From Flavobacteriaceae bacterium (GTDB lineage: Bacteria; Bacteroidota; Bacteroidia; Flavobacteriales; Flavobacteriaceae), in assembly GCA_024644745.1 (NCBI GenBank), contig JAHEHF010000014.1, positions 1 to 49,928 of the forward strand: a DNA stretch of 49,928 nt, written 5' to 3'. Both the position numbers and the translations under genes were made by a program. Below are positions 1 to 49,928 of the stretch, one piece after another. The notes beneath the pieces are model-generated. The model did no database searches. It was not told the DNA's origin and saw only the letters and a list, made by a program, of their open reading frames with translations. The first letter of the stretch is position 1, and each line of letters opens with the position of its first letter.

Positions 1-3
1 ATA

Positions 4-723
4 ATGTCGAAGCCTATCAACTGTATCATCGTGGATGACGAACCCATTGCACGAGAGATTTTAGAAAATCATTTAAAGAGGATCGATACGATCAGAACGA
101 TAGGCAGCTGTAAAAATGCCATCGAAGCCTTCAACATGATCAACGCGAACGATATAGACCTCATATTTCTGGATATCAACATGCCCGAAATCTCAGGGTT
201 ATCATTTGCCCGATCCATCAACAAAAACATTAAGGTCATTTTTACCACCGCCTACAGAGAATACGCAGTTGAAGGGTTTGACCTCAGAGCAGTTGATTAC
301 CTGCTGAAGCCCATCTCTTTCGAAAGACTGTTTCAGGCTGTTCATAAATATGAGGCAGAAAGTGTAGCGATTGAATCGGATAGCGACAAAGAAATAAAAC
401 AAGACAAGAGTGATTTTTTCTTTGTCAGGTCCGACCGAAAAATGATCAAAATAAATTTTTCAGAACTCAACTATATTGAGAGTCTGGCAGATTACGTAAA
501 GATCCATGTGAATGACAAAACCGTTATCACTCGTGAAACCATAACTAGCATTGAGGCCAGGTTGCCACAAAATGATTTTTTAAGGGTTCACAGGTCCTTT
601 ATCGTTTCGATCAATAAAATAGATTCCTTTACCCATGAATTCATTGAGATCGATAAAAAGGCGATACCAATCAGCCGGAGTTACAAAAACGATGTCAAAG
701 AGAGGTTAGATCATATGCAGTAA
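4..723 (+). CDS. LytTR-family response regulator
   Basis: Two-domain cytoplasmic response regulator of 239 residues. The receiver domain (about residues 5-115) has the acidic pair D11/D12, the phospho-acceptor D57 in an FLD motif and the conserved K102 in LLKP. The LytTR DNA-binding domain (about 135-237) carries the typical ESLADYVKIH and FLRVHRSFIVS motifs. Such proteins are normally phosphorylated by a LytS/YpdA-type membrane kinase encoded next door; that partner would lie left of the window and is not seen. The ATG at 4 gives a full-length receiver domain, so the start looks real. Family assignment is certain; the target genes are unknown. Confidence 0.95.
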   Translation: MSKPINCIIVDDEPIAREILENHLKRIDTIRTIGSCKNAIEAFNMINANDIDLIFLDINMPEISGLSFARSINKNIKVIFTTAYREYAVEGFDLRAVDYLLKPISFERLFQAVHKYEAESVAIESDSDKEIKQDKSDFFFVRSDRKMIKINFSELNYIESLADYVKIHVNDKTVITRETITSIEARLPQNDFLRVHRSFIVSINKIDSFTHEFIEIDKKAIPISRSYKNDVKERLDHMQ

Positions 724-728
724 TGAAT

Positions 729-736
729 TATATTTG
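729..736 (+). promoter_or_regulatory. mvaD: -7 promoter element TATATTTG
   Basis: Exact match to the Bacteroidota -7 consensus TAnnTTTG, 15 bp before the preferred TTG start of the decarboxylase gene. No convincing -33 TTG is seen at the usual distance. The element overlaps the alternative upstream TTG at 734, which argues against that codon as a start. Confidence 0.45.
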
Positions 737-751
737 TGGAAAATATATACC

Positions 752-1840
752 TTGACCAACAAAGAATTCCTTCCAGAATATACCCTTGAATCGAAACCTG
801 ATAAAAAAGGAAGTTTGAGCTGGCAGAGCCCCAGCAATATTGCCCTGATCAAATACTGGGGAAAAACAGGACCCCAGATCCCGAAAAATGCTTCTGTAAG
901 TTTTACCCTGAGCAACTGCCACACGACAACCCGGTTATTTTACAAACAAAAGAGCCCCTCTGCAAAGAAATTTGATTTCAAGGTCTTTTTTGAAGGAAAA
1001 GAAAACACCGCTTTCAGGCCAAAGATTGAAAGTTTTTTTAAACGCATTGAAAGCTATGTGCCCTTTGTAAGTTCATTTGAATTTGAAATACACACCAAAA
1101 ATTCTTTTCCTCACAGCAGTGGAATTGCTTCCTCTGCAAGTGGAATGAGCGCCCTGGCCCTGTGTTTGATGAGCCTTGAAAAAGAAATAGACCGGAACAT
1201 GTCTTCTGATCATTTTTTTCAAAAAGCCTCCTTTCTGGCAAGGCTTGGTTCGGGCAGTGCAGCCAGGAGCATCAAAGGCCCTTTGGTGGTTTGGGGCAGT
1301 CATCCTGACATAAAAGGTAGCAATGATGCCTATGGCACTGTATACCCTTATGAAATTGATCCTGTATTTTCTTCCTTCAAGGACACCATTTTACTCGTTG
1401 ATCAGGGTGTCAAACAGGTTTCGAGTACTGTGGGCCATAATTTAATGATTGACCATCCTTTTGCCGAAGCCAGATTTAAACAGGCTGAGGAAAACATGAC
1501 CAGGCTGGTGCCTGCATTACAACAGGGTGACCTCGATGCGTTTATCAAAATTGTTGAAAGGGAGGCACTAGCCCTTCACGCGATGATGATGACCTCAGAT
1601 CCCTATTTTATTTTAATGAAACCCAATACCTTGAAAATCATTGAAAGAATCTGGGATTTTAGAAAAAGATCCGGGACACCTGTTTGCTTTACACTCGATG
1701 CCGGAGCCAATGTGCACGTACTTTATCCTCAAAAAGATACTGAAGCGGCGGATGCCTTTATTCAAGCCGAACTGGTTTCTCTTTGCCAGGAAAATCATTA
1801 CATCAAAGACCAGGTAGGTACCGGGGCAGTACTCCTGTAA
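752..1840 (+). CDS. mvaD: Diphosphomevalonate decarboxylase
   Basis: ATP-dependent decarboxylation of mevalonate 5-diphosphate to isopentenyl diphosphate, the last step of the mevalonate pathway; cytoplasmic. Family signatures are SPSNIALIKYWGK near the N-terminus, the GHMP ATP-binding loop PHSSGIASSASGMSA and a C-terminal TLDAGANVH motif holding the catalytic aspartate. No ATG precedes the conserved core. TTG at 734 lies inside a TAnnTTTG element, so I choose TTG at 752, which gives 362 residues starting MTNKEF and a length normal for the family. The mevalonate kinase gene follows after 191 bp with its own promoter, so the two may be transcribed separately. Function is confident; the start codon is inferred. 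Confidence 0.93.
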   Translation: MTNKEFLPEYTLESKPDKKGSLSWQSPSNIALIKYWGKTGPQIPKNASVSFTLSNCHTTTRLFYKQKSPSAKKFDFKVFFEGKENTAFRPKIESFFKRIESYVPFVSSFEFEIHTKNSFPHSSGIASSASGMSALALCLMSLEKEIDRNMSSDHFFQKASFLARLGSGSAARSIKGPLVVWGSHPDIKGSNDAYGTVYPYEIDPVFSSFKDTILLVDQGVKQVSSTVGHNLMIDHPFAEARFKQAEENMTRLVPALQQGDLDAFIKIVEREALALHAMMMTSDPYFILMKPNTLKIIERIWDFRKRSGTPVCFTLDAGANVHVLYPQKDTEAADAFIQAELVSLCQENHYIKDQVGTGAVLL

Positions 1841-1987
1841 AATAGACTAAAACTGGAACATGTTGACATTTTTACAAGACGTGTGAACTTTTTTCAGAGC
1901 ACCCGTCCCTCATGAGTTCATACTGCAAAATTCAAATTCAAATACACGTTTTATCATATTTATTCGTTTAAATCACAGGCAAATAGA

Positions 1988-2016
1988 TTTGGAAAACTAA
2001 ATTTCCATTATATTTG
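1988..2016 (+). promoter_or_regulatory. Promoter TTTG-N17-TATATTTG
   Basis: TTTG at 1988-1991 and an exact TAnnTTTG (TATATTTG) at 2009-2016, separated by 17 bp. The mevalonate kinase start at 2032 is 15 bp further on, giving a very short leader, which is common in this phylum. Confidence 0.55.
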
Positions 2017-2031
2017 TAACTTGAAAAACCA

Positions 2032-2967
2032 ATGATCAATATGAAAGGTCCCCTTTTTTACGCAAAGATTCTCCTGTTTGGAGAGTATGGAATTATCAAA
2101 GATTCCAAAGGGTTGGCCATTCCTTATAATTCCTTTCAGGGCGCTTTGCTGATTTCAGAAGACAAGTCAGAAAAAGCCAAAATTTCCAATCAGAAACTGA
2201 AAGATTTTTATGTTTATCTGAAATCTTTGAATGATCCGGATATCAAATTGAGACTTGCCGACCTGAAAAGAGATATTGATCGTAACTTACATTTTGACTC
2301 CAGTATTCCTCAGGGTTATGGGGTTGGAAGTTCAGGAGCTCTTGTTGCCGCAATTTATGATCAATATGCTGACAATAAGATCACAGTACTTGAAAACCTG
2401 ACAAGAGAGAAGTTGTTAAGGTTAAAATCCATTTTTTCAAAAATGGAGTCCTTTTTTCATGGAAAAAGTTCCGGACTTGATCCGCTTAATTCCTATCTCA
2501 GCCTGCCCATATTGATCAATTCCAAGGATAACCTTGAAGCTACCGGAATTCCATCTCAAAAAGAAGGAAAAGGAGCTGTTTTCCTGCTGGATTCGGAAAT
2601 GATCGGCGAGACCCAGCCCATGGTGAACATTTTTATGAATAAAATGAAAACGGAAGGGTTCAGAAACATGATCGATCGGGATTTTGCCAGGTATACGGAC
2701 AATTGTATCGATGATTTCCTGCATGGGAATGTCAAATCACTGTTTGGCAATGTGAAACAGTTGTCAAAGGTTGTTTTAAAACATTTTAAACCCATGATTC
2801 CGGATTCATTTCACCAGCTCTGGGCAAAAGGAATTGAGTCAAACGATTACTATTTGAAATTATGCGGCTCGGGTGGCGGAGGATATATCCTGGGTTTCAC
2901 GGAGGATTTCGAAAAAGCAAAAAAATTACTTCAGGACTATAAACTGGAACTGGTTTACAGATTCTAA
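2032..2967 (+). CDS. GHMP-family mevalonate kinase
   Basis: Predicted to phosphorylate mevalonate with ATP, upstream of the decarboxylase in the same pathway. The 311-residue protein has an N-terminal AKILLFGEYGI motif, the glycine/serine ATP loop GYGVGSSGALVAA near residue 100, a GKSSGLDPLNSYLS segment with the likely catalytic aspartate, and the C-terminal GHMP motif CGSGGGGYILGFT. ATG at 2032 sits 15 bp after a TAnnTTTG element; a second in-frame ATG at 2041 is possible. The adjacent decarboxylase and prenyltransferase genes support an isoprenoid role. Phosphomevalonate kinase activity cannot be excluded from sequence alone. Confidence 0.88.
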   Translation: MINMKGPLFYAKILLFGEYGIIKDSKGLAIPYNSFQGALLISEDKSEKAKISNQKLKDFYVYLKSLNDPDIKLRLADLKRDIDRNLHFDSSIPQGYGVGSSGALVAAIYDQYADNKITVLENLTREKLLRLKSIFSKMESFFHGKSSGLDPLNSYLSLPILINSKDNLEATGIPSQKEGKGAVFLLDSEMIGETQPMVNIFMNKMKTEGFRNMIDRDFARYTDNCIDDFLHGNVKSLFGNVKQLSKVVLKHFKPMIPDSFHQLWAKGIESNDYYLKLCGSGGGGYILGFTEDFEKAKKLLQDYKLELVYRF

Positions 2968-3008
2968 ATCCGTAACAGGTTCCATGTCTGAAAAAGGCAT
3001 CACTTACT

Positions 3009-3923
3009 ATGCCAGCAAACAGAAAAAAATATTCTTTCTTTTTTAAATTCCTGAGTTTACTTTCGGTAGTAAGAGGCTACAATATTGCGATCATAGTCCT
3101 GGCACAATACCTGGCAGCCATCTTTATTTTTTCACCCGATCTGTCACTGAAACAGGTCATTTTTAACCTGGACCTTTACTTTATCGTTCTTGCCACCATT
3201 TGTGTCATTGCTTCCGGTTATATCATCAATAACTTTTATGACAGCAAAAAGGACCTGATCAACAAGCCCATCAAATCAAAAATTGACAGTATCGTAAGTC
3301 AGAAAATCAAGTTGAAAATTTATTTTTTTCTCAATTTCATAGGCTTCGTGTTTGGCTTTCTGGTCTCATGGCGGGCAGCTTTGTTCTTCGCTGTATATAT
3401 CTTTTTGATCTGGTTGTATTCCCACAAATTAAAAAAATATCCGCTGGCCGGACTCTTCTCAGCCTCCATCTTATCTATTTTGCCCTTCTTCGCGGTCTTT
3501 ATTTATTATAAAAATTTCTCAACCATCATATTTACGCATGCAGCATTTTTGTTCTTTGTGCTGATGATCAGGGAACTCCTGAAGGACCTTGAAAACATCA
3601 AGGGAGATATTGTTCAGGATTATAAGACCATTCCCGTGACCTATGGAGAGCATTTCACTAAAATCCTGATCACACTGATGGTACTGCTCACCATGAATCC
3701 TGTCTATTTCCTTTGGAAATACCCTGAAATAGGAATGATGAAGTATTATTTTTATTTCGTGGGAATTGTTTTTTCCATCTTTTTGATCTTTTTATGGAAG
3801 GCCAGGACCAAGAAAGATTATGTGATTTTACACAATACCATTAAACTGATTATCGTGGTGGGCGTATTGAGCCTGATGCTGATCGATACCACTGTCATTA
3901 TTCAGCGAATCATCAAAGTTTAA
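3009..3923 (+). CDS. UbiA-family prenyltransferase
   Basis: Integral membrane prenyltransferase of 304 residues with about eight or nine hydrophobic segments. Both Mg-diphosphate-binding aspartate motifs are visible: NNFYDSKKDLINKP near residue 77 and DLENIKGDIVQDYKTIP near residue 195. Flavobacterial relatives in this position are usually annotated as geranylgeranylglycerol-phosphate geranylgeranyltransferase-like. The exact acceptor cannot be told from sequence. It follows mevalonate kinase by 41 bp on the same strand, so it is probably co-transcribed and uses prenyl diphosphates made by its neighbours. Its stop is 4 bp from the convergent gene end at 3928. Confidence 0.88.
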   Translation: MPANRKKYSFFFKFLSLLSVVRGYNIAIIVLAQYLAAIFIFSPDLSLKQVIFNLDLYFIVLATICVIASGYIINNFYDSKKDLINKPIKSKIDSIVSQKIKLKIYFFLNFIGFVFGFLVSWRAALFFAVYIFLIWLYSHKLKKYPLAGLFSASILSILPFFAVFIYYKNFSTIIFTHAAFLFFVLMIRELLKDLENIKGDIVQDYKTIPVTYGEHFTKILITLMVLLTMNPVYFLWKYPEIGMMKYYFYFVGIVFSIFLIFLWKARTKKDYVILHNTIKLIIVVGVLSLMLIDTTVIIQRIIKV

Positions 3924-3927
3924 TAGA

Positions 3928-4614
3928 TCAATTTTTCGAACTGAGCAAAATCGTTTTAAACTCTTTACTTTGCGAAAGCAGGTCTTTGTATACAGCACTT
4001 CGCTGTTGCACCATAGAATAATATCCTATAAAAACATTTGAAAATTCAATACTTTTGAACGAGTTGTTGTTTTTAAAATGACCCGTCAATACATTAAACT
4101 CAGAGAACACAAAGGGCATGACAAAGTCATTGAAATACTGATAAAAGTAATCGTCCACAAAACGTACCCCTTTCAAAGTGATCTGGTAGTCTACGATCTT
4201 ATTTTTTAACTTAAAATTCTGTATCAAATTGAGGTTCCCACTATTCTTTATGTCTTCATATGTGACCTCATGGGGTTCCATTTTATTAATGACAACGATT
4301 TTTTTCATCATGGCTTCTGCAGAATCCAGAGTCAGGGTGTTATTTTGAATGGCCAAAACATTTTCCCTGGCTTGTTTTAACCACAAACTGTCTATTGTAT
4401 TCAACTCTTCCAATTGTTCAATATTCTCATTTACATCAGATAGAAACCCCGAAATATATTTTTGTTCCAATTGAACCTCCTTTTGTTGTTCACGCCAGTT
4501 GTTCAGTAAAAAACCCGAGGTAACCCCGAGAAACACAACCAATAATTCCAATCCAAGTTTCCCCCAGTTGTATTTTTTCAAATTCCATTTAAATAGTTTA
4601 GTTTTCATCATCAT
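3928..4614 (-). CDS. DUF6090-type single-pass membrane protein
   Basis: 228 residues with one N-terminal membrane segment (LGLELLVVFLGVTSGFLLNNW, about residues 19-39) followed by a charged helical region and a mostly polar C-terminal domain. The pattern of a short basic N-terminus, one helix ending in NNW and then a glutamate/glutamine-rich stretch fits the Bacteroidota DUF6090 group. No function is established and none can be deduced here. It is convergent with the prenyltransferase gene and divergent from the pseudouridine synthase gene. The start codon is ambiguous among three consecutive methionines. Confidence 0.75.
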   Translation of the reverse strand: MMMKTKLFKWNLKKYNWGKLGLELLVVFLGVTSGFLLNNWREQQKEVQLEQKYISGFLSDVNENIEQLEELNTIDSLWLKQARENVLAIQNNTLTLDSAEAMMKKIVVINKMEPHEVTYEDIKNSGNLNLIQNFKLKNKIVDYQITLKGVRFVDDYFYQYFNDFVMPFVFSEFNVLTGHFKNNNSFKSIEFSNVFIGYYSMVQQRSAVYKDLLSQSKEFKTILLSSKN

Positions 4615-4702
4615 GAATTGTTCCTATATAACTTTTAAATATAGCATATTAAATAAAAACAAGCTAATCAACTATATTTAGGAACTTATCCAAATGATTT
4701 CG

Positions 4703-4710
4703 TACTTTTG
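4703..4710 (+). promoter_or_regulatory. rluB: -7 element TACTTTTG
   Basis: Exact TAnnTTTG match 15 bp upstream of the pseudouridine synthase ATG at 4725. No clear -33 TTG is present. Confidence 0.45.
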
Positions 4711-4724
4711 CAAAAATTTTTAAA

Positions 4725-5627
4725 ATGACCGCAAAAAATAACTCGTCGAGAGGACGACAAGAGCGAACCTCAGGCAACAAGAACAAAAGACAAGGTACTT
4801 CTGCACCTTTATCAAAAGGAGGTTCCAAAAAATCAAAGGATAAAAATTTCAGACCTCATCCGCAAAAACTGAAATCCTTTAAAAAAGAACCTTCAAAGGA
4901 AGTAAAAACTGGAGGTGCGGATGAAATTCGATTGAACAAATACATTGCCAATTCAGGGATCTGCTCGAGAAGAGAGGCCGACACCTTCATCAGGTCAGGC
5001 AGCGCAACGGTAAATGGCAAGATCATCACCGAAATGGGCTTCAAGGTAAAACCGGGTGATGTGGTGAAATTTGATGATGTCACCATTTCTCCTGAAGCCA
5101 AAAGGTATGTCCTTTTGAACAAGCCGAAAAACTATATCACCTCGATGAATGATGAGAGGGGAAGAAAAACGGTAATGGAATTGATCCACAAAGCATCAAA
5201 AGAAAGAATCTATCCCGTAGGCAGGCTGGACAGATTAACGACAGGCTTATTGCTTTTTACAAATGATGGGGAAATGGCGAAAAAATTAACCCATCCGAAG
5301 CACCAGGTGCGAAAACTCTACCACGTTACACTTGATAAAAAATTATCCATGGCTGATCTTCATAAAATCGGAGAAAATTTTGTGCTTGATGGTAAAATGG
5401 TCTTCGTTGACAAGATCTCTTATATTGAGGACAAACCAAAATTTGAAGTAGGCATTGAAATTCATTCAGGTAGAAACAGGATCGTAAGAAGAATCTTTGA
5501 GCATTTTGGTTACAATGTAACGAAACTTGACCGGGTTGTTTTCGCTGGTCTGACCAAAAAGAACCTGGGAAGGGGTGTTTGGAGGCACCTGAGTCCTCAA
5601 GAGGTGAACAACCTGAAAATGATATAA
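4725..5627 (+). CDS. rluB: RsuA/RluB-family rRNA pseudouridine synthase
   Basis: Isomerises a specific uridine to pseudouridine in ribosomal RNA. The 300-residue protein has a Lys/Arg/Ser-rich, probably disordered N-terminal extension (residues 1-65), an S4 RNA-binding domain (about 68-115, beginning RLNKYIANSGICSRREAD) and the catalytic domain with GRLDR holding the catalytic D169, followed by LTTGLLLFTNDG. The basic extension is common in Bacteroidota members. Substrate position (RluB- versus RluE/F-type) cannot be decided, so the symbol is approximate. A strong bidirectional terminator follows. Confidence 0.9.
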   Translation: MTAKNNSSRGRQERTSGNKNKRQGTSAPLSKGGSKKSKDKNFRPHPQKLKSFKKEPSKEVKTGGADEIRLNKYIANSGICSRREADTFIRSGSATVNGKIITEMGFKVKPGDVVKFDDVTISPEAKRYVLLNKPKNYITSMNDERGRKTVMELIHKASKERIYPVGRLDRLTTGLLLFTNDGEMAKKLTHPKHQVRKLYHVTLDKKLSMADLHKIGENFVLDGKMVFVDKISYIEDKPKFEVGIEIHSGRNRIVRRIFEHFGYNVTKLDRVVFAGLTKKNLGRGVWRHLSPQEVNNLKMI

Positions 5628-5630
5628 TAA

Positions 5631-5659
5631 AAAAAGGCTTTGATGATCAAAGCCTTTTT
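5631..5659. terminator. Bidirectional intrinsic terminator
   Basis: Perfect 13-bp inverted repeat (AAAAAGGCTTTGA / TCAAAGCCTTTTT) with a 3-nt loop. A/T tracts at both ends let it stop transcription from the convergent pseudouridine synthase (+) and amylase (-) genes. Confidence 0.9.
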
Positions 5660-5671
5660 CTCTACACTCAA

Positions 5672-8227
5672 TTACTCAACAATTAACCTTCTGGAACTGC
5701 TTCCAAGGTCGGTACTGATTCTAATAAAATACATAGAAGGTTTTAAAGAGGCGACATCGTATTCCTGTTCAGGATAAAAATCACCATTGAAACTGCGGAC
5801 CAGCCTGCCGGTATGGTCGTAAATTTCTATTTGTTTCACGTGTTGATTTGTTTTGAAGCTATTTGTTGCAGGGTTTGGATATATATTGAGACTGTTTTCC
5901 AAAAGACCAAAGTCTTCTACCGGCAAGGCCACCTGGCTGCTCCCGTAGACCCTGAATTCGCCCGGTTGAAGTGCAATCAGCTCATTGACGTTGCTCACGT
6001 TCAATTCCTTGTTGTTGTCAAGCAGATCATACCATATTCCAGGCTCCTGAAACCCGGGATTTATACTTTGGGACGTCACTCCGAAATTTCCAATGATGTT
6101 CACGTATTTCAAGCTTGCATTATCATCTTCATTGGTCAACTTGATGGTTTTGAGCCCGGACGTTTTTGACGCATCAATTGTAAAATCAGCGGTTCGAAAT
6201 ATGCTTTCTTCCTCTTTGAGTTTGATCAGTTTGGCCCAGACATCATACACAGCCTTTCGCTCAGGATCATTCACATACTCCCACTTGATGGGTTTATTGC
6301 TTGTTCTGCAATCGTTGCTGATGGTCCCGTTGGGACACCTGTTGATACTGTATTCATAACCCAGTTCACCAAACTGCCAGATCATTTTCGGACCGGGAAC
6401 CATAAAATAAAAAGCTCCGGCAATTTTTTCTCTTTCCAGGGCGGTAGACATATTCTTGATGCTATAGGACCCACTCGCATTTCCATACTGTAAATTCTTA
6501 TACATCAGCCTTTCTTCGTCATGACTCTCCATATAAGATACATTAGCCGGTACCGTCCAGTTTCTTTTCTTGTAATCGATCCATGAAAAATCCGATTTTC
6601 CTCCGTCATGATAAGCCATGGTACTTTCATTGTAGGGACCTGATAGATTACTCCACATCATGATTCCCTTTCCTTCATTCAGCCTGTAATTGACCCATTC
6701 TGTTTCTTCAGAATTGGTGCCCAGATGTTCAAATATAATGTAGAAATCAGGGTCTACGGACCATTGGTAATCGGCATAAGTCTTTAAAACTGCCACCCGG
6801 TCAGCTTGATACGTGCCCGTGCACCCTTCATCCGAAGCAGTGCAGTTTTGTGTAAATCCTTTTGTAAGATCCCATCTGAATCCGTCAATATGAAACTCAT
6901 CGATCCAAAACTGGCTCGTTCTTTTCACATAGTCTCTTGTGGCTTGTTTGCTGTGATTGAAATCGTTGAAAACACTATAGGCATGTGTCGCCACAGGGTT
7001 AAAGAAAGGACTGTCGGCACTTGCCTGCCCGCCATATCCTCCGTTACTTGTATTCCACATCCTGTAAAACGGGTTTTGCCCGGAGGCATGGTTGTACACC
7101 ACATCCAGAATAACAGCAATGCCTCTTTTATGACATGCATCAACAAATTGCTTGAAAGCAGTTGCCGTACCATAATATTTATCAAGCGCCATATGAAATG
7201 AAGGGTTGTAACCCCATGATTCATTCCCGTCAAACTCATTTACGGGCATCAGTTCAATCGCATTTACACCAAGGTCTTCCAAATAATCCAATCTGCTCTG
7301 TAATGCATCATAGCTGTGCAGTGCATCAAAATCACGGATCAGGAGTTCATAGATCACAAGATCCGTTTTGGCCGGGCCTTCAAAATCTGTTACTTCCCAA
7401 TTGTAAGCCTCATCACCTGTTCTGAGCAAAGTCACGGCATGACTCGTCTTGCCTGAAGGATATGCAGGAAGATCAGGATAGGTCACCGCATCAATATATG
7501 GGTCGTTTGACTCATCCAGGATCACCGTGGAATATGGATCAGCGATGCGCATGGTTCCATCCACAAGGTATTGGTATTTATGATCAAATTCAGGGGTCAG
7601 TCCTGTCAGTTCTATCCAGAACCTGTCTTTAGCACTATCCTTTTTTAGGAGATAATCATCATTTTTTTGCCAGTCATTGAAATCCCCGATAAGATAAACA
7701 AACTCCTTCATGGGTGCATAAAGAACAAGTGTTGCCTTCGTCGGATCGCCCGGGTTCAAATTGATCCCGTCCAGCATCCCGCCTGGAACGGGAGCCTCTG
7801 TAACGGGCGGAACATCGATCAGGCCAACATTGTAAAGGGCGTCCTGAGATTTTTTGTCACCTGTACCGTCTTTGGCTTTTACCAAAAACCCAATGCTCCC
7901 AATCCCGGTCCTGCCGTAAAATTCAGTCGGCACAAATGTAATGGTATAAGTACCATTTCCCATATTGGTCAGTTTATGTGCTTCATTTGAATTGGACCAT
8001 GTACCGTTATTAGGGGCATCCTGTTCATTTATGAAATTGAGATCCGAAGACCAGGCCCATAAATAAATGTCTGTGACTCCCCAGGCGGCAGGGTTGACAT
8101 TTGAAGCTGTAATGGTAATCACATCATCCTCCTGAAAAGAAGCAGGGCTCACTTCAAAAGTTACATTCTGAACCTGCGCGGAAAGGGTCGTTCCGACAAA
8201 AAATAAAAAAAGTAAAATTTTATGCAT
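5672..8227 (-). CDS. Secreted GH13 alpha-amylase with T9SS sorting domain
   Basis: Endo-acting alpha-glucan hydrolase predicted to be exported and handed to the type IX secretion system. The 851 residues comprise a signal peptide (1-18, ending SAQ), an N-terminal beta-sandwich (about 20-135), a CBM48-like module (about 165-250, with VYLIGDFNDWQ), the GH13 barrel and a Por C-terminal sorting domain (about 780-851, starting YPNPATNSF and ending in RRLIVE). GH13 motifs are DVVYNH (375-380), GFRWDL with nucleophile D453, the acid/base E500 in IIFEHL, and SHDE (568-571). It is the last gene of the susCDE arm, following a hairpin at 8250-8280. It is the likely cell-surface or released enzyme that starts polymer breakdown. 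Confidence 0.93.
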   Translation of the reverse strand: MHKILLFLFFVGTTLSAQVQNVTFEVSPASFQEDDVITITASNVNPAAWGVTDIYLWAWSSDLNFINEQDAPNNGTWSNSNEAHKLTNMGNGTYTITFVPTEFYGRTGIGSIGFLVKAKDGTGDKKSQDALYNVGLIDVPPVTEAPVPGGMLDGINLNPGDPTKATLVLYAPMKEFVYLIGDFNDWQKNDDYLLKKDSAKDRFWIELTGLTPEFDHKYQYLVDGTMRIADPYSTVILDESNDPYIDAVTYPDLPAYPSGKTSHAVTLLRTGDEAYNWEVTDFEGPAKTDLVIYELLIRDFDALHSYDALQSRLDYLEDLGVNAIELMPVNEFDGNESWGYNPSFHMALDKYYGTATAFKQFVDACHKRGIAVILDVVYNHASGQNPFYRMWNTSNGGYGGQASADSPFFNPVATHAYSVFNDFNHSKQATRDYVKRTSQFWIDEFHIDGFRWDLTKGFTQNCTASDEGCTGTYQADRVAVLKTYADYQWSVDPDFYIIFEHLGTNSEETEWVNYRLNEGKGIMMWSNLSGPYNESTMAYHDGGKSDFSWIDYKKRNWTVPANVSYMESHDEERLMYKNLQYGNASGSYSIKNMSTALEREKIAGAFYFMVPGPKMIWQFGELGYEYSINRCPNGTISNDCRTSNKPIKWEYVNDPERKAVYDVWAKLIKLKEEESIFRTADFTIDASKTSGLKTIKLTNEDDNASLKYVNIIGNFGVTSQSINPGFQEPGIWYDLLDNNKELNVSNVNELIALQPGEFRVYGSSQVALPVEDFGLLENSLNIYPNPATNSFKTNQHVKQIEIYDHTGRLVRSFNGDFYPEQEYDVASLKPSMYFIRISTDLGSSSRRLIVE

Positions 8228-8249
8228 ATGATCCGGTTTTATAAAAGGG

Positions 8250-8280
8250 AAAAAAGGGCCGTTTCAAACAGCCCTTTTTT
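8250..8280 (-). terminator. Hairpin between SusE/F-like gene and amylase
   Basis: Perfect 10-bp stem (AAAAAAGGGC / GCCCTTTTTT) with an 11-nt loop and a T tract on the minus strand. It lies 16 bp after the upstream stop and 23 bp before the amylase start. It probably works as a partial terminator or an RNA-end stabiliser that lowers amylase relative to the binding proteins. I see no TAnnTTTG promoter between it and the amylase start. Confidence 0.75.
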
Positions 8281-8295
8281 AATTCAAACAAGTAT

Positions 8296-9909
8296 TTATA
8301 TCACTGAGATGGTTCCCAGGTTAAAATCAACTGTGATCGTATAGGTTCCTGCCTCAGACACGCTCACATTCTTCTCCGTATTTTGTTCCAGAACTTTGGC
8401 CGATTCCTGGCTTTCACCCCAATCATTGCCCCAATCTCCGGCAACAGGAACAAATTTAAATTCATCACCTGCAGAAAGCGTCTGGGTAATTTCAAAAACA
8501 CCTGCTGATACTTCAGTAAACTGAGGATTGTTGGCATCATTGCTCCATCCGTTAAATCCGCCTACCAAATACAGATTCCCGGGTATCTCCGTGACACTGG
8601 AAACGGTAAAGCTCAAGGTGTTGAAATCAACGGCAACCACATATGTACCGGCTGCATAACCACCTAAATTGTTTTCATCGTCCTGAACAATTCTACCCGG
8701 GTTGTTTTTGTCTTCACCCCAGTCACCATCCCAACCGGTATTTTGCGGCAGGAATTTGAACTCAGCTCCATCAGGTAAATCGATTACAATCGAAAATACG
8801 CCGAGGCTGGGCTCTCCCATAGGTAGTGAAGTTGGGGGGTCCCATCCTGTCAAAGATCCTACCAGGAACAAATCATCTATGGCTGAAAGGTTATAAGTAA
8901 GGGTATTGAAATCAACCGTAATCAAATATTTACCGGCTTCATAATCTTTCACATTATCTTCACCTTCCTGGATGATACTTCCCTTATTGTTCGGATCTTC
9001 ACCCCAGTCACCTTCCCAACCGGTATTCTGCGGAAGGAATTTGAATTCAGCTCCTTCAGGCAGATCCGCCACGATCGTAAACACATTTTCCGCACTATTG
9101 AAAAATGGCCATGAAGTTGCAGGATCCCATCCTGTTAACGAACCAACCAGGAATAACTCCTCAGGTGCGAGCAATTCTTCCAATTCAAAAGTGAAAGTAT
9201 TTAAATCTACAGTCACCTTGTACTTTCCTGCCGGGTAACCGCCAATATTCTGCTCCCCTTCTTCGATAAGGAATCCGGGATTGTCAGGATCTTCTCCCAA
9301 GTCGCCATCCCATCCTGTATTTGTGGGTAAAAATTTAAATTCATCTCCGTCAGCAAGGTCTATCGTCAACTCGAATAAATTAAAATCGAGTCTGGTCATT
9401 GGCAATGCCTCTGCCGGTTCCCAATTGGTTAATGAGCCTACCAAGAACAATTCTGTATATTCCACCGTAAAGGGTGTAAAGATCAAAGAAATATTTTCTG
9501 ACATTTCCTGATCCGTTGAAACTCTGATATCCAAACTTGAAGCCAGATCAGGGTCCAGTCCCATGACATCCAGCAAAAAAGTATTTAACTCTTCAACTGA
9601 CATTCCAAAAGTTGTCATTTGCGTGGTCCCCATGATCACAGGAACTTCAAAATCTGTCCCTGTTTCGGCAGCCTCAATCACATATGTGAATTCAGCGCTG
9701 CTGTCTGGACTTGTCCAGGATAGAAACAAGGCATTGTTGGACAGATTTGTGTCGTCCAAAACAATGACTGCACCTTCCGCCGGAGTTATAATTGCCAGGG
9801 TTTCTTCCTTTGGCAAGATTCCAAAATTCTCATTTTCAACACAGGAGGTAAAACCAATTGTGAAGAGCATAAGAACCAAAATTTTATCTATATATTTCAT
9901 AATATTCAT
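8296..9909 (-). CDS. SusE/SusF-family starch-binding lipoprotein, four CBM repeats
   Basis: Outer-membrane, probably surface-exposed, starch-binding lipoprotein of 537 residues. The lipobox ends at C23. An N-terminal SusE-type domain (about 30-150) is followed by four repeats of about 95 residues at about 153-244, 251-342, 346-437 and 445-537. Each repeat starts with a LFLVGSLTGWDP-like strand and has a TGWDGDWGED-like loop; the tryptophans are the likely glucan contacts. Repeats 2 and 3 are also very similar at the DNA level, pointing to recent internal duplication. SusF of Bacteroides has three such modules, so four is a local elaboration. It starts 9 bp after the susE stop. An internal ATG at codon 4 is an alternative start. 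Confidence 0.9.
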   Translation of the reverse strand: MNIMKYIDKILVLMLFTIGFTSCVENENFGILPKEETLAIITPAEGAVIVLDDTNLSNNALFLSWTSPDSSAEFTYVIEAAETGTDFEVPVIMGTTQMTTFGMSVEELNTFLLDVMGLDPDLASSLDIRVSTDQEMSENISLIFTPFTVEYTELFLVGSLTNWEPAEALPMTRLDFNLFELTIDLADGDEFKFLPTNTGWDGDLGEDPDNPGFLIEEGEQNIGGYPAGKYKVTVDLNTFTFELEELLAPEELFLVGSLTGWDPATSWPFFNSAENVFTIVADLPEGAEFKFLPQNTGWEGDWGEDPNNKGSIIQEGEDNVKDYEAGKYLITVDFNTLTYNLSAIDDLFLVGSLTGWDPPTSLPMGEPSLGVFSIVIDLPDGAEFKFLPQNTGWDGDWGEDKNNPGRIVQDDENNLGGYAAGTYVVAVDFNTLSFTVSSVTEIPGNLYLVGGFNGWSNDANNPQFTEVSAGVFEITQTLSAGDEFKFVPVAGDWGNDWGESQESAKVLEQNTEKNVSVSEAGTYTITVDFNLGTISVI

Positions 9910-9918
9910 TTTATCTGA

Positions 9919-10980
9919 TTAATTTGCGGTTACACTGTAGGTATACTCTCTGGGATCGCTTAAATCAAGTACCACATGATAATTTCCTGCGGACCCTTCA
10001 AAAGTCAAATCTCCTCCATTCTGCAAAAATCCGTCATCATCAACTGTCCCGAGGTCAAACTGACCCCATTCATTGTTCCCTCTGAACTTAAATGGACCGG
10101 CAACCAAATCAATATCAACTGAAAGGGTTTTCGTGACAGGATCATATATCAGGTCGGTATCGCTGTCCCAACCCGTTGGAGTTGCAGCTCCTATAATACC
10201 CCAACTTACAGCCGTCGTAGCATAGGTAAGGGCCTCGGTGTCTGCTTCTACAAAGTAATAACCCGCGGGATCTGCTATACAATCCGTTTCGTCCTGCTCA
10301 ACCAGAATACCTGTAAAAGAACCGTCGTCTCCCCAATCTGTATTGCCCCAGAAAAATCCTCCGGTTTCATCGGGTGCCAAAAATTTATAGCCGCCATCAA
10401 GCCATATATAGCCTTCATAGTCTGTTTCCCCAAAAGCTGAAGCAGCCAACAATGGTGCAGTTCCGGGATCCCATCCCTGGTGATTTCCGGGAACAGAAAT
10501 TTTTGGAAGATCGGTGGTAAAAGGCGTTACAATAATCGTAATGGCCTCAGAGATCTGAGGAGTACTTCCTAAGGATCCCACAGTTGAAACTACTCTGATA
10601 TCAACGGATCCTTCCACAAATGGCGCCAATCCGGCACTGATCACCGCCCCGTTAAGTTCCAAAATATTCCAGATCATGGAATTGTTTGTTGTGGAACCCG
10701 CTAAATAAGGCGCCGTAAAATCAGTACCTGACATGGCAAACTCAACATCGTATGAAATTTCTGTTGGCACATCATAATCTGCTGAATTCCAAACAAGCGT
10801 CAAAGCAGGGTTCAGCTGGTTCTCCTCAGGATTTAACACAAATGAATATCCGGTTTCAGGTGAGGTGATTTCCCCACTTCCCTGTGGTGATAAAGTCAAG
10901 AGTTCCTGGTCTTCATTATCACAGGATGATACCGTGATCATAAACATTGACAGAAACAATAATTTAATTACTTTCTTCAT
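9919..10980 (-). CDS. susE: SusE-like outer-membrane starch-binding lipoprotein
   Basis: 353-residue lipoprotein with lipobox Cys at residue 20 (VSSC). A SusE N-terminal domain (about 25-150, with the LTLVWNSADYD region) is followed by two divergent carbohydrate-binding modules (about 160-255 and 258-353), the first with NHQGWDPG and the second with TPTGWDSDTD. Predicted to hold alpha-glucan near the SusCD complex. It lies 18 bp after susD and directly before the four-repeat paralogue. No enzyme motif is present. Confidence 0.9.
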   Translation of the reverse strand: MKKVIKLLFLSMFMITVSSCDNEDQELLTLSPQGSGEITSPETGYSFVLNPEENQLNPALTLVWNSADYDVPTEISYDVEFAMSGTDFTAPYLAGSTTNNSMIWNILELNGAVISAGLAPFVEGSVDIRVVSTVGSLGSTPQISEAITIIVTPFTTDLPKISVPGNHQGWDPGTAPLLAASAFGETDYEGYIWLDGGYKFLAPDETGGFFWGNTDWGDDGSFTGILVEQDETDCIADPAGYYFVEADTEALTYATTAVSWGIIGAATPTGWDSDTDLIYDPVTKTLSVDIDLVAGPFKFRGNNEWGQFDLGTVDDDGFLQNGGDLTFEGSAGNYHVVLDLSDPREYTYSVTAN

Positions 10981-10998
10981 TTTGAATTTCTTTTAAAA

Positions 10999-12606
10999 TT
11001 AATAACCAGGGTTTTGTGTCAAATTAGGGTTGGCCGCCATACTGTTGTCAGGCATAGGATACACCTTTAAGTGACTTGACAATGCAATTCCATTTGGGCT
11101 TCCGCCTTTCCAGACCCAATTATAATTACCCCCTGTAAAAAGACCAAAACGGATCAGATCCTGTCGCCTGTGGCCTTCCCAGTATAATTCTCTAGATCTC
11201 TCATCAATTAAAAAGTCTAAAGTTAAATTTGCCTCTCCAATCGCGGTGGATTGTGCTCTTTCCCTGATCTTGTTCACGTAACTGACCGCGTCGCTCATGC
11301 TACCATTCCCGCCACCTCTGACAACGGCTTCCGCATACATCAGGTATACATCTGCCAATCGGAACATCGGGAAATCCGTATCCACAAAAGTAGGGTCGCT
11401 TCCAGGTGATCCGCTTGATGTAATATTCTTGTATTTTGTAATGATATAACCCGTGTCTCTGTCTCCAACATCAACAATTTCAATATCACGGCCCTCTGTG
11501 AGTATTGTATTTCTGGCGTCGGTCATTGGAACGGCTCCATTCAGGAATTTTTGAGCAAATTGCTTTCTGATTCTCAAAGCACCTCCCCATCCCTGGGCAC
11601 CTAAATCTGCTGCATTGTTTTCAAGACTGCCAACTTCACCATTGATAATGACTGTTGTTGCCCCATAATTTTGTGTGGTAACACCATCATTAACAATTCC
11701 AAAAATGATTTCCTTGTCTGCTGCCTCATTTGAATCGTTATCGGCTAAAAAGTTAAGACTGTAATCACTGGCCAGATCATAACCTGAATTGATAATATTG
11801 TTGCAATAGGTGATACATTCCGTATTCATATCCTCATTGATATACACCTTTGCATTGAGATACATTTTGGCAAGGATCATCCAAGCCACAGCTCTATCGG
11901 CTCTACCGTACTCATTTGCCCTGGGGGCTACCAGGTCATTTTCAATAGCCAAAAGTTCAGATTCAATAAACGCAAACAACTCAGGTCTTTCATATTGAGG
12001 GCCCTGATAGGTTCCGACAGGGTCATTTTCTGTTACAAATGCTGCTTTCCCTAAAAGGTCCATCATATGATAGTAGGCCAAAGCTCTCAACAATCTGGCT
12101 TCTGCCCTGTAAGCAACAATGTCTCCTGCAAGATCATTAGTATGGCCTCTCGCTTCAATATTTTCATCTGTAGCCTGTCTTAAAAATTCATTGGTCAAAG
12201 CAACTGTGAACATGGCCCTGCTATAGAACCCCAGCACAATTGAATTTGATGAAGACCAGGTATTTCTCTGGATAGCTTTCACAGCTCCTCCTTCATCATT
12301 CTCATAAGACCAAATGGGCTCATCTGCAGCCAAATCCTGCAAGTACCAAAGAACTCTTGCATACTGGCTGGTACCGGCATCAATCCCCTGCAGGTTTGAA
12401 GAACCTGATCCACTTGTTCCAGTTAAAGAAAGGTTTCCATAAATTCCGGCCAAAGCCTGTTTATAGGCTCCCGAATTTGAATAGAACTCTTCAGCCAAAA
12501 ACTCATCATCATCTTTTGGTGTAACATTTAAATCGTCCGTACATCCGCTAAAGAATAACAGAACACCCAAAAGGAAATAAAAATTATATATTTTTTTTGT
12601 TTTCAT
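10999..12606 (-). CDS. susD: SusD/RagB-family glycan-binding lipoprotein
   Basis: Surface lipoprotein of 535 residues that caps the SusC transporter and captures oligosaccharide. The lipobox is FFSGC with C22, followed by DDLNVTP, typical of SusD. The helical TPR-like body and a C-terminal ERSRELYWEGHRRQDLIRFG segment are diagnostic of the family. The gene is 15 bp downstream of susC, the usual tight pairing. Substrate is inferred from the surrounding GH13 and GH65 genes to be starch, glycogen or maltodextrin. Confidence 0.96.
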   Translation of the reverse strand: MKTKKIYNFYFLLGVLLFFSGCTDDLNVTPKDDDEFLAEEFYSNSGAYKQALAGIYGNLSLTGTSGSGSSNLQGIDAGTSQYARVLWYLQDLAADEPIWSYENDEGGAVKAIQRNTWSSSNSIVLGFYSRAMFTVALTNEFLRQATDENIEARGHTNDLAGDIVAYRAEARLLRALAYYHMMDLLGKAAFVTENDPVGTYQGPQYERPELFAFIESELLAIENDLVAPRANEYGRADRAVAWMILAKMYLNAKVYINEDMNTECITYCNNIINSGYDLASDYSLNFLADNDSNEAADKEIIFGIVNDGVTTQNYGATTVIINGEVGSLENNAADLGAQGWGGALRIRKQFAQKFLNGAVPMTDARNTILTEGRDIEIVDVGDRDTGYIITKYKNITSSGSPGSDPTFVDTDFPMFRLADVYLMYAEAVVRGGGNGSMSDAVSYVNKIRERAQSTAIGEANLTLDFLIDERSRELYWEGHRRQDLIRFGLFTGGNYNWVWKGGSPNGIALSSHLKVYPMPDNSMAANPNLTQNPGY

Positions 12607-12621
12607 CTTTTGTTTTATTTA

Positions 12622-15540
12622 TTAAAATTTAACATTTGCACCCAACAAAAACGTTCTTGGTCTCGGGTAAATCGTATTGTCAATTCCTCCAAAAACTTCA
12701 GGATCCAATCCGCTGTAATTTGTGACTGTGAATACATTTTGAACGCCTCCCCAGAAACGGATACTTTTCAGATTACCTTCTGAACTCCTCAAAGTATAAC
12801 CAAAGGTAAGGTTGTCCATTTTAAGAAATGACGCGTTTTCCATAAAATAATCAGATATCAACACGGTAGAAGTTTCATTGAAATTAGATTCCAGTACTGA
12901 TACAGGAATATTTCCAAGAGCCGTTGTTGCCTGTAAATTATTATAATTGGCACGATTCGAATTAACGTTGTTGTAATTGTAATTTCCTAAACTTGCTCTT
13001 AAATTAAATGACAGATCAAAATCCTTGTAATTCATATTTGACTGAAAGCCCATAAGCACATCTGCCGCAGGTTTCTTATACAGGTACCTGTCATTGGAAT
13101 TGATGATTCCGTCCTGATTGATATCGGCATAAGCACCTTCTATAGGATCTCCTGAAACATCATACAATTGTTTGTAAACAGAAAAAGAATAAGGAGCAAA
13201 GCCTTCTCTGTGTAATTGGATTCTGGAACCTGTACCCCCTGCTATTCCGCCTACTTCTATATCCTGCCCTTCAGCAAGCTGATCAATCTCAGTTCTGTTG
13301 AAGCTCACATTGTAATTGGCGTTCCAATTAAAATCCTCTGAAGAAAAAATGTCTGCTCCTACTGTAAATTCAACACCTCTGGTTGTGAACTTTCCAATAT
13401 TTTGCCAACCTGCATTGCTAAAGTTAGATCCATCTGAAATCGCGACATTGGCCAAAAGATCATTTGATTCCTTCAAATAAAATTCTAAGGATCCCGTCAG
13501 AAAATCATTCAAAAAGCCATAATCAAAACCTATGTTATAGGTTGTTGTTTCTTCCCATTTGATGTCCTCAAATTTTGACTGAGGTATTCCTACTGTAATC
13601 GGCACTCCGCCAAAATTATATTGAGAAACGTTATCACCTGTTACATAGCGGCCCAAATAGGCATATGATGCAGGAATATCCTGCTGTCCTGTGATACCCC
13701 ATCCCAATCTCATTTTCAAAGTAGACAAAGTTTCAGATCCTTTAAGAAAATCCTCTTCACTCAGTTTCCAGGCAAAAGCTGCTGCCGGGAAGTTACCCCA
13801 TCTGTTGTCTTCATTAAATCTTGAAGTTCCATCACGTCTGTAAGAAAGTGTCAACAAATACTTGTCATTATAAGATAAATTTGTTCTGGCAAAATAACCA
13901 ATCAACACAATATCAGGATTGGTTGCAACGTCAGATTCAGAATCCGGATCTTTTAATTCCCCGCTGTTATAACTTTCACCTTCAAATTTCTGATAAGAAT
14001 AACCGGCTGTAAGCTCTAAGCCAAAATTTTCAAAATCTCTTTTGTAGGCCAGGTACCCGTCAAGCAAACGGTTCGTTCTCTTGCTGGTGTAATAGCTTTC
14101 ACTTCCTAAAAATGGCTGGTTGTTCCCTGTTCTGAATCCATTGATGCTTTCTTCAGGTCTGTGGTAACTTCCATCACCATTAGAATTGTCATAACCTAAA
14201 TTGACAACAGCTCTTAACTCAGGAAGGAAATGAAATTTATAATCAATTTCAAAATTACCATAGAATCTCTCTACAAAACTTTTGTTACGGGCCTGCAACA
14301 AATTCGCCACAGGGTTTCTCGGGGCATTTTCCGGTTCTCCGTTGTTGTGATACTCAAAGAAACCACCAAAAGGAGATTCAGGGTCATAGACAGGTTGTGT
14401 CGGATCGAACATGATTGCTGTCCCTTCCACACCTTCTGCAAACCTGTTGTTCACCAAAGAATAATTTGCATTTAAATTTATTTTCAGATGATCATCAAAA
14501 AACCTCGGATTCATCGATAAAGATGTTGAACCTCTCTCGAACTTTGAAGTTTTTCTCAAACCTGGCTGATCGGTGTAACCCATAGAAAATCGCGTTGGAA
14601 TTGCACCAAACAATGATCCTCTCATAGAAAGCGTAGCATCAGAAGTGAATTTCTCTTCATATATTTCATCCTGCCAATCTGTATTCGCAGTACCCAATTG
14701 TTCTATGCTGATTCCCGACTGGCCTTCCTCAACTCTTCTCGTGATCAGCTCTCTGAATTCATCCGCTGAAAATACGTCAAGTTTATCGGCCAGGGTTTGA
14801 TATCCCATTTTTAAATTAAAATCTACCTGAAAGGAATCTTTTCCCTTTTTAGTCGATATGATGACCACCCCATTAGATGCTCTTGAACCATAGATTGCTG
14901 TTGCTGAGGCATCCTTTAAAATAGAAAAAGATTCAATATCATTCGGATTCAACGATTCCAGAATAGATCGCGAACCTCCAACAGCATCATTGGAAATTGG
15001 AAAACCATCAATAACGATCAAGGGGTCATTTGATGCTCCTAAAGAGGAACCTCCCCTGATACGAATTTGTGATCCACCACCGGGTGAACCATCACTAAGC
15101 ACATTGACACCAGCAACACGTCCGGTGATTAATCCGGCAGGATTAACAATGTTACCTTCATTAAAATCCTTTTCCGTAATTGAGGCAACAGCACCTGTTG
15201 CATCCTTAACCGTTGTTGTACCATATCCAATCAATACAACTTCATCCAAACTTTCGGATGATTCCAGCATCACCACTTGCATATCAGCAGTAGCGGGTAT
15301 CTCTATATCGGCATAGCCAACATAAGAGAATACCAAAATTTCGCCGGAAGCAGCTTCAATTTCAAAATTTCCATCAAAATCTGTTGCTGTTCCCCGGGTT
15401 GTTCCCTGCACCATAACTGTTACAGCGGGAAGATCAGTTCCTTGGTCATCTTTAACATTACCCCTTATTATATCCTGAGCAGACATCAACACGGGTAATA
15501 CAAATAAAATCGCAAAGATTAATTGTCTAATTTTTTTCAT
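12622..15540 (-). CDS. susC: SusC-family TonB-dependent outer-membrane transporter
   Basis: 972-residue TonB-dependent importer. It has a signal peptide (1-21), a carboxypeptidase-regulatory-like domain (about 24-108, from IIRGNVKDDQG), a TonB-box/plug region (about 115-235, with IGYGTTTVKDATGAVASI and ASATAIYGSRASNGVV) and a C-terminal beta-barrel ending in a terminal phenylalanine. It imports glycan held by SusD. It is the first gene of the minus arm; the LacI-type palindrome lies about 125 bp upstream of its start. I could not find an exact TAnnTTTG for it. Confidence 0.96.
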   Translation of the reverse strand: MKKIRQLIFAILFVLPVLMSAQDIIRGNVKDDQGTDLPAVTVMVQGTTRGTATDFDGNFEIEAASGEILVFSYVGYADIEIPATADMQVVMLESSESLDEVVLIGYGTTTVKDATGAVASITEKDFNEGNIVNPAGLITGRVAGVNVLSDGSPGGGSQIRIRGGSSLGASNDPLIVIDGFPISNDAVGGSRSILESLNPNDIESFSILKDASATAIYGSRASNGVVIISTKKGKDSFQVDFNLKMGYQTLADKLDVFSADEFRELITRRVEEGQSGISIEQLGTANTDWQDEIYEEKFTSDATLSMRGSLFGAIPTRFSMGYTDQPGLRKTSKFERGSTSLSMNPRFFDDHLKINLNANYSLVNNRFAEGVEGTAIMFDPTQPVYDPESPFGGFFEYHNNGEPENAPRNPVANLLQARNKSFVERFYGNFEIDYKFHFLPELRAVVNLGYDNSNGDGSYHRPEESINGFRTGNNQPFLGSESYYTSKRTNRLLDGYLAYKRDFENFGLELTAGYSYQKFEGESYNSGELKDPDSESDVATNPDIVLIGYFARTNLSYNDKYLLTLSYRRDGTSRFNEDNRWGNFPAAAFAWKLSEEDFLKGSETLSTLKMRLGWGITGQQDIPASYAYLGRYVTGDNVSQYNFGGVPITVGIPQSKFEDIKWEETTTYNIGFDYGFLNDFLTGSLEFYLKESNDLLANVAISDGSNFSNAGWQNIGKFTTRGVEFTVGADIFSSEDFNWNANYNVSFNRTEIDQLAEGQDIEVGGIAGGTGSRIQLHREGFAPYSFSVYKQLYDVSGDPIEGAYADINQDGIINSNDRYLYKKPAADVLMGFQSNMNYKDFDLSFNLRASLGNYNYNNVNSNRANYNNLQATTALGNIPVSVLESNFNETSTVLISDYFMENASFLKMDNLTFGYTLRSSEGNLKSIRFWGGVQNVFTVTNYSGLDPEVFGGIDNTIYPRPRTFLLGANVKF

Positions 15541-15662
15541 AAAAATGAATTTTGTTAATAAGCACTATGTTCGTTATAAAACTTGCTGTTTTCCTAATAT
15601 TTCACGGCACGAATTTAATTTGTTAACATTGATTTAACACTAAAAATGAGCTTCAAAAAAAT

Positions 15663-15680
15663 CACGAAAACGTTTTCGTG
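15663..15680. promoter_or_regulatory. LacI-family operator, perfect 18-bp palindrome
   Basis: CACGAAAACGTTTTCGTG is its own reverse complement and has the central CpG in an AACGTT context favoured by LacI/GalR regulators. It lies between susC (start 15540) and the lacI gene (start 15970), so the encoded regulator is the obvious ligand. Confidence 0.85.
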
Positions 15681-15699
15681 TTGATAAGTTTTATTACGA

Positions 15700-15707
15700 T
15701 AACGTTA
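15700..15707. promoter_or_regulatory. Secondary half-similar operator TAACGTTA
   Basis: An 8-bp palindrome sharing the AACGTT core with the main operator. The centres are 32 bp apart, about three helical turns, which would suit cooperative binding on one DNA face. Weaker than the main site, so provisional. Confidence 0.35.
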
Positions 15708-15969
15708 GAGTGAAAAATGACTGTGTCAATAAAAACTTGAGAATTTCGAAAAATAGATGTCTATAAATATTAATTTGTTAAAATGAATCCTTAAAATTGC
15801 GCATTCAACACTTGATCGGTCAAAAAATTTTTTTGCTTTGGAAAATTGTTTAAATTTAAACTTTGAATCGGCCACCAATTCATTCATATGATTTGAAGTC
15901 AAACTCAATGACTGAAAATGCCTGACAGAGACTTGATGCTCCTTACTTATGGTGAGGATAAATAGAAAG

Positions 15970-17007
15970 ATGAAACAAAAAATCACGCTTAAAAAAATTG
16001 CAAAGGAATTTGGTGTATCTATCTCAACGGTATCCAAAGCGCTAAAAGACAGTCATGAAATAAGCCTGGAACTCAAACAGAAAATTCAGGCCTTTGCCAA
16101 ATATTACCATTATAAGCCCAATAGTTTGGCCCTTAACCTGAGAAATCAAAAAACAAAAACCATTGGCATCATAATTCCTGAAATTGTGCATCATTTCTTT
16201 ACCAAGGTGATTACAGGAATTGAAAAACTGGCCATTGAAAAAGGTTACAATGTTATGATCTGTCTGTCAAATGAATCTTATGAAAAGGAGGTGCTCAATA
16301 TAGAAACACTTGCCAACGGGATTGTTGACGGCATCATCATTTCGGTAGCCAAAGAAACGGAAGAAAAAGAAAATTATGAGCATTTCACTGAATTGATAAA
16401 CAGTGGGATTCCGCTGGTCATGTTCGACAGGGTCGTGGATGAAATAAATTGCAGCAAGGTGATTGCCGATGACAAAGGAGGTGCCTTTCTGGCGACGGAT
16501 CATTTGATCAAGAACGGCTGTAATCGTGTTGCCCTGATCACTACGCCCGACTACGTGACCGTTGGAAAGGAAAGGAGAGAAGGGTACATCAGTGCACTGA
16601 CTTCAAATAAGCTCGTAATTGACGAGAATCTGATCCTCAAAATTGATGACAAACAAGATATTGAAGAACAGTTGAATCGTCTTCTGATAGACGGGAATCC
16701 TCCTGATGGAGTATTTGCTGTCAATGAGATCTATGCGGCGACCTTTATGAAAGTTGCCCGGAAATTTGGTTATAACGTTCCCGATGATATTGAGGTTATC
16801 GGTTTTACAGATGGGCTCATTTCTGAATTTACAATTCCGTCACTCACTACCGTGGCTCAGCACGGAAGATCTATGGGGCAAAAAGCACTTGAGTTATTGA
16901 TGGATGAAATTGATTCCCAAGAAGCTGATTATCAACACAAAAATGCATTGATCAAAACAGATCTTAAAATTCGTAATTCTACAAAAAAAGTTCAGTTTCA
17001 GAATTAA
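15970..17007 (+). CDS. LacI-family transcriptional regulator of the PUL
   Basis: 345-residue LacI/GalR regulator. The HTH is ITLKKIAKEFGVSISTVSKAL near the N-terminus, followed by the hinge segment YKPNSLALNLR and a periplasmic-binding-protein-like sensor domain (about 60-340). An ATG at 15949 in the same frame would add seven residues; I prefer 15970 because family members start directly with MK-x-ITLKxIA. The likely inducer is maltose or a maltooligosaccharide. Position between the divergent arms and next to a perfect palindrome supports control of both arms. Bacteroides uses the membrane sensor SusR instead, so this is the flavobacterial-type arrangement. Confidence 0.93.
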   Translation: MKQKITLKKIAKEFGVSISTVSKALKDSHEISLELKQKIQAFAKYYHYKPNSLALNLRNQKTKTIGIIIPEIVHHFFTKVITGIEKLAIEKGYNVMICLSNESYEKEVLNIETLANGIVDGIIISVAKETEEKENYEHFTELINSGIPLVMFDRVVDEINCSKVIADDKGGAFLATDHLIKNGCNRVALITTPDYVTVGKERREGYISALTSNKLVIDENLILKIDDKQDIEEQLNRLLIDGNPPDGVFAVNEIYAATFMKVARKFGYNVPDDIEVIGFTDGLISEFTIPSLTTVAQHGRSMGQKALELLMDEIDSQEADYQHKNALIKTDLKIRNSTKKVQFQN

Positions 17008-17020
17008 TCAATTAATTTTA

Positions 17021-17028
17021 TATATTTG
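17021..17028 (+). promoter_or_regulatory. -7-like element TATATTTG after lacI
   Basis: Exact TAnnTTTG 14 bp after the lacI stop, with no clear -33 TTG. If used for the transporter operon it would give a leader of about 185 nt. Confidence 0.3.
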
Positions 17029-17144
17029 CCCAGTATTAGTAAATATTTCACGACTTGCTAATTTTTTTGATACTTCACAAACAAGGTTAGGTCCTGGATC
17101 CTTTCCTTTACGATTTTTATTTCTTACAATGCCCAAAATGAACT

Positions 17145-17164
17145 AAAGTTAATTTGTTAACTTT
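17145..17164. promoter_or_regulatory. Inverted repeat in front of transporter gene
   Basis: AAAGTTAA-TTTG-TTAACTTT, an 8-bp perfect inverted repeat with a 4-nt spacer, 53 bp before the transporter ATG. Its core TTAATTTGTTAA recurs twice in the susC-lacI region. It may be an operator, or a -7-like promoter element (TTAATTTG differs from TAnnTTTG at one base). Confidence 0.4.
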
Positions 17165-17216
17165 CATCGTTAAATTATTGTATTCATAAAATCAACTTAA
17201 CAGATAATTACATATT

Positions 17217-18566
17217 ATGGAAAAAAGAAGACTCAGTTTTTGGGAAATCTGGAACCTCAGTTTTGGGTTTCTTGGCATACAGATGGGATTCGCACTTCAG
17301 AATGCAAATGCAAGCAGGGTATTGCAAATTTTTGGCGCAGACGTTCACGAACTCTCGTGGTTTTGGATCGTGGCCCCGCTTACCGGTTTGATCGTTCAAC
17401 CGATTATTGGTCATTATAGTGACAAGACCTGGACACGCCTTGGAAGAAGAAGACCTTTCTTTTTAACAGGCGCGCTTCTCGCTTCGGTGGGACTCGTACT
17501 GATGCCCAATGCCAGCATGTTCACTTCTTTTATGCCGGCCCTGTGGGTAGGCGCAGGAATGCTGATGATCATGGATGCCTCCTTTAACATTGCCATGGAA
17601 CCATTCAGGGCACTTGTTGCTGACGTACTGCCAAGTGATCAGCGAACCCTGGGCTTTAGTGTTCAAACCATCCTCATCGGAATAGGAGCCGTTTTAGGCT
17701 CGTGGCTCCCCTATGTATTAACCAATTGGGTTGGGGTATCAAATACAGCGGCTGAAGGTCATGTTCCATTGAGCCTGATGTTATCTTTTATCATCGGAGC
17801 TGCAGTTTTGATCATCAGTATCCTGATAACCGTGTTCACAACGAAAGAATATTCTCCCGAAGAAATGGACCTCATCAATAATATCAAAGAAGATGAGGTA
17901 ATCGAAGAAGCCGGCCTGATGCATATATTCACAGATTTCAAAAATATGCCGGTGACCATGAGACAATTGAGTTGGGTTCAATTCTTTTCATGGTTCGGAT
18001 TATTTGGAATGTGGGTTTTCTCTACCCCTGCCATTGCACATCACGTATATGGTCTGGCTCTGGATGACAACCAGAGTACGACCTATCAGAATGCTGGTGA
18101 CTGGGTTGGGATCCTTTTTGGCGTTTATAATGCCGTATCGGCTGTGTATGCCTTTTTTCTCCCCGCAATTGCAAAAAAAGTGGGACGTAAAAAAACCCAT
18201 GCCATTTCACTTATTATTGGCGGGCTGGGATTGATTTCCATCTATTTTGCTCCCGATGAAAACTGGCTGATTCTTTCGATGATCGCCATTGGAATTTCCT
18301 GGGCGAGTATTTTAGCCATGCCTTATGCAATTCTGGCAGGATCTATTCCGCCGAGAAAAATGGGAGTTTATATGGGTATTTTCAATTTTTTTATAGTGAT
18401 TCCTCAAATTATCAATGCACTTATCGGAGGCCCGATGGTAAAATATTTTTATGGCGGCAACCCGGTCTTTGCACTGGTTGTCAGTGGATGCTCCTTTTTG
18501 ATCGCAGCGGCTCTGGTTGCCAAAGTCAGGGATGTTGATGATGAGGTAATCGCAAAAGAAGCTTAA
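17217..18566 (+). CDS. MFS maltose/glycoside transporter (SLC45/GPH-like)
   Basis: 449-residue inner-membrane carrier with about twelve hydrophobic segments. The loop between helices 2 and 3 reads GHYSDKTWTRLGRRRPF, the signature seen in SLC45-type sugar transporters and flavobacterial maltose permeases. Predicted to import maltose or short maltodextrins from the periplasm into the cytoplasm, where the adjacent phosphorylase acts. It starts the plus arm after lacI and is separated by only 2 bp from beta-phosphoglucomutase, a clear operon. Substrate is inferred from context. Confidence 0.88.
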   Translation: MEKRRLSFWEIWNLSFGFLGIQMGFALQNANASRVLQIFGADVHELSWFWIVAPLTGLIVQPIIGHYSDKTWTRLGRRRPFFLTGALLASVGLVLMPNASMFTSFMPALWVGAGMLMIMDASFNIAMEPFRALVADVLPSDQRTLGFSVQTILIGIGAVLGSWLPYVLTNWVGVSNTAAEGHVPLSLMLSFIIGAAVLIISILITVFTTKEYSPEEMDLINNIKEDEVIEEAGLMHIFTDFKNMPVTMRQLSWVQFFSWFGLFGMWVFSTPAIAHHVYGLALDDNQSTTYQNAGDWVGILFGVYNAVSAVYAFFLPAIAKKVGRKKTHAISLIIGGLGLISIYFAPDENWLILSMIAIGISWASILAMPYAILAGSIPPRKMGVYMGIFNFFIVIPQIINALIGGPMVKYFYGGNPVFALVVSGCSFLIAAALVAKVRDVDDEVIAKEA

Positions 18567-18568
18567 AA

Positions 18569-19222
18569 ATGGAGAGGAAGGCATTTATATTTGATCTTGA
18601 CGGTGTAATCGTTGATACGGCAAAATACCATTATCTGGCATGGAAGGAACTGGCGGAAAAACTGGGTTTTGATTTTACGGTTGAGCAAAACGAACTGTTA
18701 AAAGGTGTGAGTCGTATTCGGTCCTTGGAAATTCTTCTGGACATTGGTAAGGTACATCTGGATGAGGACACCAAAACCAAATTATTAACCGAAAAAAATG
18801 AGCAATATCTGAAATATATTGCAAAAATGGATCAGGAAGAAATATTACCCGGAATTAAGAATGTCCTGCATTATTTGAAATCAAACCAAATACCTTTTGC
18901 CCTTGGTTCTGCCAGCAAAAATGCCCGTTTGATCCTCGAAAGGCTTGACCTGATCAACCTTTTTGATGCGATTGTCGACGGTAACGATGTAAGTATTGCC
19001 AAACCTGATCCGGAAGTGTTTTTGATTGCGGCACAAAAACTCGGGGTGATACCCGAAGCTTGTATCGTTGTAGAAGATGCACAGGCAGGAATTCAGGCCG
19101 CAAACCGGGCGGGAATGACGAGTCTGGGCATTGGGGACAAAACGGTACTGAAAGAATCAAATTTTGTGTTACACGACACAAGCGAACTGACTATAGACTA
19201 TATATCACAATTGATGGACTAA
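18569..19222 (+). CDS. pgmB: Beta-phosphoglucomutase (HAD family)
   Basis: Converts beta-glucose 1-phosphate to glucose 6-phosphate. The 217-residue protein has the HAD motif FDLDG with nucleophile D9 and acid/base D11, H21 in the cap region, S114 in GSAS, K145 in AKPDPEVF and the metal-binding VVEDAQAG (E169/D170). These match the beta-phosphoglucomutase subgroup. It starts 2 bp after the transporter stop and ends 10 bp before the GH65 gene, whose product is its substrate, so the pathway assignment is strong. Confidence 0.95.
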   Translation: MERKAFIFDLDGVIVDTAKYHYLAWKELAEKLGFDFTVEQNELLKGVSRIRSLEILLDIGKVHLDEDTKTKLLTEKNEQYLKYIAKMDQEEILPGIKNVLHYLKSNQIPFALGSASKNARLILERLDLINLFDAIVDGNDVSIAKPDPEVFLIAAQKLGVIPEACIVVEDAQAGIQAANRAGMTSLGIGDKTVLKESNFVLHDTSELTIDYISQLMD

Positions 19223-19232
19223 ATCAAAATCT

Positions 19233-21536
19233 ATGAATTTAAATTATATCAAACCTCACGAATGGAAAATAATTGAAGAGGGGTTTCATAAGGAACACGT
19301 AACAGCATCAGAAAGCATTTTCAGTCTGGGTAACGGGGCCATGGGCCAACGTGCCAATTTTGAAGAATATTACAGTGGCGAATCCCTCCAGGGAAGTTAT
19401 ATAGGAGGTATCTATTATCCTGACAAGACCAGAGTGGGTTGGTGGAAAAATGGTTATCCGGAATATTTTGCCAAGGTATTAAACGCCCCAAACTGGATTG
19501 GCATAGGCGTAAAAATCAATGGAAAAGTCCTGGATCTTAACAAATGTGAGATCATCGACTTCAGCCGGGAGCTCGACATGAGAAACGGCCTTTTGACAAG
19601 GTCTTTTATTGCATCCTTTCCGGATGGTGACATGGTTAAAGTTCATGTGAAAAGATTCCTCAGTATGGCACTTAATGAAGTGGGTGTGATCAAATACAGC
19701 ATTACGCCCATTAATTTTGACGGAAACATTGAGTATGAACCTTATCTTGATGCGGGAATTTTGAACGAAGACTCAAATTATGATGAGTTCTTCTGGGAGA
19801 TTCTTGACAAAAAAACCTATGATGATGAGGCGTATATCATGTCAAAAACATTAAAAACGGGCTTTGATGTATGTACTGGAATGAAAACAACCTTCCAATT
19901 AAATGATGCTGCCATCACGCTTGAAAAAGAAACTCATTCTGAAGAAAAAAGCATCACCTATCAATATACAAAATCGATAAATACCGGTGATACTTTCTCA
20001 ATTGTTAAATACGGTGGCTATACCCAGTCAATGAACCATCCCGTTGGAGAGCTGTTCTATGTATCAGCTCAGAAATTGAATGAAGCTGCTTCAATTGGAT
20101 TCGACCTGCTTCTGGAAAAACAGGAAAAATTATGGTCAAGGATCTGGGATACGGCAGATATTGTCATCAATGGAGACATCAAGGCCCAACAAGCCATCAG
20201 GTTCAACATTTTTCAGCTCAATCAAACTTATTCAGGGGAAGATTCAAGACTAAACATCGGACCCAAAGGATTCACAGGAGAGAAATATGGTGGAAGTACC
20301 TATTGGGATACAGAGGCTTATTGTATTCCATTTTATATGAGCACCAAGGATCATAATGTGGCCAGAAACCTCCTGATCTATCGTTACAACCAACTTGACA
20401 AGGCCATAGAAAATGCCGAAAAGCTGGGCTTTAAAAATGGCGCTGCCTTATATCCTATGGTAACCATGAACGGGGAAGAATGCCATAATGAATGGGAAAT
20501 CACTTTTGAGGAGATCCATAGAAACGGAGCCATGATTTACGCCATTTACAATTACGTAAACTATACCGGGGATGTTGACTATATCGCATCTCATGGAATG
20601 GAAGTGATGATCGCCGTTGCAAGATTCTGGGAGCAAAGGGCAAATTTTTCAAAAGACAAGGACCAGTTTGTGATTCTCGGGGTAACGGGACCCAACGAAT
20701 ATGAGAACAATGTCAATAACAACTGGTATACAAATTATCTTGCAAAATGGTGTCTGGAATACGCCATGGAGAATCTCGAACTGCTCAAAGAAAACTATCC
20801 ACAGGATTACGACCGTATTATTGGCAAGACAAATCTGGAAGCAGAAGAAACAATAAAATGGGGCGAAGTGGCCAGGCAAATGTATTTCCCTTACAGTGAA
20901 GCAGACGGGGTATACCTGCAGCAGGACGGCTTTCTTGACAAAGAACTGATTCCGGTGGCGGGCTTGTCAAAATCAGAAAGGCCCATCAATCAAAAATGGT
21001 CCTGGGATCGAATTTTGAGGTCGCCTTATATCAAACAGGCAGATGTGCTCCAGGGTTTTTATTTCTTTGAAAATCACTTTGACGATAAGATGATCGAAAA
21101 GCACTTCGATTTCTATGAACCCCTTACCGTTCACGAGTCTTCGCTGTCACCCTGTGTCCATTCCATTCTGGCAAGTAAAATAGACAGAAATGAAAAGGCC
21201 TATGAAATGTATTTAAGGACATCCAGGCTTGATCTCGATGATTATAACCACGAAGTACATGAAGGACTTCATATCACCAGTATGGCCGGGACCTGGCTTT
21301 CAATAGTTCAGGGCTTTGGCGGCATGAGAAATTTTGACAATCAATTGTCTTTTGACCCGAAAATCCCGAAAAACTGGAAATCTTATTCCTTTAAAATCAA
21401 ATATCGTGAGCATACGATAAAGGTCTTTAAAAACCATGAAAGCTGTAAGTTCTATAATGAATCTGATACGCCTGTAAAAATCATTGTTTCCGGCAAGGAA
21501 ATAACCATATTCAATCAGGACCTTGTAGTTGTATAA
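19233..21536 (+). CDS. GH65 maltose phosphorylase
   Basis: Inverting phosphorylase that splits maltose with phosphate into glucose and beta-glucose 1-phosphate. The 767-residue protein has the N-terminal beta-sandwich (about 1-270), the (alpha/alpha)6 barrel and a small C-terminal domain. Diagnostic motifs are STYWDTEAY near 355, NEWEITFEEIHRNG at 419-432 holding the general-acid glutamate, and HITSMAGTW near the C-terminus, part of the phosphate site. No signal peptide, so cytoplasmic. The neighbouring pgmB and transporter genes favour maltose, but kojibiose or trehalose specificity cannot be fully excluded by sequence. Confidence 0.93.
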   Translation: MNLNYIKPHEWKIIEEGFHKEHVTASESIFSLGNGAMGQRANFEEYYSGESLQGSYIGGIYYPDKTRVGWWKNGYPEYFAKVLNAPNWIGIGVKINGKVLDLNKCEIIDFSRELDMRNGLLTRSFIASFPDGDMVKVHVKRFLSMALNEVGVIKYSITPINFDGNIEYEPYLDAGILNEDSNYDEFFWEILDKKTYDDEAYIMSKTLKTGFDVCTGMKTTFQLNDAAITLEKETHSEEKSITYQYTKSINTGDTFSIVKYGGYTQSMNHPVGELFYVSAQKLNEAASIGFDLLLEKQEKLWSRIWDTADIVINGDIKAQQAIRFNIFQLNQTYSGEDSRLNIGPKGFTGEKYGGSTYWDTEAYCIPFYMSTKDHNVARNLLIYRYNQLDKAIENAEKLGFKNGAALYPMVTMNGEECHNEWEITFEEIHRNGAMIYAIYNYVNYTGDVDYIASHGMEVMIAVARFWEQRANFSKDKDQFVILGVTGPNEYENNVNNNWYTNYLAKWCLEYAMENLELLKENYPQDYDRIIGKTNLEAEETIKWGEVARQMYFPYSEADGVYLQQDGFLDKELIPVAGLSKSERPINQKWSWDRILRSPYIKQADVLQGFYFFENHFDDKMIEKHFDFYEPLTVHESSLSPCVHSILASKIDRNEKAYEMYLRTSRLDLDDYNHEVHEGLHITSMAGTWLSIVQGFGGMRNFDNQLSFDPKIPKNWKSYSFKIKYREHTIKVFKNHESCKFYNESDTPVKIIVSGKEITIFNQDLVVV

Positions 21537-21552
21537 TCTTTAATCCGATCCT

Positions 21553-23415
21553 ATGAAAAGAATGATCTTATGCCTGCTATTACTCTACGGCTTTGCAGTC
21601 AAGGCTCAAATAGACAGAGTAGAACCCCCCAACTGGTGGGTGGGTTTTAAAAACAGCCGACTGCAATTAATGGTTAAAGGAAATGACATTGCCACCATGA
21701 CACCTGAGATTGTCTATCCCGGGCTGTCTGTAACCGGGGTGCATAAAGGAAGCAGTCAGAATTACCTGTTTATCGATTTGAACATCGGACCGGAGACGCA
21801 GCCGGGAACCTTTGACATCGTTCTCAATTCAGAGACAAGTGAACAAATGAAGTATCCCTATACGTTAAAAAAACGCTTAAAAAAGGGGGAGCAATATTTT
21901 GGTTTTGACAGTTCTGATGTTATTTATCTGATCACTCCCGATCGTTTTGCCAACGGGAACCCGGAAAATGACGTGGTAAAAGGATTAAAAGAGGCAAGAA
22001 CAAACAGGGCAGATGATTATGCCAGGCACGGCGGTGATATCAAAGGTATTACCGATCACCTTCCCTATATATCAGATATGGGGTTTACCGCGATATGGCC
22101 CTGCCCTTTGCTTACCAATGATATGGACAAATTCTCTTACCATGGGTATGCCATTACGGATCTATATGACATCGATCCGAGATTTGGCACTTTGAAAGAG
22201 TACATCGAACTATCGTCAAAAGCAAGTAAAAAGGGTGTTAAACTCATCATGGACCAGGTAGCGAATCACTGCGGGATTGAACACTGGTGGATGAAGGACC
22301 TTCCATTTGAAGATTGGGTGAATGACCAGTCAAATTATGAAGCAGGCAATAAACCGATGTACTCCAACCATCGCAGAACCACGAATCAGGATATCTATGC
22401 AGCTAAAATTGATGCGATCGGCATGAGCGATGGATGGTTTGCAGACACGATGCCTGATTTAAACCAGAACAACCCCTTTATGGCCACCTATTTGATCCAG
22501 AACAGCATTTGGTGGATTGAGACGGCTCAGTTAAGCGGCATTCGTCAGGACACTTATCCTTATCCCGATAAGATTTTTATGTCAGACTGGGCAGGTGCCA
22601 TTATGAAAGAATATCCCAATTTTAGTATCGTTGGAGAAGAATGGAGCTATAATCCGTTATTGGTCGGTTATTGGCAAAAGGGAGCGAAAAATCATGACGG
22701 GTATGAATCTCACCTGAGATCAAGTATGGATTTTCCAACGCAGCGTGCCATCGTGGAAGCATTAAAAGAAGAGGAAAAATGGAACAAAGGTCTGATCAAG
22801 ATCTATGAGAGTCTTGCCAATGATTTTCATTATCCGAGTCCCAAAGATGTCATGGCTTTTCCCGACAACCACGACATGGACAGGATCCATACCCAACTGG
22901 GAGAGGACGCTTCCTTAACAAAAATGGCTTTAGCGTATCTATTGGTGCTCCCCAGAATACCACAAATATATTATGGCACAGAAATATTGATGCAAAACTC
23001 TGACAAGCCCGGAGACCACGGATTGATACGAACCGATTTTCCCGGGGGCTGGGCTGGAGATGCTGTAAATGGCTTCAATGGGGAAGGTCTGACAGCAGAT
23101 CAAACTGACATGCAAAACTATTTGAAAACCCTGCTGCAGTTTAGAAAGAACAGTAAAATCATTCATGAAGGGAAAACAGTTCATTTTTCTCCAAAAGAAG
23201 GTGTTTATGCCTTGTTCAGAATTAAAGATGATGGGGTCGTGGTTTTGATCCTGAATAAAAATGATTTTGAATTTAAACTGGATCTGTCAAGGTTTAAAGA
23301 GATCGGGATTAATGAAAGACAAATGACAAATGTGATCACCGGTGAAAAAGTGGTTTGGGATGATTCAATGATGCTGGAAGCTAAAAAAGCGACAGTTTTA
23401 AGCACTGTTAAATAA
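21553..23415 (+). CDS. susA: SusA-like periplasmic GH13 neopullulanase/cyclomaltodextrinase
   Basis: 620 residues with a type I signal peptide (1-19, VKAQ), an N-terminal cyclomaltodextrinase-N beta-sandwich (about 20-110, with PPNWWVGFKN) and a GH13 barrel. Motifs are DQVANH (234-239), GIRQD with nucleophile D333, VGEEW with acid E362, and FPDNHD (436-441). Predicted to shorten imported maltooligosaccharides in the periplasm, like Bacteroides SusA. It lies 16 bp after the phosphorylase gene. No lipobox and no T9SS domain. Confidence 0.92.
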   Translation: MKRMILCLLLLYGFAVKAQIDRVEPPNWWVGFKNSRLQLMVKGNDIATMTPEIVYPGLSVTGVHKGSSQNYLFIDLNIGPETQPGTFDIVLNSETSEQMKYPYTLKKRLKKGEQYFGFDSSDVIYLITPDRFANGNPENDVVKGLKEARTNRADDYARHGGDIKGITDHLPYISDMGFTAIWPCPLLTNDMDKFSYHGYAITDLYDIDPRFGTLKEYIELSSKASKKGVKLIMDQVANHCGIEHWWMKDLPFEDWVNDQSNYEAGNKPMYSNHRRTTNQDIYAAKIDAIGMSDGWFADTMPDLNQNNPFMATYLIQNSIWWIETAQLSGIRQDTYPYPDKIFMSDWAGAIMKEYPNFSIVGEEWSYNPLLVGYWQKGAKNHDGYESHLRSSMDFPTQRAIVEALKEEEKWNKGLIKIYESLANDFHYPSPKDVMAFPDNHDMDRIHTQLGEDASLTKMALAYLLVLPRIPQIYYGTEILMQNSDKPGDHGLIRTDFPGGWAGDAVNGFNGEGLTADQTDMQNYLKTLLQFRKNSKIIHEGKTVHFSPKEGVYALFRIKDDGVVVLILNKNDFEFKLDLSRFKEIGINERQMTNVITGEKVVWDDSMMLEAKKATVLSTVK

Positions 23416-23416
23416 G

Positions 23417-24562
23417 ATGTTCAACAAAAGTTCAAATACATGCTTCCTCATCGGTTTTTGTTTCCTTTCGATCCATTATTTGATGGGTCAAACTACCCTG
23501 GTGATTGAATCCCTGCCGGACAACACTCCCGGAGGCACCAAAATTTTTATTTCCGGTGATTTTGAAGGCTGGACCGGAGGGCAGGACTCCTATGAACTGA
23601 AATATGATCAGGGCTCATATCGAATTACCCTACCTGAGCAGGTGAAAGATTTTTCTTTCAAATTTACAAGGGGCTCCTGGGGCAGTGTTGAAGTTGATCA
23701 GACCGGGAATCAGATTGACAACCGAATGATCCAAGATGATGAATCGCAGCCGATTCGATATTTTTCAATTGAAAACTGGAGTGACCTGATGCCTGGTACA
23801 TCTACTGCAGGCAAAAACGTCATTGTTCTTTCCGAAGCATTCGACATGCCTGAATTATCTTCAAAAAGGAAGATTTGGATGTACCTGCCTCCTGATTACG
23901 ATTCAGAAACAGCACATTATCCTGTACTTTATATGCACGACGGACAAAATCTTTTTGATCAAAAAACCTCGTACAATGGTGAATGGGAAGTAGATGAAAC
24001 ACTTGATGCCTTATTCGAAGCATATGACTTCAGACTCATTGTCGTGGGTATTGAAAATGGCGGACCCGACAGAATCGATGAATATTCCCCCTGGAACCTG
24101 AAGAGTTATAAAAATCAAAAAAAGGGAGATTTATATATCAACTTTATTGTTCACAACTTAAAACCATTTGTCGACAAAAACTTCAGGACCCTGACTGGCA
24201 GCCAGGATACCGGTATTATGGGAAGTTCTCTTGGAGGGTTGATCTCGCATTATGCGGTCTTGAAATATCCGGGGACCTTCGGTAAGGCGGCCCTGTTTTC
24301 CCCCTCTTTTGAACTGGCATCAGAAAGTTTTGAGTTCAGCAGCGAGCTTTGCGAAAAAAACAGCTCAAAACTTTATTTTATGGCGGGTGATGCCGAATCT
24401 GAAAATATGGTGCCTTCAATGACAAAAATTGTTGAACAATTGAAAAGTTGTGGTTACCAGGACTCTCATATCCAGTCAAAAGTTGTCGCGGGCGGAGAGC
24501 ATCATGAAAAATTATGGCGGGAGGAATTTAAAGACGCCATTCAATGGTTATATAACATGTAA
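23417..24562 (+). CDS. CBM-fused esterase-D-type alpha/beta hydrolase
   Basis: 381 residues: an N-terminal export signal (about 1-24), a starch-binding-like beta-sandwich (about 26-118, with FISGDFEGWTGG and KFTRGSWGSVE resembling CBM20/48 modules) and an esterase-D (PF00756-type) domain (about 130-381). The nucleophile elbow is GSSLGG with S271; the histidine is probably in GGEHHEKLW (H362/H363). The ATG follows the previous stop by 1 bp, so it is translationally coupled to the SusA-like gene. An esterase inside an alpha-glucan operon is odd: it suggests acylated glucan or deacylation of an inhibitor, but the substrate is unknown. Confidence 0.85.
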   Translation: MFNKSSNTCFLIGFCFLSIHYLMGQTTLVIESLPDNTPGGTKIFISGDFEGWTGGQDSYELKYDQGSYRITLPEQVKDFSFKFTRGSWGSVEVDQTGNQIDNRMIQDDESQPIRYFSIENWSDLMPGTSTAGKNVIVLSEAFDMPELSSKRKIWMYLPPDYDSETAHYPVLYMHDGQNLFDQKTSYNGEWEVDETLDALFEAYDFRLIVVGIENGGPDRIDEYSPWNLKSYKNQKKGDLYINFIVHNLKPFVDKNFRTLTGSQDTGIMGSSLGGLISHYAVLKYPGTFGKAALFSPSFELASESFEFSSELCEKNSSKLYFMAGDAESENMVPSMTKIVEQLKSCGYQDSHIQSKVVAGGEHHEKLWREEFKDAIQWLYNM

Positions 24563-24576
24563 TAAAAGATTAAAAT

Positions 24577-26259
24577 ATGAACAAGAATCTACTGCTTATC
24601 TCGTTATCAATGCTGCTTTTCATGGGAGCCTGCAAAAAATCCAATCAAATCGTGCCTGAAGATGATCCTGTGGTCAATACTGCTGTGCCTTTTGTATGGG
24701 AAAATGCAAATCTGTATTTTTTACTGACAGACCGGTTCAACAACGGAGATCCATCTAATGATCTCAACTTTAACAGAACCTTGCCAACTGCTCCCTTGAG
24801 AGGATTTCAGGGAGGAGACATCAAAGGTATTATTCAAAAGATAAAGGAAGGTTATTTTCAGAAACTGGGTGTAAACGCCATCTGGTTTACCCCAGTGGTT
24901 GAACAGGTGCATGGTGGCACAGATGAAGGCACGGGATTTACTTATGCCTACCACGGATACTGGACAAAAGACTGGACATCCCTTGACCCTAATTTTGGCA
25001 CAAAAGAAGATCTGGCGGCCCTTGTTTCCCTGGCGCATGAAAATGGGATCAGAATCGTTATGGATGCGGTCATCAACCACACGGGTCCGGTAACGGATAT
25101 CGATGAGCAATGGCCTGATGAATGGGTCAGAACAACACCAAAATGTGAATTCAATTCTTATGAAACAGCAGTCAAATGTACCTTGGTTGAAAATCTGCCA
25201 GACATTTTAACAGAATCAAATGAAAACGTTGAGCTCCCTGTTTCACTTATAAAAAAGTGGAAGTCTGAAGGCAGGTACGAAGAAGAAATGGCTGAGTTAG
25301 ATGCTTTTTTCGAGAGAACCGGATACCCGAGAGCCCCTCGATTCTATATCATCAAATGGTTGACTGATTTTATCCGTGATTACGGGATCGATGGTTTCAG
25401 AGCTGATACCGTCAGGCATATAGAAGAGGCCGTTTGGGCCGAATTCAAAAAAGAGTGCGATGAGGCCTTTGCCCTTTGGAAGGGTCAAAACCCGGAAAAG
25501 GTTTTAGACGAAAATCCATTTTATTTGGTGGGTGAAGTGTATGATTATGATATTATCTCTTCAGGGAAGTTTTTTGATTTCGGAGACGTCAAAGTCAATT
25601 ATTATGACCATGGATTTGACAGTATGATCAATTTTGAATTCAAGAAAAGCGCCAATATGGAATACGAGGAACTTTTCACCACATACAGCACAGTTCTCAA
25701 TGATGAGAATTCAGGTTTTCAGGTACTTAATTATGTCACCTCGCATGATGATGCGAATCCCTTTGACAAGGAAAGAACCCGAACCCTGGAAGCGGGTACA
25801 AAATTATTGTTATCTCCTGGAACGGCACAAATCTATTACGGAGATGAATCTGCCAGAAACCTTATACATGAAAGCACACAGGGCGATGCCACCTTCCGTT
25901 CTGACATGAACTGGGATGCCATAGAGAGCGATGAAAATACAAAAGCCGTGCTGAACCACTGGCAAAAACTGGGTAAGTTCAGAAAAGACCATCCGGCTGT
26001 GGGTGCAGGGAAACATGAGATGCTCAGCAAGGCGCCCTATTTATTTCAACGTACCTACGACAAAAATGGATATAAGGACCAGGTGCTGATCGGGCTTGAT
26101 CTGGAGAAAGGTCCTAAAAAACTGAATGTCGGTAATTCCTTTGCTGATAAGACTTTGGTGAGAGATGCCTATTCCGGTGCAGAGGCCATGGTAAAAGGGG
26201 GTCTCATTGAGTTTGACACTCCTTACAGCATTGTCCTGATGGAAGCTAAAAGCCAATAA
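24577..26259 (+). CDS. GH13 alpha-amylase-family lipoprotein
   Basis: 560-residue lipoprotein (lipobox ending at C19, MGAC) with a GH13 catalytic domain. Motifs are DAVINH (163-168), GFRAD with nucleophile D277, VGEVYD with acid E320, and TSHDD (388-392). The insertion after motif I (about 170-250) is long. Similar secreted amylases act on starch or maltodextrin; whether this one faces outside or the periplasm cannot be decided. It starts 14 bp after the esterase gene and is followed 10 bp later by another GH13 lipoprotein, so the three are one transcript. Confidence 0.9.
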   Translation: MNKNLLLISLSMLLFMGACKKSNQIVPEDDPVVNTAVPFVWENANLYFLLTDRFNNGDPSNDLNFNRTLPTAPLRGFQGGDIKGIIQKIKEGYFQKLGVNAIWFTPVVEQVHGGTDEGTGFTYAYHGYWTKDWTSLDPNFGTKEDLAALVSLAHENGIRIVMDAVINHTGPVTDIDEQWPDEWVRTTPKCEFNSYETAVKCTLVENLPDILTESNENVELPVSLIKKWKSEGRYEEEMAELDAFFERTGYPRAPRFYIIKWLTDFIRDYGIDGFRADTVRHIEEAVWAEFKKECDEAFALWKGQNPEKVLDENPFYLVGEVYDYDIISSGKFFDFGDVKVNYYDHGFDSMINFEFKKSANMEYEELFTTYSTVLNDENSGFQVLNYVTSHDDANPFDKERTRTLEAGTKLLLSPGTAQIYYGDESARNLIHESTQGDATFRSDMNWDAIESDENTKAVLNHWQKLGKFRKDHPAVGAGKHEMLSKAPYLFQRTYDKNGYKDQVLIGLDLEKGPKKLNVGNSFADKTLVRDAYSGAEAMVKGGLIEFDTPYSIVLMEAKSQ

Positions 26260-26269
26260 AATCTGCATC

Positions 26270-28150
26270 ATGAAAATAAATCGAGTTTTTTTATTATTCA
26301 TTTTCTTTGCCGTTATTTACGGCTGCGAAAAACAACAGGAGCAAAATCAAGTTAAGATGACCACAAAAGGCCATAAAAAAGTAATCTATCAGGTGTTTAC
26401 GCGATTGTTTGGAAATGAAAATAAAACCAACAAGCCCTGGGGAACCGTTGAAGAAAACGGTGTTGGAAAATTCGATGACTTCAACAATGAAGCACTGCGG
26501 GAAATAAATGAACTTGGCGTTACGCATATTTGGTATACGGGCGTATTGCACCACGCCATGATAACAGATTATGAAGCCTACGGCATATCCAATGATGACC
26601 CGGATGTTGTCAAAGGCCGTGCCGGATCTCCTTATGCCGTAAAAGATTATTATAGTGTGGACCCAGATCTGGCAACAGATCCGTCTCGTGGCATGCAGGA
26701 GTTTGAAGCTTTGATCAAAAGGACCCACGAAAATGGAATGAAAGTGATTATCGACATCGTTCCCAATCACATTGCCCGTAAATATGAAGGAAGAAATAAT
26801 CCTGAAGGCGTTAGCGATTTTGGGGCCCATGATGATAACAGCCTTACCTACAGCAGGAACAATAATTTCTATTATATCGTAGGGGAATCTTTTAAAGTTC
26901 CCGTTTGGAAAGACGGGTATCTTCCGCTGGGAGGTGAAAAGCATCCTCTTGCCGATGGTAATTTTGAAGAAACACCGGCAAAATGGACGGGTAACGGGTC
27001 GAGATTGTCACAACCCGATCAAAATGACTGGTACGAAACCGTTAAGATAAATTACGGGGTAAGACCCGACGGCACAAAAGACTTTGAAAGCCTTCCTGAA
27101 GGATTCGGGAGCAAAGACCACCTGGCTCATTATGAATTCTGGAAGGATAAGTCTATCCCCGACTCCTGGAATAAATTCCGGGATATTGCATTGTTCTGGC
27201 TTGGGAAAGGGGTTGACGGTCTTCGATATGACATGGCCGAAATGGTTCCTGTTGAATTCTGGAGTTATATGAATGCCTCCATCAAGGTATCATTTCCAGA
27301 TGCACTTTTATTAGCCGAGGTTTATAATCCGGGATTATACAGGGATTATATTCATTTGGGTAAGATGGATTATCTGTATGACAAAGTTGGGTTTTATGAC
27401 AGTATCAAGCATATTGTGCAGGGTCATGGCTGGACCGATCACATCCCAGTTGCTCAAAAGGACGTTGCTGACATAGAACATCATATGCTTCATTTTCTGG
27501 AGAATCACGACGAACAAAGAATTGCAAGCCCGGATTTTGCAGGATCAGCTGCAAAAGGAAAACCTGCCATGGTCGTTTCAACCACAATCAGCACTTCTCC
27601 CACCCTGGTTTATTTCGCACAGGAACTGGGAGAGCCGGGTTCAGAAAATGCCGGGTTCGGCTCACCTACAAGAACCTCAATATTCGATTATATAGGGGTT
27701 CCTTCTTTACAAAGATGGAGCAATAAGAAAAAGTTTGATGGTGGCGGGCTTTCGGAGCAGGAAAAAGAATTGAGGGAATTTTATCAAAATCTCTTGAATT
27801 TTACCATACAAAGCGATGCTCTGACCGGTGCATATCAGGAGATCCACTACTACAACAAAGACCAGAATAACCACTATGATCATCGTATCTTTTCATTTGC
27901 CAGATGGACTGAAAAGGAACAGCTGATTATTGTTTCAAATTTTGATGAATCGAATCAATATGACCTGGATCTTGCTGTTCCGGCCGATCTGATCAGTAAA
28001 TGGAAACTGAAAGACGGACATTATTCCGTTGAGGACCAGTTAAAAAAATCGGGAAGAGGATACCTGAACGTTGAAGACGGCGTAGGGAAAATTCATATTG
28101 TTCTGAGTCCTTTGGAATCTTCTATTTTCAAAATTGGCAAAAATAAATAG
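26270..28150 (+). CDS. GH13 alpha-amylase-family lipoprotein, second
   Basis: 626-residue lipoprotein (C19 after VIYG). GH13 motifs are DIVPNH (162-167), GLRYD with nucleophile D321, LAEVYN with acid E350, and ENHDEQR (411-417). It has a different subfamily look from the preceding amylase: a tyrosine in motif II, an Asn in motif III and a long segment (about 175-300) between motifs I and II. All catalytic residues are present, so it should be active. It is the last gene of the plus arm; a hairpin terminator overlaps its stop codon. Confidence 0.9.
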   Translation: MKINRVFLLFIFFAVIYGCEKQQEQNQVKMTTKGHKKVIYQVFTRLFGNENKTNKPWGTVEENGVGKFDDFNNEALREINELGVTHIWYTGVLHHAMITDYEAYGISNDDPDVVKGRAGSPYAVKDYYSVDPDLATDPSRGMQEFEALIKRTHENGMKVIIDIVPNHIARKYEGRNNPEGVSDFGAHDDNSLTYSRNNNFYYIVGESFKVPVWKDGYLPLGGEKHPLADGNFEETPAKWTGNGSRLSQPDQNDWYETVKINYGVRPDGTKDFESLPEGFGSKDHLAHYEFWKDKSIPDSWNKFRDIALFWLGKGVDGLRYDMAEMVPVEFWSYMNASIKVSFPDALLLAEVYNPGLYRDYIHLGKMDYLYDKVGFYDSIKHIVQGHGWTDHIPVAQKDVADIEHHMLHFLENHDEQRIASPDFAGSAAKGKPAMVVSTTISTSPTLVYFAQELGEPGSENAGFGSPTRTSIFDYIGVPSLQRWSNKKKFDGGGLSEQEKELREFYQNLLNFTIQSDALTGAYQEIHYYNKDQNNHYDHRIFSFARWTEKEQLIIVSNFDESNQYDLDLAVPADLISKWKLKDGHYSVEDQLKKSGRGYLNVEDGVGKIHIVLSPLESSIFKIGKNK

Positions 28151-28170
28151 GCTGATAAATCAGCCTATTT
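28145..28170 (+). terminator. Intrinsic terminator closing the PUL
   Basis: Perfect 12-bp stem (AAATAGGCTGAT / ATCAGCCTATTT) with a 2-nt loop, overlapping the TAG stop of the last GH13 gene. The terminal T run is short (three), so termination may be incomplete. Confidence 0.7.
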
Positions 28171-28200
28171 AAGATTACAGAGGGGGAAAAACAAATTAGA

Positions 28201-28623
28201 TCATGTTTTATTGATCAATAATTTCTGCTTGTGATCTTTCATGATCTCTTTTATGATGTTAAATATTTTCTTTTTGACAAATCGGAATTTTAAAACATAA
28301 TTGTCAAGGTCCTTTTTAATAGATTGATGTTCTCTGTCAACTTCTTTGTCATATTCCTTATTAAAAGTTTCAATGACCACGCCCACGTGTTTGTTATGAG
28401 AAAGAATCCTTTCCATCAGGTCTGTTCCAAGATTTCCCGATTCCTTTAGTTTCCTGATTAGTTTTTGTGTTGTGTCATACAATTTTGAAGAGCTGAGATC
28501 AAGAAAATGGGCACTTAGCAAGTGTTCCAGAAATATCTCCTCATCAGCCATAAATTCTATTTCATTTATCCATTGTATAGTCTGTTCATGTAAATCATAA
28601 ATATTTTGAACTTCTTTTTTCAT
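28201..28623 (-). CDS. Hypothetical helical protein
   Basis: I do not recognise this protein. It has 140 residues, no signal peptide and no membrane segment, and looks almost entirely helical with many charged residues. The C-terminal half (about 75-140) is Lys-rich with heptad-like spacing, compatible with a coiled coil or a four-helix bundle. Histidines and glutamates spread over the first 90 residues leave room for a hemerythrin-like or ferritin-like fold, but no clear motif is visible. ATG at 28623 is preferred over an in-frame TTG nine bases upstream. It follows hsp20 and its terminator, so it is probably expressed by read-through and may belong to the same stress response. Confidence 0.75.
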   Translation of the reverse strand: MKKEVQNIYDLHEQTIQWINEIEFMADEEIFLEHLLSAHFLDLSSSKLYDTTQKLIRKLKESGNLGTDLMERILSHNKHVGVVIETFNKEYDKEVDREHQSIKKDLDNYVLKFRFVKKKIFNIIKEIMKDHKQKLLINKT

Positions 28624-28657
28624 AACTACCAAATGCTTAAAATTTATACTTAGGGTA

Positions 28658-28681
28658 AAATAGGGAGCAAGCTCCCTATTT
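28658..28681 (-). terminator. Terminator after hsp20
   Basis: Perfect 11-bp stem (AAATAGGGAGC / GCTCCCTATTT) with a 2-nt loop, 7 bp after the hsp20 stop. Only a short T run follows, so some read-through into the 140-residue gene is plausible. Confidence 0.75.
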
Positions 28682-28687
28682 CAATGA

Positions 28688-29131
28688 TCAATGAACTTCA
28701 ATTACTCTCTTGTGAGTAATTTCATCCTTGTGAAGTTTGTTCAAAACTAATTTCAAGATACCACGTTTGTAAGTTGCATCGATCTTTTCTTCTTCATTGA
28801 TATTATCGGGTAATGTCAATGTTCTTGAAAATGAACTGTAATTGTATTCTCTGCGTGTGAAGTCTTCTTCTTTTTCCTCCAATTCTTCTTTGTTCTCTGC
28901 AGAAATTTTTAACATTCCATTTTCAATAGAAATTTCAAAATCTTTTTTTGTAAAACCAGGAGCTGCAATATCAATTTCGAAGTGATCTTTTGTTTCTTTC
29001 ACATTCATGGCAGGCATCCATCTGTTTTCCATAAAAAAATCATCAGTTAACAATCTGTCCGTACCCAATAGGTCAGGGAGCATATTGTCAAACCAAGGTA
29101 ATCCGGGTCTTTTAAATTTTACTAAAGTCAT
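28688..29131 (-). CDS. Hsp20/alpha-crystallin small heat-shock protein
   Basis: ATP-independent holdase chaperone of 147 residues. The alpha-crystallin domain spans about 40-140 (AMNVKETKDHFEIDIAAPGF at its start and YKRGILKLVLNK near the end) with a short basic C-terminal tail. Cytoplasmic. Its promoter (29160-29190) is a textbook Bacteroidota promoter preceded by a perfect FNR-type site (29212-29225), so it is probably under the nearby Crp/Fnr-type response regulator rather than, or besides, heat control. Confidence 0.95.
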   Translation of the reverse strand: MTLVKFKRPGLPWFDNMLPDLLGTDRLLTDDFFMENRWMPAMNVKETKDHFEIDIAAPGFTKKDFEISIENGMLKISAENKEELEEKEEDFTRREYNYSSFSRTLTLPDNINEEEKIDATYKRGILKLVLNKLHKDEITHKRVIEVH

Positions 29132-29159
29132 GACAAATCAATTTTTAATTAACAATACA

Positions 29160-29225
29160 CAAATCTAAAATTCACTAATTGTTTTCACAATGACGGGTAT
29201 CAATCAGAACGTTGATATTGATCAA
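29160..29225 (-). promoter_or_regulatory. hsp20 promoter with perfect FNR-type site
   Basis: On the minus strand: TTGAT-ATTG-ATCAA at 29225-29212, 21 bp, TTG at 29190-29188, 20 bp, TAGATTTG at 29167-29160. The site centre is 58.5 bp upstream of the last G of the -7 element, i.e. about -62 to -63, a class I activator position. The same geometry recurs at four other promoters between here and 31983. Confidence 0.85.
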
Positions 29226-29254
29226 AAAAAGTTGCCTTGACAGGCAACTTTTTT
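29225..29254 (-). terminator. Intrinsic terminator after PepSY-like gene
   Basis: Perfect 13-bp stem (AAAAAAGTTGCCT / AGGCAACTTTTTT) with a 4-nt loop and a T tract on the minus strand. Its distal end abuts the FNR-type site of hsp20. Confidence 0.9.
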
Positions 29255-29275
29255 AACTCTCAATTGAACTGTATC

Positions 29276-29785
29276 TTACAAGAAAATACCTTCTTCATCC
29301 AGTTTAACCCGCATGGTTTTATCACCATTTTCCAAAACAAGTTTGTACTGCTTCTTGTAGGTTTCGCCAGTTGATTTATAACTGACTTTGTAAACATCCT
29401 TGGCTATTTTCCATCCTGGAAATCTGTCAGCGACTGCAGTTGCCACTTCTCTTGGTACGGCAACATCTTTAAATTTTTCAATGGTGTATAATATTTTTCC
29501 GTCTCTGTCATAAGCGGCTAAAATTTTACCTGCTGGAATGTAAAAATACACCCGATACAATTCACTTCCGTCCTCGTAAAACTCAGAACTTTTAATATCG
29601 AATTTTGCAACCATATCCCTCAAAAGTTTGACGGGAACCGCTGCTTCAGTCTGATCCACACTATTCAGATATTTATAATTGGTGGCACGAACCTCAATTT
29701 CTGGCAACGTGCCCTCATCAACAACCTGAGCGTAGAACTGGGTGGTTAACCCAAGCGTCAATAAACCTAATAATAATTTTTTCAT
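29276..29785 (-). CDS. Secreted PepSY-like protein
   Basis: 169 residues with a signal peptide (1-19, ending FYAQ) and a PepSY-like (DUF2874-type) body. The region VAVPREVATAVADRFPGWKIAKDVYKV is the usual helix-strand signature of that fold, followed by YKLVLENGDKTMRVKLDEEG. Predicted periplasmic or surface protein; function not established. Automatic annotation sometimes mislabels such flavobacterial proteins as nicotinate-nucleotide adenylyltransferase, which nothing in this sequence supports. It has its own promoter with an FNR-like site at 29829-29894 and its own terminator. Confidence 0.8.
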   Translation of the reverse strand: MKKLLLGLLTLGLTTQFYAQVVDEGTLPEIEVRATNYKYLNSVDQTEAAVPVKLLRDMVAKFDIKSSEFYEDGSELYRVYFYIPAGKILAAYDRDGKILYTIEKFKDVAVPREVATAVADRFPGWKIAKDVYKVSYKSTGETYKKQYKLVLENGDKTMRVKLDEEGIFL

Positions 29786-29828
29786 GATGATTTTGGTTTT
29801 AATTAATACTGTTACTCATTGCTACATA

Positions 29829-29894
29829 TAAAATTACGCTTGACAAGCCTTAAACACAATGACCTGGCTCATCCTGTACAATGATCTTTATCAG
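29829..29894 (-). promoter_or_regulatory. PepSY-like gene promoter with FNR-like site
   Basis: On the minus strand: a site with plus-strand sequence ATGAT-CTTT-ATCAG (29881-29894; core TGAT-N4-ATCA intact), 21 bp, TTG at 29859-29857, 20 bp, TAATTTTA at 29836-29829 (one mismatch to TAnnTTTG). Spacings are identical to the hsp20 promoter. The gene start is 43 bp past the -7 element. Confidence 0.7.
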
Positions 29895-29902
29895 TATTAT
29901 AT

Positions 29903-29934
29903 AAAAAAGAACAGGAAGTACCCACTTCCTGTTC
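29903..29934 (-). terminator. Terminator of small transcript 1
   Basis: Perfect 11-bp stem (GAACAGGAAGT / ACTTCCTGTTC), 4-nt loop, followed by six T on the minus strand. Near-identical to the terminator at 30337-30369, differing in the loop. Confidence 0.92.
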
Positions 29935-30067
29935 CCTTTCAAATCAAAAATATATTTTACATTTATAGCACCTTTTACATTAAACTCCTTATCAGATCTT
30001 ATCCGTATTCAGGTGACCAAAACCTATAAAACTTATTCCTGATTCTCTAAACTAAACTGTCTTCAAT

Positions 30068-30130
30068 TTAGTTCTGATTTTGTTTCATAGAATTTGTTTT
30101 GACAAATTTCGGAACAAGGTGTTCCTCCAT
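30068..30130 (-). pseudogene. Small ORF of transcript 1, cut short by a stop
   Basis: ATG at 30130, 11 bp past the -7 element, opens a 20-residue peptide (MEEHLVPKFVKTNSMKQNQN). It is homologous to the first 20 residues of the small ORF at 30451-30567. The TAA at 30068-30070 replaces a CAA there, and a second in-frame stop occurs eight codons later. Beyond those stops the frame still reads RNKFYRF, like the other copy. I infer a recently truncated paralogue, or a regulatory RNA in which the peptide no longer matters. Confidence 0.45.
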
Positions 30131-30140
30131 TTAATAGACC

Positions 30141-30206
30141 CAAAGATATTGGTGCATATAAAGCAAAACAATGATCGAGGTCAATGAATTGATTGACGCC
30201 CATCAA
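30141..30206 (-). promoter_or_regulatory. Promoter of small transcript 1 with FNR-type site
   Basis: On the minus strand: a site with plus-strand sequence TTGAC-GCCC-ATCAA (30193-30206), 21 bp, TTG at 30171-30169, 20 bp, TATCTTTG at 30148-30141. Predicted transcription start about 30137, leaving a leader of about 7 nt before the small ORF. Confidence 0.82.
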
Positions 30207-30336
30207 TTTTTTCCTTTTTGGTTCCATAAATAAGCCTCTGACCCTTTAATCAAAAAATCAGGCCCGGGGCAGATCATCATGAAATCGATTTGCATTTCAT
30301 CGAAAGAGACAAACTGTGGCAAACAAATAAAATGTC
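30207..30336. other. Spacer between the duplicated units
   Basis: 130 bp without a supportable gene. It holds a small inverted repeat ATGAAAT / ATTTCAT (30280-30301). Next to the site of copy 1, the stretch around 30220-30240 weakly resembles the 3' end of the membrane-protein gene that follows copy 2, possibly a decayed remnant of the duplicated segment. Confidence 0.3.
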
Positions 30337-30369
30337 AAAAAAAGAACAGGAAGTAAATACTTCCTGTTC
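30337..30369 (-). terminator. Terminator of small transcript 2
   Basis: Perfect 11-bp stem (GAACAGGAAGT / ACTTCCTGTTC), loop AAAT in plus-strand reading, followed by seven T on the minus strand. Confidence 0.92.
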
Positions 30370-30450
30370 CCTTCGAACCAAAAATATATCTTACATTAAG
30401 AGTACCTTTTCATTTAATACCTTCTCAGATATTTAAAAGAAATCAGGCTA

Positions 30451-30567
30451 CTAAAACCTATAAAACTTATTCCTGGTCCTACAAACCAAACTGACTGGGT
30501 CAATTTGATTCTGTCTTTGTTTCACAGCATTTGTTTTGATAAATTTCTGAACACTTAATTCTTCCAT
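30451..30567 (-). CDS. Small peptide gene, 38 residues
   Basis: ATG at 30567, 13 bp past a TAnnTTTG element, opens 38 codons ending TAG: MEELSVQKFIKTNAVKQRQN then QIDPVSLVCRTRNKFYRF. The peptide is basic, has one cysteine, no signal peptide and no membrane helix, and ends in an aromatic/basic KFYRF tail. Coding is supported by comparison with copy 1: the start is shared, several differences are synonymous (GAG/GAA, AAC/AAT, TTA/TTG) and the only length difference is exactly one codon. I do not recognise the peptide. The neighbouring frame is also open over the conserved block (GISFIGF), so an RNA role or another frame is possible. Confidence 0.5.
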   Translation of the reverse strand: MEELSVQKFIKTNAVKQRQNQIDPVSLVCRTRNKFYRF

Positions 30568-30579
30568 TTAATAATAGTC

Positions 30580-30645
30580 CAAAGTTATATGAGCCTTATA
30601 AACAAAACAATAATCAAAATCAATAAAAAAATTGATTCTTATCAA
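30580..30645 (-). promoter_or_regulatory. Promoter of small transcript 2 with perfect FNR-type site
   Basis: On the minus strand: a site with plus-strand sequence TTGAT-TCTT-ATCAA (30632-30645), 21 bp, TTG at 30610-30608, 20 bp, TAACTTTG at 30587-30580. Predicted start about 30576, so a near-leaderless mRNA for the 38-residue frame. Confidence 0.85.
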
Positions 30646-30660
30646 TTAAAAGGTTCTTTT

Positions 30661-31047
30661 TCAAAAAGGAACCCATTGATAGGCCTGATTCAACAAAAGC
30701 ACTCCAATAATCAGCAATAAAAACAATAAGAACTGAAACCATTTAAAATCTATTTTTTCCATCCAATTCCAGGCAAATCCCGGAAAGGCAAATTGACTTA
30801 TCCCTTTGGCCAAACTAAAAAAACCGAACAAAGTAATGATGGTCCTCCAGTCTTTTACCCAAATGTTATGGGCAACAATATTCACAAGTCCTATGATAAT
30901 GGCCATAATGGATATAAGGATCATGAATTTATCGTCTTTGGCAAACTGAAACATCTGTTTGATCCGTTTAGGATAAATGAGAAGGAGGATAAAAAAAGTA
31001 ACAAAGAACCAACCCCAAAACTTCGCTAAAAAAATAGAAATTTCCAT
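30661..31047 (-). CDS. Small integral membrane protein, unknown function
   Basis: 128 residues with four hydrophobic helices (about 8-25, 42-60, 68-85 and 103-121) and Trp-rich loops (WVKDWRT, FAWNWMEKIDFKWFQF). I do not recognise a family with confidence. The start is 3 bp after the uspA stop, so it is translated from the uspA transcript and should share the FNR-type promoter at 31918-31983. Its stop lies in an imperfect hairpin (30652-30673) that could end the operon. Confidence 0.8.
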   Translation of the reverse strand: MEISIFLAKFWGWFFVTFFILLLIYPKRIKQMFQFAKDDKFMILISIMAIIIGLVNIVAHNIWVKDWRTIITLFGFFSLAKGISQFAFPGFAWNWMEKIDFKWFQFLLFLLLIIGVLLLNQAYQWVPF

Positions 31048-31050
31048 AAA

Positions 31051-31896
31051 CTATTCTTTAAGATGATGCATTACAAACAAAGGAATCTTTGTGTGAAAAC
31101 TCAATTCACGTACTTTGGGTCTGAAAAACATTCTTTGAAAAAAATTATAATGACGGGCCACAACGGCGATCATATCAACGTCACCCCGGCTTTGGGTAAA
31201 GCAATTCACTGACTCTTCAAAATCAGGATTTGTAAGGGTATGGTAACTGTGATTGATTTTTTCCAAAAAGGAGGACAATAGTTTTTTGTTATTAGTTTGC
31301 TCTTCATCCAGAGCATCTTTTTCACTAAAATGAAGAATCCTAACAGTTGCATCATGCTTCTTGGCAAGTTTTAGCAAAGCCGCAAGGTCATGCCGTTCAT
31401 ATTTGATCCTGAAATCTGTCGGAAAAGTTATTTCTTTAAGAGATTTGAATTTGCTGTTCTCAGGAACGGCAATAACATCACAGGTCGTTTTTAATATCAC
31501 GTCTCCCGTATTGCTTCCCATAAAGATTTCTTTGGCCCCGGTAGCTCCCTTGGTCCCCATGACAATTAAATCAATTTTCTTTTCCTCAACGGATTGTTTT
31601 ATCGCTTGGATAAAAAGATTATAGTCACTTATCGTTCTAAATTTGTGCTTGTCATTCTTGGGCAGTTCCGCGATGAGATCTTTCATTCCCTTTTTGGATG
31701 CTTCGTGCAACTCTCCTTCAAGTATGACCAATTGGCTGACATCATTTGAAAGCAGCTCATCGTTTGTGATATAAGGGATGCGAAAAACATTCAATAAAAA
31801 AAATTCACAAGATTCATCCTTGAACAATTGCAGCGCATAATGGATCGCATTCACGGAAATCTTTGAGAAATCGGTTGGTAAAAGTATTCTCTTCAT
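31051..31896 (-). CDS. Tandem-domain universal stress protein (UspA family)
   Basis: 281 residues with two Usp domains. The first (about 1-145) keeps the ATP-binding pattern G-2X-G-9X-G-S in MGTKGATGAKEIFMGSN. The second (about 150-281) is degenerate at that site, as is usual in tandem Usps. ATG at 31896 is preferred to an in-frame TTG six bases upstream, since the family begins MKRILLPTDFS. Cytoplasmic; typically induced by growth arrest, low oxygen or respiratory stress. The promoter carries two FNR-type sites. First gene of a two-gene operon with the small membrane protein. Confidence 0.93.
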   Translation of the reverse strand: MKRILLPTDFSKISVNAIHYALQLFKDESCEFFLLNVFRIPYITNDELLSNDVSQLVILEGELHEASKKGMKDLIAELPKNDKHKFRTISDYNLFIQAIKQSVEEKKIDLIVMGTKGATGAKEIFMGSNTGDVILKTTCDVIAVPENSKFKSLKEITFPTDFRIKYERHDLAALLKLAKKHDATVRILHFSEKDALDEEQTNNKKLLSSFLEKINHSYHTLTNPDFEESVNCFTQSRGDVDMIAVVARHYNFFQRMFFRPKVRELSFHTKIPLFVMHHLKE

Positions 31897-31917
31897 GATC
31901 AAAAATTAAGGCATACT

Positions 31918-31983
31918 TAAAACTATGCCGAAACTTTGATAAAACCACTGATTTGGATCAATACAATGAATGATTTTAATCAA
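31918..31983 (-). promoter_or_regulatory. uspA promoter with two FNR-type sites
   Basis: The distal site, plus-strand ATGAT-TTTA-ATCAA (31970-31983), is followed on the minus strand by 21 bp, a GTG in place of TTG (31948-31946), 20 bp, and TAGTTTTA (31925-31918; one mismatch to TAnnTTTG). A second site, plus-strand CTGAT-TTGG-ATCAA, lies at 31948-31961, 22 bp nearer the start, centred near -41, a class II-like position. Weak core elements plus two sites suggest strong activator dependence. Confidence 0.7.
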
Positions 31984-31985
31984 TT

Positions 31986-33017
31986 CTAATGAATGCTAAG
32001 CAGCTTTTTTTTATCCAGAATACTAATTTTATTCCTGTTTGTCATGATCAGTTTCTCATCCTTAAAATCAGTAAGTGTTCTTGTTAAGGTCTCTTTGGCA
32101 ATTCCAAGAATGCTGGCCAGGTCAGATCTTGAAATCTCAATATCTTCCTGACTGCCTTCTTTGGTCTGTAATTCCAAAATGGCATCTGCTGTTTTTTTTC
32201 TAACCGAATCATAGGCCAGCCTCATTAAATGCTGTTTTATCTGATCGAGGTCACTTGATAATAAATCCATAAAATTAAAGCTGAGTTGCGGATTGTTCTT
32301 GATCAGGTCCTGCAGTTCCCGCTTTTGAATTCTGATTAGTTTTGTTGGTTTAATAGCCTCTGCGTTTTCTGAGTAAGGTTTATTACTGAGCAAGGAGGTA
32401 AATCCAAAAAAGCTTTTCCCTTTAAAAATTTCCGTGATGAGCTCCTTTCCATCCTGATTTACCTGATAGGTTTTAACTTCTCCATCAACGACATAATAAA
32501 TATAATTACTAACGTTTCCCTGACAATAAATCGTGCTGCCCGTTTTGTAATCCAGTTTTTCTTTTAAATGAAAGGCCTTTTCAATTTCATCGATCCTCCA
32601 TTTTTTAGAGATCATGGTCTCATGTTGATTGGCTTTCTCCATTATGGCATATCGCTTCAGTCTTGATTCCACGGCGCTGAGCAATTCTGACTCTTCGAAA
32701 GGTTTTGTGATGTAGTCACTGGCCCCAAGGTCCATTCCTTTTCTTATATCTTCATGTTTGGTTTTGGCAGACATAAAGATAAATGGAACATTTTGCAAGG
32801 CAATATTACGCATGACTATTTGCAAAACCCCGTAGCCATCTATTTCTGGCATCAGAATGTCACAAATGATCAGATCCGGTTTAAAAAAAGCAGCCTTTTC
32901 CAATCCCTCCTTTCCGTTACTCGATGTGATGACATTATAATTGGCCAATTGTAAGATTTCAGCCGTATTCTCTCTCATTACCTGATCGTCCTCAATAATT
33001 AAAATCTTTTTTTTCAT
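31986..33017 (-). CDS. Response regulator fused to Crp/Fnr DNA-binding module
   Basis: 343 residues in three parts: a receiver domain (1-120; acidic E9/D10/D11, phospho-acceptor D53 in ICDILMP, K105 in TKPF), a cyclic-nucleotide-binding-fold domain (about 145-250) and a Crp-type winged HTH (about 270-340). The recognition helix reads GIAKETLTRTL: E309, T312 and R313 align with the E-x-x-S-R of FNR that reads TTGAT/ATCAA. There is no FNR-type iron-sulfur cysteine cluster (only two cysteines), so the input is probably phosphorylation by the kinase encoded 26 bp upstream. I infer it activates the FNR-type sites found at five nearby promoters. It could also respond to a small ligand. Confidence 0.92.
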   Translation of the reverse strand: MKKKILIIEDDQVMRENTAEILQLANYNVITSSNGKEGLEKAAFFKPDLIICDILMPEIDGYGVLQIVMRNIALQNVPFIFMSAKTKHEDIRKGMDLGASDYITKPFEESELLSAVESRLKRYAIMEKANQHETMISKKWRIDEIEKAFHLKEKLDYKTGSTIYCQGNVSNYIYYVVDGEVKTYQVNQDGKELITEIFKGKSFFGFTSLLSNKPYSENAEAIKPTKLIRIQKRELQDLIKNNPQLSFNFMDLLSSDLDQIKQHLMRLAYDSVRKKTADAILELQTKEGSQEDIEISRSDLASILGIAKETLTRTLTDFKDEKLIMTNRNKISILDKKKLLSIH

Positions 33018-33043
33018 ATAACCTGCTTTTAAACCTGTTCATA

Positions 33044-34312
33044 TCAAATATTAACTTTTAAAAATTCCGATACTTCTTTTTTAATAATCGGTAACTTTAA
33101 AATTACTGTTGTTCCCTCATTTTCTTCACTTTCGACCCGAATGGTACCCCGGAGTTTATCCATGTGCCTTTTCACAATGTTCAACCCGATTCCGGTACCC
33201 TGCACGGGAAAGGCATTCCTCGCCCTGAAAAATCGATCAAAAACATGATCTGCAGCTTCCTTTGGAATACCAATTCCCCAGTCTCTTATTGTTATGGTAA
33301 GCTGGTCCTTCAATTCTATTTTCATTTCAATTTTAGAATGGCTTAAGGAATATTTAATGGCATTGTGGAGCACATTCCTGATGATAATACCAACCACCTT
33401 CTGATCGTGTAAAATGTCAGCCGGACTATGACACTGGACCACATCGATCCACTGACCCTCTTTCAGCAGAGGTTGCGAATCCTTCACAATTGAACTCACC
33501 AGGTCACACATTTTAAATTCGGAAACCTGGAAGACATAATCATCAGACTCAACCCTCTCGAGATACAAGAAATCATCAAGCATGGAATTTAACTGGTATA
33601 CCAGGGTTTTTATCGTATTTACGTGATTCTCTATTTTTTCATGGGGCTGCTGCTGATTGTATTTTTCAATCAATCCGGCGGAAGTCAGGATTCCACTCAA
33701 AGGCGTTTTGAATTCGTGAGAGGCGAGTGAAACAAACTTTGTTTGCATCAAATTTAACTTCTTTTCCTTTTCAAAGGCCTTTTTCACTTTTATCTCTGCT
33801 GAAATCCTATCCTTGATCTCATCTTTCAGCATCTTGTTAGACCGCTCCAGTTCCTTCACAACAGCTGTCAGCTGGTTGGTCCCCTTCTTGACTTCATCTT
33901 CAAGGGTTCTGTTGTACGCTCTGATCCGGTTCTCCCTTCTCTTTCTGGCACTTATTTCCGAAACCAGGGCCTTGGCATATATTTCTCCATTCAGTTCAAA
34001 ATAGTTCAATCCGATTTCCAGGTCAAGTATGGATCCGTTCTTGTGTAATCCAAAGAATTCACGGCCTTTGGATATCTTTCGTTTTTTTTGGTTTTTTAAG
34101 TAGGCATCAAAGAAGTTGCGATGCGCTTCACGATTGGCCTCAGGCATGAGCAATTCAATTTTTTTACCCAATAATTCCCCTTCATTATAACCAAAGATCT
34201 CTTCTATGGCATAATTATTCATCATGATGACGCCATCCTGATTGGCCACGCAAATCCCTTCCTGTAAAGAGTCAAAACAAATTTTATAAAAAACTTCATC
34301 ACTTTTTACCAT
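33044..34312 (-). CDS. PAS-domain histidine kinase, FixL-like
   Basis: 422-residue soluble kinase without membrane helices: an N-terminal PAS domain (about 5-125), a coiled linker (about 125-190), HisKA (phospho-accepting H199 in ASHEFKTPLSG) and HATPase (N-box around 313-320, G1 DWGIGIP, G2 GTGIGLNIV). In the PAS domain LMPEANREAHRNFFDAY matches the FixL Fα helix, placing H64 where FixL has its heme-ligating histidine. R84 sits 20 residues later, the same spacing as H200 and R220 of Bradyrhizobium FixL. Heme binding and oxygen sensing are therefore plausible but unproven, since many non-heme PAS domains share part of this motif. Forms an operon with the regulator. Confidence 0.9.
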   Translation of the reverse strand: MVKSDEVFYKICFDSLQEGICVANQDGVIMMNNYAIEEIFGYNEGELLGKKIELLMPEANREAHRNFFDAYLKNQKKRKISKGREFFGLHKNGSILDLEIGLNYFELNGEIYAKALVSEISARKRRENRIRAYNRTLEDEVKKGTNQLTAVVKELERSNKMLKDEIKDRISAEIKVKKAFEKEKKLNLMQTKFVSLASHEFKTPLSGILTSAGLIEKYNQQQPHEKIENHVNTIKTLVYQLNSMLDDFLYLERVESDDYVFQVSEFKMCDLVSSIVKDSQPLLKEGQWIDVVQCHSPADILHDQKVVGIIIRNVLHNAIKYSLSHSKIEMKIELKDQLTITIRDWGIGIPKEAADHVFDRFFRARNAFPVQGTGIGLNIVKRHMDKLRGTIRVESEENEGTTVILKLPIIKKEVSEFLKVNI

Positions 34313-34380
34313 GAGTTTCGTTTTTTAAAATTCAATGTATGAAGTTACAGAATTTTGCGCTAAAATAAAAGAAAAAGAAT

Positions 34381-34402
34381 GCCCTTTTAGTTACAAAAGA
34401 GC
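34381..34402 (-). terminator. Probable terminator after MORN-repeat gene
   Basis: 8-bp stem with one G-T pair on the minus strand (GCTCTTTT / AAAAGGGC), 6-nt loop, followed after ATTC by a T-rich stretch. Lies 28 bp after the MORN gene stop and upstream of the kinase gene. Confidence 0.5.
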
Positions 34403-34429
34403 AATTGAATAATCGCCTGAATGGATTCG

Positions 34430-35293
34430 TTAACCTATTTCCTGGCCATTTTTATAAGTTGTTTTATTGACCAATCTCCCCTCCTGATCATACGTCTCAA
34501 ATTCTCCGCTTAACCGGCCTTCCTTAAAATAACCCTTTCTTTTCAGCTTGCCATTTTCATGATAGATCTCAAAGGGTCCGTTTTCCTTTCCGTTCATGTA
34601 ATAGCCTTTCCTTTTCAATAGACCATTTTCATGGTACATATGAAAAGCACCTTGTTTATTGCCATCAGCATACTCGGTTTTGACATAGAGAACCCTGCCT
34701 TCATAATAGTTCTCATAGGTACCGCTTAATCTGTCATTTGAATAAAAGGCCTTTTCTTTCAAATCTCCGTTTTCATAGTATTTCACAGAAGACCCTTCCT
34801 TAACTCCTTTGATATAATGTATGCTCGATTTTAACTGACCGTTGTCGTAAAATTTCTTTTGTTCTCCGTGATATTTTCCTTCCAGGTGATTGCCCACAGC
34901 CTCGAGCTGCCCATTCTTATAATACATTTCAAGAGTGCCATGGTACTTTCCAGATAGAAAAAATGTTTTAATGGCCAATTGCCCGTTCGAATAGTATTCC
35001 TCAAAGGGTCCGTCATACTTATCCGCTTTAAATGTGGTTTTCCTCTTTAACCTGCCATTTTCAAAGTATAATTCATACGGACCTTCCTTTTTTCCCTCTT
35101 TAACGGTATATTTTAGCTTCGGAATGACATAATTTTCATAAACAACTCCGTCATATTTTTGATCATTGACATACAATACTGATTGACCATCAACATTTCT
35201 TTCTTCAATATCCGATACGTGAACTTTAACTTGTCCTCTTGCCACAAATACTGCCAAAAACACAAGTAAAACAACAATAATTTTTCCCTTCAT
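34430..35293 (-). CDS. Secreted MORN-repeat (YwqK-type) protein
   Basis: 287 residues: a signal peptide (1-21, ending ARGQ), a short leading domain, then nine MORN_2-type repeats of 23-24 residues, each close to YYENGxLKxKxxYxxGKxxGxxE (from about residue 75 to the end). Relatives are labelled YwqK-family antitoxin in databases. Nothing here suggests a toxin partner, and the signal peptide argues for a periplasmic or surface role. Function unknown. Its promoter (35322-35350) is enclosed in an inverted repeat. Confidence 0.85.
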   Translation of the reverse strand: MKGKIIVVLLVFLAVFVARGQVKVHVSDIEERNVDGQSVLYVNDQKYDGVVYENYVIPKLKYTVKEGKKEGPYELYFENGRLKRKTTFKADKYDGPFEEYYSNGQLAIKTFFLSGKYHGTLEMYYKNGQLEAVGNHLEGKYHGEQKKFYDNGQLKSSIHYIKGVKEGSSVKYYENGDLKEKAFYSNDRLSGTYENYYEGRVLYVKTEYADGNKQGAFHMYHENGLLKRKGYYMNGKENGPFEIYHENGKLKRKGYFKEGRLSGEFETYDQEGRLVNKTTYKNGQEIG

Positions 35294-35298
35294 TTCAA

Positions 35299-35350
35299 CA
35301 AGATTAATTCTCCAAACCGCTCAAAAATAAAAATTAATCTTGAAAAACAA
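35299..35350 (-). promoter_or_regulatory. MORN gene promoter inside an inverted repeat
   Basis: On the minus strand TTG (35350-35348), 18 bp, TATTTTTG (35329-35322), then the ATG at 35293. An 11-bp perfect inverted repeat (CAAGATTAATT at 35299-35309, AATTAATCTTG at 35332-35342) flanks the -7 element, so a bound dimer or an RNA hairpin could block expression. Confidence 0.55.
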
Positions 35351-35590
35351 TGAAAAATAATGGCATCTTGTTATTTTTTTTTAACAAAAAATATTGAAAA
35401 TCAACTATTTGAGTGAGGTGAGTCATGTATCCTGATGGCCTAATTCTGATCTCTAAGACCCATTTCAATTTGTGTATTTACGACCAGGTTGGGATATAAA
35501 ACATTTAAAAAGTAAGGCTAACTTTCTGCATCATGATAGAATTGATTTCATTTCAAAAATAAGATTTCTTATCCTGTCTGCATAAAAAGA

Positions 35591-36049
35591 TCAATGCCCT
35601 GTAAGACTTTTTTCAAAGCAAAGGCTGTTCTCAACTCCCTGGTATGGACCATAATTGGAAGTTTGCCGGTAGCCGTGCTTTTTGTAAAGCTCTATGGCTT
35701 CAGGTTGTCTTTTCCCTGTTTCAAGTACGCTCCTTTTGTAACCCATTTCAAGCATCCATGCTTCCAGGGAATTCAACACGCCCGATGCAAGACCGGCACC
35801 CCTGAATTCGGGCATGACATACATCCGCTTTATTTCCATTGATTCATTGTCGAAACGTTTCAGGGCACCACAGGCTGCAAACTGATCATTTTTTTGAACA
35901 AGGATCACGTGGTGAAGGTCTGTCAGGGAATTAAACTGTGCATAGAATTGATGGTCCTCACCGTCTCTCTCTGCCAGATCAGCATCAAGAAACCGAACCA
36001 GTTTTATGAATTCGGGATGATCTTGTTCAACTCGTATAAATTTTAGCAT
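35591..36049 (-). CDS. GNAT-family N-acetyltransferase
   Basis: 152-residue acyltransferase fold. The acetyl-CoA pyrophosphate-binding motif is in MYVMPEFRGAGLASGVLNSLE (about 76-96), with the C-terminal GYKRSVLETGKRQPEAIELYKKHGY segment typical of small GNATs. Cytoplasmic. The substrate cannot be predicted; close forms often acetylate small amines or protein N-termini. It stands alone, with 297 bp of AT-rich DNA to the MORN gene, of which only the MORN promoter is interpretable. Confidence 0.9.
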   Translation of the reverse strand: MLKFIRVEQDHPEFIKLVRFLDADLAERDGEDHQFYAQFNSLTDLHHVILVQKNDQFAACGALKRFDNESMEIKRMYVMPEFRGAGLASGVLNSLEAWMLEMGYKRSVLETGKRQPEAIELYKKHGYRQTSNYGPYQGVENSLCFEKSLTGH

Positions 36050-36167
36050 AAAGAGGGTTGTAAAAAATTCGATGCCTGATTTTCAACCCCAAATTAAAAA
36101 ATAAAAGGAAAAATGAAAGGATTGACAACAGAATTCATGCTGTTATGCAAAAAGAACCGCTCACGGC

Positions 36168-37445
36168 TCAGATTATGATCCCTCTTTTATAGGTTTCCAG
36201 TGCCCTGTTTCTTGCAAACTTATGTTCAATCATGGGTTCAGGATAGGTCCCGCTTTCAAGTTCAGGAATCCACTTATTCACGTAATGATGCTCCTTGTCA
36301 AATTTATAAAGTTGTGACTCAGGGTTGAATATTCTAAAATAAGGTGCCGCATCACAGCCCGTTCCTGCTGCCCATTGCCAGTTTCCATTGTTGGAAGACA
36401 ATTCGTAATCAAGTAATTTGAGCGCAAAATAAGACTCTCCCCAACGCCAGTCGATCAGCAAATGCTTGCATAGAAAACCTGCCACAACCATTCTTACCCG
36501 ATTGTGCATGTAGCCAGTGGCATTGAGCTCTCTCATACCTGCATCTACCATAGGATAGCCTGTTTGCCCTTTACACCACTTATCAAAATCTGTCTTGTTG
36601 TTCAGCCATTGAATCCCATTGTATTTTGTTTTGAAATTCTCATGGACCACTCTTGGAAAATGATAAAGTATCTGCATAAAAAACTCTCGCCAGATCAGTT
36701 CGCTTAAAAACACCTCATGAGCGGGTTTTAAGAGATGGATTACTTTCCTGATGCTGACCGTTCCAAACCGAAGGTGAGGGCCCAGGTGGCTGGTGCCTTC
36801 CTTACCGGGAAAATCCCTGTCTCTTTCATAGTGCTCTGCCCTGGAAATATCCGGTTCCTTAACAAGGATATCTGAAGGATCAAATCCTATATGCTGCAAA
36901 GAAGGAAAATCACTTTTGAATTTATAAAAGGAACTAAAGTCAACTTCTTCTCCCAAAGCTGGTCCGGTAAATTTTGAAAGCCACTTTCTTTTGTAGGGTG
37001 TAAAAACATGATAGGGCAAACCATCATCCTTAACCACCTCATCTTCTTCAAAAATAACCTGGTCCTTGAACTGATAAAAATTTATATGATGATGTTCCAG
37101 CAATTGCTGAACACTTTTGTCTCTCTCGCGGGCATAGGGTTCATAATCCTTATTGACATAAACATCTTCAACATCATACAGATCAATCAGTTTTTTCCAA
37201 ACAGAAATGGGATCTCCTTTATGAACAAGCATGGAGCTTCCACAACCGTTTAAAACTTCATTCATTAATTTTAACTTTCGATAAATGAAATTGACCCGGG
37301 CGTCATCTTCAGGAAGTTCCTTCAATATGTTCAAGTCAAAAATAAACAGCGGTATCACCTCCTTGCCCTTAGCAATCGCATTTAAAAGGCCAGTGTTGTC
37401 TTCAAATCTGAGGTCCCGCCTGAACCAAAATATTGTCTTACCCAT
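36168..37445 (-). CDS. phrB: Class I CPD photolyase
   Basis: Repairs cyclobutane pyrimidine dimers with blue light and FADH-. The 425-residue protein has the antenna-binding Rossmann domain (1-130, starting TIFWFRRDLRFEDN) and the FAD domain with WREFFMQIL, GQTGYPMVDAGMREL, HNRVRMVVAGFL and NGNWQWAAGTGCDAAPYFR. These match bacterial PhrB rather than cryptochrome-DASH, since the motifs for CPD binding are intact. Start 36 bp from the SDR gene, which precedes it on the same strand, so both are probably one transcript. Confidence 0.93.
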   Translation of the reverse strand: MGKTIFWFRRDLRFEDNTGLLNAIAKGKEVIPLFIFDLNILKELPEDDARVNFIYRKLKLMNEVLNGCGSSMLVHKGDPISVWKKLIDLYDVEDVYVNKDYEPYARERDKSVQQLLEHHHINFYQFKDQVIFEEDEVVKDDGLPYHVFTPYKRKWLSKFTGPALGEEVDFSSFYKFKSDFPSLQHIGFDPSDILVKEPDISRAEHYERDRDFPGKEGTSHLGPHLRFGTVSIRKVIHLLKPAHEVFLSELIWREFFMQILYHFPRVVHENFKTKYNGIQWLNNKTDFDKWCKGQTGYPMVDAGMRELNATGYMHNRVRMVVAGFLCKHLLIDWRWGESYFALKLLDYELSSNNGNWQWAAGTGCDAAPYFRIFNPESQLYKFDKEHHYVNKWIPELESGTYPEPMIEHKFARNRALETYKRGIII

Positions 37446-37481
37446 GTTATAAAGAGTATGATTTCATTTTTTTGACATTTT

Positions 37482-38921
37482 TCAGGAGGAAAGCCTTGAC
37501 AACATCCCGCGAAAAATAAACCCGTGAAAAGGATAAACAGCATACCAGTACATTCTTCCCAAAATACCCACAGGTCTGAAAGTAGCCGTTTGAACCAATT
37601 TATCATCTTTGATCCTGAATTCAAGCCAGGCTTCACCGGGCAGTTTCATCTCAGCAAATAAAAGTAAACGCCCCTCCTCTTTATTGGCATAAAGCACCCG
37701 CCAAAAGTCTACGGCATCACCCGCATTCAATTCTATTTCACTGGTCCTGCCCCTTCTCAGGCCGACACCTCCAACCAATCTGTCGATAAACCCTCTCAGT
37801 TTCCACAGGGAGTTCCAGTAGTACCATCCTGTACTGCCTCCAATTCTCCATATCTTTTCTACTGTTGCCTCGGCATTTTGATAAATTATGTCCCTTTTGT
37901 CAACAAAACATCCATAGGTAGGAACATTTATAAAATCCGATATGTCCATATTAAGATTTCCGCTGCTCAAAGAATCTTTCCAACTGGAAACGATCTCATT
38001 ACCTTCAATTCGTCTAAAGGCTCTGTTCAGTGAATCCTGATAATTCATTGGTTTTATCCCCAAAGTTTCGGCCCATTCATTGTCTCGGCATATCACCTCC
38101 ACCTTCATACTGTTTACAAGGGCATTAGCGAGGTTATAAGAAGTTGATGTAACAAAATACAACCAGTAAGATGAAAGTTTAGGCGTCATTACCGGAACAA
38201 CATAAATCCTTCTCTTCAAATCCCTGACCCTGGCAAACTCGAGCAGCATTTCCTTGTAACTCAGTATATCAGGACCTCCTATATCAAAATCTTTGTTATA
38301 GCCTTTTTCGTTGAACATTGTATTCACCAAAAAAGTGATGACATCAGAAACACTGATAGGCTGACATTTTGTTTTCAACCAAACAGGAGTGACCATGAGA
38401 GGTAATTTTTCAACCAGGTCTCGAATGATCTCGAATGATGCGCTTCCTGATCCTATAATAATACCCGCCCTGAGGGTTGTAAGGTTATAAGACCCTTTAG
38501 CCAGTTCATCCTCTACATTCTTTCTTGATGACAAGTGTTTGGATAAAGTCGATTCATTAACGATACCACTTAGATAAACCACATGCTTTACTTGTGTCTT
38601 TTCCAGAGTCTTCCTAAAATTCCTTGCAGATTCTTTTTCCAGCTCCTCATAATCCTTTGAGGATGACATGGAATGGACCAGGTAATAGGCTCCGTCAATA
38701 TCTTTCGGTATATTTTGAAGTGAATCCTTCTTTAAAAGGTCCAATTCAATAACTTCAAGGTCTGATCTCAATGAAACAGGAGGATTGAACCGCTTCTTGT
38801 CTCTTACACAACAAACTACCTTATATCCGTTTTCAACCAAAACAGGCAGCAATCTTTTGCCGATATACCCCGTTGCTCCTGTTAATAGAATTTTGCCTTT
38901 TTTATCCTTGGATTCAATCAT
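37482..38921 (-). CDS. SDR-family protein with DUF2867 domain
   Basis: 479 residues: an N-terminal atypical short-chain dehydrogenase Rossmann domain (about 9-300) with NAD(P) motif TGATGYIGKRLLP and a YLSGI segment, and a C-terminal DUF2867 domain (about 330-479) with GGSTGWYYWNSLWKLRGFID. It resembles the NDUFA9-like, NAD(P)-binding group; no enzymatic reaction is established. The gene lies 36 bp upstream of phrB. This pairing with a photolyase recurs in flavobacteria and suggests a light or UV context, which I give as an inference. Confidence 0.85.
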   Translation of the reverse strand: MIESKDKKGKILLTGATGYIGKRLLPVLVENGYKVVCCVRDKKRFNPPVSLRSDLEVIELDLLKKDSLQNIPKDIDGAYYLVHSMSSSKDYEELEKESARNFRKTLEKTQVKHVVYLSGIVNESTLSKHLSSRKNVEDELAKGSYNLTTLRAGIIIGSGSASFEIIRDLVEKLPLMVTPVWLKTKCQPISVSDVITFLVNTMFNEKGYNKDFDIGGPDILSYKEMLLEFARVRDLKRRIYVVPVMTPKLSSYWLYFVTSTSYNLANALVNSMKVEVICRDNEWAETLGIKPMNYQDSLNRAFRRIEGNEIVSSWKDSLSSGNLNMDISDFINVPTYGCFVDKRDIIYQNAEATVEKIWRIGGSTGWYYWNSLWKLRGFIDRLVGGVGLRRGRTSEIELNAGDAVDFWRVLYANKEEGRLLLFAEMKLPGEAWLEFRIKDDKLVQTATFRPVGILGRMYWYAVYPFHGFIFRGMLSRLSS

Positions 38922-38976
38922 AAATCTTTTTCAGCTTAACTTGTATGACTCAGGTGTCTTTGACTTTCCCATCTGA

Positions 38977-39537
38977 TTATTTTTCACCTTCCTGTTGGCC
39001 TGACTGATTGTATTGAACTCTCTTCATATCTTTTAAAAGGTCTCTTATTTCACTGATCAATTCAAGCATTTGAGAGCTTTCCGGGGCACTTGCCTTTTTT
39101 GAAGTTGGTCTGGCAATAGCTTCCCGCTGATCCAATACTTTCAGCTTAAATGCTTCTGCATCGGTGATCCCTATGAGCTTCATATCACTTCCGTGAGGGT
39201 TGCTCCCCCCTGCAGTTTCAATTTTCAATATTCTCAATTCCAATAAATTAAGAATAGGATTTTGTAAAAAAGTCAGGTCCTGAATATTTTCAAGAGGAAT
39301 TGTCTTTTCGACCTTGAAAAAAGCCCCTTTGCTGAAAATCAAATGCCTGTCGGTAAGTACGCATTTCAAATTCTCAAAATAGCGTTTGCTGATGTACTGT
39401 CCGAACCCTAAAAACCAGATGATCAAAACAGGAATCCCAATGATAGAAATAAACAAAAAAAACGCCACTGAAAGCAAAATATAGGTTTTGATCTTCGGGC
39501 TAAACACCGCTTTTTGAATAATTTCCGACTTCGACAT
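38977..39537 (-). CDS. Bacterial PH-domain membrane protein
   Basis: 186 residues: two adjacent membrane helices (about 17-48, with FFLFISIIGIPVLIIWFLGFG) followed by a bPH2/DUF304-type pleckstrin-homology-like domain (about 55-135, with LTDRHLIFSKGAFFKVEKTI and PLENIQDLTF) and a charged tail (about 140-186). Faces the cytoplasm. Function unknown. It is 55 bp upstream of the SDR gene on the same strand, so it may head the operon that ends with phrB. Confidence 0.82.
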   Translation of the reverse strand: MSKSEIIQKAVFSPKIKTYILLSVAFFLFISIIGIPVLIIWFLGFGQYISKRYFENLKCVLTDRHLIFSKGAFFKVEKTIPLENIQDLTFLQNPILNLLELRILKIETAGGSNPHGSDMKLIGITDAEAFKLKVLDQREAIARPTSKKASAPESSQMLELISEIRDLLKDMKRVQYNQSGQQEGEK

Positions 39538-39711
39538 CTCTTGTTTTAGGATTTACTTGGGACAAATATTTAAGCTTTGGGTTTTTGCTGACCCCGCTTT
39601 AGCACCACTAAAAATAAGTAAAAATTTGATAGATTCATCAGGATTCAAGGCATTAATTAAATTGCTGCTGATTTAAAATTTGCAAGATTACAACCCTCTG
39701 TTTAAAAAGAA

Positions 39712-39719
39712 TATATTTG
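39712..39719 (+). promoter_or_regulatory. -7 element TATATTTG
   Basis: Exact TAnnTTTG 23 bp upstream of the penicillin-acylase-family ATG. No clear TTG at the usual distance. Confidence 0.45.
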
Positions 39720-39742
39720 TCTTATAAAATCCTTTTTCATTC

Positions 39743-41938
39743 ATGACACGTATTGTTATATTTTGCTTTCTTGTGCTTATCGGATGCAAGCCGGAGCCCC
39801 ATAATGATTCTCAATTATCAGAAAAGGGCAGGTGGCTTGAAAGGGCCTCGCGAACAGAAATCATCAGAGATGATTTTGGAGTACCCCACATTTATGGGAA
39901 AACTGATGCGGATGCCGTATTCGGGCTGCTGTATGCACAATGTGAGGATGATTTTAACAGGGTTGAACAAAATTATATTTGGGCCCTGGGGCGCCTTGCA
40001 GAAATTCATGGCGAAAAAGCCTTGTACAGTGATTTAAGGGCCAGGATGTTTATGACCAAAGAAGAGGCCATTGAAAATTTTGAAAATAGTCCTGAATGGC
40101 TGCAGAAATTATGCATCGCCTTTGCAGACGGAATCAATTACTATTTGTATTCGCATCCGGAGGTAAGGCCAAAGCTGATCGATCATTTCGAACCCTGGAT
40201 GCCCATGTATTTCAGCGAAGGTTCCATAGGGGGGGACATTGAACGAATTTCCACGAAAAAAATAAAAAAATTTTATGAAGCAGATCACGAATCTGAGCTG
40301 GCGGAGGTCTATCATGGAATGCAGAAATTAGATTTTGGAGAAAGTCAGGGTTCCAATGGTTTTGCCATTTCAGGAAAATTAACATCTTCAGGCAATGCCA
40401 TGCTGCTGATCAACCCTCATACCTCATTCTTTTTCAGGGGAGAGGTGCATGTGGTGAGCGAAGAGGGTCTGAATGCGTATGGAGCCGTAACCTGGGGTCA
40501 GTTTTTTGTATACCAGGGCTTCAATGAAAAAACGGGATGGATGCATACCTCCACAGGCACTGACATTATGGATGAATTTGAAGAAACCATCATTGAGGTT
40601 TCCGAGGGACTTCAATACTTATATGGAACAGAAAAAAGAAAAGTGGAAACCATCCCTGTAAAGCTTTCTTATAAAACTGATACAGGCATCAAGGAAAACA
40701 CCTATGAAGTGTACAGAACGCATCATGGACCGATCACCCATTCCAATGAGGATAAATGGGTTGCCACCGCCATGATGTGGGACCCGGTCAAAGCACTCCA
40801 GCAGTCTTTCATAAGAACCAAGCAAAAGGATCATCAGGGATTTAGAAAAATGATGGATATGAGGACCAATTCATCCAACAATACAGTATTTGCGGATGCA
40901 AGCGGCAACATCGCCTATTACCACGGGAACTTTATCCCCAAGAGAAATGACGCCCTGGATTATACCCTGCCTGTCGACGGGAGTGATCCTGAAACAGACT
41001 GGCAAGGGCTGCATGAAGTTGATGAGAACATTCTGGTCGTCAACCCTGAAACAGGATGGATACAGAATTGCAACTCCACGCCTTTCACTTCAGCCGGAGA
41101 TGATAGTCCCCGACCAGAAAATTATCCGGCCTATATGACTTCTTTCCCTGAAAACTACAGGGGGGTCCATGCCATATCCCTGTTGAGCAATTCAGATGAA
41201 CTTACATTAGACAAACTGATCGAGCTGTCTTATGATCCTTTCCTTCCCGGAGGAAAAGAGCTTGTGGAGGGACTTATAGAGGCTGCAGATTCGAGCCAAA
41301 TTTCAGATCCAAGGCAGCTCGCAGCAATTGAGGTGCTGAAGTCCTGGGATTTTAAAGTCGATGAAAATTCTATCGCCATGACCCTGGCCCAGTTCTATCT
41401 GAATGCCTATAGAGCATCCGGCTATGCTCCTTACGGCCGAAGAGAATTTATGCGAATGATCAGCTATATGAGCAAGGGATCTTCAGCCCGGGAACGCCTT
41501 GAAATTTTCACCACGGCGCTCGACAGGTTGGAATCTGATTTTGGAAGCTGGAAAACACCATGGGGCGAATACAACAGGTACCAGAGACTCAATGGCGATA
41601 TTGCACAAAACTTCAACGATGATCTGCCTAGCACACCCATAGGATTGGCAAGTGCCTCCTGGGGTGCCCTGGCTTCCTTCTCAGCAATTTATGGTGAAAA
41701 CACAAAACGCATTTACGGGGTCCATGGAAACAGTTTTGTGGCCGTTGTCGAATTCGGTGAAAAAATCAGGGCAAAATCCTTGCTTGCCGGTGGGCAGAGC
41801 GGAGATCCTGGTTCTGTGCACTTTTCCGATCAGGTAGAACTCTATGCCCAGGGTAAGTTCAAACCCGTTGCATTTTACAGAGATGATGTATTGAAAAGGG
41901 CTGAATCCAGATACCACCCGGGAGAAGAAAAGCAATGA
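39743..41938 (+). CDS. Penicillin-acylase-family Ntn-hydrolase lipoprotein
   Basis: 731-residue member of the penicillin/AHL acylase family, made as a precursor that cuts itself before the catalytic serine. Lipobox at C15 (LIGC) points to an outer- or inner-membrane anchor. The A-chain-like part (about 35-200, RTEIIRDDFGVPHIYG) is followed by the autocleavage site QGSNGFA with S204 as new N-terminal nucleophile, then the B-chain region with GWMHTSTGTDIMDEF and an essential-type NNTVFADASGNIAYY motif. Likely substrates are N-acyl compounds (acyl-homoserine lactones, N-acyl amino acids or lactams). The linker between chains is short. Stands alone on the plus strand. Confidence 0.9.
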   Translation: MTRIVIFCFLVLIGCKPEPHNDSQLSEKGRWLERASRTEIIRDDFGVPHIYGKTDADAVFGLLYAQCEDDFNRVEQNYIWALGRLAEIHGEKALYSDLRARMFMTKEEAIENFENSPEWLQKLCIAFADGINYYLYSHPEVRPKLIDHFEPWMPMYFSEGSIGGDIERISTKKIKKFYEADHESELAEVYHGMQKLDFGESQGSNGFAISGKLTSSGNAMLLINPHTSFFFRGEVHVVSEEGLNAYGAVTWGQFFVYQGFNEKTGWMHTSTGTDIMDEFEETIIEVSEGLQYLYGTEKRKVETIPVKLSYKTDTGIKENTYEVYRTHHGPITHSNEDKWVATAMMWDPVKALQQSFIRTKQKDHQGFRKMMDMRTNSSNNTVFADASGNIAYYHGNFIPKRNDALDYTLPVDGSDPETDWQGLHEVDENILVVNPETGWIQNCNSTPFTSAGDDSPRPENYPAYMTSFPENYRGVHAISLLSNSDELTLDKLIELSYDPFLPGGKELVEGLIEAADSSQISDPRQLAAIEVLKSWDFKVDENSIAMTLAQFYLNAYRASGYAPYGRREFMRMISYMSKGSSARERLEIFTTALDRLESDFGSWKTPWGEYNRYQRLNGDIAQNFNDDLPSTPIGLASASWGALASFSAIYGENTKRIYGVHGNSFVAVVEFGEKIRAKSLLAGGQSGDPGSVHFSDQVELYAQGKFKPVAFYRDDVLKRAESRYHPGEEKQ

Positions 41939-41994
41939 GGCTCAAAACCGGAATGAAATCTATTTTAGGTCTGATGAAAAAAGTAGTCAAGACA

Positions 41995-42201
41995 TCACTC
42001 CCAATCAGATTCCTCCAGTTCAAAAATCAGATCTACCTCGGTGTCAAAAATGTTTGCCAGTTTTAGGGCCAGTACCGTTGAAGGTACATATTTCCCCAGT
42101 TCCATGGCATTGATCGTTTGACGGCTTACTTTGGCCAGCTTTGCCAGTTCGGCCTGCGTGATATTCTTTTTGGCCCTTTCTACCTTGATGCTATTCTTCA
42201 T
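41995..42201 (-). CDS. XRE-family HTH regulator (small)
   Basis: 68-residue Cro/CI-type HTH protein covering little more than the DNA-binding domain: IKVERAKKNITQAELAKLAK then VSRQTINAMELGKYVPS, the YozG-like form. Its start overlaps the end of the upstream membrane-protein gene by 11 bp, so the two are translationally coupled. This pair is common in Bacteroidota. It probably binds the inverted repeats in the shared promoter (42691-42745). Confidence 0.92.
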   Translation of the reverse strand: MKNSIKVERAKKNITQAELAKLAKVSRQTINAMELGKYVPSTVLALKLANIFDTEVDLIFELEESDWE

Positions 42202-42667
42202 GGCTCATTGATTTGTTGAGTTTGTACACCTGCCAGTTGAACCTGATGATAAAGATGAGCAGAATCGTAAACATATTAAATATCAGAACCCAAAAAAAGC
42301 TTATTCCATAAATAAATATCATTGAGAACAACAGCACTGCGTAATTTACATAAGTGGCCCAAACCAGCGATTCAACCCTTATTTTCGCAATCAGTTCATC
42401 TTCCTGCTTTTCTTTTGAAAAAGCGGCCATCAGAAAACTAAAGATCAAAACCACCCCGATAATTTCGTTCAGTATATTATTCCTGGTCATTCCAAACACA
42501 AATTCTTCACCCATGATTTCATCTACAAAAATTGCGGGAACATTCATATTGAATACCTCAGGTTCCAGATCATAATTCACAACGATCAGGCCCAATATGA
42601 CAGCCGGAATGAGTATGATCAATCCAATTTTCTTGTAACGGTGCGGAAATAAATAATTTAATTTCAT
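42191..42667 (-). CDS. Four-helix membrane protein coupled to XRE regulator
   Basis: 158 residues with hydrophobic helices at about 14-31, 66-84, 101-121 and 123-143 and short polar loops. Not recognised beyond the small membrane proteins that accompany YozG-like regulators. A role in sensing membrane state for the regulator is only a guess. Overlaps the regulator gene by 11 bp. A good promoter precedes it. Confidence 0.82.
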   Translation of the reverse strand: MKLNYLFPHRYKKIGLIILIPAVILGLIVVNYDLEPEVFNMNVPAIFVDEIMGEEFVFGMTRNNILNEIIGVVLIFSFLMAAFSKEKQEDELIAKIRVESLVWATYVNYAVLLFSMIFIYGISFFWVLIFNMFTILLIFIIRFNWQVYKLNKSMSHEE

Positions 42668-42690
42668 GACAATTCATTTAGATTATGATT

Positions 42691-42745
42691 CAAATGTAAA
42701 GTATTTATTGCTTAATGACAAAAATATTTTACATTTAGTATACTA
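42691..42745 (-). promoter_or_regulatory. Promoter and candidate operator of the XRE operon
   Basis: On the minus strand TTG (42721-42719), 20 bp, TACATTTG (42698-42691). A 9-bp inverted repeat AAATGTAAA (42692-42700) / TTTACATTT (42728-42736) covers the -7 element, and the palindrome TAGTATACTA (42736-42745) lies just upstream. These are candidate autoregulatory sites for the small HTH protein. Confidence 0.55.
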
Positions 42746-43006
42746 TTTTTTACTATTATTTCAGTAATCATTCATGAAATTGCAACACAAGAAAATACAT
42801 CTCAGGTTTAGAATACCTTAACAGGTTCTGAGACATCAACATTGAAAAATTATTTCCAATTCACACAATAAATTATTTTTCAGGCCTTTAACAATATTAA
42901 AGTGGCTTATTCGTTTTTTTACCGAATATTTAAACGAGTGGTTCAATCTATAACTTTCCCCCTAAGAGTCCATATGATTGGACCATAAGTTTAAAATTCT
43001 AAATGA
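42746..43006. other. Intergenic DNA without recognised features
   Basis: AT-rich spacer between the XRE operon promoter and the serine hydrolase gene end. I see no gene; a weak 5-bp hairpin (GTCCA/TGGAC at 42968-42983) lacks a T tract. Confidence 0.4.
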
Positions 43007-44323
43007 TCATTTTTTGCTCAAACGAAAATGACGCATCACGAATGATGACCTGACCAGTCCGACACCAAAGGTCAGTAACACCAGTATCAGACTCCCCTTT
43101 ACAATGGTATCAAGCATTTTATCCTTGAGCCGCGCAAATAAGGTAATATCAACTTTTCCAGTTCTCCAGTAAACCCATTCACCTGCCAGTTCAGTAGCCA
43201 ATAAAGGATGACCGGTTTCGAGAACAATGACTCCATTTCCGGATTGAGGGTCCAGTCTAACAGCCGTATTAATTGCCGGAGTGCTTTTTCCATCATGACC
43301 AATGATAAAATCTCCGTTCTCGGTGGGTGAATAAAGCATGGTTCCCAATCCCCAGATATCGATTCCCATCGATTTTGCATGGGCCTTCCTCATCATCAGT
43401 ATCGTTTCGGGTTGAAGCACATTTCTACCGACAGGTTCATTTTTGCCTCCTTTTAAAAACACCCTGAAGAAGATCTCCATATCAGATAAGGAAGTGTATA
43501 AGGAAGTGGCTGCAAGAGAAGTATAACGGTAATGCCTTGCTTCTGTTCCGTCGCGATTATAAAATTCCGCCAGGGTAAAAGCAGAAGCGTCTTCCCAGGT
43601 ATAGGAAGAATGGACCATTCCCAAAGGCTTAAATACAGCCTTCTTCATAAATGCTGGAAAAGGCTGACCGCTTACTTCTTCCACTAATAACTGGAGCAGG
43701 GTATAGCCACCTCCTGAATATACAAATTTCTTACCTGGTTCGATCCCTACTCTCACAACTCCGTCCACTCCTTCATCAGCATCTGATGCCCTGGTCAGTG
43801 ATGCTTCAAGTGACTGAATTTGCTTCCCGGGCTCGAACCCTGAATATCCGAGTCCGTCTGTCAGGCCAGCTGTATGGCTCAAAAGTCTCCTCACTGTCAC
43901 CTTGTTATTGCTGAATTCCCCCTGCGGCAGCTCCCACCGTGTTAAGTACTTGCCCACAGGTGCGTCCAAATCAAGTTTTCCCTCCTCCACCAATCTCATT
44001 ACCCCGAAAGCGGATACCCACTTGCTTAAAGAGGCAACCTGAAAAACCGTGTTTCTGTCAACAGGCTTTCCTGCACTGTAAAATATTTCATCCTCAATAA
44101 TACCTTGATTGACTATGGCCATAGCAAAATTGCCGACAAATTGCTGATCAATTATTTCGCGAACAGTCGCTGCAAAATCTTCAGTTTTTTCCCCCTTGGT
44201 GATGGAATCGTGCCACAAGCCATTCTTTGTCCCCCAAAAAACCAGCGCTATCCAAAAAACCAGGAGACAACTTGTAACCAATACATATTTGAAAATGCGT
44301 TTCATGCTCAATTGTAATTTCAA
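43007..44323 (-). CDS. Serine hydrolase of the beta-lactamase/class C family
   Basis: 438 residues with an N-terminal membrane anchor (about 12-31), a PF00144-type serine hydrolase domain (about 50-390) and a C-terminal membrane helix (about 410-426). The SxxK nucleophile motif is S98-L-S-K101, the second motif is Y202-S-G, and HDG (343-345) replaces KTG. This pattern is typical of EstB/AmpC-like peptidases and esterases rather than true resistance beta-lactamases. The domain faces the periplasm. An internal ATG at 44305 is an alternative start. Substrate unknown. Confidence 0.9.
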   Translation of the reverse strand: MKLQLSMKRIFKYVLVTSCLLVFWIALVFWGTKNGLWHDSITKGEKTEDFAATVREIIDQQFVGNFAMAIVNQGIIEDEIFYSAGKPVDRNTVFQVASLSKWVSAFGVMRLVEEGKLDLDAPVGKYLTRWELPQGEFSNNKVTVRRLLSHTAGLTDGLGYSGFEPGKQIQSLEASLTRASDADEGVDGVVRVGIEPGKKFVYSGGGYTLLQLLVEEVSGQPFPAFMKKAVFKPLGMVHSSYTWEDASAFTLAEFYNRDGTEARHYRYTSLAATSLYTSLSDMEIFFRVFLKGGKNEPVGRNVLQPETILMMRKAHAKSMGIDIWGLGTMLYSPTENGDFIIGHDGKSTPAINTAVRLDPQSGNGVIVLETGHPLLATELAGEWVYWRTGKVDITLFARLKDKMLDTIVKGSLILVLLTFGVGLVRSSFVMRHFRLSKK

Positions 44324-44501
44324 TGACAGGCAAAGGTTTTAGCCAATAGGCAGGTGGCGATTTGACTCAAAATCAATTCATTATACCATTATAATTGACC
44401 GGAAGGGGAACGATGTATACACGACTCAGTCGGAATTTTGTTACAGCAATCAACAAAATGGGCAACCGATCTGCATGATGAAGGTTCGAAATTTAATCTG
44501 C

Positions 44502-45599
44502 TCAAAGCTTTTCTTGTTTACGGGACTTGTAAACATAGCTATAAGGATCATTTTCAACCGAGTTAATTCTTAAAGTCGTCGAATTTTCGTAGAATTTCAA
44601 TAAGTCCTTAACAGCCGGCTGGCTCTCAAGCAAGGCTGCCAGGTTGTTCAGTTCATCAATCTCTAAAGTGCTTAATTCACTGTACTTTTTACTTAAGAAT
44701 CTGAATTCTTGGTTGTCATCCTGCTGAGTTACATCCTTTCCATTGTCATCAAAGACTCCGGGAACTTCATGATTCAGCAGGCTATAAAAATCAAGAAGCA
44801 TTTGGTATCGGATATGGGTTTTTCCGTCCTTTTCTCCCTCAGAATAAGCATCGTTTATAAATTCAGGGGTATTTATTTTTTGCCATGCCTCGCAGGCCAA
44901 TTCAAAATATTGATCCGGAAGGTGATAACCAACATCCAACCCGTAAGACCTTAAGTATTCGGGTCTGATATCCAAGATGCGCCATGTTTTGCTCCTTTCA
45001 TCCCAATATTCGGTAACCCAGTGCTCTATTGACTTGTTTACTTCCTTCATATAGAGCGTATACTGGTCAAATACAACTGAATCCACAGGTGTCTTATTCG
45101 CGTATTTATTCACATTGCGCCAGAATTCAATCGCTTTGTCACCTTTGTAAAGATTGGTCAGGTAGCCGACACGAATTCTGGCAGGGATTCCTTTGGCTCT
45201 CAACATACTTGTGCTAAAAATAGATTCCTTGGTACAGGCCCCGAAGATCCTGTCTTGCAATTTTCGATCTATACTCAAGGTCCCGTCGCCTTTCACTTTC
45301 AAGGTATCCAGAATATCCTTTATGTCATGATCTGCAAAGGTAAGTCTCCTTTCAGATCGGGGTATTTTCCACTGAGATAACATTGTGTGATGCACCGATT
45401 GAACATTGGCCACATCACACATTTCCTGAAGGTCATCAGGAAGGTTTTTAAGCATATATTCATTTTCCTGGGGATCGGTCAACCTGCCGTACTCAAGATA
45501 ATCGAAATCAACTTGCTCCAAATCATCTTGCCCTTTTGTCTGGCAACCTGCAGCGAGCATCAGTAGGACAAGCATCCAAATTAGGAAACCTCGATTCAT
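44502..45599 (-). CDS. Transglutaminase-like lipoprotein
   Basis: 365 residues with lipobox C19 (LAAGC). A transglutaminase-core fold is indicated by the triad C122 (GACTKES), H193 (IEHWVTEYWD) and D210 (TWRILD), with the familiar RAKGIPARIRVGY segment after the cysteine. Such bacterial proteins are usually cysteine peptidases or scaffolds. The C-terminal 120 residues are predicted helical and unassigned. Predicted periplasmic or surface-anchored. No operon partner. Confidence 0.88.
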   Translation of the reverse strand: MNRGFLIWMLVLLMLAAGCQTKGQDDLEQVDFDYLEYGRLTDPQENEYMLKNLPDDLQEMCDVANVQSVHHTMLSQWKIPRSERRLTFADHDIKDILDTLKVKGDGTLSIDRKLQDRIFGACTKESIFSTSMLRAKGIPARIRVGYLTNLYKGDKAIEFWRNVNKYANKTPVDSVVFDQYTLYMKEVNKSIEHWVTEYWDERSKTWRILDIRPEYLRSYGLDVGYHLPDQYFELACEAWQKINTPEFINDAYSEGEKDGKTHIRYQMLLDFYSLLNHEVPGVFDDNGKDVTQQDDNQEFRFLSKKYSELSTLEIDELNNLAALLESQPAVKDLLKFYENSTTLRINSVENDPYSYVYKSRKQEKL

Positions 45600-45678
45600 G
45601 GTATTTTTAAATAAATATATTACTATTTATTATGAATTCCTTTTTTCGGGGAATCTGATCTCACATGATTGATTAAAA

Positions 45679-46341
45679 TCATATTTTCCCATGGGCCACA
45701 TTTTTCTTTTTAAAAAGGATCGTTGCGAACCAAAAAAAAGTTACGAGCGTCCATAGGCCAAGAAACGGACCCAGGTCTATCAATCCTGATTCTGCCGGGC
45801 TAACAGGAAAGGTGATCATGTTTAAGGTCAGCAAGGCCAAAGAAATCAAGGAGCCCGTCCACCCCAGAATTTTATGAAAATCAGGGCTTTTTGCAATATT
45901 GATCCCGAACAAAAACCAGGCAATGGTTATAAAAATATCAAAAGCCACATCCATACTTGCCTGTACCCTGTTTACCCCTTTGAACACAGACTTGAGCAAG
46001 ACTTTTGCATCATCACTTGTGGCACCTTGCATGGCCTGTTCATGCCAGATAAAATTAGCTTGCTGGATCACAAGAAATACCAGGGCAATCGTTGCCCCGA
46101 TTATACCAAATAAACAGCCGATCTCAAGTGAGGATGTATGATTTTGTCTTTTCAAAAAATGATAGAGACCCATGAATCCTATGATCCACAACAGAGGGAA
46201 CGTGAAGGCAAGGATCAGCACAAAAGCATCTGGAATAAAAGAGAAAACAGCGACTGAAAAATAAAAGATGATCGATAAAATCCCGGCCAAAGCTCCAATT
46301 TTCTCTATTTGAAGCAATGAATTTTTATGTTGTTTCTTCAT
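45679..46341 (-). CDS. DUF4386-type membrane protein
   Basis: 220 residues with about six hydrophobic helices. The order (an N-terminal pair, then a loop with HEQAMQGATSDDAKVLLKSV, then a pair ending in an FPVSPAESG loop) fits the DUF4386 family of unknown function. Inner membrane. Same strand as the transglutaminase-like gene, with 79 bp between them, but no promoter is evident in that gap. Confidence 0.72.
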   Translation of the reverse strand: MKKQHKNSLLQIEKIGALAGILSIIFYFSVAVFSFIPDAFVLILAFTFPLLWIIGFMGLYHFLKRQNHTSSLEIGCLFGIIGATIALVFLVIQQANFIWHEQAMQGATSDDAKVLLKSVFKGVNRVQASMDVAFDIFITIAWFLFGINIAKSPDFHKILGWTGSLISLALLTLNMITFPVSPAESGLIDLGPFLGLWTLVTFFWFATILFKKKNVAHGKI

Positions 46342-46455
46342 AAAATGTTGTTTATAATGTTAATGACCTCATAAAGAGCCAGATTGTTACAGTTCTATAA
46401 AGAAATCTTGTCAGGATCATTTCACAAACCTGCAGATTTTCCCTTTGCTGGCTTT

Positions 46456-47460
46456 TCACCTTCCATGGGGGTTGAGATCAGGAAGTGCCTCTTGGTTTTT
46501 AAGAAAACGTTGAAACCAATCAATCGTTTGTCTGTTGGTTTCTTCTCTGAATTCAGACAGGCCGTGATCACCGCCCTCCATCATGATCAGCCGGTAAGGC
46601 ACCTTGTACTTCTGAAATTCTAATGCCAGCGACATCGATTGCTCAGGTTTTACCCTCCAGTCGGCCGTGCCGTGCATCATTAAAATAGGAACGTTTTTAG
46701 GGAATTTATCAACCCATTTGATGGCAGATCGATCGTTTAGGGCCGATTCCTTGTTGTTTTGATAATCAGGAACAAGTTCAGCAATGACATGGGTTTCCAT
46801 ATCGGGCCTGTCTGCGATCGTTTCAAAAAGATCCGATACGGCCCCTCCAACCACTAAAGCTTTGATCCTTTTTGTCCGGGTGAGCGTCAGGTAACTCATC
46901 ATACCTCCACGACTCCATCCATACATCCCGATCAAAGAGGCATCAGCTTTTGGGTTCTGTTCCAGAATAGGGATCAGGTTCAGGATGTCATTGACCTCTC
47001 TGCCGCCAAATTCTTCCATTCCCTCTCCTCCGTCTACGCCTCTGTAATTACTCGCAGCAATGACATAGCCCTCCTTGAGCAGGCTTCCGAACAGGAATAC
47101 CATTCTGGCGGGATTGAGCATTCCGAATTCCCGATTTCCTCCACGATTGTATATGATGCCCGGATATTTCCCTTCTTTTCTGGGTTCATAGACATAGCCC
47201 GCTACTTTTAATCCGTCGCTGAAATAAATGATCTTGTATAGGGCATAGTCATCCAAGAATTTAAATGAATCATGCCAATCCAGTCCATCATCATTGTTTT
47301 TAACAAAACGATCAGGATTTTTGAACTTTGAAAAAGTATGTAATAAGGAATCTTTGGTGATCTCTTCTTTACTGAAGACTGAACCGTCTGCCTGAGCATT
47401 TGATGCCCAGCAAACAAAGATCAAAGTATTGAGAAACAAGATTTTGGCTATTTTGATCAT
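46456..47460 (-). CDS. Secreted S9-type alpha/beta hydrolase
   Basis: 334 residues from the preferred ATG at 47460, which begins the signal peptide MIKIAKILFLNTLIFVCW. An in-frame ATG at 47514 would place 18 extra residues before it and spoil export. Prolyl-oligopeptidase-type catalytic domain: nucleophile elbow GMYGWSRGG (S183 from this start), acid in HGTADWRVKPEQS and histidine in GGDHGLSEF. Probably a periplasmic peptidase or esterase. Part of a small group of hydrolases up to the window edge, all on the minus strand. Confidence 0.88.
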   Translation of the reverse strand: MIKIAKILFLNTLIFVCWASNAQADGSVFSKEEITKDSLLHTFSKFKNPDRFVKNNDDGLDWHDSFKFLDDYALYKIIYFSDGLKVAGYVYEPRKEGKYPGIIYNRGGNREFGMLNPARMVFLFGSLLKEGYVIAASNYRGVDGGEGMEEFGGREVNDILNLIPILEQNPKADASLIGMYGWSRGGMMSYLTLTRTKRIKALVVGGAVSDLFETIADRPDMETHVIAELVPDYQNNKESALNDRSAIKWVDKFPKNVPILMMHGTADWRVKPEQSMSLALEFQKYKVPYRLIMMEGGDHGLSEFREETNRQTIDWFQRFLKNQEALPDLNPHGR

Positions 47461-47545
47461 GCCTATTGCTTTTTTTGGTTTTTTACTTTTAGCCAAAATA
47501 CCAAATGAAATCATTTCACATCATTTGTTACTGACCTTTATTTTT

Positions 47546-48517
47546 CTATTTTTTTAATTCTTGCTCCTCCGATAGTCCTATAAACCAGTCTATCAATTCC
47601 CTTTCATCAACGATGTTCCAGCTATGAGGATGTTTACTACCGTCTTTCCTGTATCCTTTGTTTTGGGTCGTGATGAGCTCGGCCTGAAGGTTGCCCATAA
47701 TTTTTAATTCATTCACCAGGGCAGCCATGTCAATGGCATTCATGGCATAATAATCTTTTCTCCTGGTTTCGATCCACCAGTTGACATCCGGTTCGGTATA
47801 GCATCTCAAAGCGGTATTTTTTAACAGATCCAATTTTGAATTTTCATTCGAAGCATAACTATAGGGGGAATAATTCAGGTACGCTGATAAGGCCTCTGCC
47901 GGGGTCCCTCCTAAATTCGTTTTCAGATATTCAGATACCCATAGGCCTTCATTTGCCGCAATTTGATTGAAATTCAGGTTTCCTGCCCTTACCCCTGCCT
48001 TGTAAAAACGAACCATGTCGAGTGGAGCGTCACAAATTGCAATGGCTCTGGGTGCCAATCTAAAATCAGCTTCATTACTTTGAGCGTACATGGCGAGTTT
48101 CAGGGCACGGGTTCCTTCCAGTGACATCCCGCAGAACAACAAATTGTTCTCAGGTATTTTATAATCGGAAATCACTTTCCGGATATAATTCTGTATTTCT
48201 AAAATGCTTTGGTCATCAAAGAAAAACTCTAACCGGTTGTTCGTTGTGGCGTAAATTACCGCCAATTGCCTGGAAAGTGCATAATCAATGATGAATTCAC
48301 TTTGAGCCGTGTCTCTTCTTGCATGTGTGAATACCACCATGCCTTTTATGATTCCCTTTTCAGGCAGCCAGGCGGTATAGCCAGGATTTACTTTCGGAAT
48401 TTTGATCCCTGCAGCCAGAGTGATATCTCCCTTAACGGGAGTTTCCTTATTGACAACAATTTGTGCCGGAAGACTCAATGCACTGAAAAAAATACTGATC
48501 CATATAATTGTTCTCAT
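47546..48517 (-). CDS. Secreted alpha/beta-hydrolase-fold protein
   Basis: 323 residues with a signal peptide (1-19, ending LPAQ). The fold is suggested by GMVVFTHARRDTAQSEF and the nucleophile elbow GMSLEGTRAL (S132). The elbow reads G-x-S-x-E instead of G-x-S-x-G, an unusual replacement. A candidate histidine is in KHPHSWNIVDE near the C-terminus. No closer family could be recognised; carbohydrate esterase or peptidase are options. Located 86 bp upstream of the S9-type hydrolase and possibly co-transcribed with it. Confidence 0.8.
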   Translation of the reverse strand: MRTIIWISIFFSALSLPAQIVVNKETPVKGDITLAAGIKIPKVNPGYTAWLPEKGIIKGMVVFTHARRDTAQSEFIIDYALSRQLAVIYATTNNRLEFFFDDQSILEIQNYIRKVISDYKIPENNLLFCGMSLEGTRALKLAMYAQSNEADFRLAPRAIAICDAPLDMVRFYKAGVRAGNLNFNQIAANEGLWVSEYLKTNLGGTPAEALSAYLNYSPYSYASNENSKLDLLKNTALRCYTEPDVNWWIETRRKDYYAMNAIDMAALVNELKIMGNLQAELITTQNKGYRKDGSKHPHSWNIVDERELIDWFIGLSEEQELKK

Positions 48518-48552
48518 ATTAATGAATTAAATCTCCTGCTGTTAGTTGCACC

Positions 48553-49062
48553 TTACCAGGTGCCGGCATAGGTCAGGTCTTCACTTGTTTTTAGTTTCAA
48601 ATACTCAAATTTGAGTTTCATGACCTGCCTGATATGAAGGTAATCGTGCGCGAGCCAGTTTGTTAAAAACAACCAGGCTGTCATTTTGCCAAATTTTGGA
48701 TGATCATATGCATTGTTCCAATTCGGTTCAGCAAGGTTTTGAAGCCACTGAACAGATTGTGTTCTTTCTTCGAGAAAGTCATGTAATTTCGCCTGATAAT
48801 CCTGTTCCATGTATTTTCTGCTTTCCACCCATCCCTGAGGATCAATCTGAGGTAGTTTCAACCCGGGGTTTTCAAGCACGTGTATTGTGCGGGCTCTGAA
48901 ATCCTCTCGCTCCTCATCATATAAATGGCATATGATTTCAAGCATGCACCATTTTTCGGGAAGGGGCCTCCACAAGATCATCTCTTGATGCAACCCTGTT
49001 AACAATTGTCTGAAAATAGTTTTATTGGATGAAAGCTCTTTGGTAATTTCCTGGTAATCCAT
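48553..49062 (-). CDS. DinB/DfsB-fold protein
   Basis: 169-residue four-helix-bundle protein of the DinB superfamily, with the metal-site histidines in MLEIICHLYDEEREDF (H47) and NWLAHDYLHIRQ (about 139 and 143). Members include thiol transferases (bacillithiol or mycothiol-type) and proteins of unknown function; this copy cannot be assigned a reaction. Cytoplasmic. It starts 11 bp after the end of the epoxide-hydrolase-like gene, suggesting an operon. Confidence 0.88.
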   Translation of the reverse strand: MDYQEITKELSSNKTIFRQLLTGLHQEMILWRPLPEKWCMLEIICHLYDEEREDFRARTIHVLENPGLKLPQIDPQGWVESRKYMEQDYQAKLHDFLEERTQSVQWLQNLAEPNWNNAYDHPKFGKMTAWLFLTNWLAHDYLHIRQVMKLKFEYLKLKTSEDLTYAGTW

Positions 49063-49073
49063 TTTTAAAAGGT

Positions 49074-49928
49074 TTATTCGTTCAGATCTGTGTGATATTT
49101 GGATATATGATGGATCACAGCCTTCTCAACTTCATCATAATTTGTCTGGATCAGCCAGTGCCCGCCTTTTACCTGCATAAAGGTGTAGTCTCCTTTCATA
49201 TACTTATGGTTGCCTTCTGCTGCAAATTCCCCGATGGCCAAATCATTTTCTCCCCATATGAACAAAGTCGGGGTCTGGATTTCTCCGATTCGTTCACTTT
49301 TGATCCTGCTGATGTTCGCCCTGTAATAGTTCAATGCCGCTGTTAAAGTATTTTTTCGCCTGAATACCGACAAATAGTTATCCAGTTCTTCTGCGCTGCT
49401 GTGCTTCCATAACCTTCTGAATTTTGCAAAATCATTTTTTCGCAGTATCAATTCCGGCCAAAAAGGCACCAAAAACCATTTGATATAACGACTCTTCTTT
49501 TGCTGTTCCTTATTCAGTTTTATGGCCTTTCCAAAAGCCCTGGTGTGCGGCACCGATAAAGCTGTCCAGCTCATGATGCTTTCAGGGTTCTTATAAACCG
49601 TATACCAGCCTATAACAGCGCCCCAGTCATGACCTACCAAATGAAACTTTTGCTTCCCCATGGCATGGGCCATGTTCAGCACGTCTTCACTCAGTGCTTT
49701 TATGTTGTAATTTTTCTTCCCCCTTGGACTGGCGTTTTCGCTGTAACCTCTCATGTCAGGTGCAACACAAAAATATCCCAGTGAAGCCATTTTTTTGATC
49801 AGCCTGAGCCACATAAAAGATGTTTCCGGAAATCCATGAAGAAAAATAATCAGTTCATTTTCCTTCTTTCCCGCAACCCTGCAGTCAAATTCCAGGTTTC
49901 CAATTTTTACTTTTTGAATTTTGTCCAT
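49074..49928 (-). CDS. Epoxide-hydrolase-like alpha/beta hydrolase
   Basis: 284 residues from the ATG at the last base of the window. HGFPETSFMW (31-40) forms the oxyanion region and GHDWG (99-103) holds an aspartate nucleophile D101, as in soluble epoxide hydrolases and haloalkane dehalogenases. The acid is in GENDLAIG and the histidine in GGHWLIQTN. The epoxide-hydrolase group fits best (PDMRGYSEN motif). The start coincides with the window edge, so an N-terminal extension outside cannot be excluded, though the protein looks complete. Confidence 0.9.
   Translation of the reverse strand: MDKIQKVKIGNLEFDCRVAGKKENELIIFLHGFPETSFMWLRLIKKMASLGYFCVAPDMRGYSENASPRGKKNYNIKALSEDVLNMAHAMGKQKFHLVGHDWGAVIGWYTVYKNPESIMSWTALSVPHTRAFGKAIKLNKEQQKKSRYIKWFLVPFWPELILRKNDFAKFRRLWKHSSAEELDNYLSVFRRKNTLTAALNYYRANISRIKSERIGEIQTPTLFIWGENDLAIGEFAAEGNHKYMKGDYTFMQVKGGHWLIQTNYDEVEKAVIHHISKYHTDLNE

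Follow-up and report, generated by a model that had tools for sequence, protein, structure and literature searches.

On balance, the sequence favours reading two homologous units in a single intergenic gap as small RNA genes, here called sRNA-1 and sRNA-2, whose direct activator is a response regulator-Crp fusion protein (RR-Crp) encoded nearby. Both units are read from the minus strand of the window, the whole stretch of 49,928 nucleotides of a Flavobacteriaceae contig (JAHEHF010000014.1) that was analysed.

Layout of the gap and its neighbours

The gap is 875 bp long (29786-30660) and lies between two genes of the minus strand. The first of these (30661..31047) codes for a 128-aa protein, predicted by eye to be a membrane protein, which has no Pfam or NCBIfam match and serves as a syntenic marker. 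The second (29276..29785) codes for a 169-aa protein that has no family match and whose N-terminus looks like that of a secreted protein. On the same strand, these two genes are flanked by a universal stress protein (Usp) gene (31051..31902, PF00582) and by hsp20 (28688..29131, PF00011).

After hsp20 comes the gene of a conserved 143-aa protein (28201-28632) that has no Pfam or NCBIfam match and is syntenic in the relative G011. In G005, no hsp20 frame is listed between the gene of the 143-aa protein (L044, 206-652) and the secreted-protein gene. Beside the stress cluster, the window contains SusC/SusD-like genes and several genes of the alpha-amylase type (5672-28150, identified by eye), the last of which adjoins the stress cluster in G011 too.

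An initial annotation of this DNA described two homologous units of about 240 nt in an apparently empty gap, with near-identical terminator stems and a T tract, and this description is borne out. The units form a direct repeat. They match in four ungapped blocks of 47-74 nt each, with 80-83% identity and a spacing of 434-437 nt, and BLAST aligns them at 77% identity over 310 nt (positions 14-323 of a 331-nt query, E 2.5e-57). By BLAST at E<=0.001 there is no third copy in the source genome, and the plasmid collection searched gave no match. The transcript starts of both units are inferred, not mapped. Measured from these starts, the body of sRNA-1 (29903..30136) is 234 nt long and that of sRNA-2 (30337..30575) about 237-239 nt, with the alignment to nine other copies running from 30573 on. 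Both lengths agree with the 235-240 nt foreseen in the initial annotation.

The terminator stem of sRNA-2 occupies 30344..30369. Its arms (30369-30358 and 30355-30344) are complementary in 12 of 12 nt and are followed by seven T (30343-30337). In sRNA-1 the stem occupies 29909..29934, with 11-nt arms (29934-29924 and 29919-29909) followed by six T (29908-29903). The exact terminator pattern is found at two places in the source genome, both of them in this gap.

A consensus promoter had also been claimed for each unit, and half of that consensus holds. A -7 element of the form TAnnTTTG is present in both (TAACTTTG at 30580..30587 for sRNA-2, TATCTTTG at 30141..30148 for sRNA-1), but TTTG stands only 15 nt before it, a gap shorter than the usual Bacteroidetes spacing. 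A generic promoter and terminator scan returned 7 sigma-70-like sites, compared with 6.2 in shuffles, and 0 terminators, both stems being missed.

Conservation, fold and coding content

A DNA search of 100 relatives finds homologues within the genus. Those that were aligned lie in the same gap, downstream of the 128-aa gene. Outside the genus, matches scoring less than about 46 bits were regarded as short A/T-rich or terminator matches. A covariance model (R1) detects the unit in 12 of the 22 genus genomes at E<=0.01. Scores exceed 57 bits in 10 of the 22, nine of which supplied sequences for the model. The window copies score 174.2 bits (sRNA-1) and 180.6 bits (sRNA-2), each being itself among the 10 sequences of the model. 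All six good-quality genus genomes have a match, G016 at only 34.4 bits, and the match in G007 (33 bits) is weak as well.

Among 299 genomes of the family, searched at E<=0.001 with stricter filters, six match. Three of these belong to the genus, and three lie outside it: G205 (71.4 bits), G028 (39.3 bits) and G278 (38.9 bits). Scores of 30-39 bits are unsafe alone, because the near-palindromic terminator lets the opposite strand of a true locus score up to 33 bits; for the same reason, G028 and G278 are assigned by gene context. The unit of G205 has the 128-aa gene on one side and the secreted-protein gene on the other; that of G028 is flanked by an RR-Crp gene and hsp20. In G278, two matches in a row (33.1 and 38.9 bits; 1320-1444 and 1501-1624 of L052) follow the 128-aa gene. 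An alignment of 57 model matches mixed true and opposite-strand matches and was left unused. By model score and gene order, the unit is present in at least one genus besides its own. DNA search and covariance model between them find homologues in the genus and beyond it, contrary to the absence that the initial annotation had named as evidence against itself.

The unit is syntenic in 12 of 13 readable genus loci, the source genome included. The 13 were obtained from 17 genomes with a match to the 128-aa gene by leaving out G002, whose contig ends inside that gene, and G028, G083 and G070, which belong to other genera or families and have no unit downstream of it. The units of G003, G205, G028, G278 and G007 are kept apart from this count. 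The most divergent syntenic units, those of G005, G016 and G006, still have the boxes and the terminator and measure about 200-230 nt. In G003 a divergent unit is flanked by RR-Crp and hsp20, and G010 has no unit.

In a tree of 10 RNAs, the two window copies are sisters with support 1.000, and the duplication therefore arose in their own lineage. Multiplication may recur: G007 has two stems in a row elsewhere (L146), and the two consecutive matches of G278 are a similar case. Two other candidates were rejected. Places in G018, G021, G061 and G077 where only the terminator matches are not taken as units, the best model score being 22.7 bits and the genes in G061, the one place of these that was read, unrelated. 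Nor is the 3' end of the 128-aa gene taken to have been duplicated along with the unit: the local score is 18, against a shuffle mean of 17.3 and a maximum of 26.

The fold has a z-score of -7.29 in sRNA-1 and -6.45 in sRNA-2, and for neither unit does any of 200 shuffles fold as well. Ten copies, two from the window and eight from congeners, were aligned over 274 columns; one further sequence (L011, from G021) did not align and was left out beforehand. The consensus structure of this alignment consists of 47 pairs. It begins with a variable, largely open 5' tail and a small hairpin. Next comes a long, imperfect rod, which has 19 pairs and contains an inner helix, and beside the rod stands the terminator stem.

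On the consensus structure 93.8% of cells are paired, compared with 42.7-56.0% on slid structures, a figure biased towards the consensus, which was itself built from these 10 sequences. The stronger part of the structural evidence comes from changes on both sides of a pair. Such changes affect 17 of the 47 pairs (shuffled mean 8.7; slid versions 2-7) and 31 cells (shuffled mean 11.7); for both counts, 0 of 500 shuffles are as high. Covariation scores 0.332, compared with 0.240 in shuffles. One of the five measures, the number of further pair types, shows no clear excess (44, against a shuffled mean of 41.0, with 62 of 500 shuffles as high). In the terminator stem 8 of 13 pairs are invariant, and an almost invariant CAGGA/TCCTG terminal stem runs through the sRNA family. 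The stem is conserved beyond what a terminator needs.

It is hardly credible that the units are a decaying remnant or a chance repeat without function. Such an origin would agree with the poorly conserved 5' third of the unit, with the very divergent copies of G003, G006 and G016, and with the missing copy of G010. Pairs that change on both sides argue against it, as do the retention of the unit across the genus and the survival of every element in both window copies.

The initial annotation had left the choice between regulatory RNAs and micropeptide genes. In the latter case, the transcripts would be mRNAs for very short peptides. A start at alignment column 70 is common (ATG in 8 of 10 copies, ATG or GTG in 9 of 10; 30088-30086 in unit 1), and unit 2 contains a 38-aa frame (30451-30567). 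However, where the common start is ATG, it opens frames of 3-8 codons. Six of the 10 copies have a frame of three codons, and three others have one of 6 (unit 1), 8 (G001) and 24 codons. No reading frame is conserved among the 10 copies, and the substitutions track RNA pairing. Micropeptide genes are thus very improbable, and that part of the annotation is not supported.

The regulatory-RNA part fares better. As far as can be judged from the letters of the DNA, the units have the general features of intergenic small RNAs: their own promoter element (the -7 element) and terminator, a length within 50-400 nt, a conserved structure with covariation and no conserved open reading frame. Conserved synteny points the same way. 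Both units are very probably intergenic small RNA genes.

Tandem operators and their putative activator

Each unit had been credited with one FNR-type site at the same offset. The boxes are real and the offset is shared, but there are two boxes to each promoter, 22 bp apart. The first box is TTGATaagaATCAA (30645-30632) in sRNA-2 and TTGATgggcGTCAA (30206-30193) in sRNA-1. The complete operators lie at 30608..30645 for sRNA-2, with 1 mismatch to the 37-base tandem pattern TGAY-N4-RTCA-N10-TGAY-N4-RTCATTG, and at 30169..30206 for sRNA-1, with 0 mismatches. Relative to the inferred starts, their box centres lie at about -63.5 and -41.5. The box-to-box distance is exactly 22 bp in 11 of 13 units from 12 genomes, the window counting two; the two exceptions to an exact second box are unit 2 of the window, with 1 mismatch, and G012, where it is degenerate.

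The tandem pattern has 79 matches in 17 of the 22 genus genomes, two palindromic places being counted on both strands, compared with 0 for the reversed control. Five minus-strand sites with at most 1 mismatch fall within 2.8 kb of the window. Besides those of sRNA-2 and sRNA-1, they precede the Usp gene (31946..31982, 1 mismatch), the secreted-protein gene (29857..29893, 1 mismatch, downstream of the sRNA-1 terminator) and hsp20 (29188..29224, 0 mismatches). In 20 Markov windows there are 0 comparable sites at the same threshold. The single box TTGAT-N4-ATCAA occurs at 29 places in the source genome, two of them within the window, and the reversed control at 0.

The operator ahead of the secreted-protein gene also bears on whether a free small RNA is made. 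The unit could instead be a transcription-attenuating cis leader of that gene (29276-29785), which lies on the same strand, with its start codon about 118 nt beyond the terminator. In G010, which is without the unit, an operator lies directly upstream of the secreted-protein gene. A leader is nevertheless quite improbable. The interval from the terminator to the next gene contains at least one further FNR-type box in 12 of 12 syntenic loci. Four of these (G015, G005, G016 and G006) have a complete tandem pair there, and so does the window at 1 mismatch. Two units stand in tandem here, and the unit precedes hsp20 in G003 and G028 and another Usp in G278.

For free small RNAs, the question becomes which protein reads the operators. 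The candidate, RR-Crp (31986..33017, minus strand), is a fusion of a response regulator, a cNMP-binding domain and a Crp HTH (PF00072, PF00027, PF13545, PF00325). Beside it, on the same strand, lies the gene of a PAS histidine kinase (33044..34312; PF00989, PF00512, PF02518), and the gene order is the same in G011. This neighbourhood suggests that kinase and regulator are partners.

RR-Crp is present in 15 of the 22 genus genomes at E<=1e-30. These 15 have 2-12 tandem matches each (77 in total), whereas the seven without it, which are 61-97% complete, have 0, 0, 0, 0, 0, 1 and 1. The chance of finding at least two matches in 15 of 15 against 0 of 7 is 1 in 170,544, a figure too generous given the kinship of the genomes and the incomplete assemblies. 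Inside the sRNA/Usp/hsp20 cluster lie 30 of the 77 matches, and the contrast is weaker when remote matches only are counted: 47 in 11 of the 15 genomes with RR-Crp, against 2 in 2 of the 7 without. G007, which is 61% complete, has an operator-led sRNA-like unit, and RR-Crp was not detected in it. A broad contig search with RR-Crp gave two loci. Another regulator of the site, lost together with RR-Crp, may lie behind the co-occurrence. Nonetheless, the distribution argues that RR-Crp is probably the direct activator of the sRNA genes.

The source genome encodes three Crp-HTH proteins, and the FNR-like 229-aa protein C130 offers a different activator for the same sRNA genes. If C130 were an Fe-S oxygen sensor of the FNR type, the units would be an analogue of enterobacterial FnrS, which provides a precedent. 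The boxes match TTGAT-N4-ATCAA. In FNR, four cysteines ligate the 4Fe-4S cluster, and the five of C130 (5, 8, 54, 60 and 107) suffice for a putative cluster. However, C130 does not explain the operator distribution, because among the 19 of 22 genus genomes that have it are all seven without RR-Crp, with their 0-1 tandem operators. Conversely, it was not found in three genus genomes (67-83% complete) that have 2-3 operators. Genes behind those remote operators that were fetched, a subset, look by eye mainly non-respiratory. Activation by C130 is thus unlikely, and the control by FNR and low oxygen proposed in the initial annotation is not supported as stated: across the 22 genus genomes the boxes follow RR-Crp, not the FNR-like protein.

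Low-oxygen induction is likewise not established by way of RR-Crp, because this protein has no FNR cysteine set. Among 16 aligned sequences, 15 have two cysteine columns in common, of which one falls in the receiver domain, and no other column has a cysteine in at least eight. The cyclic-nucleotide pocket of cAMP-type CRP has a GE...RS motif; at the aligned pocket, RR-Crp reads FGFTS...EN-A in genus sequences, as judged by eye. The HTH helix of RR-Crp, AKETLTR, resembles ETISR of FNR and fits the TTGAT half-site.

Operators are also found away from the stress cluster. In the subset fetched, several precede genes for lipoproteins and leucine-rich-repeat proteins two precede an AMP-dependent synthetase, and there are others, all named by eye. 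One operator cluster lies in G011 (C1:570600-594500; L114, L115, L116), where three of four operators are ahead of lipoprotein-like or leucine-rich-repeat genes and the neighbouring genes open with a similar FFRxIR N-terminus, which suggests surface proteins as part of the regulon. A further cluster is found in G013 (C4:71706-86267). In G002 (C207:8124-8160, L150), TAnnTTTG comes after a tandem operator, with a CAGGA-type terminator stem 238 nt further along, possibly a paralogous sRNA elsewhere in the genome. The small gene behind this unit bears what we take to be a resemblance to a ribosome-hibernation factor.

The proposed circuit and known systems

In the proposed circuit, the PAS kinase next door would phosphorylate RR-Crp. 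The regulator would then bind both FNR-type boxes, which lie two helical turns (22 bp) from each other near -63 and -41, and would activate, besides the sRNAs, the genes for Usp, the secreted protein and hsp20 as well as the remote genes. The sRNA would act in trans, its ACAAAUUCUAUGAA and GAUAA stretches pairing with mRNAs, and would thereby provide RR-Crp with an arm that is negative or serves for fine-tuning.

Both stretches are conserved. In the 5' tail, ACAAAUUCUAUGAA is partly exposed, its columns being unpaired at means of 0.37-0.75. In the rod, the apical GAUAA is exposed (0.76-0.90), with the GGA after it mostly paired. A target search with the exact complement TTCATAGAATTTG was negative: it has 17 places in 22 genomes, six of which are the sRNA genes. 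Eight of the other 11 are antisense to a reading frame, and three lie in or before three different genes. The recurrent places (G011/G017 and G021/G006) are both antisense to a reading frame. Because this search was negative, pairing in trans is proposed from the kind of RNA and not from a result, and the case that the sRNA acts in this way is evenly balanced.

The wider model is tentative. It may be that RR-Crp drives a tandem-box regulon and that a new sRNA family of the rod-and-terminator type, multiplied more than once, forms the riboregulatory arm of this regulon. With the same reserve, this would be a stress circuit so far seen in its own genus and a few other genera of the family.

The initial annotation could name no matching family, and the database agrees: at gathering cut-off, none of the 4227 families of Rfam 15 has a match in the window. 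The best sub-threshold matches are PyrR by bit score (29.5 bits, cut-off 54) and the L20 leader by E-value (E 0.0028, 28.1 bits, cut-off 58.7). The L20 leader and the other sub-threshold matches are taken as chance hairpin matches. Bacteroides-1 RNA (RF01694) at 30389-30457 (24.4 bits, E 0.089), far below its gathering score of 43, is likewise put down to chance.

To our knowledge, few sRNAs have been described in Bacteroidota outside Bacteroides and Flavobacterium. A literature search of open-licence papers found no sRNA tied to an RR-Crp fusion and no described DNA site for this regulator class. It also found no description of the present RNA, and likewise the portions available of PMC9723704 and PMC2864571 contain none. 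By these searches, an intergenic sRNA controlled by a regulator is a known kind, and the RNA family, duplicated in its own lineage, is new. If the model is true, the operator would provide a ready regulon for the RR-Crp class, and the sRNA a testable post-transcriptional arm.

Among known systems to compare are the sRNAs of Flavobacterium psychrophilum. An example is Rfp18, which according to the available part of the source is conserved in its genus and needed for proper metalloprotease mRNA levels (PMC9723704). Rfp18 and other F. psychrophilum sRNAs described there are, like the window RNA, structured, conserved and intergenic RNAs of Flavobacteriaceae (PMC9723704). The comparison is by description only, and the window RNA may be identical with one of them.

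Another comparison is offered by PaiI of Pseudomonas aeruginosa, an sRNA that depends on NarXL, as stated in the part of the source available (PMC5703892). On that partial account, it is likened to the window RNAs, by description only, as an sRNA that is the output of a two-component system. It differs, we presume, in phylum and in regulator class.

Finally, FnrS is an FNR-activated sRNA of enterobacteria: short, intergenic, terminated and controlled from an FNR-type site. The window units are likewise short, intergenic, terminated RNAs with an FNR-type site. They differ from FnrS in having two boxes 22 bp apart, and in operators that track RR-Crp rather than an FNR-like protein.
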